From NCBI GenBank assembly GCA_027482225.1, contig JAIXWD010000016.1, positions 268,050-332,049 of the forward strand: DNA of 64,000 bases. The letters run 5' to 3'. Both the position numbers and the translations under genes were made by a program. Source of the DNA: Bacteroidota bacterium (GTDB taxonomy: Bacteria; Bacteroidota; Bacteroidia; UKL13-3). Below the pieces are notes generated by a model that searched no databases, was not told the origin of the DNA, and saw only the letters and a list, made by a program, of their open reading frames with translations. Positions 1-64,000 of the stretch are shown in pieces; the stretch's first letter is position 1; each line of letters opens with the position of its first letter.

Positions 1-460
<460 letters not shown>

Positions 461-488
461 TTATATCAGCTACTTGTTTTATTTTTGG

Positions 489-518
489 TTGATTTAAAAA
501 GTGTAATGGTTATTTTTG
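489..518 (+). promoter_or_regulatory. Bacteroidota-type promoter for the M23 peptidase gene
   Basis: TTG (489-491), 19 bp, then TATTTTTG (511-518) fits the Bacteroidota -33/-7 consensus (TTG, about 19 bp, TAnnTTTG). It sits 54 bp before the peptidase ATG. This is a pattern match only. Confidence 0.5.
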
Positions 519-572
519 TTTTTGCATGTTACAAAAAAGGATGCATATTCAAGTTTCCACTAACAATTTAGG

Positions 573-1535
573 ATGGCAAAAATAAAATACTTTTACAATC
601 CACATAGCTTAGATTTTGAGAAAGCTAGAATAAGTGTGCGCACCTTAGCGCTTCGCGTGTTTGGCTTTTTAAGTGCAAGTATAGTGGCTGGTGCAAGTTT
701 GCTGTTGGTTGCTTATTATTACATTGATTCGCCTAAAGAGAAAATTCTAAAGCGTGAATTGGAGAATTATGAGCTTCAGGCTAAGGTACTTAATAAGAAA
801 GTAGACAAGTTATATGCCTCAATTGGAGAGTTAAAAGAAAGAGATGCAAGTATTTATCGTGCTATTTTTGAGGCTGATCCTGTTAATTACAATACCCGAA
901 AGGCAAGTGTTAACGATTATAAAGATTTGGAAGGTTTTGCCAATAGCGAGAGTTTGAAGGCCTTGAATCAACGTGTAGATGCCTTGGCCGATCAAGTAAC
1001 CATTCAAACTAAATCGATGGAACAATTGGCTAAGTTAGCTGAAAATAAAACAGACTTTTTAGCTTCTATTCCAGCTATTCAACCAGTAAGTAATAAAAAA
1101 CTACGCAGTATGGCATCAGGTTTTGGTTATCGCTTACACCCCATATACAAAACTTATAAGATGCATAGTGGTATTGATTTTACAGCGCCAACTGGTACAC
1201 CCATTTATGCTACAGGTAATGGAAGAATTGTACCTGCACCCAACGGGGTAAGTGGTTATGGAAATCATGTGGTAATTGACCATGGTTTTGGGTATAAAAC
1301 ACTATATGCACACATGTACAAAAGCAAGGTGCGCTTGGGTGAGCGTGTTAAACGTGGCCAATTGATAGGTTACGTAGGTAATACAGGTTTATCGTCAGGT
1401 CCACATTTACATTACGAGGTAATAAAAAATGGAAATAAAATTAATCCGATAAATTATTTCTTTAACGACTTAACGGAAACGGATTATGCAGCCATGCGTG
1501 AAATTGCCGAACGCCCAACACAATCGTTTGACTAG
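573..1535 (+). CDS. M23 family murein endopeptidase, membrane anchored
   Basis: This is a LytM/M23 zinc peptidase that would cleave peptidoglycan cross-bridges in the periplasm. It has one N-terminal membrane segment (about residues 28-48), a coiled-coil-like region rich in E, K and L (about 55-165), and the M23 domain (about 190-290). The metal and catalytic motifs are intact: MHSGIDF supplies the H-xxx-D pair and HLHYE supplies HxH, so an active enzyme is expected rather than an EnvC/NlpD-type activator. At 320 aa the architecture is common next to alaS and a MerR gene in Bacteroidota. The start is supported by a good -33/-7 promoter upstream. The substrate bond cannot be told from sequence. 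Confidence 0.92.
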   Translation: MAKIKYFYNPHSLDFEKARISVRTLALRVFGFLSASIVAGASLLLVAYYYIDSPKEKILKRELENYELQAKVLNKKVDKLYASIGELKERDASIYRAIFEADPVNYNTRKASVNDYKDLEGFANSESLKALNQRVDALADQVTIQTKSMEQLAKLAENKTDFLASIPAIQPVSNKKLRSMASGFGYRLHPIYKTYKMHSGIDFTAPTGTPIYATGNGRIVPAPNGVSGYGNHVVIDHGFGYKTLYAHMYKSKVRLGERVKRGQLIGYVGNTGLSSGPHLHYEVIKNGNKINPINYFFNDLTETDYAAMREIAERPTQSFD

Positions 1536-1606
1536 GGGGATTAAATATGTTGATAGAGCTGATTTGAGTAGTGAGTTTTGGTTTAAAGTTGAATTGTATA
1601 CAAACA

Positions 1607-1930
1607 ATGACTGATAAAATTGAAAAAAAATATTTTACCATAGGCGAAGTATCAGCCATGATTGGAGAGGCTAGCTCACTCATTCGTTTTTGGGAGAAAG
1701 AATTTACTGTTTTAAAACCCTTAAAAACAGAAAAAGGAACCAGGAAATATGATGCAAAGTCTATTGAGTTGATAAAGTATATTCATTATTTGGTTAAGCA
1801 AAAAGGATATACGTTAGAAGGCGCTAAGGATGCTTTGCGCAAAGATCAGCATATTGGAGGAAGGGCTGAGGTAATTGCAAAACTGAATGATGTAAAATCT
1901 TTTTTGGTTAGTCTCAAGGAAAGTATTTAA
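1607..1930 (+). CDS. MerR family transcriptional regulator
   Basis: This is a small DNA-binding regulator of 107 aa. Residues about 7-75 form a MerR winged helix-turn-helix (YFTIGEVSAMIGEASSLIRF followed by W-E-K-E-F and a TRKYDAKSIELI wing). The C-terminus is too short for the usual effector domain and has no metal-binding cysteines, so it is not a CueR/ZntR-type metal sensor. I chose the ATG at 1607 because the in-frame upstream GTG (1571) would add a non-conserved 12-residue leader. It follows the M23 gene by 71 bp, probably in the same transcript. The target genes are unknown. Confidence 0.88.
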   Translation: MTDKIEKKYFTIGEVSAMIGEASSLIRFWEKEFTVLKPLKTEKGTRKYDAKSIELIKYIHYLVKQKGYTLEGAKDALRKDQHIGGRAEVIAKLNDVKSFLVSLKESI

Positions 1931-2018
1931 ATGCTTGATAGCTCTATTTTAATAACTAATTAATTGAATGTTTATCATTATTTTTTATGTGTTTTATTAC
2001 AACAATAAAATCTTCACT

Positions 2019-2026
2019 TACCTTTG
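2019..2026 (+). promoter_or_regulatory. Candidate -7 element for gldC
   Basis: TACCTTTG matches the Bacteroidota -7 consensus TAnnTTTG exactly and lies 21 bp before the gldC ATG. The -33 region at the expected spacing (TTA) is weak. The upstream 90 bp are AT-rich and non-coding. Confidence 0.45.
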
Positions 2027-2047
2027 CAATCAAAAAATATTAATGAC

Positions 2048-2419
2048 ATGTCAAACAATCAAACAAACGAAATAGTTAAATCATCGAACATTAATTTTAA
2101 GGTTTCATTAGATAAAGAAAATCTTCCAGTAGAAATAGAATGGAACGCTGATGATGCAGATGTGGATGGAAAGCAATTGGCAAAAGCAATTGTTTTAAGT
2201 CTTTGGGATGGGTTGCAACAAAACGCTTTGCGTATCGACTTATGGACAAAAGAAATGAACGTAGAAGAAATGAATTTGTTTATGTTTCAAACACTTTCAA
2301 CCCTAGGAGATACATATGAACGCGCAACTAATAATGCTGAAATTGCGGCTGAAATAAGGGAATTTGCGCATCATTTTGGTCACCGTACAGAAGTATTTGG
2401 CCCAGACCACAAACATTAA
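2048..2419 (+). CDS. gldC: Gliding motility protein GldC
   Basis: GldC is a cytoplasmic protein of Bacteroidota linked to gliding motility and the T9SS, but not one of the core motor proteins. The recognisable family features are an N-terminal beta region (about residues 15-50), then AIVLSLWDGLQQNALRIDLW, a TKEMNVEEMNLFMFQTL stretch, and a GDTYERATNN/EIREFAHHFG end. The length of 123 aa is typical. The ATG at 2048 is preferred over the upstream in-frame TTG (2024), because a perfect -7 element lies at 2019-2026 and would place the transcription start close to that TTG. A bidirectional terminator follows. Confidence 0.9.
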   Translation: MSNNQTNEIVKSSNINFKVSLDKENLPVEIEWNADDADVDGKQLAKAIVLSLWDGLQQNALRIDLWTKEMNVEEMNLFMFQTLSTLGDTYERATNNAEIAAEIREFAHHFGHRTEVFGPDHKH

Positions 2420-2440
2420 AACGAATTTTGTTTTAAACAA

Positions 2441-2478
2441 AAAAAGAGACTGTTTCTTTTAAAGCAATCTCTTTTTTT
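2441..2478. terminator. Bidirectional terminator between gldC and the dNK gene
   Basis: An A-rich arm (AAAAAGAGA) pairs with TCTCTTTTTTT across a 20-base interior, with oligo-A and oligo-T on the two sides. It can therefore stop transcription from gldC (+) and from the convergent kinase gene (-). Confidence 0.75.
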
Positions 2479-2494
2479 ATGTAATTATTTGGGG

Positions 2495-3106
2495 TTAGAA
2501 TAATCCGTTTATCTCAGCATCAATTTTACTAATAATTGCACCTAAATCTTCTGGTTTATCAGCAAAATTTAAATTGTCTACATCAATAATCAATAACTTG
2601 TGTTTGTAGTTGCTAATCCAGGCCTCGTAACGTTCATTTAAACGTCTAAGATAATCAAGCCTGATACTGTCTTCATAATCTCTTCCGCGTTTTTGTATGT
2701 TAGTTACTAAGCTTGGTATAGATGCACGTAAGTATACCAATAAATCAGGTGCTTTTACTGTTTGACTTAACGACTCGAACATTTTTTGATAGGTTTCGAA
2801 ATCACGTGTACTCATCAAGCCCATACTATGTAAGTTGGGTGCAAAAATAAAAGCATCTTCGTAGATGGTTCTATCTTGTATAACCTTTTTCTTACCTTTT
2901 TGTAATTGAAGCAAGGTATTGTAACGGCTATTCAGGAAATAAATCTGAAGGTTGAATGCCCAACGCTGCATGTCTTCGTAAAAATCACTGATGTATGGGT
3001 TGTCTTCAACATCCTCATAATGTGGCTCAAATTTATAATGACGAGAGAGTAGGGTAGTTAAAGTTGTTTTCCCAGATCCAATATTTCCGGCAATAGCTAA
3101 ATGCAT
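2495..3106 (-). CDS. Deoxynucleoside kinase (dNK family), copy 1
   Basis: This enzyme phosphorylates deoxynucleosides in the salvage pathway. The 203-aa protein has the dNK P-loop (GNIGSGKTTL, residues 7-16), a substrate-site acidic segment (YEDVEDNPYI), the DRTIYEDAFIF motif with the catalytic E/D-R pair, and the arginine-rich lid (QKRGRDYE). Substrate preference among dA, dG and dC cannot be read from this. A second, diverged copy lies at 32749-33408. The gene stands alone, convergent with gldC and separated from the metal cluster by 158 bp that also holds a short GC-rich hairpin (about 3206-3240). Confidence 0.92.
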   Translation of the reverse strand: MHLAIAGNIGSGKTTLTTLLSRHYKFEPHYEDVEDNPYISDFYEDMQRWAFNLQIYFLNSRYNTLLQLQKGKKKVIQDRTIYEDAFIFAPNLHSMGLMSTRDFETYQKMFESLSQTVKAPDLLVYLRASIPSLVTNIQKRGRDYEDSIRLDYLRRLNERYEAWISNYKHKLLIIDVDNLNFADKPEDLGAIISKIDAEINGLF

Positions 3107-3264
3107 AGTTGTTTTCTTACTTAAAGCACAAGTTTATCATTTTAAAAGCAAATAGTGAAGCATGTGGATATTTAATATAACCGGCTAATAACCCAATAAA
3201 AACAAAGCGGGTGTAACATTTATATGCTACAACCGCTTTAAGTTCATATAAATCAGATAACTAG

Positions 3265-3633
3265 TTAATGAACTGCATCTTTTTTACAGCAAGGATCTAT
3301 ATTTTCATATGCATTTTTATCGGCCTGTAAATTATCTGCATCATAACCTGTTTTGGTTATGGCAACTCTAATTTTATCCAACGATGTTTTTTTGGGATCA
3401 AACGTTACCGTTAAAATTTTCGAATCAACATGTAAGTCACTTTTCTTTACGCCCTTCTCGTAAGCCATTGCTTTTTCGAGGGTTTCTTTACACATATCGC
3501 AAACGGCACTTGTTTTAATTTTGGCAACAGCCATACCATCTTTAGTATAAGTTAAACTATCAGTTGCTTGCTGTGCTTTAACGTCTATTGTTAAAGCTAC
3601 AATGGCCACAAGGGCAATCATTAATTTTTTCAT
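3265..3633 (-). CDS. Secreted heavy-metal-associated (HMA) domain protein
   Basis: This is a 122-aa exported metal-binding protein. It has a signal peptide (MKKLMIALVAIVALTIDVKA, about 1-20) and one HMA domain (about 30-100) in which the CxxC site is present (SAVCDMCKETLEKAM). The domain follows the beta-alpha-beta pattern (LTVTFDPKKTSLDKIRVAI, ITKTGYDAD). A second thiol cluster, DPCCKK, ends the protein. HMA domains bind Cu(I) or related soft metals, and the periplasmic location suggests capture or delivery. It lies 37 bp downstream of the TonB receptor gene and is presumably in its operon. Confidence 0.88.
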   Translation of the reverse strand: MKKLMIALVAIVALTIDVKAQQATDSLTYTKDGMAVAKIKTSAVCDMCKETLEKAMAYEKGVKKSDLHVDSKILTVTFDPKKTSLDKIRVAITKTGYDADNLQADKNAYENIDPCCKKDAVH

Positions 3634-3670
3634 AGTTATTGTTATTAGTTATTTTAAATTTTATTTTTTA

Positions 3671-5875
3671 CTATTTAATACTCCACCTCATGCCGGTGTA
3701 AAATACCCTGCCCATAATTGGTCCCCATATGTTGCTGGCATCAAAATGATTTCCAAATGGATTTGCAGCATCAACAATTTGGTGATGTTGCATGTAGTTA
3801 AATACATTTTCAACCCCTACATACATTTCCCATTTTTTAAATGCACGTGTTACCTGTGCATTTACCGTGTAATAATTTGGCGATATATTTGATGTATGCA
3901 TACTATGTGGCTGATCGGCTGTAGATATTAGTTGTTGCGCACCAAACCATTTAAGCGTAGCGTCATATTTCCATTTGTCGAATTTGGTTGCATATGCAAT
4001 ATTATACAACATACGGTGCTTGGCTACCAAAGGCTTTGTTAATAACACATCGTTGTATGTTGCCTTAACATCTTGGTATTTATACGCAGCACGCAACTCT
4101 AATTTTTTTAGGGGTTCATAAATTATTTCGGTTTGAAAGCTATTACTGTATGATTTGCCTTTTAAGTTGTACAAAAGTAATTGCGCATGGTTGGTATATA
4201 AATCTGCAATAACTTGGTTTTCGAAATCGGTTCTGTAAAAATCAACTAAAAAAGTTGTATTGCCCTTTCCAATTTTAAAGCTATGGGTAATTGAGGTTCC
4301 GTAGTTCCATGCCACTTCGGGATTTAATTTCTCTAATACCAACACATTACGGCTACTTGCCATTGATGCTGCATTTTCAATAAATGGATTAGCAACACGC
4401 AATCCTCTTCCACCACTTATTCTAAATGCTGTATACCTAAATACATTGTATTTAATATGCAAACGTGGGTTAATCATCAATCCAAACATATTATGGTAAT
4501 CTCCACGCACACCTGCAAGAATGTTTACCTTACCCGGTATATCGTAATTTAACTCACCAAAAACACCCGGCACTAATTCTGTGCGGTTAAAGTTTGAGTC
4601 GTTGTATGTTTCATCAAACTTATCGTAAAGCATGCTAATACCGGTTTTAAATTTGTAATCAGAGCTTCCTAAAATACTTTGATAAGTTAAGTTGGTATAA
4701 GCAGTTTGTTGATTGCCTTTATAAGTTTTAAATCCGTAATACGAGTTGTGTTCATAAACCCTTGCAGAAGTATTTATCATTAACGACTTGTAAGGTTGAT
4801 TAACAAAACCAATTCCAACTTTACCAAAAGCCTCTAATTGTTTGGTGTTAATGTTTACACCATACACACTTCTGTTATCGTTTTCTTGTTTGTTTTTAAA
4901 TGAGGTTTGACCACCCATTCTATCGTCATACAAAGCATGTACACCAAACGTGGCCAATAACTTTCCGGGGTTGTCGTATCTCCAGCGGTTTAATACGTTG
5001 TATTGGTAACCAATAGGTATATCTAAAAATCCATCTCCGTTAAAATCATTTCGTTTTGATGTGCTGTTGACGTGAGTAAGTAAAAGTGTACTCCAGCGTT
5101 TGTTAAACTTATGTTTGGCATGCACATTGGCTTCAAACCTCCCTGCGTCACCGGCAAATAAGTTTACAAATAAACGTTCAGCTTTTTCAGGCTTATCTAA
5201 TTCAATATTAATATGGCCGCTCATGCTTTCATAACCAAGAGATACACTTCCAACCCCTTTGGTAATTTCAATGGCATCAACCCAAGTTCCGGGAATATGC
5301 GAAAACCCATAGTTGGTATTCAACCCACGAATGCCAGGCAACATTTCTTTAGTAAGTTGTGCGTATGATCCATCAAGTCCTAACATTTTTATCTGTTTAC
5401 TACCACTTATCGCATCACTATAGTTTACATCTACTGTTGGGTTGGTTTCAAAACTTTCGCTTAAGTTACAACAAGCGGCCTTTTTTAATTCAGCTTTCCC
5501 CAAACTTTGTTTATTAAACGGGTCAATCATGTTAAAGGATACCGATGATTTTTGATCAGTTACTACGGCTTCATTTAAGTTAGCAGATGGTTTTAAACGA
5601 ATCACAAATTCTTTATCGCTTCGAATGTTTAACAACGTATCTGTTATGTAACCTATGTAGCTTATTACCAGTGTATCCGGTAATCTTGGAGGAAGAGCTA
5701 ATTCAAACACTCCTAGTGAGTTGGTAGTTGTTCCTTTTTGGGCTTGAAGCCAATACGCACTTGCCCCTACCAATGCTGTGGCGTCTTTTTTATCTACAAC
5801 AACCCCCTTAACTTGTGCATGGCTGTTATATGATATAAAAAGGATAATTAAAGTTATCCAAAATTTAAATTTCAT
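3671..5875 (-). CDS. TonB-dependent receptor with CarboxypepD_reg-like N-terminus, metal-associated type
   Basis: This is an outer-membrane active transporter of 734 aa. It has a signal peptide (1-20), a CarboxypepD_reg-like beta-sandwich (about 22-100, GVVVDKKDATALVGASAYW), a plug domain (about 105-225, with the KKAACCNLSESFETNP and GLNTNYGFSHIPGTWVDAIE stretches), and a beta-barrel to the C-terminus (GRVFYTGMRWSIK). The paired cysteines in AACCNLSE at the plug entrance are typical of the subfamily that sits beside HMA proteins, which suggests a metal or metal-complex substrate. The HYC_CC_PP-like gene lies upstream and the HMA gene downstream, all on one strand with short gaps. The substrate is an inference from context. 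Confidence 0.9.
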   Translation of the reverse strand: MKFKFWITLIILFISYNSHAQVKGVVVDKKDATALVGASAYWLQAQKGTTTNSLGVFELALPPRLPDTLVISYIGYITDTLLNIRSDKEFVIRLKPSANLNEAVVTDQKSSVSFNMIDPFNKQSLGKAELKKAACCNLSESFETNPTVDVNYSDAISGSKQIKMLGLDGSYAQLTKEMLPGIRGLNTNYGFSHIPGTWVDAIEITKGVGSVSLGYESMSGHINIELDKPEKAERLFVNLFAGDAGRFEANVHAKHKFNKRWSTLLLTHVNSTSKRNDFNGDGFLDIPIGYQYNVLNRWRYDNPGKLLATFGVHALYDDRMGGQTSFKNKQENDNRSVYGVNINTKQLEAFGKVGIGFVNQPYKSLMINTSARVYEHNSYYGFKTYKGNQQTAYTNLTYQSILGSSDYKFKTGISMLYDKFDETYNDSNFNRTELVPGVFGELNYDIPGKVNILAGVRGDYHNMFGLMINPRLHIKYNVFRYTAFRISGGRGLRVANPFIENAASMASSRNVLVLEKLNPEVAWNYGTSITHSFKIGKGNTTFLVDFYRTDFENQVIADLYTNHAQLLLYNLKGKSYSNSFQTEIIYEPLKKLELRAAYKYQDVKATYNDVLLTKPLVAKHRMLYNIAYATKFDKWKYDATLKWFGAQQLISTADQPHSMHTSNISPNYYTVNAQVTRAFKKWEMYVGVENVFNYMQHHQIVDAANPFGNHFDASNIWGPIMGRVFYTGMRWSIK

Positions 5876-5957
5876 TGCATTTAGTTTGTTAAAATTTTAT
5901 ATGAGTAAGGTACTGTCCACTATTTGGATGTACATTATTTAATAAAATTACAAACTG

Positions 5958-6410
5958 CTAAATGAGGTAAACTTGAATTTGGCTTAAGAAATGTTTTGTG
6001 CTTTGGTGTTTGAGCGGGGGCGAGTGGTATACAATATTTTTAGATACGTTATTTAAAACAAAAGGTAAATAAAATATGGCCAAAAAGTTTTGCCAAACAT
6101 TAAGGTGGTGATCGGTGCTGTTTTTTATTTTTTGAGTAACAGGGGTATCATCTATTTTTTGCAACGAGTAACTGTAGTCGCAACAATCGTCTGTTTTTTG
6201 TAGTTGAGGTTTGGTTTTACCAGTGGGCAAGCAACAGTCACTTTTTTGCTTCATTGCATGATCACATTCATCTGCAATATTGGTAACAGAAACAATTGTT
6301 TTGCCTTGCTCGGTTAAGCACACCATTTTGTAAACAGTAACTCCAGTATAGCCAAGTAAAATGCTAAAAGCCAATACAAATGATAGTGTTATGTGTGCAA
6401 TTTTTTTCAA
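5958..6410 (-). CDS. HYC_CC_PP-like small membrane/periplasmic protein
   Basis: This is a protein of about 150 aa with an N-terminal membrane or signal segment (HITLSFVLAFSILLGYTG), scattered cysteines (KMVCL, DECDH, DCCLP, DDCCDYSY), a second hydrophobic stretch (FLAIFYLPFVL) and a YHSPPL end. The layout matches a Bacteroidota family named for HYC, CC and PP motifs, often found beside metal-related TonB receptors, although the first motif here is KMVC rather than HYC. I take the start as a TTG at 6410, which yields MKKIAHITLSF. An upstream in-frame TTG (6437) would add nine residues. The function is unknown; a role in metal handling is inferred from the neighbours. Confidence 0.65.
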   Translation of the reverse strand: MKKIAHITLSFVLAFSILLGYTGVTVYKMVCLTEQGKTIVSVTNIADECDHAMKQKSDCCLPTGKTKPQLQKTDDCCDYSYSLQKIDDTPVTQKIKNSTDHHLNVWQNFLAIFYLPFVLNNVSKNIVYHSPPLKHQSTKHFLSQIQVYLI

Positions 6411-6492
6411 TGTGATGTGCTCAATAAACAGGTACAAATATCAAACAAAAAAAGTATTGTTACACATTATCTTGCTTAAGGTTTACATAATT

Positions 6493-7497
6493 TTAGTAAA
6501 AACGCTTAAATCCAATAGCCGTTCTTGCTTCGTTTAATGTTTTAGATGCGCTTTCACGGGCTTTTTCAGCACCCAGTTTGGCTACTTTGGCCAAGTATGC
6601 ATCATCTGCTTTAATGGCATCAATTTTTTCGCGTATTGGTGTTAAAAAAGTAATCATATCTTCTGCCAATTGTTTCTTTAAATCACCATAACGGATGTTG
6701 CAGTTGGCATAAGCATCAGTAAAGTGTTTCAATGTATCTTCGGTAGAAACCACTTTCATTAAATCAAATATGTTTTGAACCGGTTGGGTAGGAGGTGTGT
6801 TGGGTTCGGTTGGTCCTGTATCGGTTACGGCCTTACTCATTTTTTTTCTAATGGCATCAGGCGAATCAACCAAGTTAATTACGTTGTTGTCTCCATCACT
6901 TTTACTCATTTTACCGCCACCTTGTAGGCCCGGAATTTTAACCAACTCGCTGCCGTAGTTAAACGCTTGTGGCTCGGGGAAAAGTTCCATGTTATACATG
7001 CGGTTAAAACGGTTGCCAAATGTACGTGCCATTTCTAAGTGTTGTTCTTGATCTTTACCAACTGGTACTTTTACGGCTTTATGTATGATGATATCAGCAG
7101 CCATTAATACTGGGTAAGTTAATAAACCTGCATTAATATTATTGGGTTGCGTACGTGCTTTTTCTTTAAACGAACTTACACGTTCCAATTCACCCAAATA
7201 AGCATGCATGTTTAACATCATGTACAATTCAGGTATTTCGGGCAAATCGCTTTGTATGTATAAAGCACAAGCCTCAGGGTCCATTCCGCATGCCAAATAC
7301 TCGGCCAATACTTGCTTTACGTTGTTGTGTAAATCAGCAGGGTTGGGATGTGTGGTTAAAGAGTGGTAATCGGCAATAAAAAAGTAACAGTTATACTCGT
7401 GCTGCATTTTTAAAAAGTTGCGCACGGCTCCAAAATAATTTCCTAAATGTAAAGTTCCTGTGGGGCGAATGCCGCTCACTACAATTTCTTTATTCAT
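6493..7497 (-). CDS. trpS: Tryptophanyl-tRNA synthetase
   Basis: A class I aminoacyl-tRNA synthetase that charges tRNA-Trp in the cytoplasm, 334 aa as usual for the bacterial enzyme. The HIGH-type motif is LHLGNYFGA (about residues 17-25), the KMSKS loop is intact (GGKMSKSDGDNN, about 196-207), and VGKDQEQHLEMAR is the conserved Trp-binding helix region. The start is at the ATG of MNKEIVVSGIRPTG. It is followed on the same strand by the HYC_CC_PP-like gene, 82 bp away. Confidence 0.97.
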   Translation of the reverse strand: MNKEIVVSGIRPTGTLHLGNYFGAVRNFLKMQHEYNCYFFIADYHSLTTHPNPADLHNNVKQVLAEYLACGMDPEACALYIQSDLPEIPELYMMLNMHAYLGELERVSSFKEKARTQPNNINAGLLTYPVLMAADIIIHKAVKVPVGKDQEQHLEMARTFGNRFNRMYNMELFPEPQAFNYGSELVKIPGLQGGGKMSKSDGDNNVINLVDSPDAIRKKMSKAVTDTGPTEPNTPPTQPVQNIFDLMKVVSTEDTLKHFTDAYANCNIRYGDLKKQLAEDMITFLTPIREKIDAIKADDAYLAKVAKLGAEKARESASKTLNEARTAIGFKRFY

Positions 7498-7575
7498 ACA
7501 GCAAAGAAAGCAAAAGCAAGGGCTACAACCAAATGTTTAATGAGGTTAATGCATTGGGCTGTTCAATAGAAAATA

Positions 7576-7782
7576 CTATTTGTGCATTTTATGCTTTATC
7601 ACTCTCGCTCGTTCACGTTCTTCTGGAGTTTGAATTTTACTTAACAGCACATTGGTGTCCCAAATCCATTGCAAGCGTTCTTGAATACTCCATTTTTGAT
7701 ATGCTTCAATTTGCTCTGGGGTTACAGTATAGTGGTAACCTTTATCGGCATTTTCAAGTTTGGGTTTGATGGTATCTGTCAT
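7576..7782 (-). CDS. Small hypothetical protein paired with the nucleotidyltransferase
   Basis: This 68-aa, highly charged protein has no signal or membrane segment. The sequence is mainly helical, with a WSIQERLQWIWDTNVLLSK segment and a TPEERERARVIKHK tail. Its ATG overlaps the stop of the upstream nucleotidyltransferase gene by four bases (ATGA), a strong sign of translational coupling. I recognise the general look (RLQWL/IWD helix, small, downstream of a DUF6036/AbiEii-like nucleotidyltransferase) but cannot name a family. A role as the partner of the enzyme is inferred from coupling alone. Confidence 0.7.
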   Translation of the reverse strand: MTDTIKPKLENADKGYHYTVTPEQIEAYQKWSIQERLQWIWDTNVLLSKIQTPEERERARVIKHKMHK

Positions 7783-8261
7783 TTTTTTATTTGCGATAAA
7801 AGGTAAATATCATCCTGGTCTTGTTTGCGGTTACTATATTCCTTTAACTTAATCAAGTCGTTTATAGATACAATATGGATATCTATTTCATCTGCTGTTC
7901 GGGTGGTTTTTCTTTCCCACATATCAGCGAAGTTTAAAGGCACATCAATTAAAACATCCATACTCATAACATTACCTCTTGTGTTAAAATAGGATAGTGC
8001 AATAAGATTCTTTTCTTTGACAAGTTTTATACGTTCTTGTTGTGTTGAAAGCAAACTTAGTGATACTGGAATTTGAGATTGGTAAAAAGCATTCACCACA
8101 CAAATTTCAAACTTCTTTAAGTTGTCTTTATCAAAATCTAAAATCAAATCAATGTCTGCCGTCATCCTTGGAATACCGTAAATATTAACGGCTAAACCAC
8201 CACACAGTAAATATTTTACTTGATGTTTATGTAATTGCTCAAATATTCCAAGATAATCCAT
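7779..8261 (-). CDS. Nucleotidyltransferase-fold protein (DUF6036/AbiEii-like)
   Basis: This is a 160-aa protein of the polymerase-beta-like nucleotidyltransferase superfamily. The GG motif is present (LLCGGLAVNIYGIPR, about residues 18-32), followed by TADIDLILDF, whose DxD pair would bind the metal. A third conserved region is HIVSINDLIKLKEYSNRKQD followed by QDDIYLL. This pattern is shared by DUF6036 and by AbiEii-type toxins. It overlaps the small downstream gene by four bases and ends the pyrR-pyrB run (5 bp after pyrB). It could be half of a toxin-antitoxin pair or a housekeeping enzyme, and the sequence does not settle which. Confidence 0.75.
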   Translation of the reverse strand: MDYLGIFEQLHKHQVKYLLCGGLAVNIYGIPRMTADIDLILDFDKDNLKKFEICVVNAFYQSQIPVSLSLLSTQQERIKLVKEKNLIALSYFNTRGNVMSMDVLIDVPLNFADMWERKTTRTADEIDIHIVSINDLIKLKEYSNRKQDQDDIYLLSQIKK

Positions 8262-8266
8262 ATTAT

Positions 8267-9196
8267 TTATCCTTGTTGTCCTGCTAATAAATACATAACA
8301 GCCATACGTGTGGCTACACCATTTTCTACTTGGTCTAAAATAATGCTGTGTTTGCTGTCGGCCACATCGCTGGTAATTTCTACACCACGGTTAATTGGTC
8401 CTGGGTGCATAATTACAATTTCTTTATCCAGTTTATCTAAACGTTCTTTATCCAAACCATACAACATGCTATACTCGCGCAAGCTTGGAAAATATTTAAT
8501 CTCCTGACGTTCTAATTGTATGCGCAACATATTTGCCACATCACACCAATTTAGTGCTTTCATTAAATCGTGTTCCACCTTAACACCAAGACTTTCAATG
8601 TGTTTTGGGATAAGTGTGGTTGGTCCACAAACCATAACTTCTGCGCCTAATTTTTTAAGGCAATAAATATTTGATAAAGCCACACGCGAGTGGGTGATAT
8701 CACCAACAATCACAACTTTTTTACCTTTAACTCCACCTAACTTTTCTCTTATCGAATAAGCATCTAACAAAGCTTGTGTAGGGTGTTCGTGGGTACCATC
8801 ACCAGCATTAATAATTTGCGCTTTAATATGTTTGGCCAAAAACTGGCAGGCTCCCGGTGCAGGGTGTCGCATCACCACCATATCCACCTTCATGGCCAAT
8901 ATATTATTTACCGTATCAATTAAGGTTTCTCCTTTTGATACTGATGATGAAGATGCCGAAAAATTTACAATATCAGCACTTAAGCGTTTTTGAGCTAACT
9001 CAAACGAGATACGTGTACGTGTTGAGTTTTCGAAAAATATATTGGCCACAGTTACATCGCGCAGAGAAGGAACTTTTTTAATTGGGCGGTTGATAATTGC
9101 TTTAAAATTATCGGCCGTTTCAAATACCAGTTCAATATCATCGCGGGTAATATCTTTAATACCTAAAAGGTGTGGTTGACTAAACTTTTTGCTCAT
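8267..9196 (-). CDS. pyrB: Aspartate carbamoyltransferase catalytic subunit
   Basis: Catalyses carbamoyl phosphate + L-aspartate to N-carbamoyl-aspartate, the committed step of pyrimidine synthesis, in the cytoplasm. The 309-aa protein has the carbamoyl-phosphate site FENSTRTRISFE (about residues 54-65), MRHPAPG, THEHPTQALLDA and the aspartate-side HPGPINRGVEI. No pyrI regulatory gene is next to it. The gene follows pyrR by 45 bp on the same strand, giving the frequent pyrR-pyrB order. Confidence 0.96.
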   Translation of the reverse strand: MSKKFSQPHLLGIKDITRDDIELVFETADNFKAIINRPIKKVPSLRDVTVANIFFENSTRTRISFELAQKRLSADIVNFSASSSSVSKGETLIDTVNNILAMKVDMVVMRHPAPGACQFLAKHIKAQIINAGDGTHEHPTQALLDAYSIREKLGGVKGKKVVIVGDITHSRVALSNIYCLKKLGAEVMVCGPTTLIPKHIESLGVKVEHDLMKALNWCDVANMLRIQLERQEIKYFPSLREYSMLYGLDKERLDKLDKEIVIMHPGPINRGVEITSDVADSKHSIILDQVENGVATRMAVMYLLAGQQG

Positions 9197-9241
9197 TGCG
9201 TTGCGTATTCTTTTTGGTTAAAATATTCGTATCGTTTTTGC

Positions 9242-9790
9242 TTAATAAATTTGATTGGTAAGTATGTGTACCAAATCATTTTTGGCATTTTCTTTCCATT
9301 CTACTTTTACTTTATCGTTTGCTCTTGTATCAACAGATATTCCCGTGTAATCTGGTTGTATTGGTAAATGACGGCTGTATCGTCTATCAACCAATACCAA
9401 TAATTCGACCTTATTTGGTCTTCCAAAATCTGTTAATGCATCCAACGCACTTCTGATCGTGCGTCCTGTGTAAAGCACATCATCAATAATCACAATGTTT
9501 TTATCTTGTACGTCAAACGAAATATTCATTTCACTAGGCACAATTTGTTCGTTACCTCTTCTATAATCATCACGATAGAAGGCAATATCCAACTCGCCAT
9601 ACAAAACCTTTTTTGAGTTTAATATTTCTGAAACACGTTTGTATATTCTTCTCGATAAATAAATACCCCGAGGCTGAAGCCCAACAATGGCTGTGTTAGA
9701 AAAATCACCATGTTTTTCAATCAATTCAAAACATAACCGATCAATTGTTATGTCGAATTGTTTTTTTTCTAATATAACTTTCGTATTCAT
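9242..9790 (-). CDS. pyrR: PyrR: uracil phosphoribosyltransferase / pyr operon regulator
   Basis: This is a type I phosphoribosyltransferase-fold protein of 182 aa. The PRPP-binding motif is IVIIDDVLYTGRTIRSALDA (about residues 98-117), and the PyrR signatures GLQPRGIYLSRRI and LVDRRYSRHLPIQPDYTG are present. In Gram-positive bacteria PyrR binds pyr mRNA and causes attenuation. In Bacteroidota its RNA role is less clear, and I see no obvious terminator/antiterminator pair upstream or in the 45-bp gap to pyrB. Regulation is therefore left open. Confidence 0.93.
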   Translation of the reverse strand: MNTKVILEKKQFDITIDRLCFELIEKHGDFSNTAIVGLQPRGIYLSRRIYKRVSEILNSKKVLYGELDIAFYRDDYRRGNEQIVPSEMNISFDVQDKNIVIIDDVLYTGRTIRSALDALTDFGRPNKVELLVLVDRRYSRHLPIQPDYTGISVDTRANDKVKVEWKENAKNDLVHILTNQIY

Positions 9791-9892
9791 GTTTCTTTTT
9801 CAACCTTATTACTGATTAGAAAAATATTTTATTATTGGGCAATAAACCGATTTCAAATATCTAAAACCAGTTTCAATATAGGCAAAAGGTAA

Positions 9893-10303
9893 TTATTTTG
9901 TTTGAGATAGGTCTAATATGGCATCAAATTCTTCTGCTTTTAAAGAACTCACGCTTAAGCGGCCTTGTCGAACCAATGCAATATTTTGCAGGCGTTTGTC
10001 TTCTTTAATTTGATCTAGTGTAACAGTTTTCTTTAGTCTTTTAAAAGGCGCTAAATCAACTACAACCCAGTTTGGATCTTCTGTAGTGGGGTCTTGATAA
10101 AATTCTTTTACAACCTTAGCAATGCCCACAACTTCTTTTCCCTCATTACTATGGTACCACAATACCAAGTCCCCTTTTTTCATTGCTTTTAAGTTATTTC
10201 GGGCCTGATAATTACGCACGCCATCCCAAAAAGTTTTTTTGTCTTTTTCAAACTGTTCCCAGCTGTACTTAAAGGGCTCTGATTTTACTAACCAATAGTT
10301 CAT
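9893..10303 (-). CDS. EVE domain-containing protein
   Basis: This 136-aa protein is almost entirely one EVE (PUA-like) domain. Signatures are MNYWLVKSEPFKYSWEQFE, WDGVRNYQARNNLKAMKKGD, VLWYHSNEGKEVVGIAKVVK and the C-terminal LVRQGRLSVSSL. EVE proteins resemble thymocyte nuclear protein 1 and YTH readers and are thought to bind modified bases in nucleic acids. The gene stands alone between pyrR and the rpsA terminator, with no restriction or modification genes nearby, so a housekeeping role seems likelier than defence. Confidence 0.9.
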   Translation of the reverse strand: MNYWLVKSEPFKYSWEQFEKDKKTFWDGVRNYQARNNLKAMKKGDLVLWYHSNEGKEVVGIAKVVKEFYQDPTTEDPNWVVVDLAPFKRLKKTVTLDQIKEDKRLQNIALVRQGRLSVSSLKAEEFDAILDLSQTK

Positions 10304-10343
10304 ATTTCAAACATAATTAATTACAACGAAACGAAAACAAAAG

Positions 10344-10377
10344 GTCAAAAAAAATCCCGACACATGGTCGGGATTTT
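10344..10377 (-). terminator. Terminator of rpsA
   Basis: A perfect 11-bp stem (10351-10361 with 10367-10377, 5-base loop; arm AAAATCCCGAC) is followed on the minus strand by a T-run. It lies just after the rpsA stop codon. Confidence 0.88.
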
Positions 10378-10393
10378 AAAGTTATTCAGCTAA

Positions 10394-12196
10394 TTAGTCT
10401 TTTTTCTCTAATTGAGCTTTCAATGCAGCAAAGCCTTCAACATCAGCGAAAGTTGATTTCTCATTACTATCGTTTAGTTTTTTAGCAGCTTTGGTTGCTT
10501 TGTCTTTATCGTCTGTACGTTTTTTCTCGTCAGCCTTTTTCTCTTCAATAGCATCAGCTTTCCAAAGAGCGGTATGAGAAACAACAATACGTTTGTTTTC
10601 TTTGTTAAACTCAGTTACTTTAAAGTCAACTACTTCGTCTTCTTTAACGGTAGTTTTATCTTCGCGTTGTAATTGCTTGATAGGAGCATATCCTTCTACA
10701 CCATATGGTAAAGCGATAGTAGCACTTTTATCTTCAATTTTTAACACAGTACCTTCGTGAACAGAACCAACAGTAAATATGGTTTCAAAAGTATCCCAAG
10801 GGTTTTCGTCAAGTTGTTTATGACCTAAGCTTAATCTACGGTTTTCTAAATCAACTTCTAATACCATTACGTCTAACTCTTGATCTTTCTTCACGAACTC
10901 AGCAGGATGTTTGATTTTCTTGGTCCAGCTTAAGTCACTTACGTGAACTAAACCATCAACACCTTCTTCTAATTCAACAAATAAACCGTAGTTAGTCATG
11001 TTACGCACAACACCTTTGTGGCGCGAACCTACAGGGTATCTTTCGTTAATATTCACCCAAGGATCAGCTTTTAATTGCTTTATACCAAGAGACATTTTAC
11101 GTTCTTCTTTTTCTAGCGTTAAAATAACTGCTTCTACTTCGTCACCCAATTTCATGAAATCTTGAGGTGAGCGTAAGTGTTGACTCCAGCTCATTTCACT
11201 AACGTGGATTAAGCCTTCAACACCAGGAGCTATTTCAAGGAATGCACCGTAATCTGCGATGTTTACGATTTTACCTTTAACGTTAGCACCTACAACTAAA
11301 GTGTCTGCTAAACTATCCCAAGGATGAGAAGAAAGTTGCTTCAAGCCAAGGCTGATACGTTTTTTCTCATCATCAAAGTCAAGCACAACAATGTTGATTT
11401 TTTGATCCATTTTCAATACCTCTTCTGGATGGTTAATACGTCCCCATGAGATATCTGTAATATGTAATAAACCATCAACACCACCTAAATCAATAAACAC
11501 ACCAAATGAAGTCATGTTTTTAACAGTACCTTCTAAAACTTGGCCTTTTTCTAATTTAGATAGGATGTCTGATTTTTGTTTTTCAATATCCTCTTCAATT
11601 AACACCTTGTGAGAAATTACCACGTTTTTAAATTGGTGATTAACTTTTACCACTTTAAATGGCATTGTTTGACCAACATAAACATCGTAATCTTTAATTG
11701 GCTTAGTGTCGATTTGTGAACCTGGTAAAAACGTATCTATACCGAATAACTCTACAACTAAACCACCTTTTGTGCGAGATTTAACGAAACCATTAACAAT
11801 TTCATCACTTTCAAAGCACTTCATGATGTTGTCCCATGCGCGTTCGCTCATGGCTTTTTTGCGTGATAACACAAGTTGACCTAATGCATCTTCTTTGTTT
11901 TCAAGCAAAACTTCTACTACATCGCCTACTTTTAATTCCGGCATGTCGCGAAATTCTGTTTTGGCAATCAAACCATCTGATTTGAAGCCAATGTTAAGTA
12001 CCACTTCTTTTTCGGTAAAACCTACAACGGTACCTTTAACAATTTCTTTCTCAGCAATAGTGCTAAGTGTTTGTTCGTAAAGACTTTCAAGAGTTGCTCT
12101 CTCATCTTTAGAATAGTTGCCGAAACCGGCTTTGTCCATGCTCCAGTCAAAGTCTGAGCTTGGTGTTTCGAATTGAATGTTGTTGTTTTTTGTCAA
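10394..12196 (-). CDS. rpsA: 30S ribosomal protein S1
   Basis: S1 binds mRNA and helps it load on the small ribosomal subunit. The 600-aa protein has six S1/OB repeats, each opening with a G-x-V-type strand: IVKGTVVGFTEKEVVLNIGF, IVNGFVKSRTKGG, VLEGTVKNMTSFGVFIDLGG, NVKGKIVNIADYGAFLEI, RHKGVVRNMTNYGLFVELEE and VHEGTVLKIEDKSATIAL. A Lys/Glu-rich tail follows. I place the start at a TTG (12196-12194, MTKNNNIQFET). A strong AAAGGAG lies upstream, and the promoter lies just before that, so the in-frame TTG at 12232 would fall within the -7 element. Bacteroidota genes rarely show such a ribosome-binding site. Confidence 0.93.
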   Translation of the reverse strand: MTKNNNIQFETPSSDFDWSMDKAGFGNYSKDERATLESLYEQTLSTIAEKEIVKGTVVGFTEKEVVLNIGFKSDGLIAKTEFRDMPELKVGDVVEVLLENKEDALGQLVLSRKKAMSERAWDNIMKCFESDEIVNGFVKSRTKGGLVVELFGIDTFLPGSQIDTKPIKDYDVYVGQTMPFKVVKVNHQFKNVVISHKVLIEEDIEKQKSDILSKLEKGQVLEGTVKNMTSFGVFIDLGGVDGLLHITDISWGRINHPEEVLKMDQKINIVVLDFDDEKKRISLGLKQLSSHPWDSLADTLVVGANVKGKIVNIADYGAFLEIAPGVEGLIHVSEMSWSQHLRSPQDFMKLGDEVEAVILTLEKEERKMSLGIKQLKADPWVNINERYPVGSRHKGVVRNMTNYGLFVELEEGVDGLVHVSDLSWTKKIKHPAEFVKKDQELDVMVLEVDLENRRLSLGHKQLDENPWDTFETIFTVGSVHEGTVLKIEDKSATIALPYGVEGYAPIKQLQREDKTTVKEDEVVDFKVTEFNKENKRIVVSHTALWKADAIEEKKADEKKRTDDKDKATKAAKKLNDSNEKSTFADVEGFAALKAQLEKKD

Positions 12197-12206
12197 TGAA
12201 TTAATT

Positions 12207-12213
12207 CTCCTTT
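12207..12213 (-). promoter_or_regulatory. Shine-Dalgarno sequence of rpsA
   Basis: AAAGGAG on the minus strand ends 10 bases before the TTG start of rpsA. It decides the start codon and is notable because most genes in this window have no such site. Confidence 0.7.
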
Positions 12214-12229
12214 CGCTTAAAAAAGCGTA

Positions 12230-12259
12230 CAAAGGTAATGAAATTATATATATAGCAAA
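12230..12259 (-). promoter_or_regulatory. rpsA: rpsA promoter
   Basis: On the minus strand, TTTG (12259-12256), 18 bp, then TACCTTTG (12237-12230) matches the Bacteroidota -33/-7 consensus. Transcription would start about 25 bases before the TTG start codon. Confidence 0.75.
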
Positions 12260-12287
12260 TTTTTTTTGAGAATTAATTTACAGTTAC

Positions 12288-14021
12288 TTACATGCTGTCT
12301 ATTGGCGTGTATGTATAAATACCTTTGCGCCATTTTACATTGCCTTCAGGTATCCAAGATTGATTTATAAGTTGCTGGTGGTAATCTTTTTGATAAGTGG
12401 AAGGGAAATGATAGGTGCGTTTTAATATGGCAAAATCTAAACTATCGGTTTTGATGTTGTTTTTATTAGCCCACAACCAAATTGATTTTTCAAGTTCTTT
12501 TGGGTTTGGAATGGTACCGCTGCAAACTGAGTTAAATGTATATTTACTCCAAGCTAAGTTCATATTCATATTCATGCAATAACCAGTAGCATTGAAAAAG
12601 GGTAACCATAAGGTGTCTCCATTTGGTTGTTTTTGTAAAACTGCAAATACTGTTTTAGAACCGCTTAGGCTATGGTCTAAAAATACACCACGGGCATTCA
12701 AACCAAATAAAGTTCTAAATAAATTGGATGGTTTAAGGCTGTAATCTGAAATATCTTTTCTAACAGCATAAAACTTCTTGAGTTCTACTGTTGTTACTCC
12801 GCCTTTTATACGTGAGTAAAAATGATAACTGCTGTAAAAAGTTTGCACAGACAACAAACCAAAACAAAAAATGCCCAACACCCCATATCTTATTTTTTCG
12901 CTTATGATGGGTTGTGGCGATTGTTCTGGATTTTGCAGTTTAATAACTTCATCCAATATAAAATCGATAATTAAACGAAACAATTCGATGTGAATAAAGA
13001 GTGCTATTAGCTTTCCTACTAAAGTAGATTTTAAAACAGCGCTCGCTGCTAACCAATTGTTATCGTATTCGGTTTGATTGATGATAATATTTTTTAGGGT
13101 ATGATGATGAACAACAGTATTGTTATTTAACCCCGAAATTAACCTGGCCAAAGCAATTTGTTTTGGGTTATTTGGGTTGATGGTTATTTCAACCGAACTC
13201 ATTTTAAACTTCTGCCAAAACTTGTCGTTTACAAAAAGCAGGTAAAATGGAATAGGACCAAAACATAATAAAGGGAAGGGGAAAATACTGGCAATAATCA
13301 AATGAAAAAAAACACCAATCCACGCAGCATAGTGTCTTATTTTTTTGAAGAATAATGCGAATATCAATCCAAATTCCCAAGCCATTGTGAGGTAATTGGC
13401 AATGATATGCGCCCATTTCCAATTTAAGTAAAAAGTTAAACCATGCCATTTATTATGAGGCATTACAGATGGAATCCAAAGTCCTAAACCTTTATTCCAC
13501 ATGGGTGAATAGATTTTCGTAAGGCTGCTTGCCCAATACATTAAACCCAAAGAAACAAATAGTGCTGCTAAATAATTCCAGTATGATGTTTGAGATGATG
13601 GTCGTTGCCCATATTTAATGGTATGTAATACATGATCTATACTGTAGCTTTGTTTGGCAGGCATGATAATTAGTAAAAAACTACCTATGCGCATCAGATC
13701 GTCATTAAATGATCCACATCCTGAATTGCTAAATGTAAAAGCAGTAATTACTACAAATAAGTAATTGATAAAGGCCACAATTCTTGTTTGCCACCCAATC
13801 ATCAAAATAAAAACTACTAAGGCCCATATGCTTAAAAAAAGTTTTGCAGGAAAAGGATTTAAAGCAATGTGTGGAATGGTATTATAGATAATAGGGCGGT
13901 AGTAATAAATACTTGAAATTAGCACAAGTAAAAACAACGAAAATGTAATGCGGAAAAAGGCAAAACCTACTGTGCTTACAGGAAAGTCATATTTTTTAAG
14001 CCAATTAATTATGCGGTTCAT
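12288..14021 (-). CDS. HTTM domain membrane protein in the exosortase operon
   Basis: This 577-aa integral membrane protein has many hydrophobic segments in the first 400 residues (for example FRITFSLFLLVLISSIYYY and LFLSIWALVVFILMIGW), followed by a hydrophilic C-terminal part (about 420-577). The N-terminal half resembles HTTM, the domain shared with vitamin K-dependent gamma-carboxylases; the SNSGCGSFNDDLMRIGSFLL and FFHLIIASIFPFPLL stretches fit. Its start overlaps the upstream exosortase-associated gene by 17 bp, so it is the last gene of that operon. A role in modifying or handling the exosortase substrate is a guess from position. Confidence 0.75.
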   Translation of the reverse strand: MNRIINWLKKYDFPVSTVGFAFFRITFSLFLLVLISSIYYYRPIIYNTIPHIALNPFPAKLFLSIWALVVFILMIGWQTRIVAFINYLFVVITAFTFSNSGCGSFNDDLMRIGSFLLIIMPAKQSYSIDHVLHTIKYGQRPSSQTSYWNYLAALFVSLGLMYWASSLTKIYSPMWNKGLGLWIPSVMPHNKWHGLTFYLNWKWAHIIANYLTMAWEFGLIFALFFKKIRHYAAWIGVFFHLIIASIFPFPLLCFGPIPFYLLFVNDKFWQKFKMSSVEITINPNNPKQIALARLISGLNNNTVVHHHTLKNIIINQTEYDNNWLAASAVLKSTLVGKLIALFIHIELFRLIIDFILDEVIKLQNPEQSPQPIISEKIRYGVLGIFCFGLLSVQTFYSSYHFYSRIKGGVTTVELKKFYAVRKDISDYSLKPSNLFRTLFGLNARGVFLDHSLSGSKTVFAVLQKQPNGDTLWLPFFNATGYCMNMNMNLAWSKYTFNSVCSGTIPNPKELEKSIWLWANKNNIKTDSLDFAILKRTYHFPSTYQKDYHQQLINQSWIPEGNVKWRKGIYTYTPIDSM

Positions 14022-14454
14022 CTTTTGATTGTAATTGAGTAATGGTAAATGCGGCCCATAAAAATAAGGTTATAATGGGTGAATGCAAATAGCGATTAAC
14101 TTTTGAAACCAAAACATGATCGATGGTTGTAGATTGTATGAATATTGACGCATATAACAATACCATTATCGCAATGTGAAGTATTAATGTGAACTTGGTA
14201 AGGTTTTTTTGTTTAAATGCAAAGTGAATTAAAAGGGTAGGTAATCCAACAAAACATAAACTATAGATAAACGCTTTAATCCAAAAAAATCCGTGGGTAA
14301 TTAATGTAGCCAATCGATTTGTTGTTAAAACGTTAGGTGATAAAAATATTGCCTCTGGAGTATTTCGGTAGTCGGGCGATATTTCATCTTTTAATAAGCT
14401 GAGCATCAAAATTAACAAAAAAACTACTGCGGCATACCATTTATTAGTTTTCAT
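14005..14454 (-). CDS. Exosortase F system-associated protein
   Basis: This 149-aa membrane protein has four hydrophobic segments (AAVVFLLILMLSLL, FFWIKAFIYSLCFVGLPTLL, LILHIAIMVLLYASIF, IITLFLWAAFTI). Recognisable pieces are NRLATLITHGFFWIKAFIYS and SKVNRYLHSPIITLFLWAA, which match my memory of the small protein that follows XrtF exosortases in Bacteroidota. It overlaps the exosortase gene by 11 bp upstream and the HTTM gene by 17 bp downstream, so all three are tightly coupled. Its molecular role is unknown. Confidence 0.78.
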   Translation of the reverse strand: MKTNKWYAAVVFLLILMLSLLKDEISPDYRNTPEAIFLSPNVLTTNRLATLITHGFFWIKAFIYSLCFVGLPTLLIHFAFKQKNLTKFTLILHIAIMVLLYASIFIQSTTIDHVLVSKVNRYLHSPIITLFLWAAFTITQLQSKDEPHN

Positions 14455-14992
14455 GGGTAGCTTGAAGTTTAGATTGTTTGGCGGCCCACCACATCCAAAG
14501 CATAAAGATGATTCCGTAAACTAAAAAAATAAATATATACCTATGGAAAAGATCGAAGTATGGTGATTTAGCCTCTGCCATCAGTGTAAGAATGAAATTA
14601 CGCATGATGTTTACAACATGTATTAATACACAACCTATTGGTATAAACCATAATTTAGACTTGAAGTTGCTAGGATAACAAATGATAAAAATACTAAACA
14701 AAATGAGAAGTTCTAATCCGTTACAAGATGCGCCAACTCTTATAAGTGGGAAAGTACTTGTATTCAGAAAAATAAATGTTTCCCCAAGTTTCTCTGCAAT
14801 ACTGAAGTGGGGATAAAATCCAAGGTAATCTAATCCTAAACAAATAAAGTAGGATATGTTTTCGGTAATGATGTGGTCGGGTTGACCATTAGATTTTAAA
14901 AAAAATTCGTATGAAAGTAGCCAAACTCCGTATAATAAAAATGATTGGAGTAAGAATTTAACTAGTTTTTTATTTAGCCCCATCAATTTCAT
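14444..14992 (-). CDS. Exosortase family protein (XrtF type)
   Basis: This is a membrane transpeptidase-like enzyme that would process proteins with a C-terminal sorting tail at the inner membrane. The 182-aa protein carries all three exosortase catalytic residues in order. The Cys is in VGASCNGLELL (about residue 90), the Arg in VVNIMRNFILTL (about 131) and the His in FDLFHRYIFIF (about 150), each within or next to a hydrophobic helix. The short length and the C-N-G-L-E-L-L motif fit the compact Bacteroidota XrtF group. It lies 15 bp after the small candidate substrate gene and overlaps the next gene. Confidence 0.85.
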   Translation of the reverse strand: MKLMGLNKKLVKFLLQSFLLYGVWLLSYEFFLKSNGQPDHIITENISYFICLGLDYLGFYPHFSIAEKLGETFIFLNTSTFPLIRVGASCNGLELLILFSIFIICYPSNFKSKLWFIPIGCVLIHVVNIMRNFILTLMAEAKSPYFDLFHRYIFIFLVYGIIFMLWMWWAAKQSKLQATHEN

Positions 14993-15007
14993 ATTAGGCT
15001 TTGTCGT

Positions 15008-15208
15008 TTATTTTTTGCGACCGTATAGTTTTTTAATACCTAAGCCTATACCTGCAGTGGTTAATAAAGCTATTGCCCCATTAATGGGAACATCATCTAT
15101 CTCTTCAAAAATAGTAGATGATGCAGGCGCATTTGGCTGGGCAATTACAATTGATGCAATAGACACGAACACAAATAGCATGGACAATAGTTTAAAAATC
15201 TTACTCAC
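15008..15208 (-). CDS. Candidate exosortase substrate: 66-aa protein with PID-CTERM-like tail
   Basis: This is a 66-aa secreted protein. A signal peptide (MSKIFKLLSMLFVFVSIASI, ending near VIA-Q at residue 24) is followed by only about 18 polar residues. It then ends in a sorting-tail layout: short motif DVPINGAIA, a glycine-containing hydrophobic helix (LLTTAGIGLGI), and a basic end (KKLYGRKK). This resembles the P-I-D/N-G motif of PID-CTERM proteins. It is encoded immediately upstream of the exosortase, on the same strand, 15 bp away. The start codon is GTG (15208). The mature product would be tiny, so it could be a peptide, a structural subunit or an anchor for modification. Confidence 0.75.
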   Translation of the reverse strand: MSKIFKLLSMLFVFVSIASIVIAQPNAPASSTIFEEIDDVPINGAIALLTTAGIGLGIKKLYGRKK

Positions 15209-15313
15209 TGAGTGCTTCTAAATAATAATTAGGCGAATTTCGGAAAAAAAAACGTAAAACTGTTAAATATTTTTAAAACTGCTAATTGATGGCAATAAAC
15301 TGCCATTAAAACG

Positions 15314-16237
15314 TTAGTTTCTCCAGCCTCTTAACAAATCCTCTGTTTTCATTCTTTTTTTGCCTTGTAGTTGAACATCAATGGCGTATATCCAACCGTC
15401 ATCCACTGCAAACCTTATATATGGATTTTTACCCGAGTTAGTTTGAATTGTTCCTGATTTTTCTTGATGCTGCGATGATTCAAATGTGCAATGGTATATT
15501 TTCAAGATTTGCTCGTTAATTTTTGTATATGCTCCTGGGTAAGGACTTAATCCACGAACATGATTAAAAACCTGCGCTCCTTTTTGTGCCCAATTAATTA
15601 AACAATGTTCTGTAAATATCTTAGGTGCAAACTTGCCATTAGGTTCTTTCTGTGGTGTTGGAGTGTAATTTCCATTTTCTACAGCTGCAACTGTTTTTAC
15701 AATTAAATCAGCACCAACTTTCATCAACATGTCATGCAGTTCACCCACCGTCATTTCTGGCAAAATTGCTACTTCTTGTTGATGTATAAGGTCACCTGTA
15801 TCAATTTCATGTTTAAGCAAAAATGTACTCACACCTGTTTTGGTTTCTCCATTTATAATCGCCCAATTAATTGGCGCTGCGCCTCGGTAATCTGGCAACA
15901 AGGACGCATGAAGGTTAATAGTTCCTAATCGTGGCATATTCCAAACTAATTCAGGTAACATTCTGAATGCAATCACCACTTGTAAATCGGCATGATAGCT
16001 TTTCAGTTCATCAATAAATTCAGGGGCTTTTAATTTTGTAGGTTGTAAAACCGGAATATGATGAGATACTGCAAACTTTTTAATAGGTGATTCTTGTAAT
16101 TGCATGCCTCTTCCTGCTGGTTTGTCAGGAGCGGTTACAACAGCCACGATATGAACGCCCGAATCAACCAACGCTTTTAGTGGTGTAACTGCAAAATCGG
16201 GTGTGCCTAAAAATATAACGCGCAATGGACTGTTCAT
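15314..16237 (-). CDS. fmt: Methionyl-tRNA formyltransferase
   Basis: Transfers a formyl group from 10-formyl-THF to Met-tRNA(fMet) for translation initiation. The 307-aa protein has the N-terminal formyltransferase domain (about 1-190). Its motif includes NLHASLLPDYRGAAPINWAI, with the catalytic N-H and the SLLPxxRG folate signature, followed by GETKTGVSTFLL. A smaller C-terminal OB-like domain follows (about 205-300, RGLSPYPGAYTKI). The start at MNSPLRVIFLGTPDFAV is clear. The ccmB-like gene lies 15 bp upstream on the same strand. Confidence 0.96.
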   Translation of the reverse strand: MNSPLRVIFLGTPDFAVTPLKALVDSGVHIVAVVTAPDKPAGRGMQLQESPIKKFAVSHHIPVLQPTKLKAPEFIDELKSYHADLQVVIAFRMLPELVWNMPRLGTINLHASLLPDYRGAAPINWAIINGETKTGVSTFLLKHEIDTGDLIHQQEVAILPEMTVGELHDMLMKVGADLIVKTVAAVENGNYTPTPQKEPNGKFAPKIFTEHCLINWAQKGAQVFNHVRGLSPYPGAYTKINEQILKIYHCTFESSQHQEKSGTIQTNSGKNPYIRFAVDDGWIYAIDVQLQGKKRMKTEDLLRGWRN

Positions 16238-16252
16238 GAAAAGTTTGATTTT

Positions 16253-16903
16253 TTAATCTCGCCACAAAAATGGAAATAACAAATAGGCAAGTGTTACAAT
16301 TAAAGTATTTATGGCCAATAATATTAACAAGTCTTTTGTCATTAAAGATGGGTCCAAATCATCAACAGCTTTTTTAGCTGCTTTAATAGCAACCAATAAA
16401 AGTGGAATGATAATAGGAAAGCTTAAAACTGGCATCAGTAAATTGCCATTACCAGATTTTGCAGCTATTGATGATATTAAAGTAAAGGTAGATGAAAAGC
16501 CGATACCACCTAATACAATGGTAATGATAAAATAAAAAGTATTACCTACCGGAAATCCAAGAAATAGGCTGTAGGTTCCTAAGCATAATAATGCAAGTAA
16601 CACAGTTAAAATTGCGTTATAAATTAGTTTTGAAATAATGAGGTGCTGTGGTGATACAATGCCATAATAATATAATTGCCTGCCGCTACTTTCGGCAACA
16701 AAACTTTTAGCAACAGCACTCACCGATGAAAACAACAATACAATCCAATAAATAGCATTCCATGTTGGCGCATTAAGCATTTTTACACTTAAAAACACAA
16801 CCATCGTACTTGATATTGCGTGAAGCAAAATACCATTGATAGCATATTTTTGTCGCCATTCAATAGTAATGTCTTTTTTTATTAATGCAATAATTGGTCT
16901 CAT
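16253..16903 (-). CDS. ccmB: Heme exporter CcmB-like ABC permease
   Basis: This 216-aa inner-membrane protein has six hydrophobic segments. The cytoplasmic N-terminus (LIKKDITIEWRQKYAING) and the FVAESSGRQLYYYGIVSPQH loop are typical of CcmB, the membrane subunit of the cytochrome c maturation exporter CcmABC. No ccmA or ccmC gene is in the window, so complex partners must lie elsewhere. It is 2 bp after the NamZ-like gene and 15 bp before fmt on the same strand. Confidence 0.85.
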   Translation of the reverse strand: MRPIIALIKKDITIEWRQKYAINGILLHAISSTMVVFLSVKMLNAPTWNAIYWIVLLFSSVSAVAKSFVAESSGRQLYYYGIVSPQHLIISKLIYNAILTVLLALLCLGTYSLFLGFPVGNTFYFIITIVLGGIGFSSTFTLISSIAAKSGNGNLLMPVLSFPIIIPLLLVAIKAAKKAVDDLDPSLMTKDLLILLAINTLIVTLAYLLFPFLWRD

Positions 16904-16905
16904 TA

Positions 16906-18111
16906 TTATGGTCGTGTAACTATACCATCAAAATCAGTATATAACATGTATTTTTTACGTATGCGTTTAAATTTAGATAATTCGGGCTCCCAACTTTTTC
17001 TAATTTCTGCTTCGCTTGTACCTTTTTTTATTTGTAGCATTAATGTATTGTTACCAGCAAGTTTATTGAAAAAATTATTAAAAAATTTATCCTGCATCGT
17101 ATCTTTTTGGAACATTTCTATCATCCAATTAATATTTAGGCTAGGATTTATTGGCAATACATTTTTTGCATAGTCAGTTAGTAAATATCCCCTACATTCT
17201 TTATTCATAAAAGGTGGATTATCGGCAATGCCAATAATATTGCGTGGCGTAAAAGTATAATTTCCATGGGTGTTTCCGGGTTTTCCAATGCATTCAAATG
17301 GTTTGTCTGTACCACGGCCTAAGCTGTAATTAATCCCCTCAAAAAAACATAATGAAGGGTATAAAGCGATACTTTCTGGAGTCGGTAAATTAGGTGAAGG
17401 TTTAATTGGAAGATTATATTTCATTCCATGATTCCAGCCTTTCATTTTAATCACTTCTAGTTTACATTTTAAACTATCTTTTAACCATTTTTCGGAATTA
17501 ATCATATTGGCATATTCGCCTACTGTCATGCCATGTACAACAGGCACAGGATGCATGCCCACAAAAGATTTATACTTCATATCTAACACTGGGCCATCTA
17601 TATAAAAGCCATTGGGATTTGGTCGATCTAAGACAATAAGTAACTTTTTATTTTCTGCACAAGCCTCCATTACGTAGTGCAAAGTTGATATATATGTGTA
17701 AAATCTAGCACCTACATCTTGGATGTCAAAAATAACCACATCCATTTTTTTCATCATTTCAGGACTAGGTTTATAATTTTTGCCATAAAGCGAGAAAATT
17801 GTCAGTCCGGTTCTTTCGTCAATCCCAGATTTTACTTTAGCCCCTGCACTGTGGTTTCCTCTAAATCCATGTTCTGGGGCAAATATGGTAATAATATTTA
17901 CATTAAGTTTTTGTAAGGTATCAACCAAATGTGTTTGATTAATAACAGATGTTTGGTTAACCACCAAACCAACTCTTTTACCTTTTATTAATGGTAAATA
18001 ATTATCAATTTGTTGAGCACCTGTAATAATTTGTGCCGTAAGCGAATAGTAGCTAAAAATGAATAATGCTGCTGTAAATAAACCAATCTTCTTATATTCG
18101 AACCTTATCAT
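16906..18111 (-). CDS. Exo-beta-N-acetylmuramidase NamZ-like protein (DUF1343)
   Basis: This 401-aa exported protein has a signal peptide (about 1-26, FTAALFIFSYYSLTAQ) and then the DUF1343/NamZ domain. Motifs are GLVVNQTSVIN, TIFAPEHGFRGNHSAGAK, FDIQDVGARFYTYISTLHY, VLDRPNPNGF and VVHGMTVGEYANMIN. Characterised NamZ enzymes remove terminal MurNAc from peptidoglycan fragments, so a cell-wall recycling role in the periplasm is likely. It diverges from the permease gene, with only 16 bp between the start codons. Confidence 0.9.
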   Translation of the reverse strand: MIRFEYKKIGLFTAALFIFSYYSLTAQIITGAQQIDNYLPLIKGKRVGLVVNQTSVINQTHLVDTLQKLNVNIITIFAPEHGFRGNHSAGAKVKSGIDERTGLTIFSLYGKNYKPSPEMMKKMDVVIFDIQDVGARFYTYISTLHYVMEACAENKKLLIVLDRPNPNGFYIDGPVLDMKYKSFVGMHPVPVVHGMTVGEYANMINSEKWLKDSLKCKLEVIKMKGWNHGMKYNLPIKPSPNLPTPESIALYPSLCFFEGINYSLGRGTDKPFECIGKPGNTHGNYTFTPRNIIGIADNPPFMNKECRGYLLTDYAKNVLPINPSLNINWMIEMFQKDTMQDKFFNNFFNKLAGNNTLMLQIKKGTSEAEIRKSWEPELSKFKRIRKKYMLYTDFDGIVTRP

Positions 18112-18127
18112 TTAATATTATTACGTA

Positions 18128-19354
18128 TTGAACTTTCCTTTTTTCATCGCTAAACGCTTAATGAGCAATAAGAGCAGCGGACGCAGTGCTTTGATAGTGA
18201 ACATTGCAATAGCTGCAGTAGCAATTAGTGTAGCGGTGATGCTTATCTCTGTAGCCGTTGTTCAGGGCTACAAGTTGCAAATAACAAACAAAATTACCGG
18301 ATTCAATAACCATATTCAAATTAGTAGATTAGATTTTAACAATTCTTTTGAAACTAATCCAATTTACCGTGATGCCAAAATTGAGCAAACGTTACATTCG
18401 GATAATCGTATTGAGTTTATACAGCCATATGCAACAAAGGCAGGAATAATCAAAACAAGCACAGAGTTTGAAGGTATCGTGCTTAAAGGAATTGACCAAA
18501 CATTCAACTGGGGATTTATACAATCTTGTTTATCAGATGGGGGGGTATTTGTTCCAAACGATTCATCAGTTTCAAACAAAATTGTAATATCAATGAGCAC
18601 TGCTCAGAAATTACAATTAAAAATAGGGCAGGGTTTGGTTATTTATTTTGTGCAAGAAAACGGCTCCATGCCAAGAGCTAGAAAGTTTACCATAAGTGGA
18701 ATTTACAGTACGGGCTTTTCCGATTTGGATGCACTTTATGGTATTATTGACATACGACACATTCAACGACTCAATAAGTGGGACGAAAACCAGATAACAG
18801 GTTATGAAGTTAAGATTAATAAGTATGATGATTTAGCTCTTACCGCTTCAGAATTATTGCCATTAATGCCCATGCATTTGCAAGTAAAAACAATAGTGGA
18901 TGTTTATCCGCAGTTATTTGATTGGTTGGGCTTACTAGACTTAAATGTATTGGTTATAATTGTATTAATGGTTGTTGTTGCCTGTATCAATATGAGTACG
19001 GCATTACTAATTCTAATTGTAGAAAGAAGTAATATGATTGGTATGCTTAAGGCTATGGGAACTAACAATAAACAAGTGCAAAGCATATTTGTAGTAATGG
19101 CAGCAAAATTAATTGGTAAAGGATTAATAATAGGTAACACTATTGGTTTGTTAATTTGTTTTACCCAATATTATATAGGTTGGATTAAGTTGGATGAAGA
19201 TGCCTATTTTTTAAACCAAGTTCCTATATTTTTAAATGCATTGGATGTAGTATGGATAAATATTGGTGCATTTGTATTATGTCTTTTAATTATGCTTTTA
19301 CCTGCACAATTTGTAAGTAAAATAACACCAGTAAAAGCCATCAAGTTTCAATAG
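18128..19354 (+). CDS. FtsX-like ABC permease (LolC/LolE-like)
   Basis: This is a 408-aa membrane protein of the MacB/FtsX permease class. It has an N-terminal helix (about 20-48, ALIVNIAIAAVAISVAVMLI), a large periplasmic domain (about 50-260) and three C-terminal helices (about 265-400). The layout and length match the LolC/LolE subunits that extract lipoproteins for the outer membrane. The start codon is TTG (18128), because MNFPFFIAKRLMSNKS is the conserved N-terminus and the next ATG (18161) would cut into it. A LolD-like ATPase is encoded far away (60375-61070). Whether the two work together is unknown. Confidence 0.85.
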   Translation: MNFPFFIAKRLMSNKSSGRSALIVNIAIAAVAISVAVMLISVAVVQGYKLQITNKITGFNNHIQISRLDFNNSFETNPIYRDAKIEQTLHSDNRIEFIQPYATKAGIIKTSTEFEGIVLKGIDQTFNWGFIQSCLSDGGVFVPNDSSVSNKIVISMSTAQKLQLKIGQGLVIYFVQENGSMPRARKFTISGIYSTGFSDLDALYGIIDIRHIQRLNKWDENQITGYEVKINKYDDLALTASELLPLMPMHLQVKTIVDVYPQLFDWLGLLDLNVLVIIVLMVVVACINMSTALLILIVERSNMIGMLKAMGTNNKQVQSIFVVMAAKLIGKGLIIGNTIGLLICFTQYYIGWIKLDEDAYFLNQVPIFLNALDVVWINIGAFVLCLLIMLLPAQFVSKITPVKAIKFQ

Positions 19355-19356
19355 TT

Positions 19357-21057
19357 TTAGTTGTGTCTAAAAACTTTTAAATAGGCTTTTTTATCATTAT
19401 AATTTAGCTGTAAAATATACATACCTGCGCCAAATTCTGAAGGGTTTAAATCAAGTTGATTGATGTTTTTTCTTGTTAAGATTACATGACCATTTACATC
19501 ATACATTTGTATATTAAACGTTCCCGTTTGATTTAATTTAATTGATGCGTTTCCTGTTCCGTTTGCAAAACCATATGTATTTAATAAGCTAATTTGCTTA
19601 TTTAACAATACTTCATTTGTGCCCGTGTAAAAGTCGCCCAATTTACGTGCAACAAATTCTTCAGCCAATACCCATCTATATTTACTGTTGTTTGTTATGC
19701 TATCAGTATCATACATTATTTTAGCGGCCTGAGGCATTGTAGTATTAGGCGATAGTTGTGGTATTATATTTAGTAATAATTTCATCACAATATTTTCACC
19801 AATTTTTTCGCTTAAGTTATTCATGGCGCTACTCCAAATTTCACTATCGCTATAAAAGTCACCTACTTTATTTTCATAAGTTTTTAATGATGCACCATTG
19901 CGGCCATTCCAAAACTCGTTATGACCATCCCATCCAAAAATATTTTTCCATAAAAATGGATTAATTCTTTTAGAATAAGCGCAGCACATGGCGTCACAAA
20001 TGGCTTCCTCTAGTGCACGTCTTTCTGTACCAATTATATCTGTTGGGTTTAAACTATGTGAAATGGCATGTGTATACTCGTGTACGATTACATCTGCATC
20101 TTCGGCATCAGGTACGCCACCCAAGCCAAAATGTAATGATGTATCAGGGTCGTAGCTAAAATAACTTTGGTCGGCAGTGCTGCTGTGTGGGTCAACATTT
20201 AATTGGTATTTAACCAAGTTGTTAAATCCTAAAAGCTTAATATAATTTTGCACCTCCGAAATATGATACAATGCCATTACTTCTTTAAAACCAACTTGCC
20301 TGCGTGTAAAATCAAATGAGTCTTTGGTTGATTTTGAAGGAATATAATTTGGCGATTTAATATCTACTATGGCTGCATACTTGTTTTTAAGGTAAAAAGT
20401 ATCTGCGTTAAATTGAGCAGGAATTTTAACCCATTTACGTTGTTCGTTTAATAAGGTATAATCACTGTCATTAAAGTTGCGGTAAGTCCCGTCTTTGCCA
20501 TATGTAACTCCTGCTGTGGTTAGTGGGTCAGGGTTAAATACCCTTGCTTTTATAATGGTATCTGTAAAAAATAATCGGTTGTCTTTTTGGTAAAGTATGG
20601 TTCCGTTATTTTGTTTTAATGTAAATTCATAACCGTTTTTATGGGCTTTAGCCAACAACAAACTATTATCACTTACTACCCAGTAGTTGTAGTTTACAAA
20701 ATTATCTGTTTCTATGTTTAGTGCATTTACATTTACCAAAGTACTAAAGCTATTCAAAAAACCGCCAGTTTTATCTGTATTTACTTTTAAATATGCTCCG
20801 TAAATAGGCAAACCTTTATGTATTTGCTGGAATAAGTAATGTTTTCCAATATTACTTTCAGTATACGTTTTTAATACTAAATCTTCATTACCGCTTTTAT
20901 TTAATACTTGTTTCTGCTGATTATATTGAGCAGGTAATAATTCACTTTGAACCAGTATTGGTGTTTGTTCTTTTAAACGCACCTCTGCTTGATGTTGGGC
21001 AAAAGTGGGTATACTTTTTAAAAATAATATTGAGCTTAATGCTATTACTTTTTTCAT
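19357..21057 (-). CDS. Secreted gluzincin metallopeptidase (M4/M36-like) with T9SS sorting domain
   Basis: This 566-aa exported protease has a signal peptide (1-20), an FTP-like propeptide (about 60-110, HYLFQQIHKGLPIYGAYLKV) and a catalytic domain (about 200-490). The zinc site is HEYTHAISH (near residue 325), with the third ligand Glu in LEEAICDAMCC about 20 residues later. Residues about 495-566 form a type A T9SS C-terminal domain (TGTFNIQMYDVNGHVIL, and an end in AYLKVFRHN). It should cross the outer membrane and be anchored or released. Its ATG overlaps the stop of the yigZ-like gene by four bases. The choice between M4 and M36 is not settled. Confidence 0.88.
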   Translation of the reverse strand: MKKVIALSSILFLKSIPTFAQHQAEVRLKEQTPILVQSELLPAQYNQQKQVLNKSGNEDLVLKTYTESNIGKHYLFQQIHKGLPIYGAYLKVNTDKTGGFLNSFSTLVNVNALNIETDNFVNYNYWVVSDNSLLLAKAHKNGYEFTLKQNNGTILYQKDNRLFFTDTIIKARVFNPDPLTTAGVTYGKDGTYRNFNDSDYTLLNEQRKWVKIPAQFNADTFYLKNKYAAIVDIKSPNYIPSKSTKDSFDFTRRQVGFKEVMALYHISEVQNYIKLLGFNNLVKYQLNVDPHSSTADQSYFSYDPDTSLHFGLGGVPDAEDADVIVHEYTHAISHSLNPTDIIGTERRALEEAICDAMCCAYSKRINPFLWKNIFGWDGHNEFWNGRNGASLKTYENKVGDFYSDSEIWSSAMNNLSEKIGENIVMKLLLNIIPQLSPNTTMPQAAKIMYDTDSITNNSKYRWVLAEEFVARKLGDFYTGTNEVLLNKQISLLNTYGFANGTGNASIKLNQTGTFNIQMYDVNGHVILTRKNINQLDLNPSEFGAGMYILQLNYNDKKAYLKVFRHN

Positions 21058-21671
21058 TGTTCTGAAATGAATTTAATTTCAAATAACCGTTTTTCTTTAA
21101 GGTAGTTTGTAATATCTATTGCTTTTGTTTTACGTACTTCAAATATACTACTAAATTGTGTTCCGTTATAGGTGTGACTTATTATTTTAGCACCAAATTG
21201 TTTGTATGCTTTATATACTTCATTCTCGTCTTCGTAATTTCCTGTTGCCAAGTGGTGTTCTGTTATTATTTTCTCAAGAATATTAGCCGCTTTTAACGCC
21301 TCATTGGCCGATTCTCCATAAGCTTGAATTAATCCAGGTACACCAAGTAATTTTCCGCCAAAGTACCTAACTACCACAACCAATATATTAGTAAGTTGTT
21401 TACTAAGTATAGCGCGTAATATTGGTTTGCCTGCAGTATTGTTGGGCTCGCGGTCATCATTACTTTTTTGTATTTCTTGAGCTGTACCCAATATGTATGC
21501 ATAACAATGATGTGCAGCTGTGTAATGTTCTTTTTTTAAGCTGTTGATAATGTCTTTTACTTCGTTTTCGTTAGTTATGGGGAATGCAAATCCTAAGAAT
21601 TTACTGCCTTTGTCTTTAAACTCCCCCTCGCTTTTATATGCTATTGTTTTATATATATCCGAAAAAAACAT
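21054..21671 (-). CDS. IMPACT/YigZ family protein
   Basis: This cytoplasmic protein of 205 aa has an N-terminal UPF0029/IMPACT domain. Its signatures are FKDKGSKFLGFAFPI, AAHHCYAYILG, DDREPNNTAGKPIL and VVVRYFGGKLLGVPGLIQAY. A C-terminal ferredoxin-like DUF1949 region follows. IMPACT relatives are linked to translation control under stress, but the bacterial role is unclear. I chose the ATG at 21671 (MFFSDIYKTIAYKSEG); a longer reading from 21704 would run into the EamA gene's end. It is coupled to the peptidase downstream (4-bp overlap). Confidence 0.9.
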   Translation of the reverse strand: MFFSDIYKTIAYKSEGEFKDKGSKFLGFAFPITNENEVKDIINSLKKEHYTAAHHCYAYILGTAQEIQKSNDDREPNNTAGKPILRAILSKQLTNILVVVVRYFGGKLLGVPGLIQAYGESANEALKAANILEKIITEHHLATGNYEDENEVYKAYKQFGAKIISHTYNGTQFSSIFEVRKTKAIDITNYLKEKRLFEIKFISEQ

Positions 21672-21672
21672 A

Positions 21673-22530
21673 CTAGCTAAAAGATAAAATGATGATTGAT
21701 GCAATAGCGATTACAAATCCTATCCAATTTATTTTGCTTAAATGCTCCTTAAAAACAATTAAACCAACTAAAGTGGTGGTTAATACAATACCAATGTTAT
21801 TTATAGGAAGTACGATACTTGCTTCGGTAAATGCGCCTAGTGTTTTTAATAAAAAGAACATGCATAAATAATTCGGTATGCCAAGTGCTATTCCCCACAA
21901 AATATTTTTAAATGCAAGTTTTTGTTTGCCTCTAAATATTTGAAAGGCAAGTAAACTACCACCAAATACAAATGCAGTTAAAAATACAAAACTTAAAATA
22001 TGATTGGTGTCAAAAGGAGGGATGTAATTTTTATTAATGATGTTTAAAAGTGTATCAATACAACCACTGCCAATAAATACATATAATGGAAAATACCATA
22101 AACCTTTTTGGGTTGATGTGTTGTTACTTTTGCTAATAAAGTATACTGCTATTAATGACAAAAGTATCCCACATAGCTTAAGTAATCCTGAATTTTCGTT
22201 AAAAAAAAATAGTGCATATACCACAGGAATGGCAACCGATAATTTAGCGGAAACCATACTAACTGATACGCCAAATTTTTGTGCTGTTTGACTGATACTA
22301 TAAAATACACTAATAAACAAAAAGCCCAAAGCCAAAGTATAAGGAAACCAATCCTCGATCCAAAACTGTGTTGTAATACCTGGCTTATCGGTTATTATAT
22401 TTCCCATAATGGCACATGTGATGTAATTAACTACAATGGCCTGAAATGTATTTACATTATACCTATTAAAAAGTTTAAAATAACATACAACTATTACTGA
22501 AGTGATGACACTTAAAAATAAATAAATCAT
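21673..22530 (-). CDS. EamA/DMT family transporter
   Basis: This 285-aa integral membrane protein has ten hydrophobic helices arranged as two five-helix repeats. The C-terminal repeat ends with the typical EamA layout (PINNIGIVLTTTLVGLIVFK, EHLSKINWIGFVIAIASIII). Members of the drug/metabolite transporter superfamily export small metabolites, and the substrate cannot be inferred here. Its start overlaps the end of ribD by four bases and it ends 1 bp before the yigZ-like start, so ribD, this gene, the yigZ-like gene and the peptidase gene form a tight run. Confidence 0.88.
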   Translation of the reverse strand: MIYLFLSVITSVIVVCYFKLFNRYNVNTFQAIVVNYITCAIMGNIITDKPGITTQFWIEDWFPYTLALGFLFISVFYSISQTAQKFGVSVSMVSAKLSVAIPVVYALFFFNENSGLLKLCGILLSLIAVYFISKSNNTSTQKGLWYFPLYVFIGSGCIDTLLNIINKNYIPPFDTNHILSFVFLTAFVFGGSLLAFQIFRGKQKLAFKNILWGIALGIPNYLCMFFLLKTLGAFTEASIVLPINNIGIVLTTTLVGLIVFKEHLSKINWIGFVIAIASIIILSFS

Positions 22531-23585
22531 TGATGGTTTATGCGTGTAATAATATTGTTATCAATTAAAAAAGAATCATTGTTTTTGCCAACTAAAGTAG
22601 GTGCTTTAATTCCTTTTGTTAATTGATGAGGGGCTTCAATAATTATAGCCTCATCCCAAACATTGCTATCAATAAATGTTTGTAAAATTTGAGATCCACC
22701 TTCAATCACCAATGATTGTATGTGATGTTTGTACAATTCAGTTAATATTTGTGTTACCAAATTTTTAGTGCTACTAATTGGAATGTAGGTGATGTTATGG
22801 GTTGATTCTGTTTGGTATTCTTCATAAACAAATACAAAAGTGGGCTGAGTGCTATCAAATAAATATAACGATTTTGGCAATCTATTATTTAAATCTAACA
22901 CCACTCTTTTGGGATTTCGTCCTTGCCAATGGCGGACATTAAGTTTTGGATTATCAACCAAGGCCGTATTGGTTCCTACCATAAAGGCGTCTTCTTGTGT
23001 TCGCCACATGTGTGTTATTTTTTGTACGGTTGTTGCCGAAATTTGCTTTTGTTTTTCAAATTCTTTTTCGCTTAACTCGTTTTTATCTGGTGCAATAAAA
23101 CCATCGTTGGTTTGTGCCCACTTTAAAATTACGTAGGGTCTTTTTTCATTAATGTATGTGATGTATCTTTTATTTAAATCCGTACATTCATTTTTAAGTA
23201 TATCTCTTATAACTTCAATGCCTGCATCATTTAGTAATTTCATTCCTTTGCCACTAACTATTGGGTTAGGGTCGGAAATGCCAATTACAACTTTTTTAAT
23301 TCCATGATCAATTAATGCGTGGGCACAAGGTGGTGTTTTACCGAAATGGCTGCATGGTTCTAAGGTAACATAAAGCGTACTTTCTTTAAGCAGTTTTTTA
23401 TTGGTTACACTATTTAACGCATGGATTTCTGCATGTGGTCCACCAAATTCTTGATGCCAACCTTCACCAATAATTTTATTGTTATGCACTATTACGCAAC
23501 CAACTTGAGGGTTTGGAGATACCGAACCAACACCTAGTTTAGCCAATTCGATTGCCCGTTGCATATATTTTTCATCTGGAATCAC
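22527..23585 (-). CDS. ribD: Riboflavin biosynthesis deaminase/reductase
   Basis: This is a bifunctional enzyme of flavin synthesis. The N-terminal deaminase (about 1-145) has the zinc site HAEIHAL and PCSHFGKTPPCAHALI. The C-terminal reductase (about 150-352) has VILKWAQTNDGFIA, MVGTNTALVDNPKLNVR and VIEGGSQILQTFID. The 352-aa length is usual. No FMN riboswitch is possible in the 33-bp divergent gap to prmC, and no other rib genes are in the window. The stop overlaps the EamA gene start by four bases. Confidence 0.96.
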   Translation of the reverse strand: MIPDEKYMQRAIELAKLGVGSVSPNPQVGCVIVHNNKIIGEGWHQEFGGPHAEIHALNSVTNKKLLKESTLYVTLEPCSHFGKTPPCAHALIDHGIKKVVIGISDPNPIVSGKGMKLLNDAGIEVIRDILKNECTDLNKRYITYINEKRPYVILKWAQTNDGFIAPDKNELSEKEFEKQKQISATTVQKITHMWRTQEDAFMVGTNTALVDNPKLNVRHWQGRNPKRVVLDLNNRLPKSLYLFDSTQPTFVFVYEEYQTESTHNITYIPISSTKNLVTQILTELYKHHIQSLVIEGGSQILQTFIDSNVWDEAIIIEAPHQLTKGIKAPTLVGKNNDSFLIDNNIITRINHQ

Positions 23586-23618
23586 CTCGCGAAAGTAAGG
23601 TTTTTGTATTTTGCCACC

Positions 23619-24497
23619 ATGAATTCAATATATGCGAGAGATTATTTTGTTGATTTTGCCCATAAATTATTAGCTGTATATGATCAAGATGAAGCCAGAG
23701 CTATTGCAGGATATGTATGTGCCGAATTACTTATGATTAAGTGGCAACAACTAAATATTATACAAAAAGAGCTGAGTGACGCTGAGGTGGAGCATTTTGA
23801 TAGAATATTGAACAGGTTGTTAAAAGGAGAACCCATTCATTACATTTTGGGCTACACCTGGTTTTATGGTTTAAAGTTTGATCTCAATCCAAGTGTTTTA
23901 ATTCCAAGGCCAGAAACTGAAGAATTGGTTGATTTAGTGCTCAGTTATTGTAGAAAAAACAACATAACTGCACCAACCATTATTGATATAGGTACAGGAA
24001 GTGGCTGTATACCGATTAGTTTAAAGAAAAATTTACCTCAAGCACAAGTTTATGGAGTTGATATAATGCCCAACGCAATTATTACTGCTAACCATAATTC
24101 ACGTTTAAATAAAACCGATGTTAATTTTGTTGAAGCGGATATGTTAAATACAACCACTTTGATAGACGTTCTAAAAATATCACAAAGCCCGGTTATATTA
24201 ATTAGTAATCCACCATATATTGCTCAAAAAGAAGCAGAGGGTATACATAATAATGTACTTAAGCACGAACCGCATACTGCTTTATTTGTGCCAAATGATG
24301 ACGTACTTTTGTTTTATAAAGCCATTGTAAGTTATGTTAAGTTGGTGTTAAAACAAGGCGATTCGGTGTGGTTAGAAATAAATCCACTTTTTGCCCAAGA
24401 TACATTATCTCTATTTCAAAATTTATCAAATATAATTCAGTCGTATATCATTAACGACATCTCGGGTAAACAAAGGTTTGTATATGTTCTTATTTAA
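23619..24497 (+). CDS. prmC: Release-factor glutamine N5-methyltransferase
   Basis: Methylates the Gln of the GGQ motif in release factors RF1 and RF2. The 292-aa protein has an N-terminal helical domain (about 1-85) and a Rossmann methyltransferase domain with the SAM motif IIDIGTGSGCIPISLKKN and the catalytic NPPY motif (ISNPPYIAQKE). RPETEELVDLVL precedes it, as usual. I take the ATG at 23619 (MNSIYARDYF); the upstream in-frame extension overlaps ribD on the other strand. A TATTTTG sequence ends only 6 bp before the ATG, so the transcript leader may be very short. Confidence 0.94.
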   Translation: MNSIYARDYFVDFAHKLLAVYDQDEARAIAGYVCAELLMIKWQQLNIIQKELSDAEVEHFDRILNRLLKGEPIHYILGYTWFYGLKFDLNPSVLIPRPETEELVDLVLSYCRKNNITAPTIIDIGTGSGCIPISLKKNLPQAQVYGVDIMPNAIITANHNSRLNKTDVNFVEADMLNTTTLIDVLKISQSPVILISNPPYIAQKEAEGIHNNVLKHEPHTALFVPNDDVLLFYKAIVSYVKLVLKQGDSVWLEINPLFAQDTLSLFQNLSNIIQSYIINDISGKQRFVYVLI

Positions 24498-24539
24498 TTA
24501 TATTGCCATATTATTTAACTACCACTAAACAATTTTTAT

Positions 24540-25643
24540 ATGAAAAAAATTTACTTAGTTTTATTAACTACACTATCTTTTACAGTTGCATCTGCACAGT
24601 TTGTTACTCCAATGAATGCAAGTACCGTTGCCGAGTTAAAAGAAGTTGAGTGGACCTTTCCAGGTCTTAGAAATGCCACAACCAAAGTAAGATATTGGAT
24701 TTCGCCAACTGAAGTTGGCTTTACAGCTGCTTTTGATTTTACCATTGCACGTGACGCTAATAACAATATTACCAGTATGGTAACTACTAATATTAACTTG
24801 AATAATCCTCCTGCTACCAAGTTTTCAAACATTGGTGTTGTAAACGGAAATAGATTAAATGTTCAAGTAAAAACAGCTGATCCTCAAACAGCCGATCCTT
24901 TTGTTGATTTTCAAAAAGAAACAATTTTTAAAAATGCGCTAGGTAAAGATAGTTTAGTAGTAATTGAACGCTTAAACAGCCAAAATCAATATGACGAATA
25001 CAGAAGGATACAACTTGTTTATAATTCAAATGGCGCCATTATTGCTTTAAAAGAGTTGCTTCCTGCTTCAAATAATTATGAATTGGTTGGATACCGCAAC
25101 TTTGGTTACATTGGCAGCAAACGTGTAACAGATACAACCTACATTGTAGGCCAAGTAGTTGATCAAGTTGTTGCATACAATAAGTTATTTTACACTGCAA
25201 CTGATAAATTAGATAGTGTATTATCATTTAGTGTAAAGCAAGGAGTTGCCAGTATAGATGCTGGTTACAGGATGTATTACGATGCTACTCCAGGTATTGC
25301 AAAGATTTTAGTAACAAGTGTTACACCTACTGATACATCGTTTGAATATCGTATTGATTATATAGGTTCTGTTATCACAGCTTCAAATGAAAATAATTTG
25401 CTTAATGAAAACAACTTTGTATGTTACCCTGTTCCTGCTAATAATGAATTAAATGTTACAGCCAATAACGGGGAGTCATATAGCTACACGTTGTTTGATA
25501 TTTATGGTAAAAAAATTACTTCAGTTAATTTGTCAAGTCAAGCAGTTATCAATACAGCAGGTATTTCTAATGGAGTTTATTTATTAAGTATACAAGATAT
25601 AAACGGAAATTCAACCAATAAGAAAATCACGATTCAACATTAA
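24540..25643 (+). CDS. Secreted protein with T9SS type A sorting domain, unknown function
   Basis: This 367-aa exported protein has a signal peptide (MKKIYLVLLTTLSFTVASAQ) and ends in a T9SS type A sorting domain (about 295-367, CYPVPANNELNVTAN, YTLFDIYGKKITSVNLS, GVYLLSIQDINGNSTNKK). The middle part is beta-rich with no recognised enzyme motif or cysteine pattern. It should be placed on or released from the cell surface through T9SS. It precedes the M16 peptidase gene by 27 bp and may be co-transcribed. I do not recognise the middle domain. Confidence 0.85.
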   Translation: MKKIYLVLLTTLSFTVASAQFVTPMNASTVAELKEVEWTFPGLRNATTKVRYWISPTEVGFTAAFDFTIARDANNNITSMVTTNINLNNPPATKFSNIGVVNGNRLNVQVKTADPQTADPFVDFQKETIFKNALGKDSLVVIERLNSQNQYDEYRRIQLVYNSNGAIIALKELLPASNNYELVGYRNFGYIGSKRVTDTTYIVGQVVDQVVAYNKLFYTATDKLDSVLSFSVKQGVASIDAGYRMYYDATPGIAKILVTSVTPTDTSFEYRIDYIGSVITASNENNLLNENNFVCYPVPANNELNVTANNGESYSYTLFDIYGKKITSVNLSSQAVINTAGISNGVYLLSIQDINGNSTNKKITIQH

Positions 25644-25670
25644 TTTTTATAACAACGCTACATTTATTTT

Positions 25671-28607
25671 ATGCAACGAGTACTTAGTTTAGTATTAGCC
25701 TTTATTACTTTATCAGCCTTTGCTCAAGATTCCTATCAGTGGGTTGAGCGTAAATCTATTGATGGTAGATTTACTTACAAAACAGTTCAAAACGATCCAT
25801 TGGGTGTGCGCATTTACACCTTACAAAATGGGTTAACTGTAATGATTTCGGTGAACAAATCAGAGCCAAGGGTACAAACCTATATTGCTACAAAAGCAGG
25901 TAGTAAAAACGATCCGGCAGACAATACTGGTTTGGCGCATTACTTAGAGCATTTGTTGTTTAAAGGTACCGATAAATATGGTACAAAAGACTGGGCTAAA
26001 GAAAAAGTACAGTTGGATAAAATAGATGTACTTTATGAACAATACAACAAAACTTCTGATGATAAAAAACGTAAAGAAATTTATCGTAAAATTGATTCGG
26101 TGAGTGGCGTTGCAAGCCAGTTCGCTATTGCAAATGAGTATGATAAAATGTTGTCTACAGTTGGTGCACAAGGTACCAATGCATTTACTTCTTTAGAGCA
26201 AACTGTATACGTAAATGATATTCCTCAAAATCAAATTGAAAACTGGTTAACTATTGAAGCCGAACGTTTCAGAGCACCTGTTTTGCGTTTGTTTCATACT
26301 GAATTAGAAGCAGTTTACGAAGAAAAAAATATTGCCCTTGATAATGATGGCCGCAAAGTATTTGAAGCCATGATGGCAAATTTATTTACCAAACATGCTT
26401 ATGGTACTCAAACCACCATTGGTACAGTTGAGCATTTAAAAAATCCTTCGTTAATTAAAATACGCAATTACTTTAACACCTACTATGTACCTAATAACAT
26501 GGCCATTATTTTAGCGGGTGATGTTGACCCGGATAAAACAGTAGCTATGATTGCAGATAAGTTTGCATACATGCAATCTAAACCGGTTCCTGCTTATACT
26601 TTTGATGCGGAACCTAAACGTGATGCACCAACAGTTGTTAATTTGTATGGCCCGGATGCCGAGAATATCATGATTGGTTTTCGCACTGCTGGAGCAAATT
26701 CTAAAGATGCATTATTGGCTACTTTGGTTGATTATTTATTGGCCAACTCCAAAGCTGGTTTTATTGATTTAAATCTGGTTAAACAACAAAAAGTATTGGC
26801 CGCTTCTTCTTCAGTTTGGATGAATAAAGATTATGGTATTCATTTCTTAACCGGTAAACCAAAGCAAGGACAAACACTTGATGAGGTGCGTAAATTATTG
26901 TTAGAGCAGATTGATAACATTAAAGCTGGTAAATTTAGCGATGAAGATTTAAAAGCTATTCTTAATAATTTTAAAGTAGAGCGTATTCGTAATAATGAAA
27001 GCAATGAAGGCCGAGCATCTGTAATGCTAGATGCATTTATTGTTGATATGCCTTGGACAGAGCAAGCAAGTGTTTTAGAAAATTTATCTAAAATTACCCG
27101 TGAGGAAATTATCAATTATGCGCACAAAGCATATACCAACGATTATGTGGTAATTAATAAAAACATTGGCGAAGACAAAGGGATTGAAAAAATTGAAAAG
27201 CCAACCATCACTCCTGTTGAAGTAAACCGCAACGACATGAGTCCTTTTGTAGATGCAATTGTTAACTCAAATCCTCCGCGTATAACACCTAAGTTTTTAG
27301 ATTTTGATAAAGACGTAACCAGCATAACTATAAATAAACAAGTGCCAGTTTATTATGTTAAAAACAATGAGAATGGGTTGTTTAATATGTACTATGTGCT
27401 TGATATGGGTAAGTTTAATAACATTAAATTACCTATTGCTGTTCAATTGTTGCAATACTTGGGTACAGATAAATACACCAGCGAACAAATAAGTAAAGAG
27501 TTTTATAAGTTGGCTTGCGACTTTAGTGTAAATGCTGGAGAAGATCAAGTGTATGTTTCGTTAAGTGGATTAAATGAAAATTTTGAACCCGCATTAAAAT
27601 TGTTCGAACATTTATTGGCTAATGCAAAACCAGATCAAGATGCATTGAACCAATTGGTGCAACGCACCCTTAAACAGCGTAAAGATGCTAAACTAAACAA
27701 ACAAGCTATTTTCTGGCAAGCTTTGCGTAATTATGTTGTATACGGAAGTAAAAACCCAAGTACATACAATTTAACAGTAGAGCAACTTAATGCTTTAAAA
27801 GCAGATGAATTGGTTGAGATGGTTAAGCAATTAACCTCATACCAACATAATATTTATTACTACGGACCAATGCAATTGGTTAACCTAAATACTATGTTAA
27901 CCAAAGAACATAAGTTGGCTAAAAAGTTAAAACAAGCTCCTGAACCTATTGTATTTGCTCGTAATCAAACCAATATCAACAAGGTGTATTTTGTAAACTA
28001 TAAAATGGTGCAAGCAGAAATTTTTTGGTTAAGTCGCCAAGCACAGTCTTTTGATAGTACCGCATATCCTACCATAAGTATGTTTAACGAATACTTTGGT
28101 GGAGGTATGTCGTCTGTGGTATTCCAAACCATTCGCGAAAGTAAGGCATTGGCTTATTCAACCTTCTCGCGTTACACAAACCCAACTAAAAAAGGTGATC
28201 CATACTACATCACTGCTTATGTTGGCACACAAGCCGATAAGTTAAACGATGCTGTTCCTGCCATGCAAGATTTGTTAACCAACTTACCAAAAGCAGAAGC
28301 CAGTTTTAATGCAGCTAAAGAAGCCATTAAGCAACAAATAGAAACACAACGCACCAATAAAGAAGCCATTTTCTTTTCATTGATGGGTGCTAAAAAATTA
28401 GGTTTACACCACGATACCAGTAAAGATGTGTATGATAACATTGATAAATTAACCTTTGCCGACATTGAGCAGTTTTATAACAAAAACTACAAAGGCACTA
28501 CTTACCATTACATGGTAATGGGAAGCAAAGAAAAAATTAATGTAGAAGATTTGAAGAAATATGGTGAAGTGGTTGAGTTAACCTTAGAAGATATTTTTGG
28601 TTACTAA
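25671..28607 (+). CDS. M16 family zinc metallopeptidase, two-repeat form
   Basis: This 978-aa exported protease has a signal peptide (about 1-18, LSLVLAFITLSAFAQ). The inverted zinc motif HYLEHLLFKGT (HxxEH, about residues 88-98) has its downstream Glu in AVYEEKNIALDNDGR. The protein contains an active N-terminal M16 half and an inactive C-terminal half (SVVFQTIRESKALAYSTFSR, about 820), as in pitrilysin-type enzymes. A periplasmic oligopeptide-degrading role is typical. The gene is followed by a clear intrinsic terminator. Confidence 0.93.
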   Translation: MQRVLSLVLAFITLSAFAQDSYQWVERKSIDGRFTYKTVQNDPLGVRIYTLQNGLTVMISVNKSEPRVQTYIATKAGSKNDPADNTGLAHYLEHLLFKGTDKYGTKDWAKEKVQLDKIDVLYEQYNKTSDDKKRKEIYRKIDSVSGVASQFAIANEYDKMLSTVGAQGTNAFTSLEQTVYVNDIPQNQIENWLTIEAERFRAPVLRLFHTELEAVYEEKNIALDNDGRKVFEAMMANLFTKHAYGTQTTIGTVEHLKNPSLIKIRNYFNTYYVPNNMAIILAGDVDPDKTVAMIADKFAYMQSKPVPAYTFDAEPKRDAPTVVNLYGPDAENIMIGFRTAGANSKDALLATLVDYLLANSKAGFIDLNLVKQQKVLAASSSVWMNKDYGIHFLTGKPKQGQTLDEVRKLLLEQIDNIKAGKFSDEDLKAILNNFKVERIRNNESNEGRASVMLDAFIVDMPWTEQASVLENLSKITREEIINYAHKAYTNDYVVINKNIGEDKGIEKIEKPTITPVEVNRNDMSPFVDAIVNSNPPRITPKFLDFDKDVTSITINKQVPVYYVKNNENGLFNMYYVLDMGKFNNIKLPIAVQLLQYLGTDKYTSEQISKEFYKLACDFSVNAGEDQVYVSLSGLNENFEPALKLFEHLLANAKPDQDALNQLVQRTLKQRKDAKLNKQAIFWQALRNYVVYGSKNPSTYNLTVEQLNALKADELVEMVKQLTSYQHNIYYYGPMQLVNLNTMLTKEHKLAKKLKQAPEPIVFARNQTNINKVYFVNYKMVQAEIFWLSRQAQSFDSTAYPTISMFNEYFGGGMSSVVFQTIRESKALAYSTFSRYTNPTKKGDPYYITAYVGTQADKLNDAVPAMQDLLTNLPKAEASFNAAKEAIKQQIETQRTNKEAIFFSLMGAKKLGLHHDTSKDVYDNIDKLTFADIEQFYNKNYKGTTYHYMVMGSKEKINVEDLKKYGEVVELTLEDIFGY

Positions 28608-28625
28608 TTACCTAATAATTTTAAA

Positions 28626-28654
28626 GAGCCTCCGAAATTTTCGGGGGCTTTTTT
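28626..28654 (+). terminator. Terminator of the M16 peptidase gene
   Basis: The hairpin AGCCTCCGAAA pairs with TTTCGGGGGCT (one G-T wobble) and is followed by a T-run. It lies 18 bp after the stop codon. Confidence 0.85.
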
Positions 28655-28759
28655 GTATAGCCCAACTACGATGTAGTGAAATTACGCTTTAATAAAAAGT
28701 AAAGTTACCAACTAACCTAATTGGGGTGATACTTTTTTTATTCCTCCATTTATTTCCCA

Positions 28760-28790
28760 TTTGATAAACTCCTGCCATTGGGTATATTGC
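28760..28790 (+). promoter_or_regulatory. Candidate promoter for the DUF1207 gene
   Basis: TTTG (28760-28763), 19 bp, then TATATTGC (28783-28790) is close to the -33/-7 consensus. It ends only 8 bp before the ATG, which would make the transcript leader a few bases long or absent. Confidence 0.45.
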
Positions 28791-28798
28791 ACCAACGC

Positions 28799-29638
28799 AT
28801 GAAATCATACCTCCTCATATTCTTGCTGCTGTTTGGCGCTGTATTTTTAAGGGCTCAGGATAGCCTGAGTAAAACGCCTTTTATTACGTTTGAAGGATTG
28901 CCACAAAGAATGGTGCCAACCTATACTGCTGATGCCCGTTCGCACAGGTTGATGTTACAAAAAACAACCAAAGAATTGTCCTTTTTTGGAAGTATGGGCG
29001 GATATTTTCCTATGTTCAATGCAAACATTTGGGGTAAAAACATTCAGTTTAGTGCAGGTGCATCAACCCACCTTACTTTAAAACGTTATCTAAGAAGGGG
29101 CGAAGTATTAAACGTTGATTTTTTTGCAGATTTTTTAGCCGATTTAAAAATGAATGATAACTGGTATTTGCGCACAGGTTTCGGGCATACCAGTCAGCAT
29201 ATTGCTGATGATGCCATTGCCATTGGTATACCTGTAAAAAACTATGTGAAAGATTACGTGCAATTGCAAACCATACATAAACTATTTATACAAAAAATGT
29301 TGTTGTATGGCGGTTTATATTATTTGCATAACTTTAAAATTGGCGAGAATAACATTGCCAGAGATTGGTCGAAAAAGGTAATGTTACAAATTGGAACAGA
29401 GGTAGATGTTTATCGCATAACACCAACAGTAGTTACCTATGTTGCAGCCGATATAAAGTTTAGACAGGAGTTTGATTTTGCTACTACTCATGCCTTACAA
29501 GCTGGGTTTAAAATTAAACCTAAACAAAATAAAACCATACGTTTGGCATACAATTATTTGGGCGGATACGAAGAGCGTGGATTTTTATACAACCAAAAAA
29601 ATAACCTACACACCATAGGTTTATACTTCGATTTTTAG
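28799..29638 (+). CDS. DUF1207-like outer-membrane protein
   Basis: This exported 279-aa protein has a signal peptide (KSYLLIFLLLFGAVFLRAQ) and a beta-strand-rich body ending in an aromatic residue (IGLYFDF), which suggests an outer-membrane barrel. The WYLRTGFGHTSQHIADDA stretch (about residues 120-137) fits the conserved HxSxH-type motif of DUF1207. I use the ATG at 28799 rather than an upstream in-frame start (28778), because a promoter-like sequence sits across the latter. It ends 3 bp before the DUF2279 gene, so the two are coupled. No function is known. Confidence 0.75.
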   Translation: MKSYLLIFLLLFGAVFLRAQDSLSKTPFITFEGLPQRMVPTYTADARSHRLMLQKTTKELSFFGSMGGYFPMFNANIWGKNIQFSAGASTHLTLKRYLRRGEVLNVDFFADFLADLKMNDNWYLRTGFGHTSQHIADDAIAIGIPVKNYVKDYVQLQTIHKLFIQKMLLYGGLYYLHNFKIGENNIARDWSKKVMLQIGTEVDVYRITPTVVTYVAADIKFRQEFDFATTHALQAGFKIKPKQNKTIRLAYNYLGGYEERGFLYNQKNNLHTIGLYFDF

Positions 29639-29641
29639 TGC

Positions 29642-30484
29642 ATGAAACAACTTATTGTTATAATCATATTACTATTAAAACTTGTTGTTGTTTCGGCACA
29701 AACAGATAGCAATAATGTTGGCTATAAAAAGTGGCTAACCAAAAAGAATTTAGTTATTGCAGGTTTGGTGGTTCAACAATCAGCAAGTTCTTTGGTAGAG
29801 TATAAATGGTGGTGGCAAGACAGTTCCAATGCTTTTCATTTTGAACACGATGGTGTGTTTAACAATTACAGTTTAGGTATGGATAAAATTGGTCATGCCT
29901 ACGTTTCGCATTTGTGTTACCATGCTATATATGAGGCTATGACTTGGGCTGAGTTTACACCACGACAAACCATATACACCAGTATTGCTTTGCCTGCGTT
30001 TTGGGCTTTAAGTATTGAAATAGGTGATGCCTTTTCGCCATACGGTTTTAGTGTGCCTGATTTGGCTGCAAACTTTGCAGGTATTGGTTACGGTGTATTG
30101 CAGCATAAGGTCCCGTTTTTTAAAAATATTGCCTTTAAGTTTAGCTATTACCCACGCAGGCCAATTGCAAGATTAAGCAGTAATTATGATGACCACATTT
30201 ATTGGTTGAGTTTTAATATGCATAAGTTATTACCCGGAGTGGTTGGCCGTAAATGGCCTGAGGTAATTAACCTAGCTGCAGGATACAGTATTGAGGGCTA
30301 TCATACACCTAATATGAGGCGCGAGTTTGTTTTTGGTGTAGATATTAACTTAGATGCAATTAAAACCAAATCAAAAGGAGTAACAGCTTTTAAAAATGTA
30401 TTAAACTTAATTCATTTACCATCACCGGGTGTAAAAGTAACACGTGAGTATACGCCTCAATACAAAGCATTTTTGTTGAATTAA
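29642..30484 (+). CDS. DUF2279/YfiM-like exported protein
   Basis: This 280-aa exported protein has a signal peptide (KQLIVIIILLLKLVVVSAQ). A conserved region has YKWWWQDSSNAFHFE, GMDKIGHAYVSHLCYHAI and LSIEIGDAFSPYGFSVPDLA, the pattern I associate with DUF2279 (YfiM-like). The HAY/H and E-D residues could line a site, but no activity is known. Weak membrane segments lie in the middle. It follows the DUF1207 gene by 3 bp and the SDR gene begins 30 bp later. The pairing hints at a shared envelope task. Confidence 0.75.
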   Translation: MKQLIVIIILLLKLVVVSAQTDSNNVGYKKWLTKKNLVIAGLVVQQSASSLVEYKWWWQDSSNAFHFEHDGVFNNYSLGMDKIGHAYVSHLCYHAIYEAMTWAEFTPRQTIYTSIALPAFWALSIEIGDAFSPYGFSVPDLAANFAGIGYGVLQHKVPFFKNIAFKFSYYPRRPIARLSSNYDDHIYWLSFNMHKLLPGVVGRKWPEVINLAAGYSIEGYHTPNMRREFVFGVDINLDAIKTKSKGVTAFKNVLNLIHLPSPGVKVTREYTPQYKAFLLN

Positions 30485-30514
30485 ATACACTATTTTCGAA
30501 GCAAAATTTTACCA

Positions 30515-31213
30515 ATGGATTTATTAAATAAAGTAGCCGTAGTTACAGGAGTAAGTAAGGGAATAGGCTATCATACCGCATTACAATTATTAAACAAAGG
30601 AGCTGTAGTTTTTGGTTTAGGTAGAGGCAATCAAATTCAGCATCCAAACTTTACTTTTATTACCTGCGATGTGCGTAATGCTCATGCAGTTGAACAAGCG
30701 TTTACAAAAATTTTATCATCAACCCAAAACCAAATACATGTGTTGGTAAATAATGCAGGTTTGGGCTATTTTGGTATGCTTGAAAATACTACCTACGAGC
30801 AGTGGGACGAAATGTTTCAAACCAATGTAAATGGTATTTTTTATTGCTGTAAGCAAGTTTTACCTGCCATGAAACAACAACAACTTGGACATGTCATTAA
30901 CATTGCATCAACGGCTGCATTAGAAGGGATGCCGCAAGTTTCGGCTTATTGTGCAACTAAGTGGGCGGTAAAAGGATTAAGTGAATCGTTGTTTAGAGAG
31001 GTGCGTGATTTTAGAATTAAAGTTACTTGCATTTATCCGGGCAGCACCAAAACCGATTTTTTCAGAAACAGTCCGGGTATACAACCACATGATTATATGT
31101 TGATGCCAGAAGATGTTGCGGCTAATATTTTGTATGCATTAGAAATGCCTGATAACTTCCATACTGTTAATTTGGAGATTAGACCTTTGCAACCCAAAGG
31201 ACCTAAGGTGTAA
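30515..31213 (+). CDS. SDR family NAD(P)-dependent oxidoreductase
   Basis: A classical short-chain dehydrogenase of 232 aa with all key motifs. The cofactor site is TGVSKGIGYHTA (residues 9-20), NNAGLGYFG follows, the catalytic serine is in NIASTAALEG, and YCATKWAVKG carries the Y-x-x-x-K pair. The substrate cannot be told from sequence. It could act on ketones or 3-oxoacyl groups. The gene follows the DUF1207/DUF2279 pair on the same strand and is probably read through from it. Confidence 0.93.
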   Translation: MDLLNKVAVVTGVSKGIGYHTALQLLNKGAVVFGLGRGNQIQHPNFTFITCDVRNAHAVEQAFTKILSSTQNQIHVLVNNAGLGYFGMLENTTYEQWDEMFQTNVNGIFYCCKQVLPAMKQQQLGHVINIASTAALEGMPQVSAYCATKWAVKGLSESLFREVRDFRIKVTCIYPGSTKTDFFRNSPGIQPHDYMLMPEDVAANILYALEMPDNFHTVNLEIRPLQPKGPKV

Positions 31214-31308
31214 TTTGTTTCTAATACAGAATCCACAAAATTTCACAGAAAATTATAGTCGCTGCTATCGCTGTGTTATTGTTGTGGTTAAATCTCTGTC
31301 GTAAACAA

Positions 31309-32490
31309 TTACCACTTCACCACGTTGACTTTGGTTAAATTCATGGTTTGTTCGCCTGCTCTAAAACCTTTAGCGCTTGGTTCGCAAACCACAAAATCCA
31401 TGTCGTATACACTAATGTCACCATGGGTTTTTCTCCAATTTTCTACAGCAACATTCATGTGCGCTGCATCTTTATAAAGCAGGCCGATACTTTGCAAGTT
31501 GGTAACTTCTCTTACCAAATACGCAAACAACATGCTGCGGTCTTCACAATCTGAAAAGTCGTTTGCTAATGCCTCTTCAGGGAACGCAAATTTTTCTTTA
31601 CCCAACACATCCATATCTTTCGCATAGGCTAAACTTTGAACAAAACTCAATAAGAAATTAACTGCTTTCTCTTTACTCATATAAGCAGTTGCGTCCATTA
31701 ACTGTTTAACCAAAGTATTCACACCTTTTTCTGATAAGCCGTAGTTTAAATAAACCAAACTCATTTCAATATCTGGTAAATCATGGTAGTAATCTACCAA
31801 CGATTGATTGATGCGTGAGGTGAAAAAGTATACGTAGTCATCGTACTCAAATGGTATTGTTTTGTTTTTACCCAACTTGCCAATTGCAGGTGGCGAGTAA
31901 CGATTGAGTTTTAAACTTTTAGCGTTTAGGTTAGATTTTATATCGGCTAATTTTTCTTGCGCGGGCTCTTTTAATTGGTCGAATGATAAATCGTAGTATG
32001 TTTTTGAGCCTAATTGAACAAACAGTACATTTTTAATGGCAAAGTTTGTTGAGCCATAAACCGTGATGTTTTGGTTGCTTAATCCTAAAATTACATCCAA
32101 GCCTTTGTTATACAATACAGCATAAGTGAACTGTTGCGCAAAATATTTTTCGTTTTTTGGGGTGATGATATCTGCAGCTTTTTTCACCATCATTAAATAA
32201 GCAATATCATCCAACTTAAATGTTTGTGCATAATGGTTGGCTTCTATAATAAAAGTAAAAATTGTGCTATCGTTTATTAATAATTGTGTTTGTTGTTCAA
32301 TATTTAACCCTTCAGCAATACTTTTTTGTTTGTCGAAATAATCGTTGGTAAGGCTAAAGGGTAGGGTATGACCATAATAATTAACCACAACTTTTTTGGC
32401 AAAATCCTCTGCAAGCAAAGTATTCATCAACCCTAAAAGTAGCGTTAATGCAAGTGTTAGCAGCGGTTTGGTGTACGATTTTGTGGTCAT
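31309..32490 (-). CDS. Secreted protein with a transglutaminase-like C-terminal domain
   Basis: This 393-aa exported protein has a signal peptide (KPLLTLALTLLLGLMNTLLA) after a start taken at the ATG of MTTKSYTKPL (32490). The N-terminal two thirds are beta-rich and unrecognised. The C-terminal part resembles a transglutaminase-like cysteine peptidase: the Cys is in DFSDCEDRSMLFAYLVREV, the His in YKDAAHMNVAVENW, and the acid in VYDMDFVVCEPSA. This order and spacing fit a Cys-His-Asp triad. There is no T9SS tail. Activity is unproven; it could be a peptidase, a cross-linking enzyme or an inactive fold. Confidence 0.7.
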   Translation of the reverse strand: MTTKSYTKPLLTLALTLLLGLMNTLLAEDFAKKVVVNYYGHTLPFSLTNDYFDKQKSIAEGLNIEQQTQLLINDSTIFTFIIEANHYAQTFKLDDIAYLMMVKKAADIITPKNEKYFAQQFTYAVLYNKGLDVILGLSNQNITVYGSTNFAIKNVLFVQLGSKTYYDLSFDQLKEPAQEKLADIKSNLNAKSLKLNRYSPPAIGKLGKNKTIPFEYDDYVYFFTSRINQSLVDYYHDLPDIEMSLVYLNYGLSEKGVNTLVKQLMDATAYMSKEKAVNFLLSFVQSLAYAKDMDVLGKEKFAFPEEALANDFSDCEDRSMLFAYLVREVTNLQSIGLLYKDAAHMNVAVENWRKTHGDISVYDMDFVVCEPSAKGFRAGEQTMNLTKVNVVKW

Positions 32491-32602
32491 TGTAAATGGC
32501 TGTGCTTCAGTAAGCAAAAAACGAATTTACAAAAAATATATGATTACATAACAATTCCTTAACATTTAATATACAAATTACCCTATCATGATTATTTGTA
32601 AT

Positions 32603-32741
32603 GGGCATTGCCCAATGCAGGTTTGATTTCGCCCTTTCAGGGCTTTGTTCACTTGCAAAACATATCAATTGAGATTTTAGCCCCGCTTAACTACATTTCG
32701 AATTTCGGATTTAGCTCCGCTGAACTATGTTTCGGATTTCG
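32603..32741. repeat. Small palindromes and a 34-bp imperfect tandem repeat
   Basis: The gap between two convergent-type ends holds two short perfect palindromes. One is GGGCATTGCCC (32603-32613) and the other is GCCCTTTCAGGGC (32631-32643). They are followed by two imperfect direct copies with a period of 34 bp (32676-32707 and 32710-32741, each beginning TTTAGC and ending TTTCG). GC is higher than in the flanks. It looks like an intergenic repeat element, not a gene. Confidence 0.6.
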
Positions 32742-32748
32742 TTTTTTC

Positions 32749-33408
32749 CTAGCTATTTATATCCAAGAAACTAACGTGATGTATTCCAGGAGCGTATTCT
32801 TTACAAAAAAGATTCACCAAACTTTGGTAATGTTCAATGTTGTTAACAAAATCAATAGATGTGCAATCAACCAATAAAATGCGTAAATGTGTATTTTGAT
32901 GCAGATACTGTAAATAGGCATCACTTAATGATTGAAGGTATTCATCCTCAATTTTTTGTTCGTAACTTCTGCCTCTGTTTAAAATATTCCACTGTAATTT
33001 TTCAATGGGGTTGTGCAGGTAAACCAATAAATCGGGCTGACGCATTTGTTGATTAATGATTTCGAATAACCTCAAGTATAGGTCGTATTCATCATCATCA
33101 AGGTTTATTTTAGAAAATAACAGGCACTTTGCAAAAATATAATCACTTACCAAGTATTGTTGAAATAGATCTGGTTCTAGCAGTTGTTTTTTAAGTTGAT
33201 TAAAGCGAGCAGCCAAAAAACTCATTTCTAAGGGAAATGCAAACCTACGTGCATCGTTATAAAATTTGGGTAAAAATGAATTGTCTTCAAATTCTTCTAA
33301 AATCAACTTGGCATTAAATTCTTTACTCAGCATGGTTGCTAAAGAAGTTTTTCCAGCTCCGATGTTGCCTTCAATCGCTATAAATTCATATACTGGTTTT
33401 ACTGCCAT
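32749..33408 (-). CDS. Deoxynucleoside kinase (dNK family), copy 2
   Basis: This 219-aa dNK-family kinase has the P-loop GNIGAGKTSLA (about residues 14-24), the acidic substrate segment LEEFEDNSFLPKFYND, the SDYIFAKCLLFSKINL stretch replacing DRTIYED of copy 1, and the lid NRGRSYE. The arginine of the usual D-R motif appears as Y (SDY), so substrate handling may differ from copy 1 (2495-3106). It follows folK by 36 bp on the same strand, a frequent arrangement in Bacteroidota. Confidence 0.9.
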   Translation of the reverse strand: MAVKPVYEFIAIEGNIGAGKTSLATMLSKEFNAKLILEEFEDNSFLPKFYNDARRFAFPLEMSFLAARFNQLKKQLLEPDLFQQYLVSDYIFAKCLLFSKINLDDDEYDLYLRLFEIINQQMRQPDLLVYLHNPIEKLQWNILNRGRSYEQKIEDEYLQSLSDAYLQYLHQNTHLRILLVDCTSIDFVNNIEHYQSLVNLFCKEYAPGIHHVSFLDINS

Positions 33409-33444
33409 TTAACACAAATGTGCATTAATCTATTTTTATGTTGC

Positions 33445-33927
33445 CTACAATTTTTCCACTACACTTTCATCATTACAGTGCTGAAGTAAATTGAATATGG
33501 TTTGATGCAACAAAGGATGGTTATAATTTGGAGCAATTTCAGCCAAAGGAACCAAGGTGAACCTTCGCTGATGTAGCAATGGATGAGGTACAATCAAATT
33601 TTCTTCTTGAATAAAATCGTTGTTAAAAAACAAGATATCGATATCGATTGTTCGGGGTGCCCATTTTTTCTCACGAGTTCTTCCCATTTGAAACTCAATA
33701 TTTAAAATTATTTTTAAAACATCGGTAGCACTTAAAATGGTATTTACCGCAAGTACTTGATTTAAAAAATCTTGTTGGTTAGTGTTTCCCCATGGCGCGG
33801 TTTTATATAATTTTGAGGCCGCTTCAATTTCGCCTACTTGTTTTTGTATGGCTAGTTTGGCCTCTTTTAATAATGCGCTGCTATCGCCCACATTACTACC
33901 AGTAAGTAAATAAACTTTATTAGGCAT
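33445..33927 (-). CDS. folK: 2-amino-4-hydroxy-6-hydroxymethyldihydropteridine pyrophosphokinase
   Basis: Adds pyrophosphate to the pterin in folate synthesis. The 160-aa protein has YLLTGSNVGDS (N-terminal G-S-N), YKTAPWGNTNQQDFLN, and the signature RTREKKWAPRTIDIDILFFN followed by VPHPLLHQRRF. The RTIDIDIL core binds the two metals and ATP. The start overlaps the end of the aspartokinase gene by 8 bp, so the genes are coupled. Confidence 0.96.
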   Translation of the reverse strand: MPNKVYLLTGSNVGDSSALLKEAKLAIQKQVGEIEAASKLYKTAPWGNTNQQDFLNQVLAVNTILSATDVLKIILNIEFQMGRTREKKWAPRTIDIDILFFNNDFIQEENLIVPHPLLHQRRFTLVPLAEIAPNYNHPLLHQTIFNLLQHCNDESVVEKL

Positions 33928-35188
33928 TGCCTTTTAAAACAAATTGAACGGTAGCACGTGTTCGTTGTTCCAACAGAACAGTTTTATTGCTTAAAGCTTG
34001 TTTTAATGCGTCTTCTGTTTGATGCATCACCGTTAACAATTCAACCTCGTTATTGCTTTTTACGATGTAGTTGTTTTTTAAATCGCTTTTCAGCTTTTCA
34101 AGTTCGTTTTCTTTATCATCAACACAAACACTAAAACTAATAGCCGAATTTTGCATCAAATTCATTTTAACATTGTGCTCGGCAAATAAGTTGAAGATAT
34201 TGCTCAGGTTATCTTCAACAATAAAACTAAAATCTTTACTTGATATAGAAAGCAATACTTGTTTGCTTTTAGAAATAAACGTTGGTATAAATTTTTCTTT
34301 AGCCGTGTTGCTAATATTTGTTCCATTAGCCGAAGGGTCAACAAAAGAACGTACATATAAAGGAATGTTTTTACTTTGTAATGGCTGAATGGTTTTAGGG
34401 TGAATTACAGTTGCACCGTAATACGCCATTTCAATGGCATGGGTATAACTTAATTCATCAAGTTTAACTGCAGATGGGAATTTTTTAGGATCACCATTCA
34501 TTACACCAGCAACATCTTTCCATATGGTAACACTATGAGCACTTAAATTATAGGCAAAAATGGCAGCACTGTAATCACTGCCCTCTCTGCCTAAAGTAAC
34601 GGTATTATGTTCTTTGTTCTGGCCAATAAATCCCTGTGTTACCACCAATTGTTTACTTACAATAGGCTTTAATTTTTTATTGATAATGGTTGACGTTAAA
34701 TCCCAATCCACCTTACCTTCTCTAAAGTTACTGTCGGTATGAATGAAATTACGAGCATCTATCCAACGGTTTTTTATACCACTTTCGTTTAAATAGGTAC
34801 TCACAATTCGTGTACTAAAAATTTCTCCATAACTAACTATTTGGTCATAGTTAAAATTATACGAGCCTTCAGACTCAGCCTCAATTAAGCATTCTAGTTC
34901 AATGAATAAATTTTCTATGTCGTTGTATGCATAGCTATTGGTATCCTCTAATAGGCCTTCTATCACTTTATCATGAAACTGTTTAACTTCTTTATAAAAA
35001 CGTTGTTTAGCTATTACATCATTGTTATAATGCGCATGAGCCAATTGCTCTAGCGCATTAGTTGTTTTACCCATTGCCGATACCACTACCAATAATGGCT
35101 CTCCAGCATAAGTATTTAAAATACTTGCTACATTTTTTACTGAATCAGCATCTTTTACTGATGCCCCCCCGAATTTGAAAACTTTCAC
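33920..35188 (-). CDS. Aspartate kinase
   Basis: Catalyses the first step of the aspartate-family amino acid pathway (Lys, Thr, Met, diaminopimelate). The 422-aa monofunctional form starts with KVFKFGGASVKDADSV, and has LLVVVSAMGKTTNAL, the aspartate-site segment TLGREGSDYSAAIFAYNLSA, and VTIWKDVAGVMNGDPK. Two ACT-like regions follow (about 300-422). The C-terminal end overlaps folK by 8 bp. I cannot say which end product inhibits it. Confidence 0.94.
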   Translation of the reverse strand: MKVFKFGGASVKDADSVKNVASILNTYAGEPLLVVVSAMGKTTNALEQLAHAHYNNDVIAKQRFYKEVKQFHDKVIEGLLEDTNSYAYNDIENLFIELECLIEAESEGSYNFNYDQIVSYGEIFSTRIVSTYLNESGIKNRWIDARNFIHTDSNFREGKVDWDLTSTIINKKLKPIVSKQLVVTQGFIGQNKEHNTVTLGREGSDYSAAIFAYNLSAHSVTIWKDVAGVMNGDPKKFPSAVKLDELSYTHAIEMAYYGATVIHPKTIQPLQSKNIPLYVRSFVDPSANGTNISNTAKEKFIPTFISKSKQVLLSISSKDFSFIVEDNLSNIFNLFAEHNVKMNLMQNSAISFSVCVDDKENELEKLKSDLKNNYIVKSNNEVELLTVMHQTEDALKQALSNKTVLLEQRTRATVQFVLKGNA

Positions 35189-35326
35189 GTTAGTTATTGT
35201 TTTTAAAATAGCGGTAAATTATTGTTTAACAACGAAATACTGCTTAATGCCCCCCTGCTAAATTATATTTACTCCTTGTAAATTATGGTGCAATATACAA
35301 TCAACCTGAAATAAAACCGAACACGA

Positions 35327-35357
35327 TTTGTATGGCAGGCCGCATATCTTATATTTG
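35327..35357 (+). promoter_or_regulatory. fbp: fbp promoter
   Basis: TTTG (35327-35330), 19 bp, then TATATTTG (35350-35357) is an exact match to the Bacteroidota -33/-7 consensus. It lies 25 bp before the fbp ATG. Confidence 0.8.
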
Positions 35358-35382
35358 CCAAACTATTTAAAGCAAATTTTGT

Positions 35383-36390
35383 ATGAGTAAATTTAACGTA
35401 ACCACATTAGGCCAATTTATCATTGAGCGTCAACACGAAATTAATGTGGCTAAGGGTGAGTTTTCACGTTTGTTACGCGATATTGGTATTGCAGCTAAAA
35501 CCATTAGTCGTGAAGTAAACAGAGCAGGATTAGCTGATATTATTGGTGAAGCTGGAAGTTCAAATATTCAAGGCGAAGACCAAAAGAAACTAGACGTAAT
35601 TGCCAATGATTTAGTAATAGATTGTTTAACCCGTGGTGGTGAAGTTTGCGCAGTAGCAAGCGAAGAAGATGATGATATTATTTTCATCGATTCGCCTGTG
35701 AGTAAAAATGCAAAATATATAGTGTGTATGGATCCGTTAGATGGTTCGAGCAATATTGATGTGAATGTTTCTATCGGAACTATTTTTAGTATTTATCAAC
35801 GTGTAACATCGGTTGGCACTAAAGCAAATACTGAAGATTTTTATCAGCCGGGGAATAAAATGTTGGCTGCCGGATATGTAATTTACGGTACAAGCACGAT
35901 GTTGGTATACACTACAGGTAATGGAGTAAATGGTTTTACTTTAGATCCAGGTATTGGTGAGTTTTGCTTGTCGCACCCCGATATGAAAATACCTGAAATG
36001 GGCAAAATATATAGTTATAACGAAGGCAATATTTTAAGTGCACCCAAAGGTGTTCAAGAATATATCACTTGGTGTCAACAATATGATAAAGATACTAATC
36101 GACCATACAGCGCTCGTTATATTGGAAGTATGGTTGCCGATTTCCATCGTAACTTGTTAAAAGGGGGTATTTTTATTTACCCTGCAACAGATAAAGCGCC
36201 AAATGGTAAATTACGTTTATTATACGAGTGCAACCCAATGTCTTTTATTATGGAGCAAGCTGGTGGTGTTTCTACCACAGGTAAAGAACGTATTTTAGAT
36301 ATTGTTCCAAATGCTTTACATCAACGTGTGCCAATTTATATGGGCTCAAAAGGAATGGTGAATCAATTGCTCGAACTGCTTGATAAATAA
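35383..36390 (+). CDS. fbp: Class I fructose-1,6-bisphosphatase
   Basis: Hydrolyses fructose 1,6-bisphosphate to fructose 6-phosphate in gluconeogenesis. The 335-aa protein has the metal and phosphate site [20 protein letters not shown] (about residues 116-135), an upstream ASEEDDDII that supplies acidic metal ligands, and [13 protein letters not shown] and [20 protein letters not shown] near the substrate site. It is transcribed alone, from a strong consensus promoter to a clear terminator region. Confidence 0.97.
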
Positions 36391-36524
36391 TATCTATTGT
36401 AATTGTTTTTTAGTTTAAGCTAAAAAATAATTTTACAATGGTAATGCCGATGTTACATGAAAATTGTTCAATAAGTCCGTAGCCATGATTGAACTATGTT
36501 GAATGTAATTTCTGCATAATAAAT

Positions 36525-36551
36525 AAAGGCTGCTTTTAATGCAGCCTTTTT
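36525..36551 (+). terminator. Terminator downstream of fbp
   Basis: A perfect 9-bp stem (AAAGGCTGC with GCAGCCTTT, loop of 7) is followed by T-residues. The 134 bp between the fbp stop and this hairpin carry no gene. Confidence 0.85.
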
Positions 36552-36663
36552 AGTACTTATTATTATAGGTTTGGTTTGATTAATAACGTAAACTTATGTT
36601 TTACACCAACGGTAGGTTTTTAACCTAAAAATAACCTATGTTCGTTTACTACTTAATTTTATT

Positions 36664-39195
36664 ATGATCAAACAAATATCAATACTAACACTTAGTGTGC
36701 TTATTTCGGTTGTTGCTTATGCCAAGAAAAAGCCAGCTGAAGCTCCAAAGCCACAAACTCCAAAAGCATCCATTACAGAAAAGGTTAAAACGTGTAAAAA
36801 ACAAGACGGTCTATTTCCACTGTATCAAGATACCACAAACGGTGCCATGTATTTGTTGGTTAAAAAAGACCTATTAAACAAAAAATTTATTTATTTTAGT
36901 TATACCGAAAATGGTGTAGTGGCAGCAGGCCATTTCCGTGGTAGTTTCCGCGATAATATGGTGTTTACCATCAAGCGTTATTTTGATAGGGTAGAGTTTA
37001 TTGAACAAAATACAGAGTTTTATTTTGATACCACTAATGCCATCAGTAAAGCTGCTGATGCAAATATTAGTAATGCAGTTTTGGTAAGTCAGAAAATTTT
37101 AGCTGAAGAAAATGGCAATATGTTGCTTGATGCAAATGCAATTTTTTTAGGTGAAAACATGAGTCAAATTAAACCAACACCTTTTCCTGGCCCAATGGGG
37201 CAAATGAGTTTGTTGGGCATGTTAAACAAAGATAAAAGCAAATATATTAAAACACGTAATTACAACGCTAATACAGATGTGGTTGTTGAATATGTTTATG
37301 ATAATCCTGCACCAATTGTATCAGGTGGTAAAGAGGTTACCAATGCACGTGCAATAAGTATTACTTACCAACATAGCTTTATTCAAGCTCCTGAAACACC
37401 TATGCCGGCTCGCAGAGACGATCAACGTATCGGATTCTTTGGTCAGCAAAAAAATGATATGACCACCACAAATGCGGTGGCTTATAAAGATATTATTCAC
37501 CGTTGGAGGTTAGAAAAAAAAGATAAAGGTGCTGAGTTATCAGAGCCAGTAAAACCAATTACTTGGTGGATTGAAAATACTACGCCAAAAGAATTCAGAC
37601 CAATTATAAAAGCCGCTGGCGAGCAATGGAATATTGCGTTTGAAGCAGCCGGTTTTAAAAATGCAGTTGTTGTATTAGAGCAACCTGATACAGCTACGTG
37701 GGATGCCGGTGATATTAACTACAATGTGTTACGTTGGACATCATCTCCTCAGCCTCCGTTTGGTGGTTACGGACCAAGTTTTGTTGATCCGCGTACCGGA
37801 GAAATTTTAGGTGCTGATATCATGTTGGAGTACATATTTGTTACCAACCGCATCAATCAAGAGAAATTATTTGATGCTCCTCAACCATCATCATACAACA
37901 CGGAATTACCTGACCATATGCAAATGTGCGAGGCTGGTCATCACCTACATTTAACCAGCATGTTTGGTAACAGCGTATTGGATGCCCGTGGTTTATCAAC
38001 TATTGAAAAACGTGAGTACATGACACAGTCGTTATATTATTTAGTGATGCACGAAATGGGCCACACCATGGGTTTAATGCACAACATGAGGGCAAGCCAT
38101 TTATGGAACCCAATTCAAGCACACAATAAAGATTTAACCCGCAAAGTTGGTTTAATAGCAAGTGTAATGGAATACCCAGCGGTTAACTTAGCTAACGATA
38201 AAGCCAAACAAGGTGATTACTTTACTACCCGCCCAGGACCATACGATTTATGGGCTATAAATTATGGATACAGCGAAGCACTTGAAGATGTTGAAGCTGA
38301 AGAAAAACGTTTAACTGGAATTTTAAGTCGCTCTGCTGATAGTACCTTAATTTTTGGTAACGATGCAGACGATATGCGTTCACCCGGTAAAGGTATCGAC
38401 CCTCGCGTAAACGTTAACGATTTTAGTAATGATGTAATTACATACAGTGTTGATAGAATTAAATTGATTAACAAAATGATGCCTGATTTACCAAAACGTT
38501 ACATAGCTTTAGGTAAAAGCTATCAGGAGTTAAAGCAAGCATATGGTATTTCATTAACAGAAATGAACAATGCTGCACAGTCTATCTCACGATACATTGG
38601 TGGCGTTTATGTAGATAGAAACATGAACGGTAATCAAGCATACACTCCTGTTGCTTTTGCCGATCAAAAACGTGCTATGAATGCATTAGCACAACATTTA
38701 TTCAGCACTAAAGCTTTTGATGCTGCTAATGGTTTGTATCAAAACTTACAAAGCCAACGCAGAGGTTTTAACTTTTTCGGTTCACCTGATGATCCTAAAA
38801 TTCACGACCGTGTATTGATGATCCAAATCATGGTCATTGATCATTTACTTGCGCCAACTACTTTAAAGCGAATTACAGATAGCCGCTTATATGGAAATAA
38901 ATATGGTGTGGTTGATGTGTTAAACGATTTAACCAATGCTTGTTTTAAAGATGATTTAACGGGTAACGTAAATACATTCCGCCAAAATTTACAGGTAGAA
39001 TATGTGAAGGATTTAAGTAGTATTGCATCATTTAATAAGCCAAATGGTGCATATGACAACATTGCAAAATCAGCGGCTATTGGTCAGTTAAAAAATATCA
39101 AACAAATGATGGCGCTTCCAGCTACAAATGCAGAAGTTAAAGCACATCGCGAACATATTTTATTAATTATTGATGAGGCATTATCTCGCAAATAA
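36664..39195 (+). CDS. Zinc-dependent metalloprotease (DUF5117/DUF4953 type)
   Basis: This 843-aa exported protein has a signal peptide (ISILTLSVLISVVAYA), a DUF5117-like N-terminal beta domain (about 50-260) and a metzincin-like catalytic region. The zinc motif YLVMHEMGHTMGLMHNM (HExxHxxGxxHN, about residue 462) and GPYDLWAINYGY further on are typical. The family is common in Bacteroidota and secreted, but natural substrates are unknown. No T9SS tail is visible, so it is probably periplasmic. The stop overlaps the start of the thioredoxin-like gene by 23 bp, and a terminator hairpin follows 9 bp after the stop. Confidence 0.9.
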   Translation: MIKQISILTLSVLISVVAYAKKKPAEAPKPQTPKASITEKVKTCKKQDGLFPLYQDTTNGAMYLLVKKDLLNKKFIYFSYTENGVVAAGHFRGSFRDNMVFTIKRYFDRVEFIEQNTEFYFDTTNAISKAADANISNAVLVSQKILAEENGNMLLDANAIFLGENMSQIKPTPFPGPMGQMSLLGMLNKDKSKYIKTRNYNANTDVVVEYVYDNPAPIVSGGKEVTNARAISITYQHSFIQAPETPMPARRDDQRIGFFGQQKNDMTTTNAVAYKDIIHRWRLEKKDKGAELSEPVKPITWWIENTTPKEFRPIIKAAGEQWNIAFEAAGFKNAVVVLEQPDTATWDAGDINYNVLRWTSSPQPPFGGYGPSFVDPRTGEILGADIMLEYIFVTNRINQEKLFDAPQPSSYNTELPDHMQMCEAGHHLHLTSMFGNSVLDARGLSTIEKREYMTQSLYYLVMHEMGHTMGLMHNMRASHLWNPIQAHNKDLTRKVGLIASVMEYPAVNLANDKAKQGDYFTTRPGPYDLWAINYGYSEALEDVEAEEKRLTGILSRSADSTLIFGNDADDMRSPGKGIDPRVNVNDFSNDVITYSVDRIKLINKMMPDLPKRYIALGKSYQELKQAYGISLTEMNNAAQSISRYIGGVYVDRNMNGNQAYTPVAFADQKRAMNALAQHLFSTKAFDAANGLYQNLQSQRRGFNFFGSPDDPKIHDRVLMIQIMVIDHLLAPTTLKRITDSRLYGNKYGVVDVLNDLTNACFKDDLTGNVNTFRQNLQVEYVKDLSSIASFNKPNGAYDNIAKSAAIGQLKNIKQMMALPATNAEVKAHREHILLIIDEALSRK

Positions 39196-39673
39196 ATTAA
39201 CACTAAAAAGACTGAGTTTACTTATACTCAGTCTTTTTTTTATGGTTAATGTTATGGCACAACAAAAAGATTCAACCCAAGTTTTAGAAGGCAAACTGCA
39301 ACGTTCTGAATTGGAAAGTTTTAATTGGTTTAAAGAAGAATACAACCAATATAAACCAGCCATGAGTATTGTGGAAGAGTTGGTGAAATTTGATAGATGC
39401 AGCTTATTGGTGGTTTTAGGAACCTGGTGCAGCGATAGTCACGAGTTGCTGCCACAATTATTTAAGGTGGCCGATATAGCTGGTTGGGAAAAAATAGAAT
39501 TGATAGGTGTTGATAGAAAAAAGCAATGTGGATCAGTTGATATTAAACCACTGAATATTGAATATGTGCCTGTGATTATGGTTTTTAATAATAAAAAATT
39601 AGTAGGCAAAATTGTTGAAACCACAGAGAAATCTATTGAAGAAGACTTGTTAAAATTACTAAGCAAACCTTAA
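39173..39673 (+). CDS. Exported thioredoxin-like protein; signal peptide is encoded by a terminator hairpin
   Basis: This 166-aa protein has an N-terminal signal peptide (basic region then LSLLILSLFFMVNVMAQ) and a thioredoxin-like core (about 60-160) with GTWCSDSHELLPQLF at the active-site position, a cis-Pro-like VPVIMVF, and ELIGVDRKK. The active site has only one Cys (C-S-D-S), so it is not a standard disulfide reductase. The ATG at 39173 overlaps the protease gene. A later in-frame ATG (39242) would remove the signal peptide. The h-region codons coincide with the inverted repeat 39205-39238, which is followed by a T-run. Confidence 0.75.
   Translation: MRHYLANKLTLKRLSLLILSLFFMVNVMAQQKDSTQVLEGKLQRSELESFNWFKEEYNQYKPAMSIVEELVKFDRCSLLVVLGTWCSDSHELLPQLFKVADIAGWEKIELIGVDRKKQCGSVDIKPLNIEYVPVIMVFNNKKLVGKIVETTEKSIEEDLLKLLSKP
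39205..39240 (+). terminator. Terminator hairpin lying inside the thioredoxin-like ORF
   Basis: A perfect 13-bp stem (39205-39217 with 39226-39238, 8-base loop) is followed directly by T7. This is a textbook intrinsic terminator 9 bp after the metalloprotease stop codon. In frame with the next gene it encodes the hydrophobic core of a signal peptide. Confidence 0.85.
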
Positions 39674-39743
39674 TAATAAACACTACAGTTGTTTAAAAAC
39701 TTCTAAATTTTAGCATACTTTAGATCTAAATACTACGCAAAAC

Positions 39744-39773
39744 TTGTTAGTGTGGGCGTGTTTGTTAATTTTG
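39744..39773 (+). promoter_or_regulatory. surE: surE promoter, giving a leaderless or near-leaderless mRNA
   Basis: TTG (39744-39746), 19 bp, then TAATTTTG (39766-39773) fits the -33/-7 consensus. The surE ATG begins 6 bp after the -7 element, about where transcription should start. Confidence 0.7.
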
Positions 39774-39778
39774 CCTCA

Positions 39779-40555
39779 ATGACCCAAAATAAACCACTAA
39801 TCTTAGTTAGTAACGATGATGGTATTACAGCCCCTGGAATTCGTAATTTGGTGGATGCTATAAAACATCTTGGAGAAGTTGTAATTGTTGCCCCTGATAG
39901 TCCGCAAAGTGCCATGGGCCATGCTGTAACCATAAGTAAACCATTACGATTAAATCAAACCGATATTTATGGTGAAATAAAGGCTTATCAATGTAGCGGA
40001 ACTCCGGCTGATTGCGTGAAGTTAGCGGTAGATAAAGTATTGCATCGCAAACCTGATTTGATGGTTTCGGGTATTAACCACGGAAGCAACTCAAGTATAA
40101 ATGTACTTTATAGTGGAACCATGAGTGCGGCTATGGAAGCTGCAATAGAAGGTATACCGGCAGTGGGTTTTAGTTTGTGCGATTTTGCTTACGATGCTGA
40201 TTTTAGCTTATCAAAAAAAGTAGCCACACGTATTGCCGAAAATATTTTACAACATGGTTTGCCAACAGCAACTTTACTCAATGTAAATATTCCTAAAATT
40301 ACAGAAAGTGAATTTAAAGGCGTGAGAATTTGTCGCCAAGCGGTTGCTAAATGGAAAGAAGAATTTGATGAGCGTATTGATCCTAATGGACGTAAATATT
40401 TTTGGCTAACAGGTAAGTTTATCAATAACGATACCGGTGAAGATACAGACGAGTGGGCTTTGGCCAATAATTATGCAAGTGTGGTTCCGGTTATGTTTGA
40501 TTTAACCGCGCACCATGCCATGCCTCGTTTAAACAGTTGGGATAACAGTATTTAA
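39779..40555 (+). CDS. surE: 5'-nucleotidase SurE
   Basis: A metal-dependent nucleoside monophosphatase of 258 aa. The N-terminal metal site is LVSNDDGITAPGIRNL (D-D at about residues 12-13), followed by VVIVAPDSPQSAMGHAVTI, YQCSGTPADCVKLAV and MVSGINHGSNSSINVLYSGT, all SurE signatures. I take the ATG at 39779 (MTQNKPLILVSNDDG); the longer reading from a GTG at 39752 begins upstream of the -7 element and cannot be transcribed from it. The small membrane-protein gene follows after 14 bp. Confidence 0.96.
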   Translation: MTQNKPLILVSNDDGITAPGIRNLVDAIKHLGEVVIVAPDSPQSAMGHAVTISKPLRLNQTDIYGEIKAYQCSGTPADCVKLAVDKVLHRKPDLMVSGINHGSNSSINVLYSGTMSAAMEAAIEGIPAVGFSLCDFAYDADFSLSKKVATRIAENILQHGLPTATLLNVNIPKITESEFKGVRICRQAVAKWKEEFDERIDPNGRKYFWLTGKFINNDTGEDTDEWALANNYASVVPVMFDLTAHHAMPRLNSWDNSI

Positions 40556-40569
40556 TTAACAACAATAGC

Positions 40570-40860
40570 ATGAAGTTAAAAGACAGTATTTTGTTGGGTA
40601 TTCCACTTGGTTTGATTGGTCCGGTAATAGGCGTGTTGGTGTTTTATTTCGTAAACTTTAGTACAAGTAACTTTAGCAATTTCTTTCGCATGGCTGCTGC
40701 GCAAAATTTGTTATCACCACTACTAAGTTTATGTGCCGTAATTAACCTTGGTGTATTTTTTCTATTTATTAAAATCAATTACTTGCAAACAGCACGAGGT
40801 ATTATTTTATCTACGTTTTTATATGGTTTGTTAATTGTTGGGTTGAAGTTTGTGTTTTAG
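40570..40860 (+). CDS. Small membrane protein downstream of surE
   Basis: This 96-aa hydrophobic protein has three predicted helices (ILLGIPLGLIGPVIGVLVFY, LLSPLLSLCAVINLGVFFLF, GIILSTFLYGLLIVGLKFVF). It has no motifs I can name. The 14-bp gap after surE suggests co-transcription. Small membrane proteins of this type are often found beside surE in Bacteroidota, but I know no function. Confidence 0.75.
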   Translation: MKLKDSILLGIPLGLIGPVIGVLVFYFVNFSTSNFSNFFRMAAAQNLLSPLLSLCAVINLGVFFLFIKINYLQTARGIILSTFLYGLLIVGLKFVF

Positions 40861-40940
40861 TTAGAAGTAAACATAAGTTCAAACTAATAATCTTTTCAAC
40901 TAGTCAATCTATCAATCAATCAAACAACCACTCTTCCACC

Positions 40941-41492
40941 TCACACCCGCAAACAAGTTTTCATTAATACAATGGTATCAATCCATTGTTGTTGTTTTTC
41001 ATCGCTAAAGTGCCTAGCTGGAGTATCCAATTTGCACATGCGTATTTGTTTGCTGTGGCAATGTTTGGCCAGTTTCATTACTTCAGATTTGATATTTGGA
41101 ATACCATTAAATGTTTTACGTGTAAAATAAACCGCTTTAAGTTTAGGTAGTTGATCAACAACAGTTAACAAATCAAAAAAGGTATTTGCACTGATGTCAA
41201 CAAACTCTTCCTCCATAATTTCTTCTTCGCCATCTTCTACTTCAAGCGTTTCAATTACATCCATAAAATCTATTTTATGTTTTTTCATAAAGGCTTTTTT
41301 TATTTCTAAAGATGCATCTTTTAATGGTTGATTTTTAAAGCAAATAGGTAATAAATGCCATAAGAAATTGCGTGGCCTGCCAAAGAAAAAATCTCCCGAA
41401 TTTGCATGGTCGTGCGTAAAAGTACCAAGTATCAATATCTCTGTATCGGGGTAAGGCTTATGGCTTAAAAACTTGTTGGTTAATATGGGCAT
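40941..41492 (-). CDS. Uracil-DNA glycosylase superfamily-like protein
   Basis: This 183-aa protein starts with a pattern resembling the Mug/UDG fold: EILILGTFTHD (motif 1 region), then DFFFGRPRNFLWHLL, comparable to the GNPRNxFW segment of mismatch-specific glycosylases. The catalytic Asp or Asn normally in motif 1 is not clearly identifiable: F-T-H-D is seen. An acidic insertion (about 85-97, EVEDGEEEIMEEE) is unusual. It could excise damaged bases or be a diverged relative. It stands alone between the surE pair and the serine hydrolase. Confidence 0.65.
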   Translation of the reverse strand: MPILTNKFLSHKPYPDTEILILGTFTHDHANSGDFFFGRPRNFLWHLLPICFKNQPLKDASLEIKKAFMKKHKIDFMDVIETLEVEDGEEEIMEEEFVDISANTFFDLLTVVDQLPKLKAVYFTRKTFNGIPNIKSEVMKLAKHCHSKQIRMCKLDTPARHFSDEKQQQWIDTIVLMKTCLRV

Positions 41493-41576
41493 TACTCAGT
41501 TAAATATGTTAGCGAAGGTAAGTACATTATCAAATATTTTAGTTGATTTGCTGCTTTAAGTTTTACATCAAACATC

Positions 41577-43094
41577 ATGAAAAAAATATTTAATACCCTA
41601 AGTGCTTTAGTAGTTTCGTTAAACGTTCTTGCTCAACCTGCTTTTGTAAAAGATTCGTTGGATGCTTTTATTACGCGCGAAATGCAACGTTGGCAAGTTC
41701 CTGGTTTGGCTATAGCTATTGTAAAAGATGGACAAGTGGTGGTGCAAAAAGGTTATGGCGTAAAACAATTTGATAAGCCCGAAAGTAAGGTCGATGAAAA
41801 TACGTTATTTCAAATAGCCAGTAATTCTAAAGCATTTACAGGTACTTCTGTGGCTTGGTTAAACAGCGAAAAACGTTTATCGCTCGATGAAAAAGTAACT
41901 ACTTATTTACCTTACTTTAAGTTGTATGAGTCATCATCAACCGATTTGTGTACAGTGCGTGATTTGTTATGCCACCGTTTAGGTACGCAAACTTTTCAGG
42001 GCGACTTTTTAAACTGGGGAAGTAACCTTACACGCAAGCAGATTATAGAAGGATTAGCTCGAACAAAACCTATTCATCCTTTTAGGTATAAATATGGATA
42101 CAGCAACGCGGGATTTATTGCAGCAGGTGAGGTTATTTTAGCTACTACAGATACTACTTGGGATGACTTTTTACTACATCGCTTTTTTAAACCCATGAGC
42201 ATGAATAGAACCTCCACAACTTATGCCGGTATGGTAAACGATAACAATGCTTGCTTACCTCATACTATGGTTGATGGTAAATTGGTAAAAATGCCTTTAA
42301 CCAATATTGATAACATGGGCGCAAGTGCCTCTATTAATTCGTGTGTGGGCGATATGAAAAATTGGCTTTTACTACAATTAAACAATGGTCAGTTAAACGG
42401 CAAGCAAATTATTCCTGCTGATGTAATTGCCGAAACACGGAAATCAAACATGGTGGTTAATGATATTAACAGTAAGCTTTTTAAAAGTAAACATTTTGCA
42501 ACCTATACACTCGGTTGGCAAATGAACGATTACAATGGCCGCAGGGTAATTGAGCACAGCGGTGGAGCAAATGGCTTTGTAACCAAAACCGAATTGGTAC
42601 CAGAGGAAAACTTAGGTGTAATTGTTTATACCAACACTGATGCAAACAGTCTATATGATGCGTTGTGCAAGCAAGTTTTAGAAGCTTATATGGGCATGCC
42701 ATACAGAAATGTGAGTGAGATGTATTACAACAATTCTCTAAAAGCTAAAGAAGCAACTACAATAAAAATGAAAGCCATTAAAGATACCATTGAGTTTAAA
42801 AATAAACCTGCATTAAAATTAAACGACTATTGCGGAATCTATACCAACAGCCTTTATGGTAAGGTTGAAGTAAAATTGGAAAAGGGGAAACTACAATTGT
42901 TTATGGAGCATCACCCCAACAATATTGGTAAGTTAGATTTTATAAACGACAACAGGTTTTTATGTACTTACACCGATGTTACTTGTGGAGTAGAGCCATT
43001 AAGTTTTAAAATAGAAAATAATCAAGTTAAAAGTGTAACCGTAAAAGTGGCAGATTTTATCGATTATCTATCGTACGAGTTTGTAAAGCAATAA
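41577..43094 (+). CDS. Serine hydrolase of the beta-lactamase/PBP4* family
   Basis: This 505-aa exported protein has a signal peptide (about 1-20, LSALVVSLNVLAQ). The catalytic Ser-Lys pair is in QIASNSKAFTG (S-x-x-K, about residue 81), the YxN motif is YGYSNAGFIAAGE (about 175), and the HxG-type third motif is IEHSGGANGF (about 325). A C-terminal beta domain of the DUF3471 kind (about 400-505) follows. These proteins are usually esterases or D-amino-acid peptidases rather than resistance beta-lactamases. The exact substrate is unknown. Confidence 0.92.
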   Translation: MKKIFNTLSALVVSLNVLAQPAFVKDSLDAFITREMQRWQVPGLAIAIVKDGQVVVQKGYGVKQFDKPESKVDENTLFQIASNSKAFTGTSVAWLNSEKRLSLDEKVTTYLPYFKLYESSSTDLCTVRDLLCHRLGTQTFQGDFLNWGSNLTRKQIIEGLARTKPIHPFRYKYGYSNAGFIAAGEVILATTDTTWDDFLLHRFFKPMSMNRTSTTYAGMVNDNNACLPHTMVDGKLVKMPLTNIDNMGASASINSCVGDMKNWLLLQLNNGQLNGKQIIPADVIAETRKSNMVVNDINSKLFKSKHFATYTLGWQMNDYNGRRVIEHSGGANGFVTKTELVPEENLGVIVYTNTDANSLYDALCKQVLEAYMGMPYRNVSEMYYNNSLKAKEATTIKMKAIKDTIEFKNKPALKLNDYCGIYTNSLYGKVEVKLEKGKLQLFMEHHPNNIGKLDFINDNRFLCTYTDVTCGVEPLSFKIENNQVKSVTVKVADFIDYLSYEFVKQ

Positions 43095-43103
43095 CTAATT
43101 AGT

Positions 43104-43844
43104 TTACTCAACATCGTCCAGGGTTTCGTTGGCCTGCCAAATGTAGGCCAGCAAACCAAATTCTTCCAACCCTTTTTTACCTACTTTATTATAGGGAATC
43201 CAAACAGCGGGCTCGTGTAGTAATACTTGTACTGCATTTTCATCAGGAAAGGTTTTATAATCAAAATAATGTAAACCAATTCCAATATACCCAGTGTAGT
43301 AATAAGTAATATTATTTTTGATACAAAATTGTAGTTTAAGTAAAATTAAAAACTTACCTAAACTATATTTTTTATAGTTGGGGTGATAAGCATTTAATAT
43401 GCCTGCTATGCTTTTTTCACCTTTATCAAAACATCCGAATGCAATCAACATATCACCATCGTATACCTTAATTACGAATGATTCAAATATGTTATTAGGG
43501 CTATCTCCATATAAATTATCATAAATAGATTGAGCATGTTCAAACGAAACATACTCTCGGTAAAGTGCGAATAATTCTTCCATTTCAGGAGTTATTTGCA
43601 AAGGCGTAATGGTGTAGCTAAAAGACTTATTTTGCCTTAAAATCTTATTATATGTAGAACTTAGTTTAACAGATGATACATCTGTGCGCAACCAAAATAC
43701 ATCATGTAAAGTACCAAGATATTCGATGTAAAAGGTTGTGAACAATTGTTGCCTGTAGCGATAATAACCTTTAGCCAAATAATTGTCTAAAATATTACCA
43801 GATACAGGTGCTACCAAAACCAAATCATCTTCGTTAATATACAT
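43104..43844 (-). CDS. Arginyl-tRNA--protein transferase-like (ATE/GNAT-type) protein
   Basis: This 246-aa protein resembles the C-terminal half of arginyl/leucyl-tRNA-protein transferases. Segments include LFALYREYVSFEHAQSIYDN, VYDGDMLIAFGCFDKGEKS, GILNAYHPNYKKYSLGKFL (acyl-CoA-transferase-like fold) and ITYYYTGYIG, then YFDYKTFPDENAVQVL. The N-terminal Cys-rich zinc region of Ate1 is absent. It may append an amino acid to proteins for degradation, or have another acyl-transfer role. No obvious partner genes are nearby, and the flanking genes are on opposite strands. Confidence 0.7.
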   Translation of the reverse strand: MYINEDDLVLVAPVSGNILDNYLAKGYYRYRQQLFTTFYIEYLGTLHDVFWLRTDVSSVKLSSTYNKILRQNKSFSYTITPLQITPEMEELFALYREYVSFEHAQSIYDNLYGDSPNNIFESFVIKVYDGDMLIAFGCFDKGEKSIAGILNAYHPNYKKYSLGKFLILLKLQFCIKNNITYYYTGYIGIGLHYFDYKTFPDENAVQVLLHEPAVWIPYNKVGKKGLEEFGLLAYIWQANETLDDVE

Positions 43845-44033
43845 ATTCTTATAGCAAAAATAACAAAATGTGTGGGATAAAGTGGTCAGTTTGAGTTTGA
43901 TTACAACAAATAGTTACTCAAGTGTAACTTGGGTTAAAGTCAAGCCATTAGTATTTTTTCTATTACTTTACACGACAAAAATTTTATCGTATTAAAAACA
44001 AATATTTTATTTTGGGTAACGCAATTTTAATCA

Positions 44034-44060
44034 CAAAAAAAGCCACCCTAAGGTAGCTTT
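44034..44060 (-). terminator. Terminator of the small lipoprotein gene
   Basis: On the minus strand a 9-bp stem (44052-44060 with 44039-44047, one G-T wobble, 4-base loop) is followed by a T-run. It lies 23 bp after the lipoprotein stop. Confidence 0.8.
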
Positions 44061-44082
44061 AAATGGTTTAAATATTGTTAAA

Positions 44083-44298
44083 TTACTTAACTGTAGAAGA
44101 GTCAGTAGTTAGAGAATCAACAGATGTTTTAGCTGTTTCATTTGGGTTGCCGTATTCACCAGCCTTGTTAACTGAATAATCAGATTTTTCTGATTTATAG
44201 AGTTCATTGCGCTCAAGAGTTTGCTTAGCTTCATCTTGTCCGTAGTGACAAGCTGTTAATAAAGTAATTACTAGGGTAGATGCTAATATTTTTTTCAT
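44083..44298 (-). CDS. Small lipoprotein of unknown function
   Basis: This 71-aa protein begins with a lipoprotein signal (MKKILASTLVITLLTAC, lipobox L-T-A-C, Cys at residue 17). The remaining 54 residues are polar and low in hydrophobic amino acids, rich in S, T, E, K and D, with no recognised fold. It should sit in the envelope as a lipid-anchored peptide. The tRNA-Leu gene ends 32 bp upstream on the same strand, so the gene may be read from the tRNA transcript. Confidence 0.8.
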   Translation of the reverse strand: MKKILASTLVITLLTACHYGQDEAKQTLERNELYKSEKSDYSVNKAGEYGNPNETAKTSVDSLTTDSSTVK

Positions 44299-44329
44299 TT
44301 TGATAATTAGTTTATCTTAAAAAAAAGAG

Positions 44330-44414
44330 TACCCGGGGCGGGACTTGAACCCGCACATCTTTAAAGGATACAGGATTTTAAGTCCTGCGTGTCTACCAAT
44401 TCCACCACCCGGGC
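44330..44414 (-). tRNA. tRNA-Leu(UAA)
   Basis: On the minus strand the 85-base gene folds as a class II tRNA: acceptor GCCCGGG with CCCGGGT (one G-U), the D-loop GGTAGAC region, anticodon stem CAGGA/TCCTG with loop CTTAAAA (anticodon UAA), a long variable arm, and the T-arm GCGGGTTCAAGTCCCGC. The discriminator base is A and CCA is not encoded. Anticodon and long variable arm together give Leu. Confidence 0.95.
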
Positions 44415-44431
44415 ATGTAAAGAACATTTCA

Positions 44432-44463
44432 AAAAAACCGGGTTTGAGTATTACTCAAACCCG
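44432..44463 (-). terminator. Terminator between tRNA-Gly and tRNA-Leu
   Basis: A perfect 11-bp stem (44439-44449 with 44453-44463, 3-base loop) is followed by T7 on the minus strand. It lies 10 bp after tRNA-Gly and 17 bp before tRNA-Leu. Confidence 0.82.
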
Positions 44464-44473
44464 AATATTTTAG

Positions 44474-44546
44474 AGCGAAAGACGAGGTTCGAACTCGCGA
44501 CCTCAACCTTGGCAAGGTTGCGCTCTACCAGCTGAGCTACTTTCGC
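44474..44546 (-). tRNA. tRNA-Gly(GCC)
   Basis: This 73-base gene on the minus strand has acceptor GCGAAAG with CTTTCGC, a D-arm TAGCTCAGCTGGTAGAGC, anticodon stem CAACC/GGTTG with loop TTGCCAA (anticodon GCC), a short variable loop, and the T-arm with GTTCGAAC. The discriminator base is U, as normal for bacterial tRNA-Gly. CCA is not encoded. Confidence 0.96.
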
Positions 44547-44705
44547 TTTTATTCAACGTTTCCGTTGATTAATGTGTTGCAAATATAGGCCTAATTTCTA
44601 TTCTGCAAACATTTTCGTAAAAAAAATAAGTTACTTTATTTAATTCCATTGATAAAAAGGCATTTATTTTAAATAAATGGAATTACACTGCATTTTACCT
44701 TGTGT

Positions 44706-47303
44706 TTATTTAAGCAGTTTCTTTATTTCATTCAATTTCATAAGTGCTTCAACTGGTGATATGGTATTTATATCTAACATCAATAAATCATCTTTTATTT
44801 GATCGAGTATAGGGTCATTTAATTGAAACATTGATAACTGTATAGGATTAACTTTAGGTGAACCAACTTTTTCCTCAGCTTGAGAACGCTGTCCCTCTAG
44901 TTCTTTTAAAATTACATTTGCTCTGTTTACTACTAATTGTGGCACTCCTGCCATTTTTGCTACATGAATACCAAAGCTGTGTTCACTTCCTCCTTGGGCC
45001 AATTTACGCAAGAAAATAATTTTATTGGTAGCTTCTTTAATCTCTATGTGGTAGTTTTTTATACCCACATTGTTTTTTTCAAGCTCATTTAATTCGTGGT
45101 AATGCGTAGCAAAAAGTGTTTTAGGTTTTGTTGGATGATGATTTAAAAACTCAGCAATAGCCCAAGCAATAGAGACACCATCATAAGTACTAGTACCACG
45201 CCCAATTTCATCCAAAAGAATTAAGCTGTTAATCGATAGGTTATTTAATATACTTGCTGTTTCGGTCATTTCAACCATAAACGTACTTTCTCCACTACTA
45301 ATATTATCACTTGCACCAACACGTGTAAATATTTTATCAACTAGTCCAATTTCGGCCATGCTTGATGGAACAAAACAACCTATTTGCGCCATTATAACAT
45401 TTATGGCTGTTTGTCGTAATAATGCTGATTTACCCGCCATATTAGGGCCTGTAAGGATAATTATTTGTTGTTGTTCGCGGTCTAAATAGATATCATTTGG
45501 GATGTAGCTTTCTCCAGGAGGAAGTTGTTGTTCAATAACTGGATGCCTTGCCCCTTTAAGTATAAGTTTATTACCTTCATTTATTTGTGGTTTGGTGTAA
45601 TGGAGTTTAACAGCTAGGTTGGCAAATGAAAATAAACAATCTAATTTTGCCAATAACATAGCGTTTTGTTGAATGATATTTACGTATTCACTAACATGAT
45701 TTACCAATTCGGTAAATAAGCGCTCTTCTATTGTGCTTATCTTTTCTTCGGCACCTAATATTTTTTCTTCATACTGTTTTAATTCTTCGGTAATGTATCG
45801 CTCTGCATTAGTTAAAGTCTGCTTTCTTATCCATTCTGGTGGTACTTTATCTTTATGCGTGTTGGTTACTTCCAAATAATATCCAAAAACATTATTAAAA
45901 GCTACTTTAAGTGAAGGAATACCTGTACGAACTTGTTCACTTTGCTGTATTTGTAATAAATAATCTTTACCGTGAAATGCAATTTTTCTAAGTTCATCTA
46001 ATTCTTCATGGATACCATCGTTAATTAGCTCACCTTTATTCAATAATGCAGGTGGGTCGGTTTTTAATGTTTTATCAATTGCCTCTATTGCCCAGTTGCA
46101 ATCATGCAGCAATTCGGCCATTTTTACTAATACAGATTTGCCACTATTAATTAATAAGTTTTTTATGGGTTGAATATGTTTAAGCGATCGATTGAGTTGT
46201 GCTAATTCTCTTGGATTTATTCTACGCATTGCAACTTTCGATACCATTCGTTCAATATCACCCAACTGTTTAAATTCATTAGTTGCATGGTCACATAAAT
46301 GGTTGTCATGAAATGCGGCATCAACAATCTCAAGCCTTTCTTCAATAAACTGTTTCTCTTTTAATGGCAGCACTACCCAACGTTTTAATAAACGAGCACC
46401 CATAGGTGTTACTGTAGAATCTAGAATATCTATTAGTGCCTTTCCATGCTCATGATTAGGTTGAAGTAGTTCTAAATTTCTGATGGTAAATCTATCAAGC
46501 CAGACATATTTCTCTTCATCTATGCGCGATAATGCTTGTATGTGCGAAAGCTCATTATGATGTGTTTCATTTAAATAATGGATACAAACTCCAGCTGCAA
46601 TAATCGCCATTTGCATTTCTTGCATACCAAAACCCTTTAAATTGGCTGTATTAAAATGGCCTATTAGTTTATCGTAAGCAAACTGGTGTTGAAAAATCCA
46701 TTCATCTAAGTAATAGGTATAGAATTTATCGCCTGTTAGTGCTTGAAAAGCTTTTAGCTGTTTTTTGTTAACAACAATTTCGGCAGGTTTTAGTCCTTGA
46801 ATAAGCTTTTCTATATATTCGGGTGAACCTTCACTCGCCATGAATTCACCCGTGCTTATATCAACAAAAGCTACACCTGCCTTCGTTCCATCCAAGTGAA
46901 CGGCACACAAGTAGTTATTGTATTTGTGATCTAGTATTTTATCGTTATATGAAACACCTGGTGTAACCAGTTCAGTAACACCACGCTTTACAATTTTTTT
47001 AGTAAGTTTAGGGTCTTCTAGTTGATCGCAAATGGCAACGCGTTGACCAGCTCTTACTAATTTAGGTAGGTATGTGTCAAGTGAATGGTGAGGAAACCCC
47101 GCCAATTCTATATGTGAAGCAGATCCATTTGCTCGTTTCGTGAGAACAATCCCAAGTATTTGAGCAGCCTTTATGGCATCTTCACCAAATGTTTCATAAA
47201 AATCGCCAACTCTAAAAAGTAATATTGCTCCAGGGTACTTTGCCTTTATATCAAGGTACTGCTTCATTAAGGGCGTTTCTTGTTGTGCTTCTTTTTTAGC
47301 CAT
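44706..47303 (-). CDS. mutS: DNA mismatch repair protein MutS
   Basis: Recognises mismatches and starts repair. The 865-aa protein has the mismatch-reading motif GDFYETFGEDA (about residues 32-42), connector and lever domains, a clamp region (about 450-560), and the ATPase with Walker A TGPNMAGKSALLRQ (about 627), the DEIGRGTSTYDG box, and LFATHYHELNEL. The C-terminal tail (VEALMKLNEIKKLLK) is the usual dimer end. It is transcribed alone, with a terminator on the other side of its start. Confidence 0.97.
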   Translation of the reverse strand: MAKKEAQQETPLMKQYLDIKAKYPGAILLFRVGDFYETFGEDAIKAAQILGIVLTKRANGSASHIELAGFPHHSLDTYLPKLVRAGQRVAICDQLEDPKLTKKIVKRGVTELVTPGVSYNDKILDHKYNNYLCAVHLDGTKAGVAFVDISTGEFMASEGSPEYIEKLIQGLKPAEIVVNKKQLKAFQALTGDKFYTYYLDEWIFQHQFAYDKLIGHFNTANLKGFGMQEMQMAIIAAGVCIHYLNETHHNELSHIQALSRIDEEKYVWLDRFTIRNLELLQPNHEHGKALIDILDSTVTPMGARLLKRWVVLPLKEKQFIEERLEIVDAAFHDNHLCDHATNEFKQLGDIERMVSKVAMRRINPRELAQLNRSLKHIQPIKNLLINSGKSVLVKMAELLHDCNWAIEAIDKTLKTDPPALLNKGELINDGIHEELDELRKIAFHGKDYLLQIQQSEQVRTGIPSLKVAFNNVFGYYLEVTNTHKDKVPPEWIRKQTLTNAERYITEELKQYEEKILGAEEKISTIEERLFTELVNHVSEYVNIIQQNAMLLAKLDCLFSFANLAVKLHYTKPQINEGNKLILKGARHPVIEQQLPPGESYIPNDIYLDREQQQIIILTGPNMAGKSALLRQTAINVIMAQIGCFVPSSMAEIGLVDKIFTRVGASDNISSGESTFMVEMTETASILNNLSINSLILLDEIGRGTSTYDGVSIAWAIAEFLNHHPTKPKTLFATHYHELNELEKNNVGIKNYHIEIKEATNKIIFLRKLAQGGSEHSFGIHVAKMAGVPQLVVNRANVILKELEGQRSQAEEKVGSPKVNPIQLSMFQLNDPILDQIKDDLLMLDINTISPVEALMKLNEIKKLLK

Positions 47304-47359
47304 AAATAATTATGGCAAAATACAACATATGAATAGCGGTGAGTACACATTTTGTAAAC

Positions 47360-47391
47360 AAAAAAGCCCAACTTTTTGGTTGGGCTTTTTT
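47360..47391. terminator. Terminator of the SPOR outer-membrane protein gene
   Basis: A perfect 13-bp stem (47360-47372 with 47379-47391, 6-base loop) has A-runs and T-runs on both sides. It lies 2 bp after the stop codon of the minus-strand gene and may work in both directions. Confidence 0.85.
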
Positions 47392-47392
47392 G

Positions 47393-48733
47393 TTATTTAG
47401 GGTCATAAATGTGCATCCAAGCTTGTCCGTTAAACTTGCTCATGTATAATCGAAGTTGCCTATTTGCTTCTTTTCTGTTGTCTCCATAGTAAACACAAAC
47501 ACGAACCATTTTCGATCGCTCACTGTCTTTAAATAATGCAGCTTGTAATCCTTGTTTACGCATCTTATTTCTGAATGGATACGCATATTTAGATCCAGCA
47601 TATGTTCCAACAATTATATTGTATTTACCCATTGGGCGAACAATACCATCTATATCATTAAGTAAAATCCCTTCCTTTGGCTGAGAACTAGGACTTACAG
47701 CCACTTTTATTGGAGTTGATATATCAGGATCTCCTTTAATGTCTGAATGTCTTCCAAATTTCTTGAATTCTGAAGTGTCGTTGGTTTCTGGAGTTGTGAT
47801 TACAACTACTGGATTTTTATCATCAATTTTTTGGTTATTGTTAGTGATGCTATCAATGTTAACAATCTTTATATCATTTGTTTTAGCAAAAATACTATCA
47901 GCATCTGAAGGGATTATTTCTTTTACAACTGATATTGTTGTATCAATTAGAGGCTTTTTAGACTCAGCAATTGGCTCGTCTCCTTGTTTTATATTATTCT
48001 GGAATGGAACAAACATGAGTTCTTCTATACCATCTAAATTAAACCAATCTAAGTGCTTTCTATTAGCACTAGCTCCTAAATTATAGCTAACACCAATATA
48101 TGCGTTAGTCATGCCATCGTAAACTTTGTCAGAATATGCTCCATCTAAATAATAAGTTTGTACTAATTTATATTCTGCTCCAAAACTTAAATCGAAACGA
48201 TTGCTTAAAAAGTACTTAAAATCTAATCCGAAATTATTAGCAATGAACCGAACATTTTTATTGTAGTTTTTGAATTGACCATCCACACGGTTAACCTCTA
48301 TATCAGGATACATATATCCGGCTCCTATAGATAGAAATGGATTCAGTCTATGAAAAAATTGGCCCAGATTCCTTAGTTTAAATACTCTTTCTAAATTTAA
48401 TAATCCACTACCTGAAAAATAATAATATGAAGCATTAAATTTGGTATAATTGGCAACATTATCTCTTGTTCCTGTTATAATATCAACTTGTTGGGATCCT
48501 TTAAGTGTACCTACACCTAGGGCTAATCTACCTGCAAGAAATCTACTTGGAGCTACCTTAAATCCAATTTCACTGTAACCACCCGCGGTACCTGTTATTG
48601 ATGTGTTTGGCATTGAAAAGCCTCCATTTACATCAACTGTAAAACGTGTATACTTGTATTGTGCATAAGCGTTTCCAAAGGAAAGCAGAAATAGTAGTAC
48701 TACCGTTACGATATTTTTGTAAAAGCTAATCAT
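47393..48733 (-). CDS. Outer-membrane beta-barrel protein with C-terminal SPOR domain (copy 1)
   Basis: This 446-aa exported protein has a signal peptide (FYKNIVTVVLLFLLSFGNAYA), a beta-barrel-like N-terminal half (about 25-220, for example FTVDVNGGFSMPNTSI and YIGVSYNLGA), a polar linker (about 235-350), and a SPOR-type end (about 365-446, MGKYNIIVGTYAGSKYAYPF, then GLQAALFKDSERS). SPOR domains bind denuded septal peptidoglycan, so it may tie the outer membrane to the cell wall. A similar protein is encoded at 49370-50701 with the trmH-like gene between. It is followed by a strong terminator. Confidence 0.82.
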   Translation of the reverse strand: MISFYKNIVTVVLLFLLSFGNAYAQYKYTRFTVDVNGGFSMPNTSITGTAGGYSEIGFKVAPSRFLAGRLALGVGTLKGSQQVDIITGTRDNVANYTKFNASYYYFSGSGLLNLERVFKLRNLGQFFHRLNPFLSIGAGYMYPDIEVNRVDGQFKNYNKNVRFIANNFGLDFKYFLSNRFDLSFGAEYKLVQTYYLDGAYSDKVYDGMTNAYIGVSYNLGASANRKHLDWFNLDGIEELMFVPFQNNIKQGDEPIAESKKPLIDTTISVVKEIIPSDADSIFAKTNDIKIVNIDSITNNNQKIDDKNPVVVITTPETNDTSEFKKFGRHSDIKGDPDISTPIKVAVSPSSQPKEGILLNDIDGIVRPMGKYNIIVGTYAGSKYAYPFRNKMRKQGLQAALFKDSERSKMVRVCVYYGDNRKEANRQLRLYMSKFNGQAWMHIYDPK

Positions 48734-48837
48734 AAGGATTTTGTGGCATTCACATTGTTATTTTGTACAAATATATGTATTAAATATAAAAATCATTTTA
48801 AATTTATTCAATCACAAAAAAATAATTATTTTGTAAC

Positions 48838-49377
48838 ATGGAATTAAGAAAATTATCACAAAGTGGATTAAATAGATTAAGTGTAGAGGATTATAAGTCA
48901 GTACCAAAACTCGATTATGATATTATTGCTGATAATATTAGAAGTGGTCAAAATATTGGATCGTTGTTTAGAACTGCGGATTCTTTTGCTGCTGATAACT
49001 TCTATTTATGTGGTATTTGCCCCACACCGCCCAATAAGGAAGTACTAAAAACCGCATTAGGAGCAACGGAGTCGGTAAAATGGTCTCATTTTGCTGATAC
49101 TGAAAATTTAATAAAGTATTTGAGGGAGGAGGGAATCAATGTTGTTGTAGTGGAACAAACAACTCATTCGGTTTTACTTCAAGATTTTATCCCAGATGTT
49201 AACAAAAAGTATGCTTTTGTTTTTGGTAATGAGGTAGATGGTGTTAGTGAATTATTCATAAAAAATGCCGATTTGTGTATTGAAATTCCACAAATCGGCA
49301 CTAAACATAGTTTAAACGTTTCTGTATGTGCCGGAATAGTTATGTGGCACATGTACAATTGCTTAAAAACTACTTAA
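48838..49377 (+). CDS. TrmH/SpoU family RNA methyltransferase
   Basis: This is a SPOUT-class 2'-O-ribose methyltransferase of 179 aa. The motifs are NIRSGQNIGSLFRTADSF (motif 1, with the catalytic Asn and Arg), VFGNEVDGVSE (motif 2) and IEIPQIGTKHSLNVSVCAGI (motif 3, knotted SAM site). There is no separate RNA-binding extension, so its target (tRNA or rRNA) is unclear. Its last 8 bp overlap the convergent SPOR gene. No good promoter is seen at the start. Confidence 0.9.
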   Translation: MELRKLSQSGLNRLSVEDYKSVPKLDYDIIADNIRSGQNIGSLFRTADSFAADNFYLCGICPTPPNKEVLKTALGATESVKWSHFADTENLIKYLREEGINVVVVEQTTHSVLLQDFIPDVNKKYAFVFGNEVDGVSELFIKNADLCIEIPQIGTKHSLNVSVCAGIVMWHMYNCLKTT

Positions 49378-50701
49378 TATAAACTCCTTTGCCAGTATTG
49401 ATGTCTAGCATCCATACGTCTTTAGAAACCGTAGATCTTAATTCTGTAACAATTTTAGCTGCTTCGAAATAATTATTACTGAAAATAACAATTCGCTTAT
49501 ATTGAGATTTTGCACTTCCAAGTATATGAGCATCCCATCCTTTATCGATGTATTTGTCGCGAGCAATTACTGCATTTTGATCCTGAACAAAAGAACCAAC
49601 CACAATAGCGTAGTTTTCTTTAACTTGACTTTGATCAATTGTTGCTACCTTAATTTTTGTGCCATCAGGTGCAGTGTATGAAAGCATTTTAGGATTTAAA
49701 GGATATCTGTTAGAAGTATCGTTTTGAATATTTGTTTTTGCGATAGGGGGTTGTGTGGTCGCATTAGATTTTGCATCTTTTTTACCTTTTGGTTTGTTTT
49801 TAGCAGTTAATGCTTCAGCTTGTTCCGCTTGTAAAGCGCTCATTTTATTTAATACATCGAGCATCAAATTCATTTTAGCGACAATTGTATCAACTTTTAT
49901 ATTTACTGTTTCAACTTTAGTGTCTACTACTTTAATTTCGTTTCTATATACGTCAGCCAAACTATCGTTTATACGTTTATTTGCCTCGCTTAAATTAAAC
50001 TCTAAATTTTCTAATAGTTGTTTGGTACCTTGATTATTCATAATAGGTAAATGAGCCCAATCAAGCAATTGTTTACGGTCTTCAGGTAAAATTTTGAATG
50101 CTAATCCAACATAAGTTAGCGCAAATTTATCATATTTGCCATCACCTCTAACATTGTCTATAGCTGTTGTTTGAGTGAAGTTAAAGTTAACTCCTCCCAT
50201 TAAATCTATCATTTCATTCACGTAATACTTCACATTTATTCCTAAATCATAAACGAAATAAGGCTTAGATGTTTTACCGTCTAGTGCTTTATCCTTATCA
50301 TAATAATACATCATGTAATTAGATCCTAAACTAAGGTATGCATTAAACCTACTCCACATTTCATTTCTTTCAGGTAAAAATGCTGTAATGTTGATATTTG
50401 CTTTACCACCAACTTGTGTGAAGCTATTTCTGAAATATCCACCTGATTTACTTCTTCCTGCCATTCCTCCTCCATTAGCCTCACCTGATAGTGAAAAATA
50501 TTTATTAAAGGAGTACCTGAGGCCTAAACCCCCAAATGGAGCGTTTGATGGACTTGATTCTGTTAAAATTGATGGTAGTCCACCTCTAAATTCGACACTC
50601 AATCGAGCTTGCTGTTGTGCATTGGTGTGGGTAGCTAATAATAACAAACATAGCATAAAACCTGAAAGTTGAGTTATTAAATAGCGCATTGTATTCTTCA
50701 T
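49370..50701 (-). CDS. Outer-membrane protein with C-terminal SPOR-like domain (copy 2)
   Basis: This 443-aa exported protein has a signal peptide (MRYLITQLSGFMLCLLLLATHTNA), a barrel-like N-terminal half (about 30-220) with an ILPEDRKQLLDWAHLPIMNN border, and a coiled-coil-like polar linker rich in V, D and K repeats (about 230-330). The SPOR-like end (about 360-443) has VKENYAIVVGSFVQDQNAVI and KRIVIFSNNYFEAAKIV. It resembles 47393-48733 in layout, so the two look like paralogues flanking the methyltransferase gene. Start context: M-K-N-T-M-R-Y-L; either Met may be used. A cell-wall link role is inferred. Confidence 0.8.
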   Translation of the reverse strand: MKNTMRYLITQLSGFMLCLLLLATHTNAQQQARLSVEFRGGLPSILTESSPSNAPFGGLGLRYSFNKYFSLSGEANGGGMAGRSKSGGYFRNSFTQVGGKANINITAFLPERNEMWSRFNAYLSLGSNYMMYYYDKDKALDGKTSKPYFVYDLGINVKYYVNEMIDLMGGVNFNFTQTTAIDNVRGDGKYDKFALTYVGLAFKILPEDRKQLLDWAHLPIMNNQGTKQLLENLEFNLSEANKRINDSLADVYRNEIKVVDTKVETVNIKVDTIVAKMNLMLDVLNKMSALQAEQAEALTAKNKPKGKKDAKSNATTQPPIAKTNIQNDTSNRYPLNPKMLSYTAPDGTKIKVATIDQSQVKENYAIVVGSFVQDQNAVIARDKYIDKGWDAHILGSAKSQYKRIVIFSNNYFEAAKIVTELRSTVSKDVWMLDINTGKGVYIK

Positions 50702-50851
50702 ACTTTTTTATTTGCTTTTAGTGGGAGTAATTCTTAATAAAATCAAAAATAATGTAAAAAAATCAAAGCACGCATAAAATCAATCACAGATTTGTTTAAA
50801 ATTTAATAAATTGGACACTCTAATGGCTTGAAATGCCTCATTTATTGGTTG

Positions 50852-52462
50852 TTAGCCTTTTTTAATTATAACATTAATATTATTCTGTGACAAAGATAAA
50901 TGCTCATAAATTAGGTGTATTAGATTATGAATTGACTCTGTTACACCATATGAAAGTACATTGAATATGCGTTCTTGCATTGTTCCATCTGTAAAATACT
51001 GCCCCTTTATTGTAGTATATTTATCAAATTGATGTTTGATTGTTTCTCTTTGCTTTTTGTCTAATTCACGATGTAAATGATTAAGTTTTGAACTCCAATC
51101 AGTTTTATATTTAATTAATTCGCTTCCAATTTTATTGTCTGTTTTCATGGCCGTATCTATAATTTGTTGCATACTCGATGCAATATCATCAATCAATTTA
51201 GCCTGTCCACCATCTTCGTTAAGTACTACAAGTTTTCGCTCAACAATAATATTCTCTGAAAACAAATCAGCTGCATTTAAACCTAATTTATAGAGTTGGT
51301 TGTAATGTTGTTCGTTTATTAGCATCACAAAATCACGGAGCGTTAGTATTGGGAAACAGATTTGATTATAGTCGAAAATAGGTTTAAGTTGAAGCCAATA
51401 GGCTATTTCACCAGGACCACCAACATAGCTTAAATTGGGAAGTATCAATTCTTGATACAATGGTCGCATAATTACATTCGGACTGTATTTTTCTGGATGA
51501 GTCTCAATATCAAGCTCTATTTCTTTATTGGTGAAGGTGATAGATGTTCCATCTACAAAAAATGTATTGTTTTGTTTTTTAATGAGCTTTCTACCTTCAT
51601 TACTTAAATAAAAGAAATTTACTTCGCGTCCATTAACCTGGGTTTTATATTTTTTTCGAAGTATATTATTGGTTTCGGTTAGTATGTTGAAGTTATTTTG
51701 CTCCAAAATATCTTTTTTAATGATTGGTGCAAATAGTTTTTTCAGAGGTTTACTATCTGCATCCAAAATAACTAACCCTTTGTCTTCAAAAAGCAAATGT
51801 GCTAGCTTACGAGTGGCTATACTAAGATTAGAGCTTGTTGCATAGCACTTAACCCATTCTTTCAATTGGTTCTTTGCATATTCGTTTTTAGCTAGGTCAA
51901 TTATTTCTTGGGCGAAAATTTCGAAATTTTCAAGTGTTAATCGACCAACTGGTTGTTCTTTACTATCAATATTCCAAATATGTTTGGTGTTGTTAATATA
52001 CAAATTATTTACTTCAGCAAAATCATGATCTTCACTTGCCATCCAAAATATAGGGATGAAATTTTTATCAGGATAATTTAGTTTAAGTTCTTCGCACCAT
52101 TTAATGGTACTTAATATTTTGTATACAAAATAAAGTGGGCCTGTAAATAAACAAAGTTGGTGGCCAGTAGTTACCGTATATGTATTTGGGCTAAGTAATA
52201 AATTGATGTTGTTTTCTACCCAAGTATATTTATGTGTTTTAATGTCTGCTTCAGCATATTGTTTCTTCAACTCATCCACCAAAATAGGTCTAAAACTGTT
52301 GTTGTAGTTCTTTTGCTCCATCATGGTTTTATAGGAAGCAATTTCAGGCCTGAAGTTGTAAAAATTAGTTAGGTTGTCCGAGTTATTTGCATAATCTATA
52401 ATAATCTTAGAAAACTGATTACTTTTATTGAAATTAACAGCTAAAGGACTATTACTATGCAT
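50852..52462 (-). CDS. bshC: Bacillithiol biosynthesis cysteine-adding enzyme BshC
   Basis: BshC joins cysteine to GlcN-malate in the last step of bacillithiol synthesis. The 536-aa protein has YTVTTGHQLCLFTGPLYFVY, FIPIFWMASEDHDFAEVNNL and a C-terminal coiled-coil region (about 430-500), the signature layout of BshC. This implies the cell uses bacillithiol as its low-molecular-weight thiol; bshA and bshB are not in the window. It lies 3 bp downstream of rimO and is the last gene of that run. Confidence 0.93.
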   Translation of the reverse strand: MHSNSPLAVNFNKSNQFSKIIIDYANNSDNLTNFYNFRPEIASYKTMMEQKNYNNSFRPILVDELKKQYAEADIKTHKYTWVENNINLLLSPNTYTVTTGHQLCLFTGPLYFVYKILSTIKWCEELKLNYPDKNFIPIFWMASEDHDFAEVNNLYINNTKHIWNIDSKEQPVGRLTLENFEIFAQEIIDLAKNEYAKNQLKEWVKCYATSSNLSIATRKLAHLLFEDKGLVILDADSKPLKKLFAPIIKKDILEQNNFNILTETNNILRKKYKTQVNGREVNFFYLSNEGRKLIKKQNNTFFVDGTSITFTNKEIELDIETHPEKYSPNVIMRPLYQELILPNLSYVGGPGEIAYWLQLKPIFDYNQICFPILTLRDFVMLINEQHYNQLYKLGLNAADLFSENIIVERKLVVLNEDGGQAKLIDDIASSMQQIIDTAMKTDNKIGSELIKYKTDWSSKLNHLHRELDKKQRETIKHQFDKYTTIKGQYFTDGTMQERIFNVLSYGVTESIHNLIHLIYEHLSLSQNNINVIIKKG

Positions 52463-52465
52463 GTA

Positions 52466-53779
52466 TTAGGGAGTTACGATGGTTCCGTATAAATCAAAAT
52501 CTTCTGCCGAATCAATTTTAACTTGTGCAAAATCGCCAATTCGCACGTAATTACTTTTTGCATCAATCAACACTTCATTATCAACCTCTGGTGAGTCAAA
52601 CTCTGTACGACCGACATAGTATCCACTGTCTTTTCTATCAATTAATACTTTAAAGGTTTTACCTACTTTTTGTTGATTTAGTTTTGCCGATATTCCTTGT
52701 TGAATATCCATTACAATAGCTGCACGTTCTTCTTTTAATTCTTGTGTTACATCATCTACCATTGTTCCTGCGTGTGTTCCATCCTCGTGGCTGTATGTAA
52801 ATATTCCTAAACGATCAAATTTATTATGCTCAACAAATTTACATAGGTCTTTAAAGTCCTGATCTGTTTCTCCAGGATGACCGGCAATAAGTGTAGTTCT
52901 TATAGCAATACCTGGAACTTTTTCGCGCATGGTGTCAATAACTTCTTGTGTGCGTTTTGACGTAATTCCTCTTCGCATAATTTTAAGCATATTATCGCTT
53001 GTATGTTGTAAAGGAATATCAATGTATTTACAAATATTATTACGTTCTCGCATTACATCTAGCGCATCAAGCGGAAATTGAGAAGGGTAGGCGTAGTGCA
53101 ATCGTATCCATTCTAGTCCATCAATATCACTCATTCTACGGAGTAATTCCGCTAGTTTTCGCTCTCCGTATAAATCCAGTCCATAGTAAGTGCTATCTTG
53201 TGCTATAAGTAAAATTTCTTTAGTTCCGTTTTTAACCAATCCCTTAACTTCTGTTTCCAATTGCTCAAAACTTTTTGATAGATGCTTGCCACGCATAATC
53301 GGAATGGCACAAAAAGAACATGGTCTATCGCATCCTTCGCTAATTTTTAAATAGGCATAATGAGAAGGGGTTGTAATTAAACGTTCGCCTACCAACTCAT
53401 GTTTATAATCTGCACCCAAAGTTTTAAGTAATTGTGGAAGGTGCGTTGTGCCAAAGTATTTATCTACATCTGGAATTTCTTTCTGTAGGTCTGGCATATA
53501 GCGCTGCGACAAGCATCCTGTTACATATAACTTATCAATTTCTCCTTGTTTTTTAGCTTCTGCAAAACGTAAAATGGTATCAATACTTTCTTGTTTTGCA
53601 TTATCAATAAAACCACAAGTGTTAATAATAATTACATTGGCATCATCCTTGGTGCTTTCGTGTTCAACTTCGAAGTTGTTGGCCTTTAGTTGGCTATATA
53701 ATTCCTCACTATCAACAATGTTTTTAGAACATCCTAATGTGATAATGTTTACTTTATCTTCTTTACGTTTAGTTTTCAA
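52466..53779 (-). CDS. rimO: Ribosomal protein S12 methylthiotransferase RimO
   Basis: A radical-SAM enzyme that adds a methylthio group to an Asp of ribosomal protein S12. The 437-aa protein has the N-terminal methylthiotransferase domain with three Cys positions (IITLGCSKNIVDSE, IIINTCGFIDNA, VTGCLSQRY), the radical-SAM site (SEGCDRPCSFCAIPIMRGKH, C-xxx-C-xx-C), and a C-terminal TRAM domain (about 370-437). It lies between ftsY (31 bp upstream) and bshC (3 bp downstream), on the same strand. Confidence 0.96.
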   Translation of the reverse strand: MKTKRKEDKVNIITLGCSKNIVDSEELYSQLKANNFEVEHESTKDDANVIIINTCGFIDNAKQESIDTILRFAEAKKQGEIDKLYVTGCLSQRYMPDLQKEIPDVDKYFGTTHLPQLLKTLGADYKHELVGERLITTPSHYAYLKISEGCDRPCSFCAIPIMRGKHLSKSFEQLETEVKGLVKNGTKEILLIAQDSTYYGLDLYGERKLAELLRRMSDIDGLEWIRLHYAYPSQFPLDALDVMRERNNICKYIDIPLQHTSDNMLKIMRRGITSKRTQEVIDTMREKVPGIAIRTTLIAGHPGETDQDFKDLCKFVEHNKFDRLGIFTYSHEDGTHAGTMVDDVTQELKEERAAIVMDIQQGISAKLNQQKVGKTFKVLIDRKDSGYYVGRTEFDSPEVDNEVLIDAKSNYVRIGDFAQVKIDSAEDFDLYGTIVTP

Positions 53780-53810
53780 AATACTTTTCTAAAACAGTTC
53801 CTCAATAAAA

Positions 53811-54758
53811 TTAGTTAAACAACGAATCAACAAATTCGTGTTTGTTAAATAGCTGTAAATCATCAATTCCCTCACCCACACCAATATATTTTACAGGTAT
53901 TTTAAATAAGTCGGCAATACCAATTACCACACCACCTTTTGCCGTACCATCCAATTTGGTTAAAGCAAGCGCATTTACTTCGGTTGCAGCTGTAAATTGT
54001 TTAGCTTGTTCAAATGCATTTTGCCCAGTGCTGGCATCCAACACCAATAATACCTCATGCGGTGCATCAGGTATAATCTTACTCATTACGCGTTTGATTT
54101 TACCTAACTCGTTCATTAAATCAACGCGGTTGTGTAATCTGCCTGCTGTATCTATAATTACAATATCGCTATTGTTTTCTGTAGCATATTTTAATGCATC
54201 AAATGCTACAGATGCCGGGTCGGTATTCATGCCATGCTCCACAACATGCACTCCGTTGCGTTCTCCCCATATTTTTAGTTGTTGAACTGCAGCAGCCCTG
54301 AAGGTATCGCCAGCACCTAGTACTACATTTTTACCCGTACTTTTAAATTGATGGGCTAACTTTCCAATAGTGGTGGTTTTACCAACACCATTTACTCCTA
54401 CTACCATTATAACATATGGTTTGTTTGATTTTTCAGATTCAAAGTCGTTTTCATATAAACCGCTTTCGTCAAAAAGTTTTGCGATTTCGTCTTTAAGTAA
54501 TTTGTTTAGTTCGCTAGAGTTGATGTATTTGTCTGCTGCAACTCGCTTTTGTATTCGATCTATAATTTTGAGTGTTGTTTCAATCCCAACGTCACTTGTT
54601 ACGAGTATTTCTTCTAATTGATCCAAAAAATCATCATCAACAGTTGATTTACCAACCAATGCTTTACTGATTTTATCAAACAAACTGCTTTTTGTTTTCT
54701 CTAAACCCTGATCGAGTTTTTCTTTTTTATCTTTACTAAAGAAGCTAAAAATGCCCAT
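53811..54758 (-). CDS. ftsY: Signal recognition particle receptor FtsY
   Basis: The SRP receptor GTPase targets membrane proteins to the translocon. The 315-aa protein has a short N-terminal charged part (no long acidic A domain), an N domain (about 20-95) and a G domain: GVNGVGKTTTIGKLAHQ (P-loop, about 118-134), LGAGDTFRAAAVQQL, IIDTAGRLHNR, ALTKLDGTAKGG and the closing KYIGVGEGIDDLQLF. The rpmB-rpmG-DUF4295 genes lie upstream, separated by a terminator. It leads rimO and bshC. Confidence 0.97.
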   Translation of the reverse strand: MGIFSFFSKDKKEKLDQGLEKTKSSLFDKISKALVGKSTVDDDFLDQLEEILVTSDVGIETTLKIIDRIQKRVAADKYINSSELNKLLKDEIAKLFDESGLYENDFESEKSNKPYVIMVVGVNGVGKTTTIGKLAHQFKSTGKNVVLGAGDTFRAAAVQQLKIWGERNGVHVVEHGMNTDPASVAFDALKYATENNSDIVIIDTAGRLHNRVDLMNELGKIKRVMSKIIPDAPHEVLLVLDASTGQNAFEQAKQFTAATEVNALALTKLDGTAKGGVVIGIADLFKIPVKYIGVGEGIDDLQLFNKHEFVDSLFN

Positions 54759-54811
54759 TTTTAATTGTATTAAGCTGTGCGAATTTACTTTAATTTAGGC
54801 ATCAACCATAA

Positions 54812-54845
54812 TAAAAAAAAGCACCCTGATTGCTCACGGTGCTTT
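54812..54845 (-). terminator. Terminator after the rpmB-rpmG-DUF4295 operon
   Basis: On the minus strand AAAGCACC pairs with GGTGCTTT across 12 bases and is followed by eight or more T's. It lies 25 bp after the DUF4295 stop and before ftsY, so it may limit read-through into ftsY. Confidence 0.8.
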
Positions 54846-54870
54846 CAAATATTGTAAAACCTTTAAGCTA

Positions 54871-55023
54871 TTAAGCTTTGGTGAAGTGTGATTTAACGTC
54901 TTCGTTAGGAATAATCTCGGTTTTAAAAGAGTAAGCACCCTTTTTATTTTTTACCGCACGGTATACTTTAGCAAAATCTTTGCCTGCACCCGTTTTTAAT
55001 GTTGCAACTACCTTCTTAGCCAT
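54871..55023 (-). CDS. DUF4295 small protein
   Basis: This 50-aa basic protein begins MAKKVVATLKTGAGKDFAKV and ends in NEDVKSHFTKA, with lysine and arginine throughout. It matches DUF4295, a Bacteroidota-specific small protein encoded after rpmG. It is 8 bp downstream of rpmG. Its position and composition suggest a ribosome-associated role, but this is inference only. Confidence 0.88.
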   Translation of the reverse strand: MAKKVVATLKTGAGKDFAKVYRAVKNKKGAYSFKTEIIPNEDVKSHFTKA

Positions 55024-55031
55024 GTTTCAAT

Positions 55032-55214
55032 TTATTTAATTTCTTTATGGACAGTAACTTTTCTCATAATCGGGTTGTATTTTTTCAACTCGATACGTTC
55101 AGTTGTGTTTTTTCTGTTTTTCTTGGTGATATAACGAGATGTACCCGGCAAGCCAGATGTCTTGTGCTCAGTACATTCTAATATTACTTGAATTCTATTT
55201 TTACTACGTGCCAT
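55032..55214 (-). CDS. rpmG: 50S ribosomal protein L33
   Basis: This 60-aa protein of the large ribosomal subunit begins [18 protein letters not shown] and has [20 protein letters not shown] and [15 protein letters not shown], all typical of L33. Only one Cys is present (VILECTEH), so this is a C-minus (zinc-free) type. It lies 17 bp downstream of rpmB and 8 bp upstream of DUF4295. Confidence 0.95.
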
Positions 55215-55231
55215 TGCTGTAACTCCTTAAA

Positions 55232-55462
55232 TTAAATAATACCGTTTTTTACGAATTTGCGTAAAGTAGCGGTAATACCGTTTTTATTAATTGTTTTGAT
55301 TGCTTTGGTAGAAACACGCAAAGTAATCCACATATTTTCTTCAGGGATAAAAAATTTCTTATCCTGTAAATTTGGGTAAAAACGTCTTTTCGTTTTTCTA
55401 TTTGAGTGCGATACGTTGTTACCAACCATTGCACGTTTACCTGTTAAATCACAAACTCTCAT
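55232..55462 (-). CDS. rpmB: 50S ribosomal protein L28
   Basis: This 76-aa large-subunit protein has [20 protein letters not shown] at the N-terminus, [16 protein letters not shown], and [19 protein letters not shown], the L28 signatures. The ATG at 55462 is the correct start; a longer reading upstream would include the promoter. A consensus promoter ends 24 bp before the start, and the operon continues with rpmG and DUF4295. Confidence 0.95.
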
Positions 55463-55486
55463 GGCTTTTTCTATTAAAAAGGAGTG

Positions 55487-55516
55487 CAAATATCGGAATT
55501 TATTTATTAAATGCAA
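55487..55516 (-). promoter_or_regulatory. Promoter of the rpmB operon
   Basis: On the minus strand, TTG (55516-55514), 19 bp, then GATATTTG (55494-55487) is one base from the TAnnTTTG consensus with exact spacing. Confidence 0.65.
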
Positions 55517-55626
55517 GTGCTTTTTAAAAAATAATCAAACTAAAGGTTTCCCCCCTATATCTGCTGTGTAAAAACTATTGTACTACAAAAATGGACTTTT
55601 TGCTAATTAATGCAAAAACAACTTAG

Positions 55627-55650
55627 TATTTTTGTGATTAGGTATTTTTG
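55627..55650 (+). promoter_or_regulatory. Two candidate -7 elements before the crotonase gene
   Basis: TATTTTTG occurs twice (55627-55634 and 55643-55650), each an exact TAnnTTTG match. No good -33 element lies at 19 bp for either; a TTTTTG at 55597-55602 is 24 bp upstream of the first. The pair precedes the crotonase ATG by 55 bp. Confidence 0.35.
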
Positions 55651-55705
55651 TTGTTTTTAAATAGCCTTATGTTTGAAGCCGTTTTAAATCCTTAGTATAA
55701 AACAA

Positions 55706-56485
55706 ATGAATTACGAATTTATTATTGCCGAATCGGCATTTCAACCACACATAGCACTTATTCGCTTAAACCGCCCCAAAGAATTAAATGCATTAAACTT
55801 ACAGTTAATGCAAGAAATTAAACATGCGTTGTTAACTTTTGATCAGGACGATAATGTTCGCTGTATCATCATTACTGGAAACGAGCGTGCTTTTGCTGCC
55901 GGTGCCGACATTAAACAAATGGAAAGCAAAACGGCCATTGATATGTTAAAGATAGATCAGTTTGAAACTTGGGATCAGATACGTAAAACCAAGAAGCCCA
56001 TTATTGCAGCTGTTAGTGGATTTTGTTTAGGAGGTGGTTGCGAATTGGCCATGACTTGCGATATGATTGTGGCTAGTGAGACTGCAAAGTTTGGTCAGCC
56101 AGAAATTAAACTTGCCATTATGCCCGGTGCCGGTGGAACACAACGATTATCAAAAGCAGTGGGTAAAGCTTTGGCTATGGAAATGGTGTTAACCGGAAAG
56201 TTTATCAGTGCAGAGGAAGCCATGGATGCCGGTTTAATTAATCGCGTGGTACCTGAGGAATTATATTTAGATGAAGCCATTAAATTGGCAAATGAAATAG
56301 CCGTTCAATCTCCTGTAGCAGTTCGTTTGGCCAAAGAGAGTGTGTTAAAGGCTTTTGATAGTGGTTTACAGGAAGGATTACACTTCGAACGTAAAAATTT
56401 CTATATGTGCTTTGCTAGCGAAGACCAAAAAGAAGGTATGAATGCCTTTGTTGAAAAACGTAAACCTAATTTTACTGGTAAGTAA
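55706..56485 (+). CDS. Enoyl-CoA hydratase/isomerase (crotonase) family protein
   Basis: This 259-aa protein has the crotonase fold. The first oxyanion-hole motif is FAAGADIKQM (about residues 64-73), the second is GFCLGGGCELAM, and the catalytic Glu lies in MPGAGGTQRLSKAVG. Both acidic residues of enoyl-CoA hydratase (E in GGCELAM and E in GQPEIKLAIMPG) appear to be present, so it is probably a short-chain 2-enoyl-CoA hydratase of beta-oxidation. No other fatty-acid genes are adjacent. Confidence 0.93.
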   Translation: MNYEFIIAESAFQPHIALIRLNRPKELNALNLQLMQEIKHALLTFDQDDNVRCIIITGNERAFAAGADIKQMESKTAIDMLKIDQFETWDQIRKTKKPIIAAVSGFCLGGGCELAMTCDMIVASETAKFGQPEIKLAIMPGAGGTQRLSKAVGKALAMEMVLTGKFISAEEAMDAGLINRVVPEELYLDEAIKLANEIAVQSPVAVRLAKESVLKAFDSGLQEGLHFERKNFYMCFASEDQKEGMNAFVEKRKPNFTGK

Positions 56486-56575
56486 TTTTTTGTATAGTGC
56501 TCAGATGTTGATGGTTGGTTAGGATTTAAACTTCAACTGAATTATTTTGAGTTTTTACTTCTTTATTATAATAAC

Positions 56576-57808
56576 ATGAGTTCGCCTAAGCAACTTAATA
56601 TTTTAGATTTTTCGTTCGTTTTGCCTAACGAGAAGATAGCAAAGTTTCCATTAGAAAATCGTGACGAGTCGAAATTATTGATTTATAAAAACGCTACCAT
56701 TTCTGATGGCATTTTTAAGCAAATTGATACCTATTTGCCCGAAAATAGTTTGGTGGTATTTAACAATACCCGGGTTGTTCATGCGCGTTTATTGTTTAAC
56801 CGACTAACAGGTGCGCAGATAGAAATATTCTGTATTGAGCCACTTCTTCATTTAGATTATCAGCAGGCTTTTGTTAGTAAACAAACCAGCACTTGGAAGT
56901 GTATGGTAGGCAACGCCAAAAAGTGGAAAGAAGATTGGCTTGAGAAGCAAGTAGAAACTCCTTTAGGTGATGTAATATTAAAGGCTACCAAAAAAGAAAA
57001 CACAGGAGAGTTAACTGTAGTGGAGTTTACTTGGAATAACAATGATTTGGCTTTTGCAGAGGTTTTACATTATGCCGGAATTTTGCCATTACCTCCCTAT
57101 TTAAACCGTAAAACAGAAGCCGCTGATGAAGAGCGTTACCAAACTGTTTATGCAAAAGTTGCGGGTTCTGTTGCTGCGCCTACTGCAGGTTTACACTTTA
57201 CACCAGCCGTGTTTGAACAATTGAAACAAAAGCAAATTAAGGTTGATGAAGTAACGCTTCATGTTGGAGCAGGAACGTTTAAGCCGGTTAAAGCTGAGAC
57301 TTTGGTTGATCATGAAATGCATGAAGAAACACTTTATGTAGAAATAACAACACTTAAAAATATTGCTAATTGCCTATCTGCTAAAAATACACTTGTGGTT
57401 GTAGGCACAACAAGTATGCGAACACTCGAAAGTTTATATTGGCATGGAGTAAAAATACTATTGAATAAGGCAGCCAAAGAAGTAGAAATAAAACAATGGG
57501 ATGCTTATGAGTTGGATGCAGGTGAAATTACTCCATACCAAGCTATTACTGCCATAATTTTTAGCATGGAAAATGATAATGAATATGTGCTTGTTGGGAG
57601 CACCCAAATTATTTTGGCTCCTGGTTATCAATTTAGATTGGTGGATGCTTTAATCACAAACTTTCATCAACCCGAAAACACTTTGATATTATTGATAGCA
57701 GCCTTTGTGGGCAAAGATTGGCGCAAAATTTACGAGCATGCATTAGCAAATAATTATAGATTCTTAAGTTATGGAGATAGCTCGCTCCTTTTTAAGAATA
57801 GTAATTGA
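56576..57808 (+). CDS. S-adenosylmethionine:tRNA ribosyltransferase-isomerase (QueA-like)
   Basis: Transfers and isomerises the ribose of SAM to 7-aminomethyl-7-deazaguanine in tRNA to form epoxyqueuosine. The family motifs are FPLENRDESKLLIY, VFNNTRVVHARL, GSVAAPTAGLHFTPAVFEQL, LHVGAGTFKPVKAE, HEMHEETLYV, VVGTTSMRTLESL and DALITNFHQPENTLILL. At 410 aa it is longer than canonical QueA (about 340-350), because of inserted segments between about residues 85 and 150. It may be the longer QueA paralogue found in Bacteroidota, so I leave the symbol open. It follows the crotonase gene by 90 bp. Confidence 0.88.
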   Translation: MSSPKQLNILDFSFVLPNEKIAKFPLENRDESKLLIYKNATISDGIFKQIDTYLPENSLVVFNNTRVVHARLLFNRLTGAQIEIFCIEPLLHLDYQQAFVSKQTSTWKCMVGNAKKWKEDWLEKQVETPLGDVILKATKKENTGELTVVEFTWNNNDLAFAEVLHYAGILPLPPYLNRKTEAADEERYQTVYAKVAGSVAAPTAGLHFTPAVFEQLKQKQIKVDEVTLHVGAGTFKPVKAETLVDHEMHEETLYVEITTLKNIANCLSAKNTLVVVGTTSMRTLESLYWHGVKILLNKAAKEVEIKQWDAYELDAGEITPYQAITAIIFSMENDNEYVLVGSTQIILAPGYQFRLVDALITNFHQPENTLILLIAAFVGKDWRKIYEHALANNYRFLSYGDSSLLFKNSN

Positions 57809-60166
<2,358 letters not shown>

Positions 60167-60335
60167 GTAAATTTTGAATATTGAGTTTTGAATGTTGAAT
60201 AAGTTTTTCTTAATAATTTTAATATCCAACCATAAACATTCATCATTAAAAATTAGGTATTCATAAAGAGCCGGTTTTCCCTCCCGAGTATCATGAGGGT
60301 TGAGTAAATGTTTTGAATGTTTACTCTCATATATT

Positions 60336-60373
60336 AAAAATCCTGCATTGAGTAATCGATGCAGGATTTTTTT
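60336..60373. terminator. Bidirectional terminator between gyrB and the ABC ATPase gene
   Basis: A perfect 13-bp stem (60336-60348 with 60359-60371, 10-base loop) has T-runs after each arm. It serves the convergent gyrB (+) and LolD-like (-) genes. Confidence 0.88.
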
Positions 60374-60374
60374 A

Positions 60375-61070
60375 TTAAAGCGGTTTTACTAATGTATCAC
60401 TCTCTACCACACCATCTCTTAACCTTACAATGCGGTGGGCTCTGCGGGCAATGTCTTCTTCGTGGGTTACTATAATTACGGTGTTGCCTTCTTCATGTAT
60501 TTTTTCCATCAACTCCATAATTTCGTAACTGGTTTTGGTATCTAAGTTACCCGTTGGTTCATCGGCCAAAATTATAGATGGGTTATTAATTAAAGCCCTG
60601 GCAATGGCTACACGTTGGCGTTGTCCGCCACTTAGCTCGTTTGGTTTATGGTCGGTTCTGTCTGCAAGGCCCACACTTTCAAGGGTTTTTAAAGCACGTT
60701 CGTTACGTTCAGTTCGGCTGAAACCTGCATATACCAGTGGTAATGCAACATTATCTAAAGCGGTGCTACGAGGTAATAAATTAAACGTTTGAAAAACAAA
60801 ACCAATTTCCTTGTTGCGTATTTCGGCCAATTCATCATCATCCATTTGGCTCACATCTTGTCCGCTTAGCCAATATTTACCTGCACTGGGTGTATCTAAG
60901 CAACCCAATAAATTCATTAAGGTTGATTTTCCCGAACCAGATGGCCCCATCAAAGCCACATATTCTCCTTTATTTATGATTAGGTTAACACCTCTCAATG
61001 CCTGCACCTCAACATCTCCAATTTTAAAAAAACGTTTAATGTTTTCCAGCTTAATAACTTCCTGATTCAT
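60375..61070 (-). CDS. ABC transporter ATP-binding protein (LolD/MacB type)
   Basis: This 231-aa ATPase has Walker [15 protein letters not shown] (about residues 39-52), the signature [15 protein letters not shown], Walker [15 protein letters not shown] and the switch His in [10 protein letters not shown]. The short length and the L-G-C-L-D-T-P-S segment fit the MacB/LolD group that drives mechanotransmission permeases rather than importers. No permease gene is adjacent; the FtsX-like permease at 18128-19354 is a possible partner but 41 kb away. The stop is next to the terminator. Confidence 0.92.
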
Positions 61071-61091
61071 TCGGCTATTTTAATAAGTTAT

Positions 61092-61550
61092 TTATTTGAT
61101 GTCAAGCAAAGTGTGTTCAACGGTAACTTTAAACTCTTGAGGGTTTAAGTAACCAGATACCAAACTCGATTTTTTATTTTTTGTATTGATAAACATGGTG
61201 GCCGGATAACCTCTTATTTGGTTATTACTGATTATGTCCCTTAGTCCCTTACCATTGTAATCTTTCCCTTCAAAATTATATACTATATTAGGTGTTTCTG
61301 GATTAAACTTTATAGGTACAAAGTTTTGATTAACCAATGCTGCAATTTCACTTTTAGCGTATGTTTCGCGGTCCATAACTTTACACCAACCGCACCAGTC
61401 GGTATATACATCAACCATCATTATTTTTTTCTTTTTTACAGCTAGTTTATAACCTGTATTAAAATCAAGCCACTTAATTTCTTCCGCTGTTTTAAAAGAG
61501 TTGGTGATGATAAAAAGCGTAAAGAATAATATTACAGATAGTTTTTTCAT
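61092..61550 (-). CDS. Exported thioredoxin-like protein (Thioredoxin_7 type)
   Basis: This 152-aa protein has a signal peptide (KKLSVILFFTLFIITNSF) and a thioredoxin fold with the redox motif DWCGWCKVMDRETY (C-G-W-C), a GKGLRDIISNNQIRGYPAT segment with cis-Pro, and TMFINTKNKKSSLVSG. C-G-W-C is typical of DUF255/Thioredoxin_7 disulfide reductases of the periplasm. It lies 21 bp before the LolD-like gene on the same strand, which may be chance or an operon. Confidence 0.88.
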   Translation of the reverse strand: MKKLSVILFFTLFIITNSFKTAEEIKWLDFNTGYKLAVKKKKIMMVDVYTDWCGWCKVMDRETYAKSEIAALVNQNFVPIKFNPETPNIVYNFEGKDYNGKGLRDIISNNQIRGYPATMFINTKNKKSSLVSGYLNPQEFKVTVEHTLLDIK

Positions 61551-61676
61551 GGCAATTAAAATGATGCACTTTTATTAAACGAAAATAGGGATGTTTTTTG
61601 ATTTAAAAAGGAGAATAAATGTAACGTGATTTAACCACGGTGGTAATAGCATTTATGCCTCCGGCATGGTTGGTTT

Positions 61677-61946
61677 AACCACAGTGAGCACAACGGAAAC
61701 TCGGAGATCACAACGGTGGGAGAATTGAACCACAGGGGCACGGAGACACAAAGGTGGGGAATGCCTTCGACATTGGAGTGATTTACGGTAAAGTAAGCAA
61801 GACACAAAGGTACGCAAAGGACGCCTTCGGCATGGGAGTAAAACCCTGGCAGTGCTTGATTTTAAAAGACTTCTGAGAAATTCTGAGACTTCTGTGAGAA
61901 ATCCTTCCTTATGTTTCTTGTGAAAAAACTTTGTGCCCTTTGTGGT
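61677..61946. repeat. Non-coding stretch of degenerate CCACAG/CACAAAG repeats
   Basis: The 542-bp gap between the thioredoxin gene and the pseudogene holds repeated pieces of the form ACCACAG..GCAC..GAGACACAAAGG (61677-61760, 61729-61755). The inverted form CTTTGTGCCCTTTGTGGT lies at 61929-61946. GCCTYCGRCAT occurs at 61657, 61763 and 61823; the first copy is the perfect palindrome ATGCCTCCGGCAT. No ORF is seen. It resembles a degenerate intergenic repeat class known in many Bacteroidota genomes. Confidence 0.55.
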
Positions 61947-62092
61947 AAAGGCTTCTAATGGTTTGCATCAATAGGGGATAGCCTGTTAATATTTGTCTGA
62001 TTTATATAATTGTAAAATTACGGTACAATTATTTAAACCAAAATTGCGTTATATTCACACCAAATTACAAACCTGTATACCTTAACCTAATT

Positions 62093-62275
62093 GTGAAACA
62101 ACTACTTATTATGTTGTTGTGCTTTTCTGTTTATCAAATAAAAGCGCAGCAATCTTCAAGTTTAAAGGGTACTTTACAAGATACGACAGATTTTAAATCG
62201 GTAGCTTATGCTGGTGTAATGGTTATCAACCCAACTGATTCAACGCTAATATTTCTGTGCAATTCATTTGAATGA
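62093..62275 (+). pseudogene. 5' remnant of an outer-membrane protein gene with CarboxypepD_reg-like domain
   Basis: Sixty codons remain, from a GTG start. They encode a signal peptide (MKQLLIMLLCFSVYQIKAQ) and the beginning of a beta-sandwich (SSLKGTLQDTTDFKSVAYAG, then VMVINPTDSTLIF) before a stop at 62273-62275. The sequence matches the N-terminus of the OM beta-barrel proteins that usually pair with GLPGLI proteins (variants of 'ADSTLVK'). Normal members are several hundred residues long, so the rest is missing. A later reading frame (to 62312) ends in LNDCNQIKKVLKNK and may be the tail of an unrelated gene. Confidence 0.55.
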
Positions 62276-62356
62276 TTGTAATCAGATTAAGAAAGTTTTG
62301 AAAAATAAATAAATTACGTATAATTGAATACTAATTTATATTAAACCCAAAAAGTT

Positions 62357-62549
62357 ATGAAAAAACTAGCTGTAGTAATTATCCTAGGACTAACATTAAA
62401 TTCCTTTACTACCCCAACTTTAATTAAAAATGATTCATCCAAAACTTATGGAGTGTCAACATGGTCAATGTTTTAAAATCAAAGATGACGGTAAGCGATG
62501 CAGAAATTGCGCTCAACAAGGAAGTAATTATTGCTGGTCACACAGATAA
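62357..62549 (+). pseudogene. Small exported Cys-rich protein gene, interrupted by a one-base frameshift
   Basis: The first frame (ATG 62357) gives a signal peptide (MKKLAVVIILGLTLNSFTTP) and stops at 62474-62476. The next frame continues with MECQHGQCFKIKDDGKRC and then RNCAQQGSNYCWSHR, ending in TAA at 62547-62549. This Cys/His pattern resembles a small Bacteroidota tail of the QCKATTKKGxRCKR..GYCWQH kind (DUF5763-like). Removing one A from the AAAA at 62441-62444 joins the frames into a 62-aa protein. This can be a true mutation, a programmed shift or an assembly error. Confidence 0.6.
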
Positions 62550-62573
62550 TAATCGTCAAGGATATTAAGAAAA

Positions 62574-62612
62574 TAAAAAAGCCATCAAAATATTTATTGA
62601 TGGTTTTTTTTT
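62574..62612. terminator. Terminator after the Cys-rich small gene
   Basis: CCATCAA pairs with TTGATGG (62582-62588, 62597-62603) and is flanked by an A-run and a T9 run. The GLPGLI remnant starts directly after the T-run. Confidence 0.75.
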
Positions 62613-63050
62613 GAAAGCGACAGCTCCTGGGTAAACCGCACGGTTTATGATAAATCATATTTAATTACTGATTCAATTTCAAAACCCATTTGGAAGCTAA
62701 CAGGGGAGTACCGCGAAATAGCTGGTTTTACTTGTCGTAAGGCTACTACCATTGTTTACGATTCGGTTTATGTCATTGCATTTTATACTGATGCCATTCC
62801 ATTAAGCGGTGGCCCAGATCTTTTTGCTGGATTGCCTGGAATGATTTTAGGTATTGCAATACCTCGAATGCATACCACCATTTTTGCCACTAAGATAAAT
62901 ACGACTGTATTAAACGAAGTTGATTTTGTTTTTAAAACACCCAAGAAGGCTTTGAAAGTGAACAGAGAAGGTTATAGAAAAGATTTATCTACGAATACCG
63001 AAAGATGGGGTAAATATGGCAATAGGTTTGTATTAAAGGCTATGTTTTAA
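62613..63050 (+). pseudogene. 3' remnant of a GLPGLI family gene
   Basis: One open frame (145 codons, no good start before 62832) reads SSWVNRTVYDKSYLITDS, then GEYREIAGFTCRKATTI, FYTDAIPLSGGPDLFAGLPG, MILGIAIPRMHTT and an end in NRFVLKAMF. The GP..F.GLPGMILG core is the GLPGLI motif (usually GLPGLI). A normal member has about 100 more N-terminal residues and a signal peptide, which are missing. The upstream remnant (62093-62275) looks like its usual neighbour, so both probably come from one decayed pair. Translation could start at the ATG 62832, giving 72 aa without a signal. Confidence 0.6.
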
Positions 63051-63065
63051 ATAAGGTAATGTATA

Positions 63066-63107
63066 GCTAAAAAAATCCCCGGATATTCCAAGGATACCCG
63101 GGGATTT
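63066..63107 (-). terminator. Terminator of hppA
   Basis: On the minus strand AAATCCCCGG pairs with CCGGGGATTT (63107-63098 with 63082-63073, 15 bases between) and is followed by T's. It lies 18 bp after the hppA stop codon. Confidence 0.8.
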
Positions 63108-63125
63108 ATATTTAATCTCGATAGT

Positions 63126-64000
63126 TTATTTACTTTCTTTATCGCAGCAATCTTTTTTAGCTGAACTTTTGTGTGACTCCACACATTTATCATCACAGCT
63201 TTTTTCGCAAGCTTCGTCATCTTCGCATCCTTTGGTACAACCTTCCATGCAAGCACCTTTCATTTCGGCACTGCACATTTCTTTGCATTTAGCTTCGTCA
63301 AATTTACCATCGGCACCATACATACTTAAGCATTTTTCTTTTTGCTCAGGTGTGCATTTCATTTCATCGCAATAAGCTGCACATTCCTCTTTAGTCATGG
63401 TTTTACATTTGCTAAGTTCGCAATTGCCCATTTTCATATCGCATGATTCGTAGTTCATATCGCAACTAGCATCCATGTTTGCATGACATTCCATTTTCTC
63501 GCCATGCATCATTGTTTTATCAGCGCTACCACCTGTAACAGCAATATAAGGAGCAATAACCAATGATACGATAGACATTAATTTAATTAAGATATTCATA
63601 GATGGACCAGAAGTATCTTTAAAAGGATCACCTACAGTATCACCTGTAACAGATGCTTTGTGTGGCTCTGATTTTTTATAAAACATTTCACCATTAATTT
63701 CCACACCTTTTTCAAATGATTTTTTAGCGTTATCCCAAGCACCACCTGCGTTACTTTGGAAAATACCCATTAACACACCACTTACGGTAACACCAGCTAA
63801 TAAACCACCTAATACTTCAGGACCGAATAAGAATCCCACAATTACAGGAGTTAATAATGCAATTGCACCAGGCAACATCATTTCGCGAATAGAAGCTTTT
63901 GTAGAAATAGCAACACATTTTTCGTATTCAGGTTTGTCTTTATATTCCATAATACCCGGGATTTCACGGAACTGACGTCTTACTTCTTGAACCATATCCA
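63126..64000 (-). CDS. hppA: Membrane pyrophosphatase (H+/Na+-translocating) C-terminal part with a Cys-rich tail
   Basis: This is the 3' part of a K+-dependent or independent membrane PPase; the gene runs off the right edge. Recognised features are [38 protein letters not shown] and [20 protein letters not shown], the usual family ending (catalytic aspartates in DTVGDPFKD). In known M-PPases the protein ends soon after [14 protein letters not shown]. Here 133 further residues follow (63129-63527) with 19 Cys, many Met and His ([13 protein letters not shown], then [15 protein letters not shown], and [13 protein letters not shown]). The tail should face the periplasm, because M-PPases have 16 helices with both ends outside. 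Confidence 0.93.

What the first reader, a model, noticed from the sequence alone, without database searches (positions are those of the whole stretch)
12288..15208. Compact exosortase F operon with a near-minimal substrate and an HTTM protein
Four genes on one strand with overlaps or a 15-bp gap encode a 66-aa protein that is little more than signal peptide plus a P-I-N-G sorting tail, an XrtF-type exosortase with C/R/H residues in order, its associated membrane protein, and a large HTTM membrane protein. A dedicated, tiny substrate next to its processing enzyme suggests the product is a peptide, surface scaffold or carrier for a modification. The HTTM protein, coupled by a 17-bp overlap, resembles gamma-carboxylase-like enzymes and could carry out a modification step. 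The operon order is not one I know to be described.
Basis: partly seen in the sequence, partly recalled or inferred. Interest (0 to 1): 0.6.

Follow-up and report, generated by a model that had tools for sequence, protein, structure and literature searches.

The report
Exosortase-X-like operon with carboxylase-fold partner
A conserved four-gene cluster in Bacteroidota makes a tiny exported protein, the membrane enzyme that probably cuts and anchors it, and a membrane protein shaped like the human vitamin-K carboxylase but lacking its glutamate-binding residues; that last partner turns up beside this class of sorting enzyme again and again, which points to an undescribed surface-modification step.

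Summary
In detail: four minus-strand genes at 12288-15208, overlapping or 15 bp apart, all under purifying selection. The interpretation needs changes. (1) The exosortase is closest to XrtX, not XrtF (152.6 bits against a cut-off of 170, versus 80.8 against 90), so it is XrtX-like and under both curated cut-offs. (2) The 66-aa protein is a PID-CTERM variant; tiny single substrates beside XrtX are the rule in the class, not a peculiarity. (3) The order small-xrt-assoc-HTTM, between fmt and rpsA, is conserved in three genera of one family. (4) New: HTTM genes recur at XrtX loci in other families, as a DUF5819+HTTM pair (16 of 53 hits within 10 kb, 0.29 expected); two HTTM lineages joined XrtX independently. 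(5) The HTTM protein has the fold of human gamma-glutamyl carboxylase (Z 21.9) and the equivalent of catalytic Lys218, but not the Glu-pocket Asn159/His160. Most linked peptides lack Glu, and this genome shows no VKOR, so glutamate carboxylation is unlikely. Best explanation: XrtX-like cleavage and anchoring of a roughly 20-aa peptide at the inner membrane, with HTTM as an accessory, probably quinol-using, enzyme acting on the peptide or its acceptor. The sorting part is well supported; the HTTM step is inference.

The parts
15008..15208 (-). 66-aa PID-CTERM-like small protein (signal peptide about 1-24, segment PNAPASSTIFEEIDDV, PING motif, TM helix, basic tail)
   Evidence: (NF046080 22.8 bits, cut-off 26)
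14444..14992 (-). XrtX-like exosortase, 182 aa, C90/R131/H150 invariant
14005..14454 (-). XrtX-associated membrane protein, 149 aa, four long helices; no known fold match
   Evidence: (NF046082 weak, 23.4 bits)
12288..14021 (-). HTTM protein with GGCX-like fold, 577 aa: HTTM membrane domain (about 1-272), degenerate DCC1-like domain (about 275-360), TM helix (375-405), C-terminal domain
   Evidence: (PF05090 30.2 bits, cut-off 27.7)
13515..13517 (-). codon of Lys169 of the HTTM protein, aligned with catalytic base Lys218 of human GGCX (position computed from the gene start)
   Evidence: role of K218 from PMC12589487
15314..16237 (-). fmt (methionyl-tRNA formyltransferase), conserved upstream flank, not part of the system
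10394..12232 (-). rpsA (30S ribosomal protein S1), conserved downstream flank, not part of the system

Best explanation
This is an XrtX-like exosortase / PID-CTERM surface-anchoring module with a recruited GGCX-fold accessory enzyme. The 66-aa protein is exported by Sec and its signal peptide removed near ...VIAQ|PNAP; it stays held in the inner membrane by its tail, with about 20 residues outside. The exosortase (Cys90 nucleophile, Arg131, His150) cuts near PING and hands the peptide to an acceptor, probably a lipid or polysaccharide carrier. The XrtX-associated protein is a partner subunit. The HTTM protein acts at the outer face of the same membrane as an accessory enzyme. It keeps the lysine that in GGCX deprotonates the quinol but not the glutamate pocket, so it probably carries out a quinol-dependent reaction other than Glu carboxylation, on the peptide or on its acceptor. 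Shown: gene order, conservation, co-occurrence, predicted fold, residue pattern. Inferred: export, cleavage and anchoring (from the exosortase/archaeosortase family), the acceptor, and the HTTM reaction.
For: Family matches. Invariant C/R/H. small-xrt-assoc is the core module in most XrtX loci of many families. PID-CTERM is found almost only with an exosortase. The operon with HTTM is intact in 10 genomes of three genera (named carriers). HTTM orthologues lie only at the XrtX operon among 58 relatives, contig breaks and one divergent hit apart. The HTTM-XrtX link recurs in other families: 16 of 53 hits within 10 kb against 0.29 expected, and co-occurrence of the short form has odds ratio 18. 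HTTM tree: two separate XrtX-linked lineages. GGCX fold. K218 equivalent in 23 of 23 XrtX-linked HTTM rows. Literature: xrtF and its partner gene are each needed for biofilm and surface colonization in F. johnsoniae (PMC10936215); the archaeosortase neighbour genes pssA/pssD are needed for the lipid-anchoring step (PMC7157517).
Against: The exosortase, the small protein and the associated protein are each below their curated NCBIfam cut-offs, and the tree does not settle whether the window clade sits with XrtX or XrtF. G003 keeps xrt-assoc-HTTM but shows no small gene between fmt and xrt. HTTM is missing from most XrtX loci, so it is accessory. Short HTTM genes also occur away from XrtX, and a few genomes have them without XrtX. 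No cleavage site, acceptor or HTTM product has been shown.
Confidence: 0.6

Rival explanations
1. The HTTM protein is a true gamma-glutamyl carboxylase that carboxylates the EEIDD acidic patch of the small protein before or after sorting.
For: GGCX fold over both domains, K218 equivalent kept, an acidic FEE patch conserved before the PING/PIDG motif in the window's genus.
Against: N159/H160 Glu-pocket residues are in 8 of 8 canonical bacterial carboxylases and 0 of 23 XrtX-linked HTTM proteins. Mature peptides linked to HTTM in g9, f5, f6, f9, f24, f64, f73 and f75 contain no Glu. No VKOR match in the genome.
Confidence: 0.08
2. The HTTM protein (in other families the DUF5819+HTTM pair) works like SdpA/SdpB of Bacillus: a maturation complex that helps turn the small preprotein into a released peptide signal or toxin, with the exosortase making one of the cuts.
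For: Paired, overlapping DUF5819 and HTTM genes; a weak SdpB match of one short HTTM (18 bits); SdpA/SdpB-type proteins sit with a signal-peptide-bearing precursor in sdpABC and yitPOM (PMC6818787).
Against: The SdpB score is far below the cut-off of 178 and the window protein matches no NCBIfam model. The hydrophobic segment here is the sorting tail, which an exosortase should discard. No immunity-like gene was recognised in the operon.
Confidence: 0.15
3. The HTTM protein serves the acceptor, not the peptide: it modifies a surface polysaccharide or its carrier lipid to which the exosortase joins the peptide. (A sub-case of the best explanation.)
For: The closest relatives of the window HTTM protein sit inside polysaccharide biosynthesis clusters with DegT-type aminotransferases, acyltransferases and glycosyltransferases (L148-L151). 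XrtX loci often adjoin Wzc-like, Wzm-like and Wzt-like genes. The own genome has Wza-type export proteins.
Against: No polysaccharide gene seen in the 64-kb window. No direct evidence of a saccharide acceptor. EPS-linked relatives keep a DCC1-like CxxC that the window protein lost.
Confidence: 0.3
4. Co-location is only inherited gene order (an old glyA/fah/relA-region neighbourhood) with no functional tie.
For: Unlinked short HTTM genes often lie near glyA, a fumarylacetoacetase-like gene and relA, as do some XrtX loci. Eight of the 16 close cases are from one family, f9.
Against: A second, distant HTTM lineage joined XrtX in the window's family, in a different neighbourhood and as an overlapping operon. 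Genome-level co-occurrence holds also where the genes are unlinked.
Confidence: 0.2

Closest known systems
Exosortase X / PID-CTERM system (NCBIfam NF046081, NF046080, NF046082)
   Same: Same three-gene core (small PID-CTERM protein, exosortase, associated membrane protein), one tiny substrate, C-R-H residues
   Different: All three proteins are below the curated cut-offs; the substrate has lost the CWPPPC motif common elsewhere; an overlapping fourth HTTM gene
Exosortase F system of Flavobacterium (TIGR04128, TIGR04127; xrtF and partner, PMC10936215)
   Same: Exosortase plus small associated membrane protein, Bacteroidota; deletion phenotype in biofilm and colonization
   Different: The window protein scores lower for XrtF than for XrtX and is below the XrtF cut-off; no HTTM seen at the two XrtF loci examined here (L060, L069)
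Vitamin K-dependent gamma-glutamyl carboxylase (human GGCX; bacterial homologues with PF05090 + PF22777)
   Same: Fold of membrane and outer domains (Z 21.9, rmsd 3.6 over 299 residues), Lys218, Phe286 and His287 equivalents
   Different: No Asn159/His160 Glu pocket; extra degenerate DCC1-like domain; no VKOR match in the genome
SdpA/SdpB peptide maturation pair (sdpABC, yitPOM)
   Same: HTTM-family membrane protein beside an exported precursor; in other families paired with a small DUF5819 protein
   Different: No NCBIfam SdpA/SdpB match for the window protein; an exosortase and a sorting tail are present

Membership tests
Exosortase/archaeosortase superfamily (TIGR04178) | profile score above cut-off (23 bits) | tested here: met
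   55 bits
Exosortase/archaeosortase superfamily (TIGR04178) | conserved Cys, Arg, His in order | tested here: met
   C90, R131, H150 invariant in 19 sequences
Exosortase/archaeosortase superfamily (TIGR04178) | cleavage or transfer of a C-terminal sorting tail | not testable with these tools
   needs an experiment
Exosortase X (NF046081) | curated score of 170 bits | tested here: not met
   152.6 bits; sister-genus protein of G016 reaches 170.1
Exosortase X (NF046081) | gene next to a PID-CTERM small protein and the associated membrane protein | tested here: met
   the neighbours' own scores are below their cut-offs
Exosortase F (TIGR04128) | curated score of 90 bits | tested here: not met
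   80.8 bits
PID-CTERM (NF046080) | curated score of 26 bits | tested here: not met
   22.8 bits over all 25 positions, PIN for PID
PID-CTERM (NF046080) | three-part tail (motif, TM helix, basic end) at the C terminus of an exported protein beside an exosortase | tested here: met
   sequence
HTTM domain (PF05090) | gathering score of 27.7 bits | tested here: met
   30.2 bits
Gamma-glutamyl carboxylase | GGCX fold | tested here: met
   Foldseek E 1.5e-6, VIA Z 21.9; model pLDDT 73.7
Gamma-glutamyl carboxylase | catalytic base Lys218 | tested here: met
   K169 of the window protein, 23 of 23 linked rows
Gamma-glutamyl carboxylase | Glu-pocket Asn159/His160 | tested here: not met
   0 of 23 linked rows, 8 of 8 canonical rows
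Gamma-glutamyl carboxylase | Glu-containing substrate | tested here: inconclusive
   Glu present in the window's genus, absent from most other linked peptides
SdpB (TIGR04033) | curated score of 178.4 bits | tested here: not met
   no match for the window protein; 18.3 bits for a short HTTM of L120

The most novel reading that the evidence does not exclude
XrtX-type exosortases use a GGCX-fold, quinol-dependent membrane enzyme, recruited at least twice (as a fused HTTM protein in this family, as a DUF5819+HTTM pair elsewhere), to make an undescribed chemical modification of the sorted peptide or of its membrane acceptor.
Probability: 0.3. Interest if true: 0.78.

Novelty: new variant of a known kind. 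Interest (0 to 1): 0.52.

Why it matters
To my knowledge, what exosortases attach their substrates to in Gram-negative bacteria is still open. For archaeosortases, gene neighbours (PssA/PssD) led to the lipid-anchoring step. HTTM, a repeated neighbour of XrtX with a fold of known chemistry, is a comparable lead, in a system with one tiny substrate per genome whose mature peptide should be tractable by mass spectrometry. It would also give a function to HTTM proteins that keep the quinol-activating lysine but are not glutamate carboxylases.

Tried and rejected
XrtF label: rejected on scores. Gamma-carboxylation of the peptide: disfavoured. Disulfide chemistry on CWPPPC as the HTTM job: considered, but the window's lineage keeps HTTM and has no Cys in the peptide. 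A direct search of the HTTM profile against PDB chain sequences found nothing; the link to GGCX came from fold search and from canonical bacterial carboxylases. Fold search of the associated protein (pLDDT 92) gave no trustworthy match (best Z 8.0 to a designed helical bundle). Literature: no paper held mentions PID-CTERM or exosortase X in the relevant sense, and none joins DUF5819, HTTM and SdpB. Two region fetches failed on size and were repeated smaller. The Haft 2012 paper was not held. A Bacteroidota-type promoter was looked for by eye upstream of the small gene without a clear site.

Full report
OBSERVATION. The four ORFs, their strand, gap and overlaps are as described: small 15208-15008, exosortase 14992-14444, associated membrane protein 14454-14005, HTTM 14021-12288, flanked upstream by fmt (15314-16237) and downstream by rpsA (10394-12232). 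All four genes are under purifying selection against congeners (dN/dS 0.06-0.23 where dS is measurable), including the 66-codon one. The start of the small gene is GTG; the G008 homologue (L040) has MSKLLK at the same place.

WHAT THE PARTS ARE. NCBIfam places the exosortase closest to XrtX (152.6 bits; cut-off 170), well ahead of XrtF (80.8; cut-off 90); it is safely in the exosortase/archaeosortase superfamily (55 bits; cut-off 23). C90, R131 and H150 are invariant in 19 aligned sequences. A tree puts the window protein in a firm clade of four genera of its own family (100/98), but whether that clade sits with XrtX or XrtF is not resolved (85/91). The small protein matches PID-CTERM over all 25 positions at 22.8 bits (cut-off 26), PIN replacing PID. 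The associated protein is a divergent XrtX-associated membrane protein (23.4 bits, cut-off 75), recovered with its homologues by iterated profiles. Its model (pLDDT 92) shows four long helices and has no convincing relative among solved structures.

THE TINY SUBSTRATE IS THE RULE. PID-CTERM has one match in this genome. In 197 genomes of the class, 86 have matches above the cut-off, mostly one per genome and nearly all in ORFs of about 60-100 aa, often beside the exosortase. The only two PID-CTERM genomes without an exosortase-family hit have sub-cut-off matches. In many other families the mature part ends in CWPPPC directly before PIDGG; the window's family has lost both cysteines.

THE FOUR-GENE ORDER IS CONSERVED. 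fmt-small-xrt-assoc-HTTM-rpsA, or the part of it held on the contig, occurs across the window's genus and in two further genera of the family (g9, g11): small-xrt-assoc-HTTM is uninterrupted in 10 genomes (the window's included), interrupted by contig ends in two (G005, G007), and without a small gene in G003. Named carriers are environmental Bacteroidota assemblies, including the complete genome of Bacteroidetes bacterium UKL13-3. In 58 relatives every full-length HTTM orthologue lies at this operon, allowing for the contig breaks.

HTTM RECURS AT XrtX LOCI. With a profile of XrtX-linked HTTM proteins, 127 of 396 class genomes have hits. Leaving out the window's family operon, 16 of 53 listed hits in XrtX-bearing genomes lie within 10 kb of XrtX; 0.29 are expected. 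They come from six family labels (f5, f6, f9, f24, f64, f73), eight of them from f9, so the binomial P overstates independence. The profile contained two such neighbours (L049, L054), a mild bias; an unbiased Pfam search also finds those two. A seventh case, L118 (f75), has HTTM on the opposite strand between xrt and assoc. Genomes with the short HTTM form carry XrtX of at least 140 bits in 41 of 48 cases against 126 of 396 overall (odds ratio 18), whereas canonical carboxylase-like HTTM proteins give 2.5; neither figure is corrected for phylogeny. The short form is paired with an overlapping DUF5819 gene, both at XrtX loci and elsewhere.

TWO ORIGINS. In an HTTM tree the long proteins of the window's operon form one clade (98/94) whose sister group (100/99 for the pair) is a set of long HTTM-DCC1 proteins inside polysaccharide gene clusters of other families (L148-L151). 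The short XrtX-linked proteins lie in a different clade (96/97). HTTM was thus drawn to XrtX at least twice. Some EPS-cluster relatives keep the DCC1-like CxxC (PF04134 E 1e-11 in L148; CxxC in L149 and L151); the window protein has INPNNPKQ in its place.

FOLD AND ACTIVE SITE. The HTTM model (pLDDT 73.7, moderate) matches human GGCX and, at comparable strength, nothing else: Foldseek E 1.5e-6, VIA Z 21.9 with rmsd 3.6 over 299 residues, next unrelated Z 7.2. Profile comparison with eight canonical bacterial carboxylases gives probability 98.4, E 1e-14. Mapping through a canonical protein to human GGCX, Lys218, Phe286 and His287 equivalents are kept (Lys and His in all 23 linked rows, Phe in 20), while Asn159 and His160 are in all 8 canonical and none of the 23 linked proteins. 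Lys218 is the base that deprotonates vitamin K hydroquinone, and Asn159/His160 hold the substrate glutamate (PMC12589487). No VKOR profile match was found in this genome. So the fold and the quinol-activating lysine are there; glutamate recognition is not.

MECHANISM. Shown: gene order, selection, co-occurrence, residues, predicted fold. Following the exosortase/archaeosortase family: export, cleavage at the tail and transfer to a membrane acceptor (archaeosortase ArtA with PssA/PssD lipid anchoring, PMC7157517; xrtF and its partner gene needed for biofilm and surface colonization, PMC10936215). Inferred: the HTTM protein acts on the peptide or on its acceptor. The kinship with EPS-cluster HTTM proteins and the polysaccharide genes near many XrtX loci (Wzc-like in 18 families, Wzm-like and Wzt-like in 10 each, labels read from sequence, not from profile searches) favour the acceptor; the SdpA/SdpB analogy (PMC6818787) favours the peptide. 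I cannot decide between them.

VERDICT. A real, conserved operon of a known kind (XrtX-like/PID-CTERM) carrying a new accessory. The new element is the repeated HTTM-XrtX link with a GGCX fold minus its glutamate site. I found no description of it in the papers held.

Noticed in passing
L049, L051-L055, L114, L119, L120, L122, L125, L126, L128, L129, L140-L147 (small proteins): The hexapeptide CWPPPC stands directly before the PID motif in PID-CTERM small proteins of twelve family labels, in a mature peptide of only about 15-25 residues; its role is unknown.
   Followed up: partly
L148:8822-10723, L149:7376-11161, L150:8397-10265, L151:2657-4636: Long HTTM proteins with a DCC1-like domain sit inside polysaccharide biosynthesis clusters, once as a tandem pair (L149) and once split into two ORFs (L151).
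   Followed up: partly
L160-L179: DUF5819 + HTTM gene pairs, overlapping, occur away from XrtX, often near glyA, a fumarylacetoacetase-like gene and relA.
   Followed up: partly
L034 (G003): xrt-assoc-HTTM are kept but no small gene lies between fmt and xrt; the best PID-CTERM hit of that genome elsewhere is weak (C334, E 0.04).
   Followed up: no
window 2495-3106 and 32749-33408 (minus): Two deoxynucleoside-kinase-like ORFs in one window (read from sequence only).
   Followed up: no
window 7779-8261 (minus): Short nucleotidyltransferase-like ORF (MDYLGIFEQLHKHQVKYLLCGGLAVNIYG), possibly AbiEii-like; read from sequence only.
   Followed up: no
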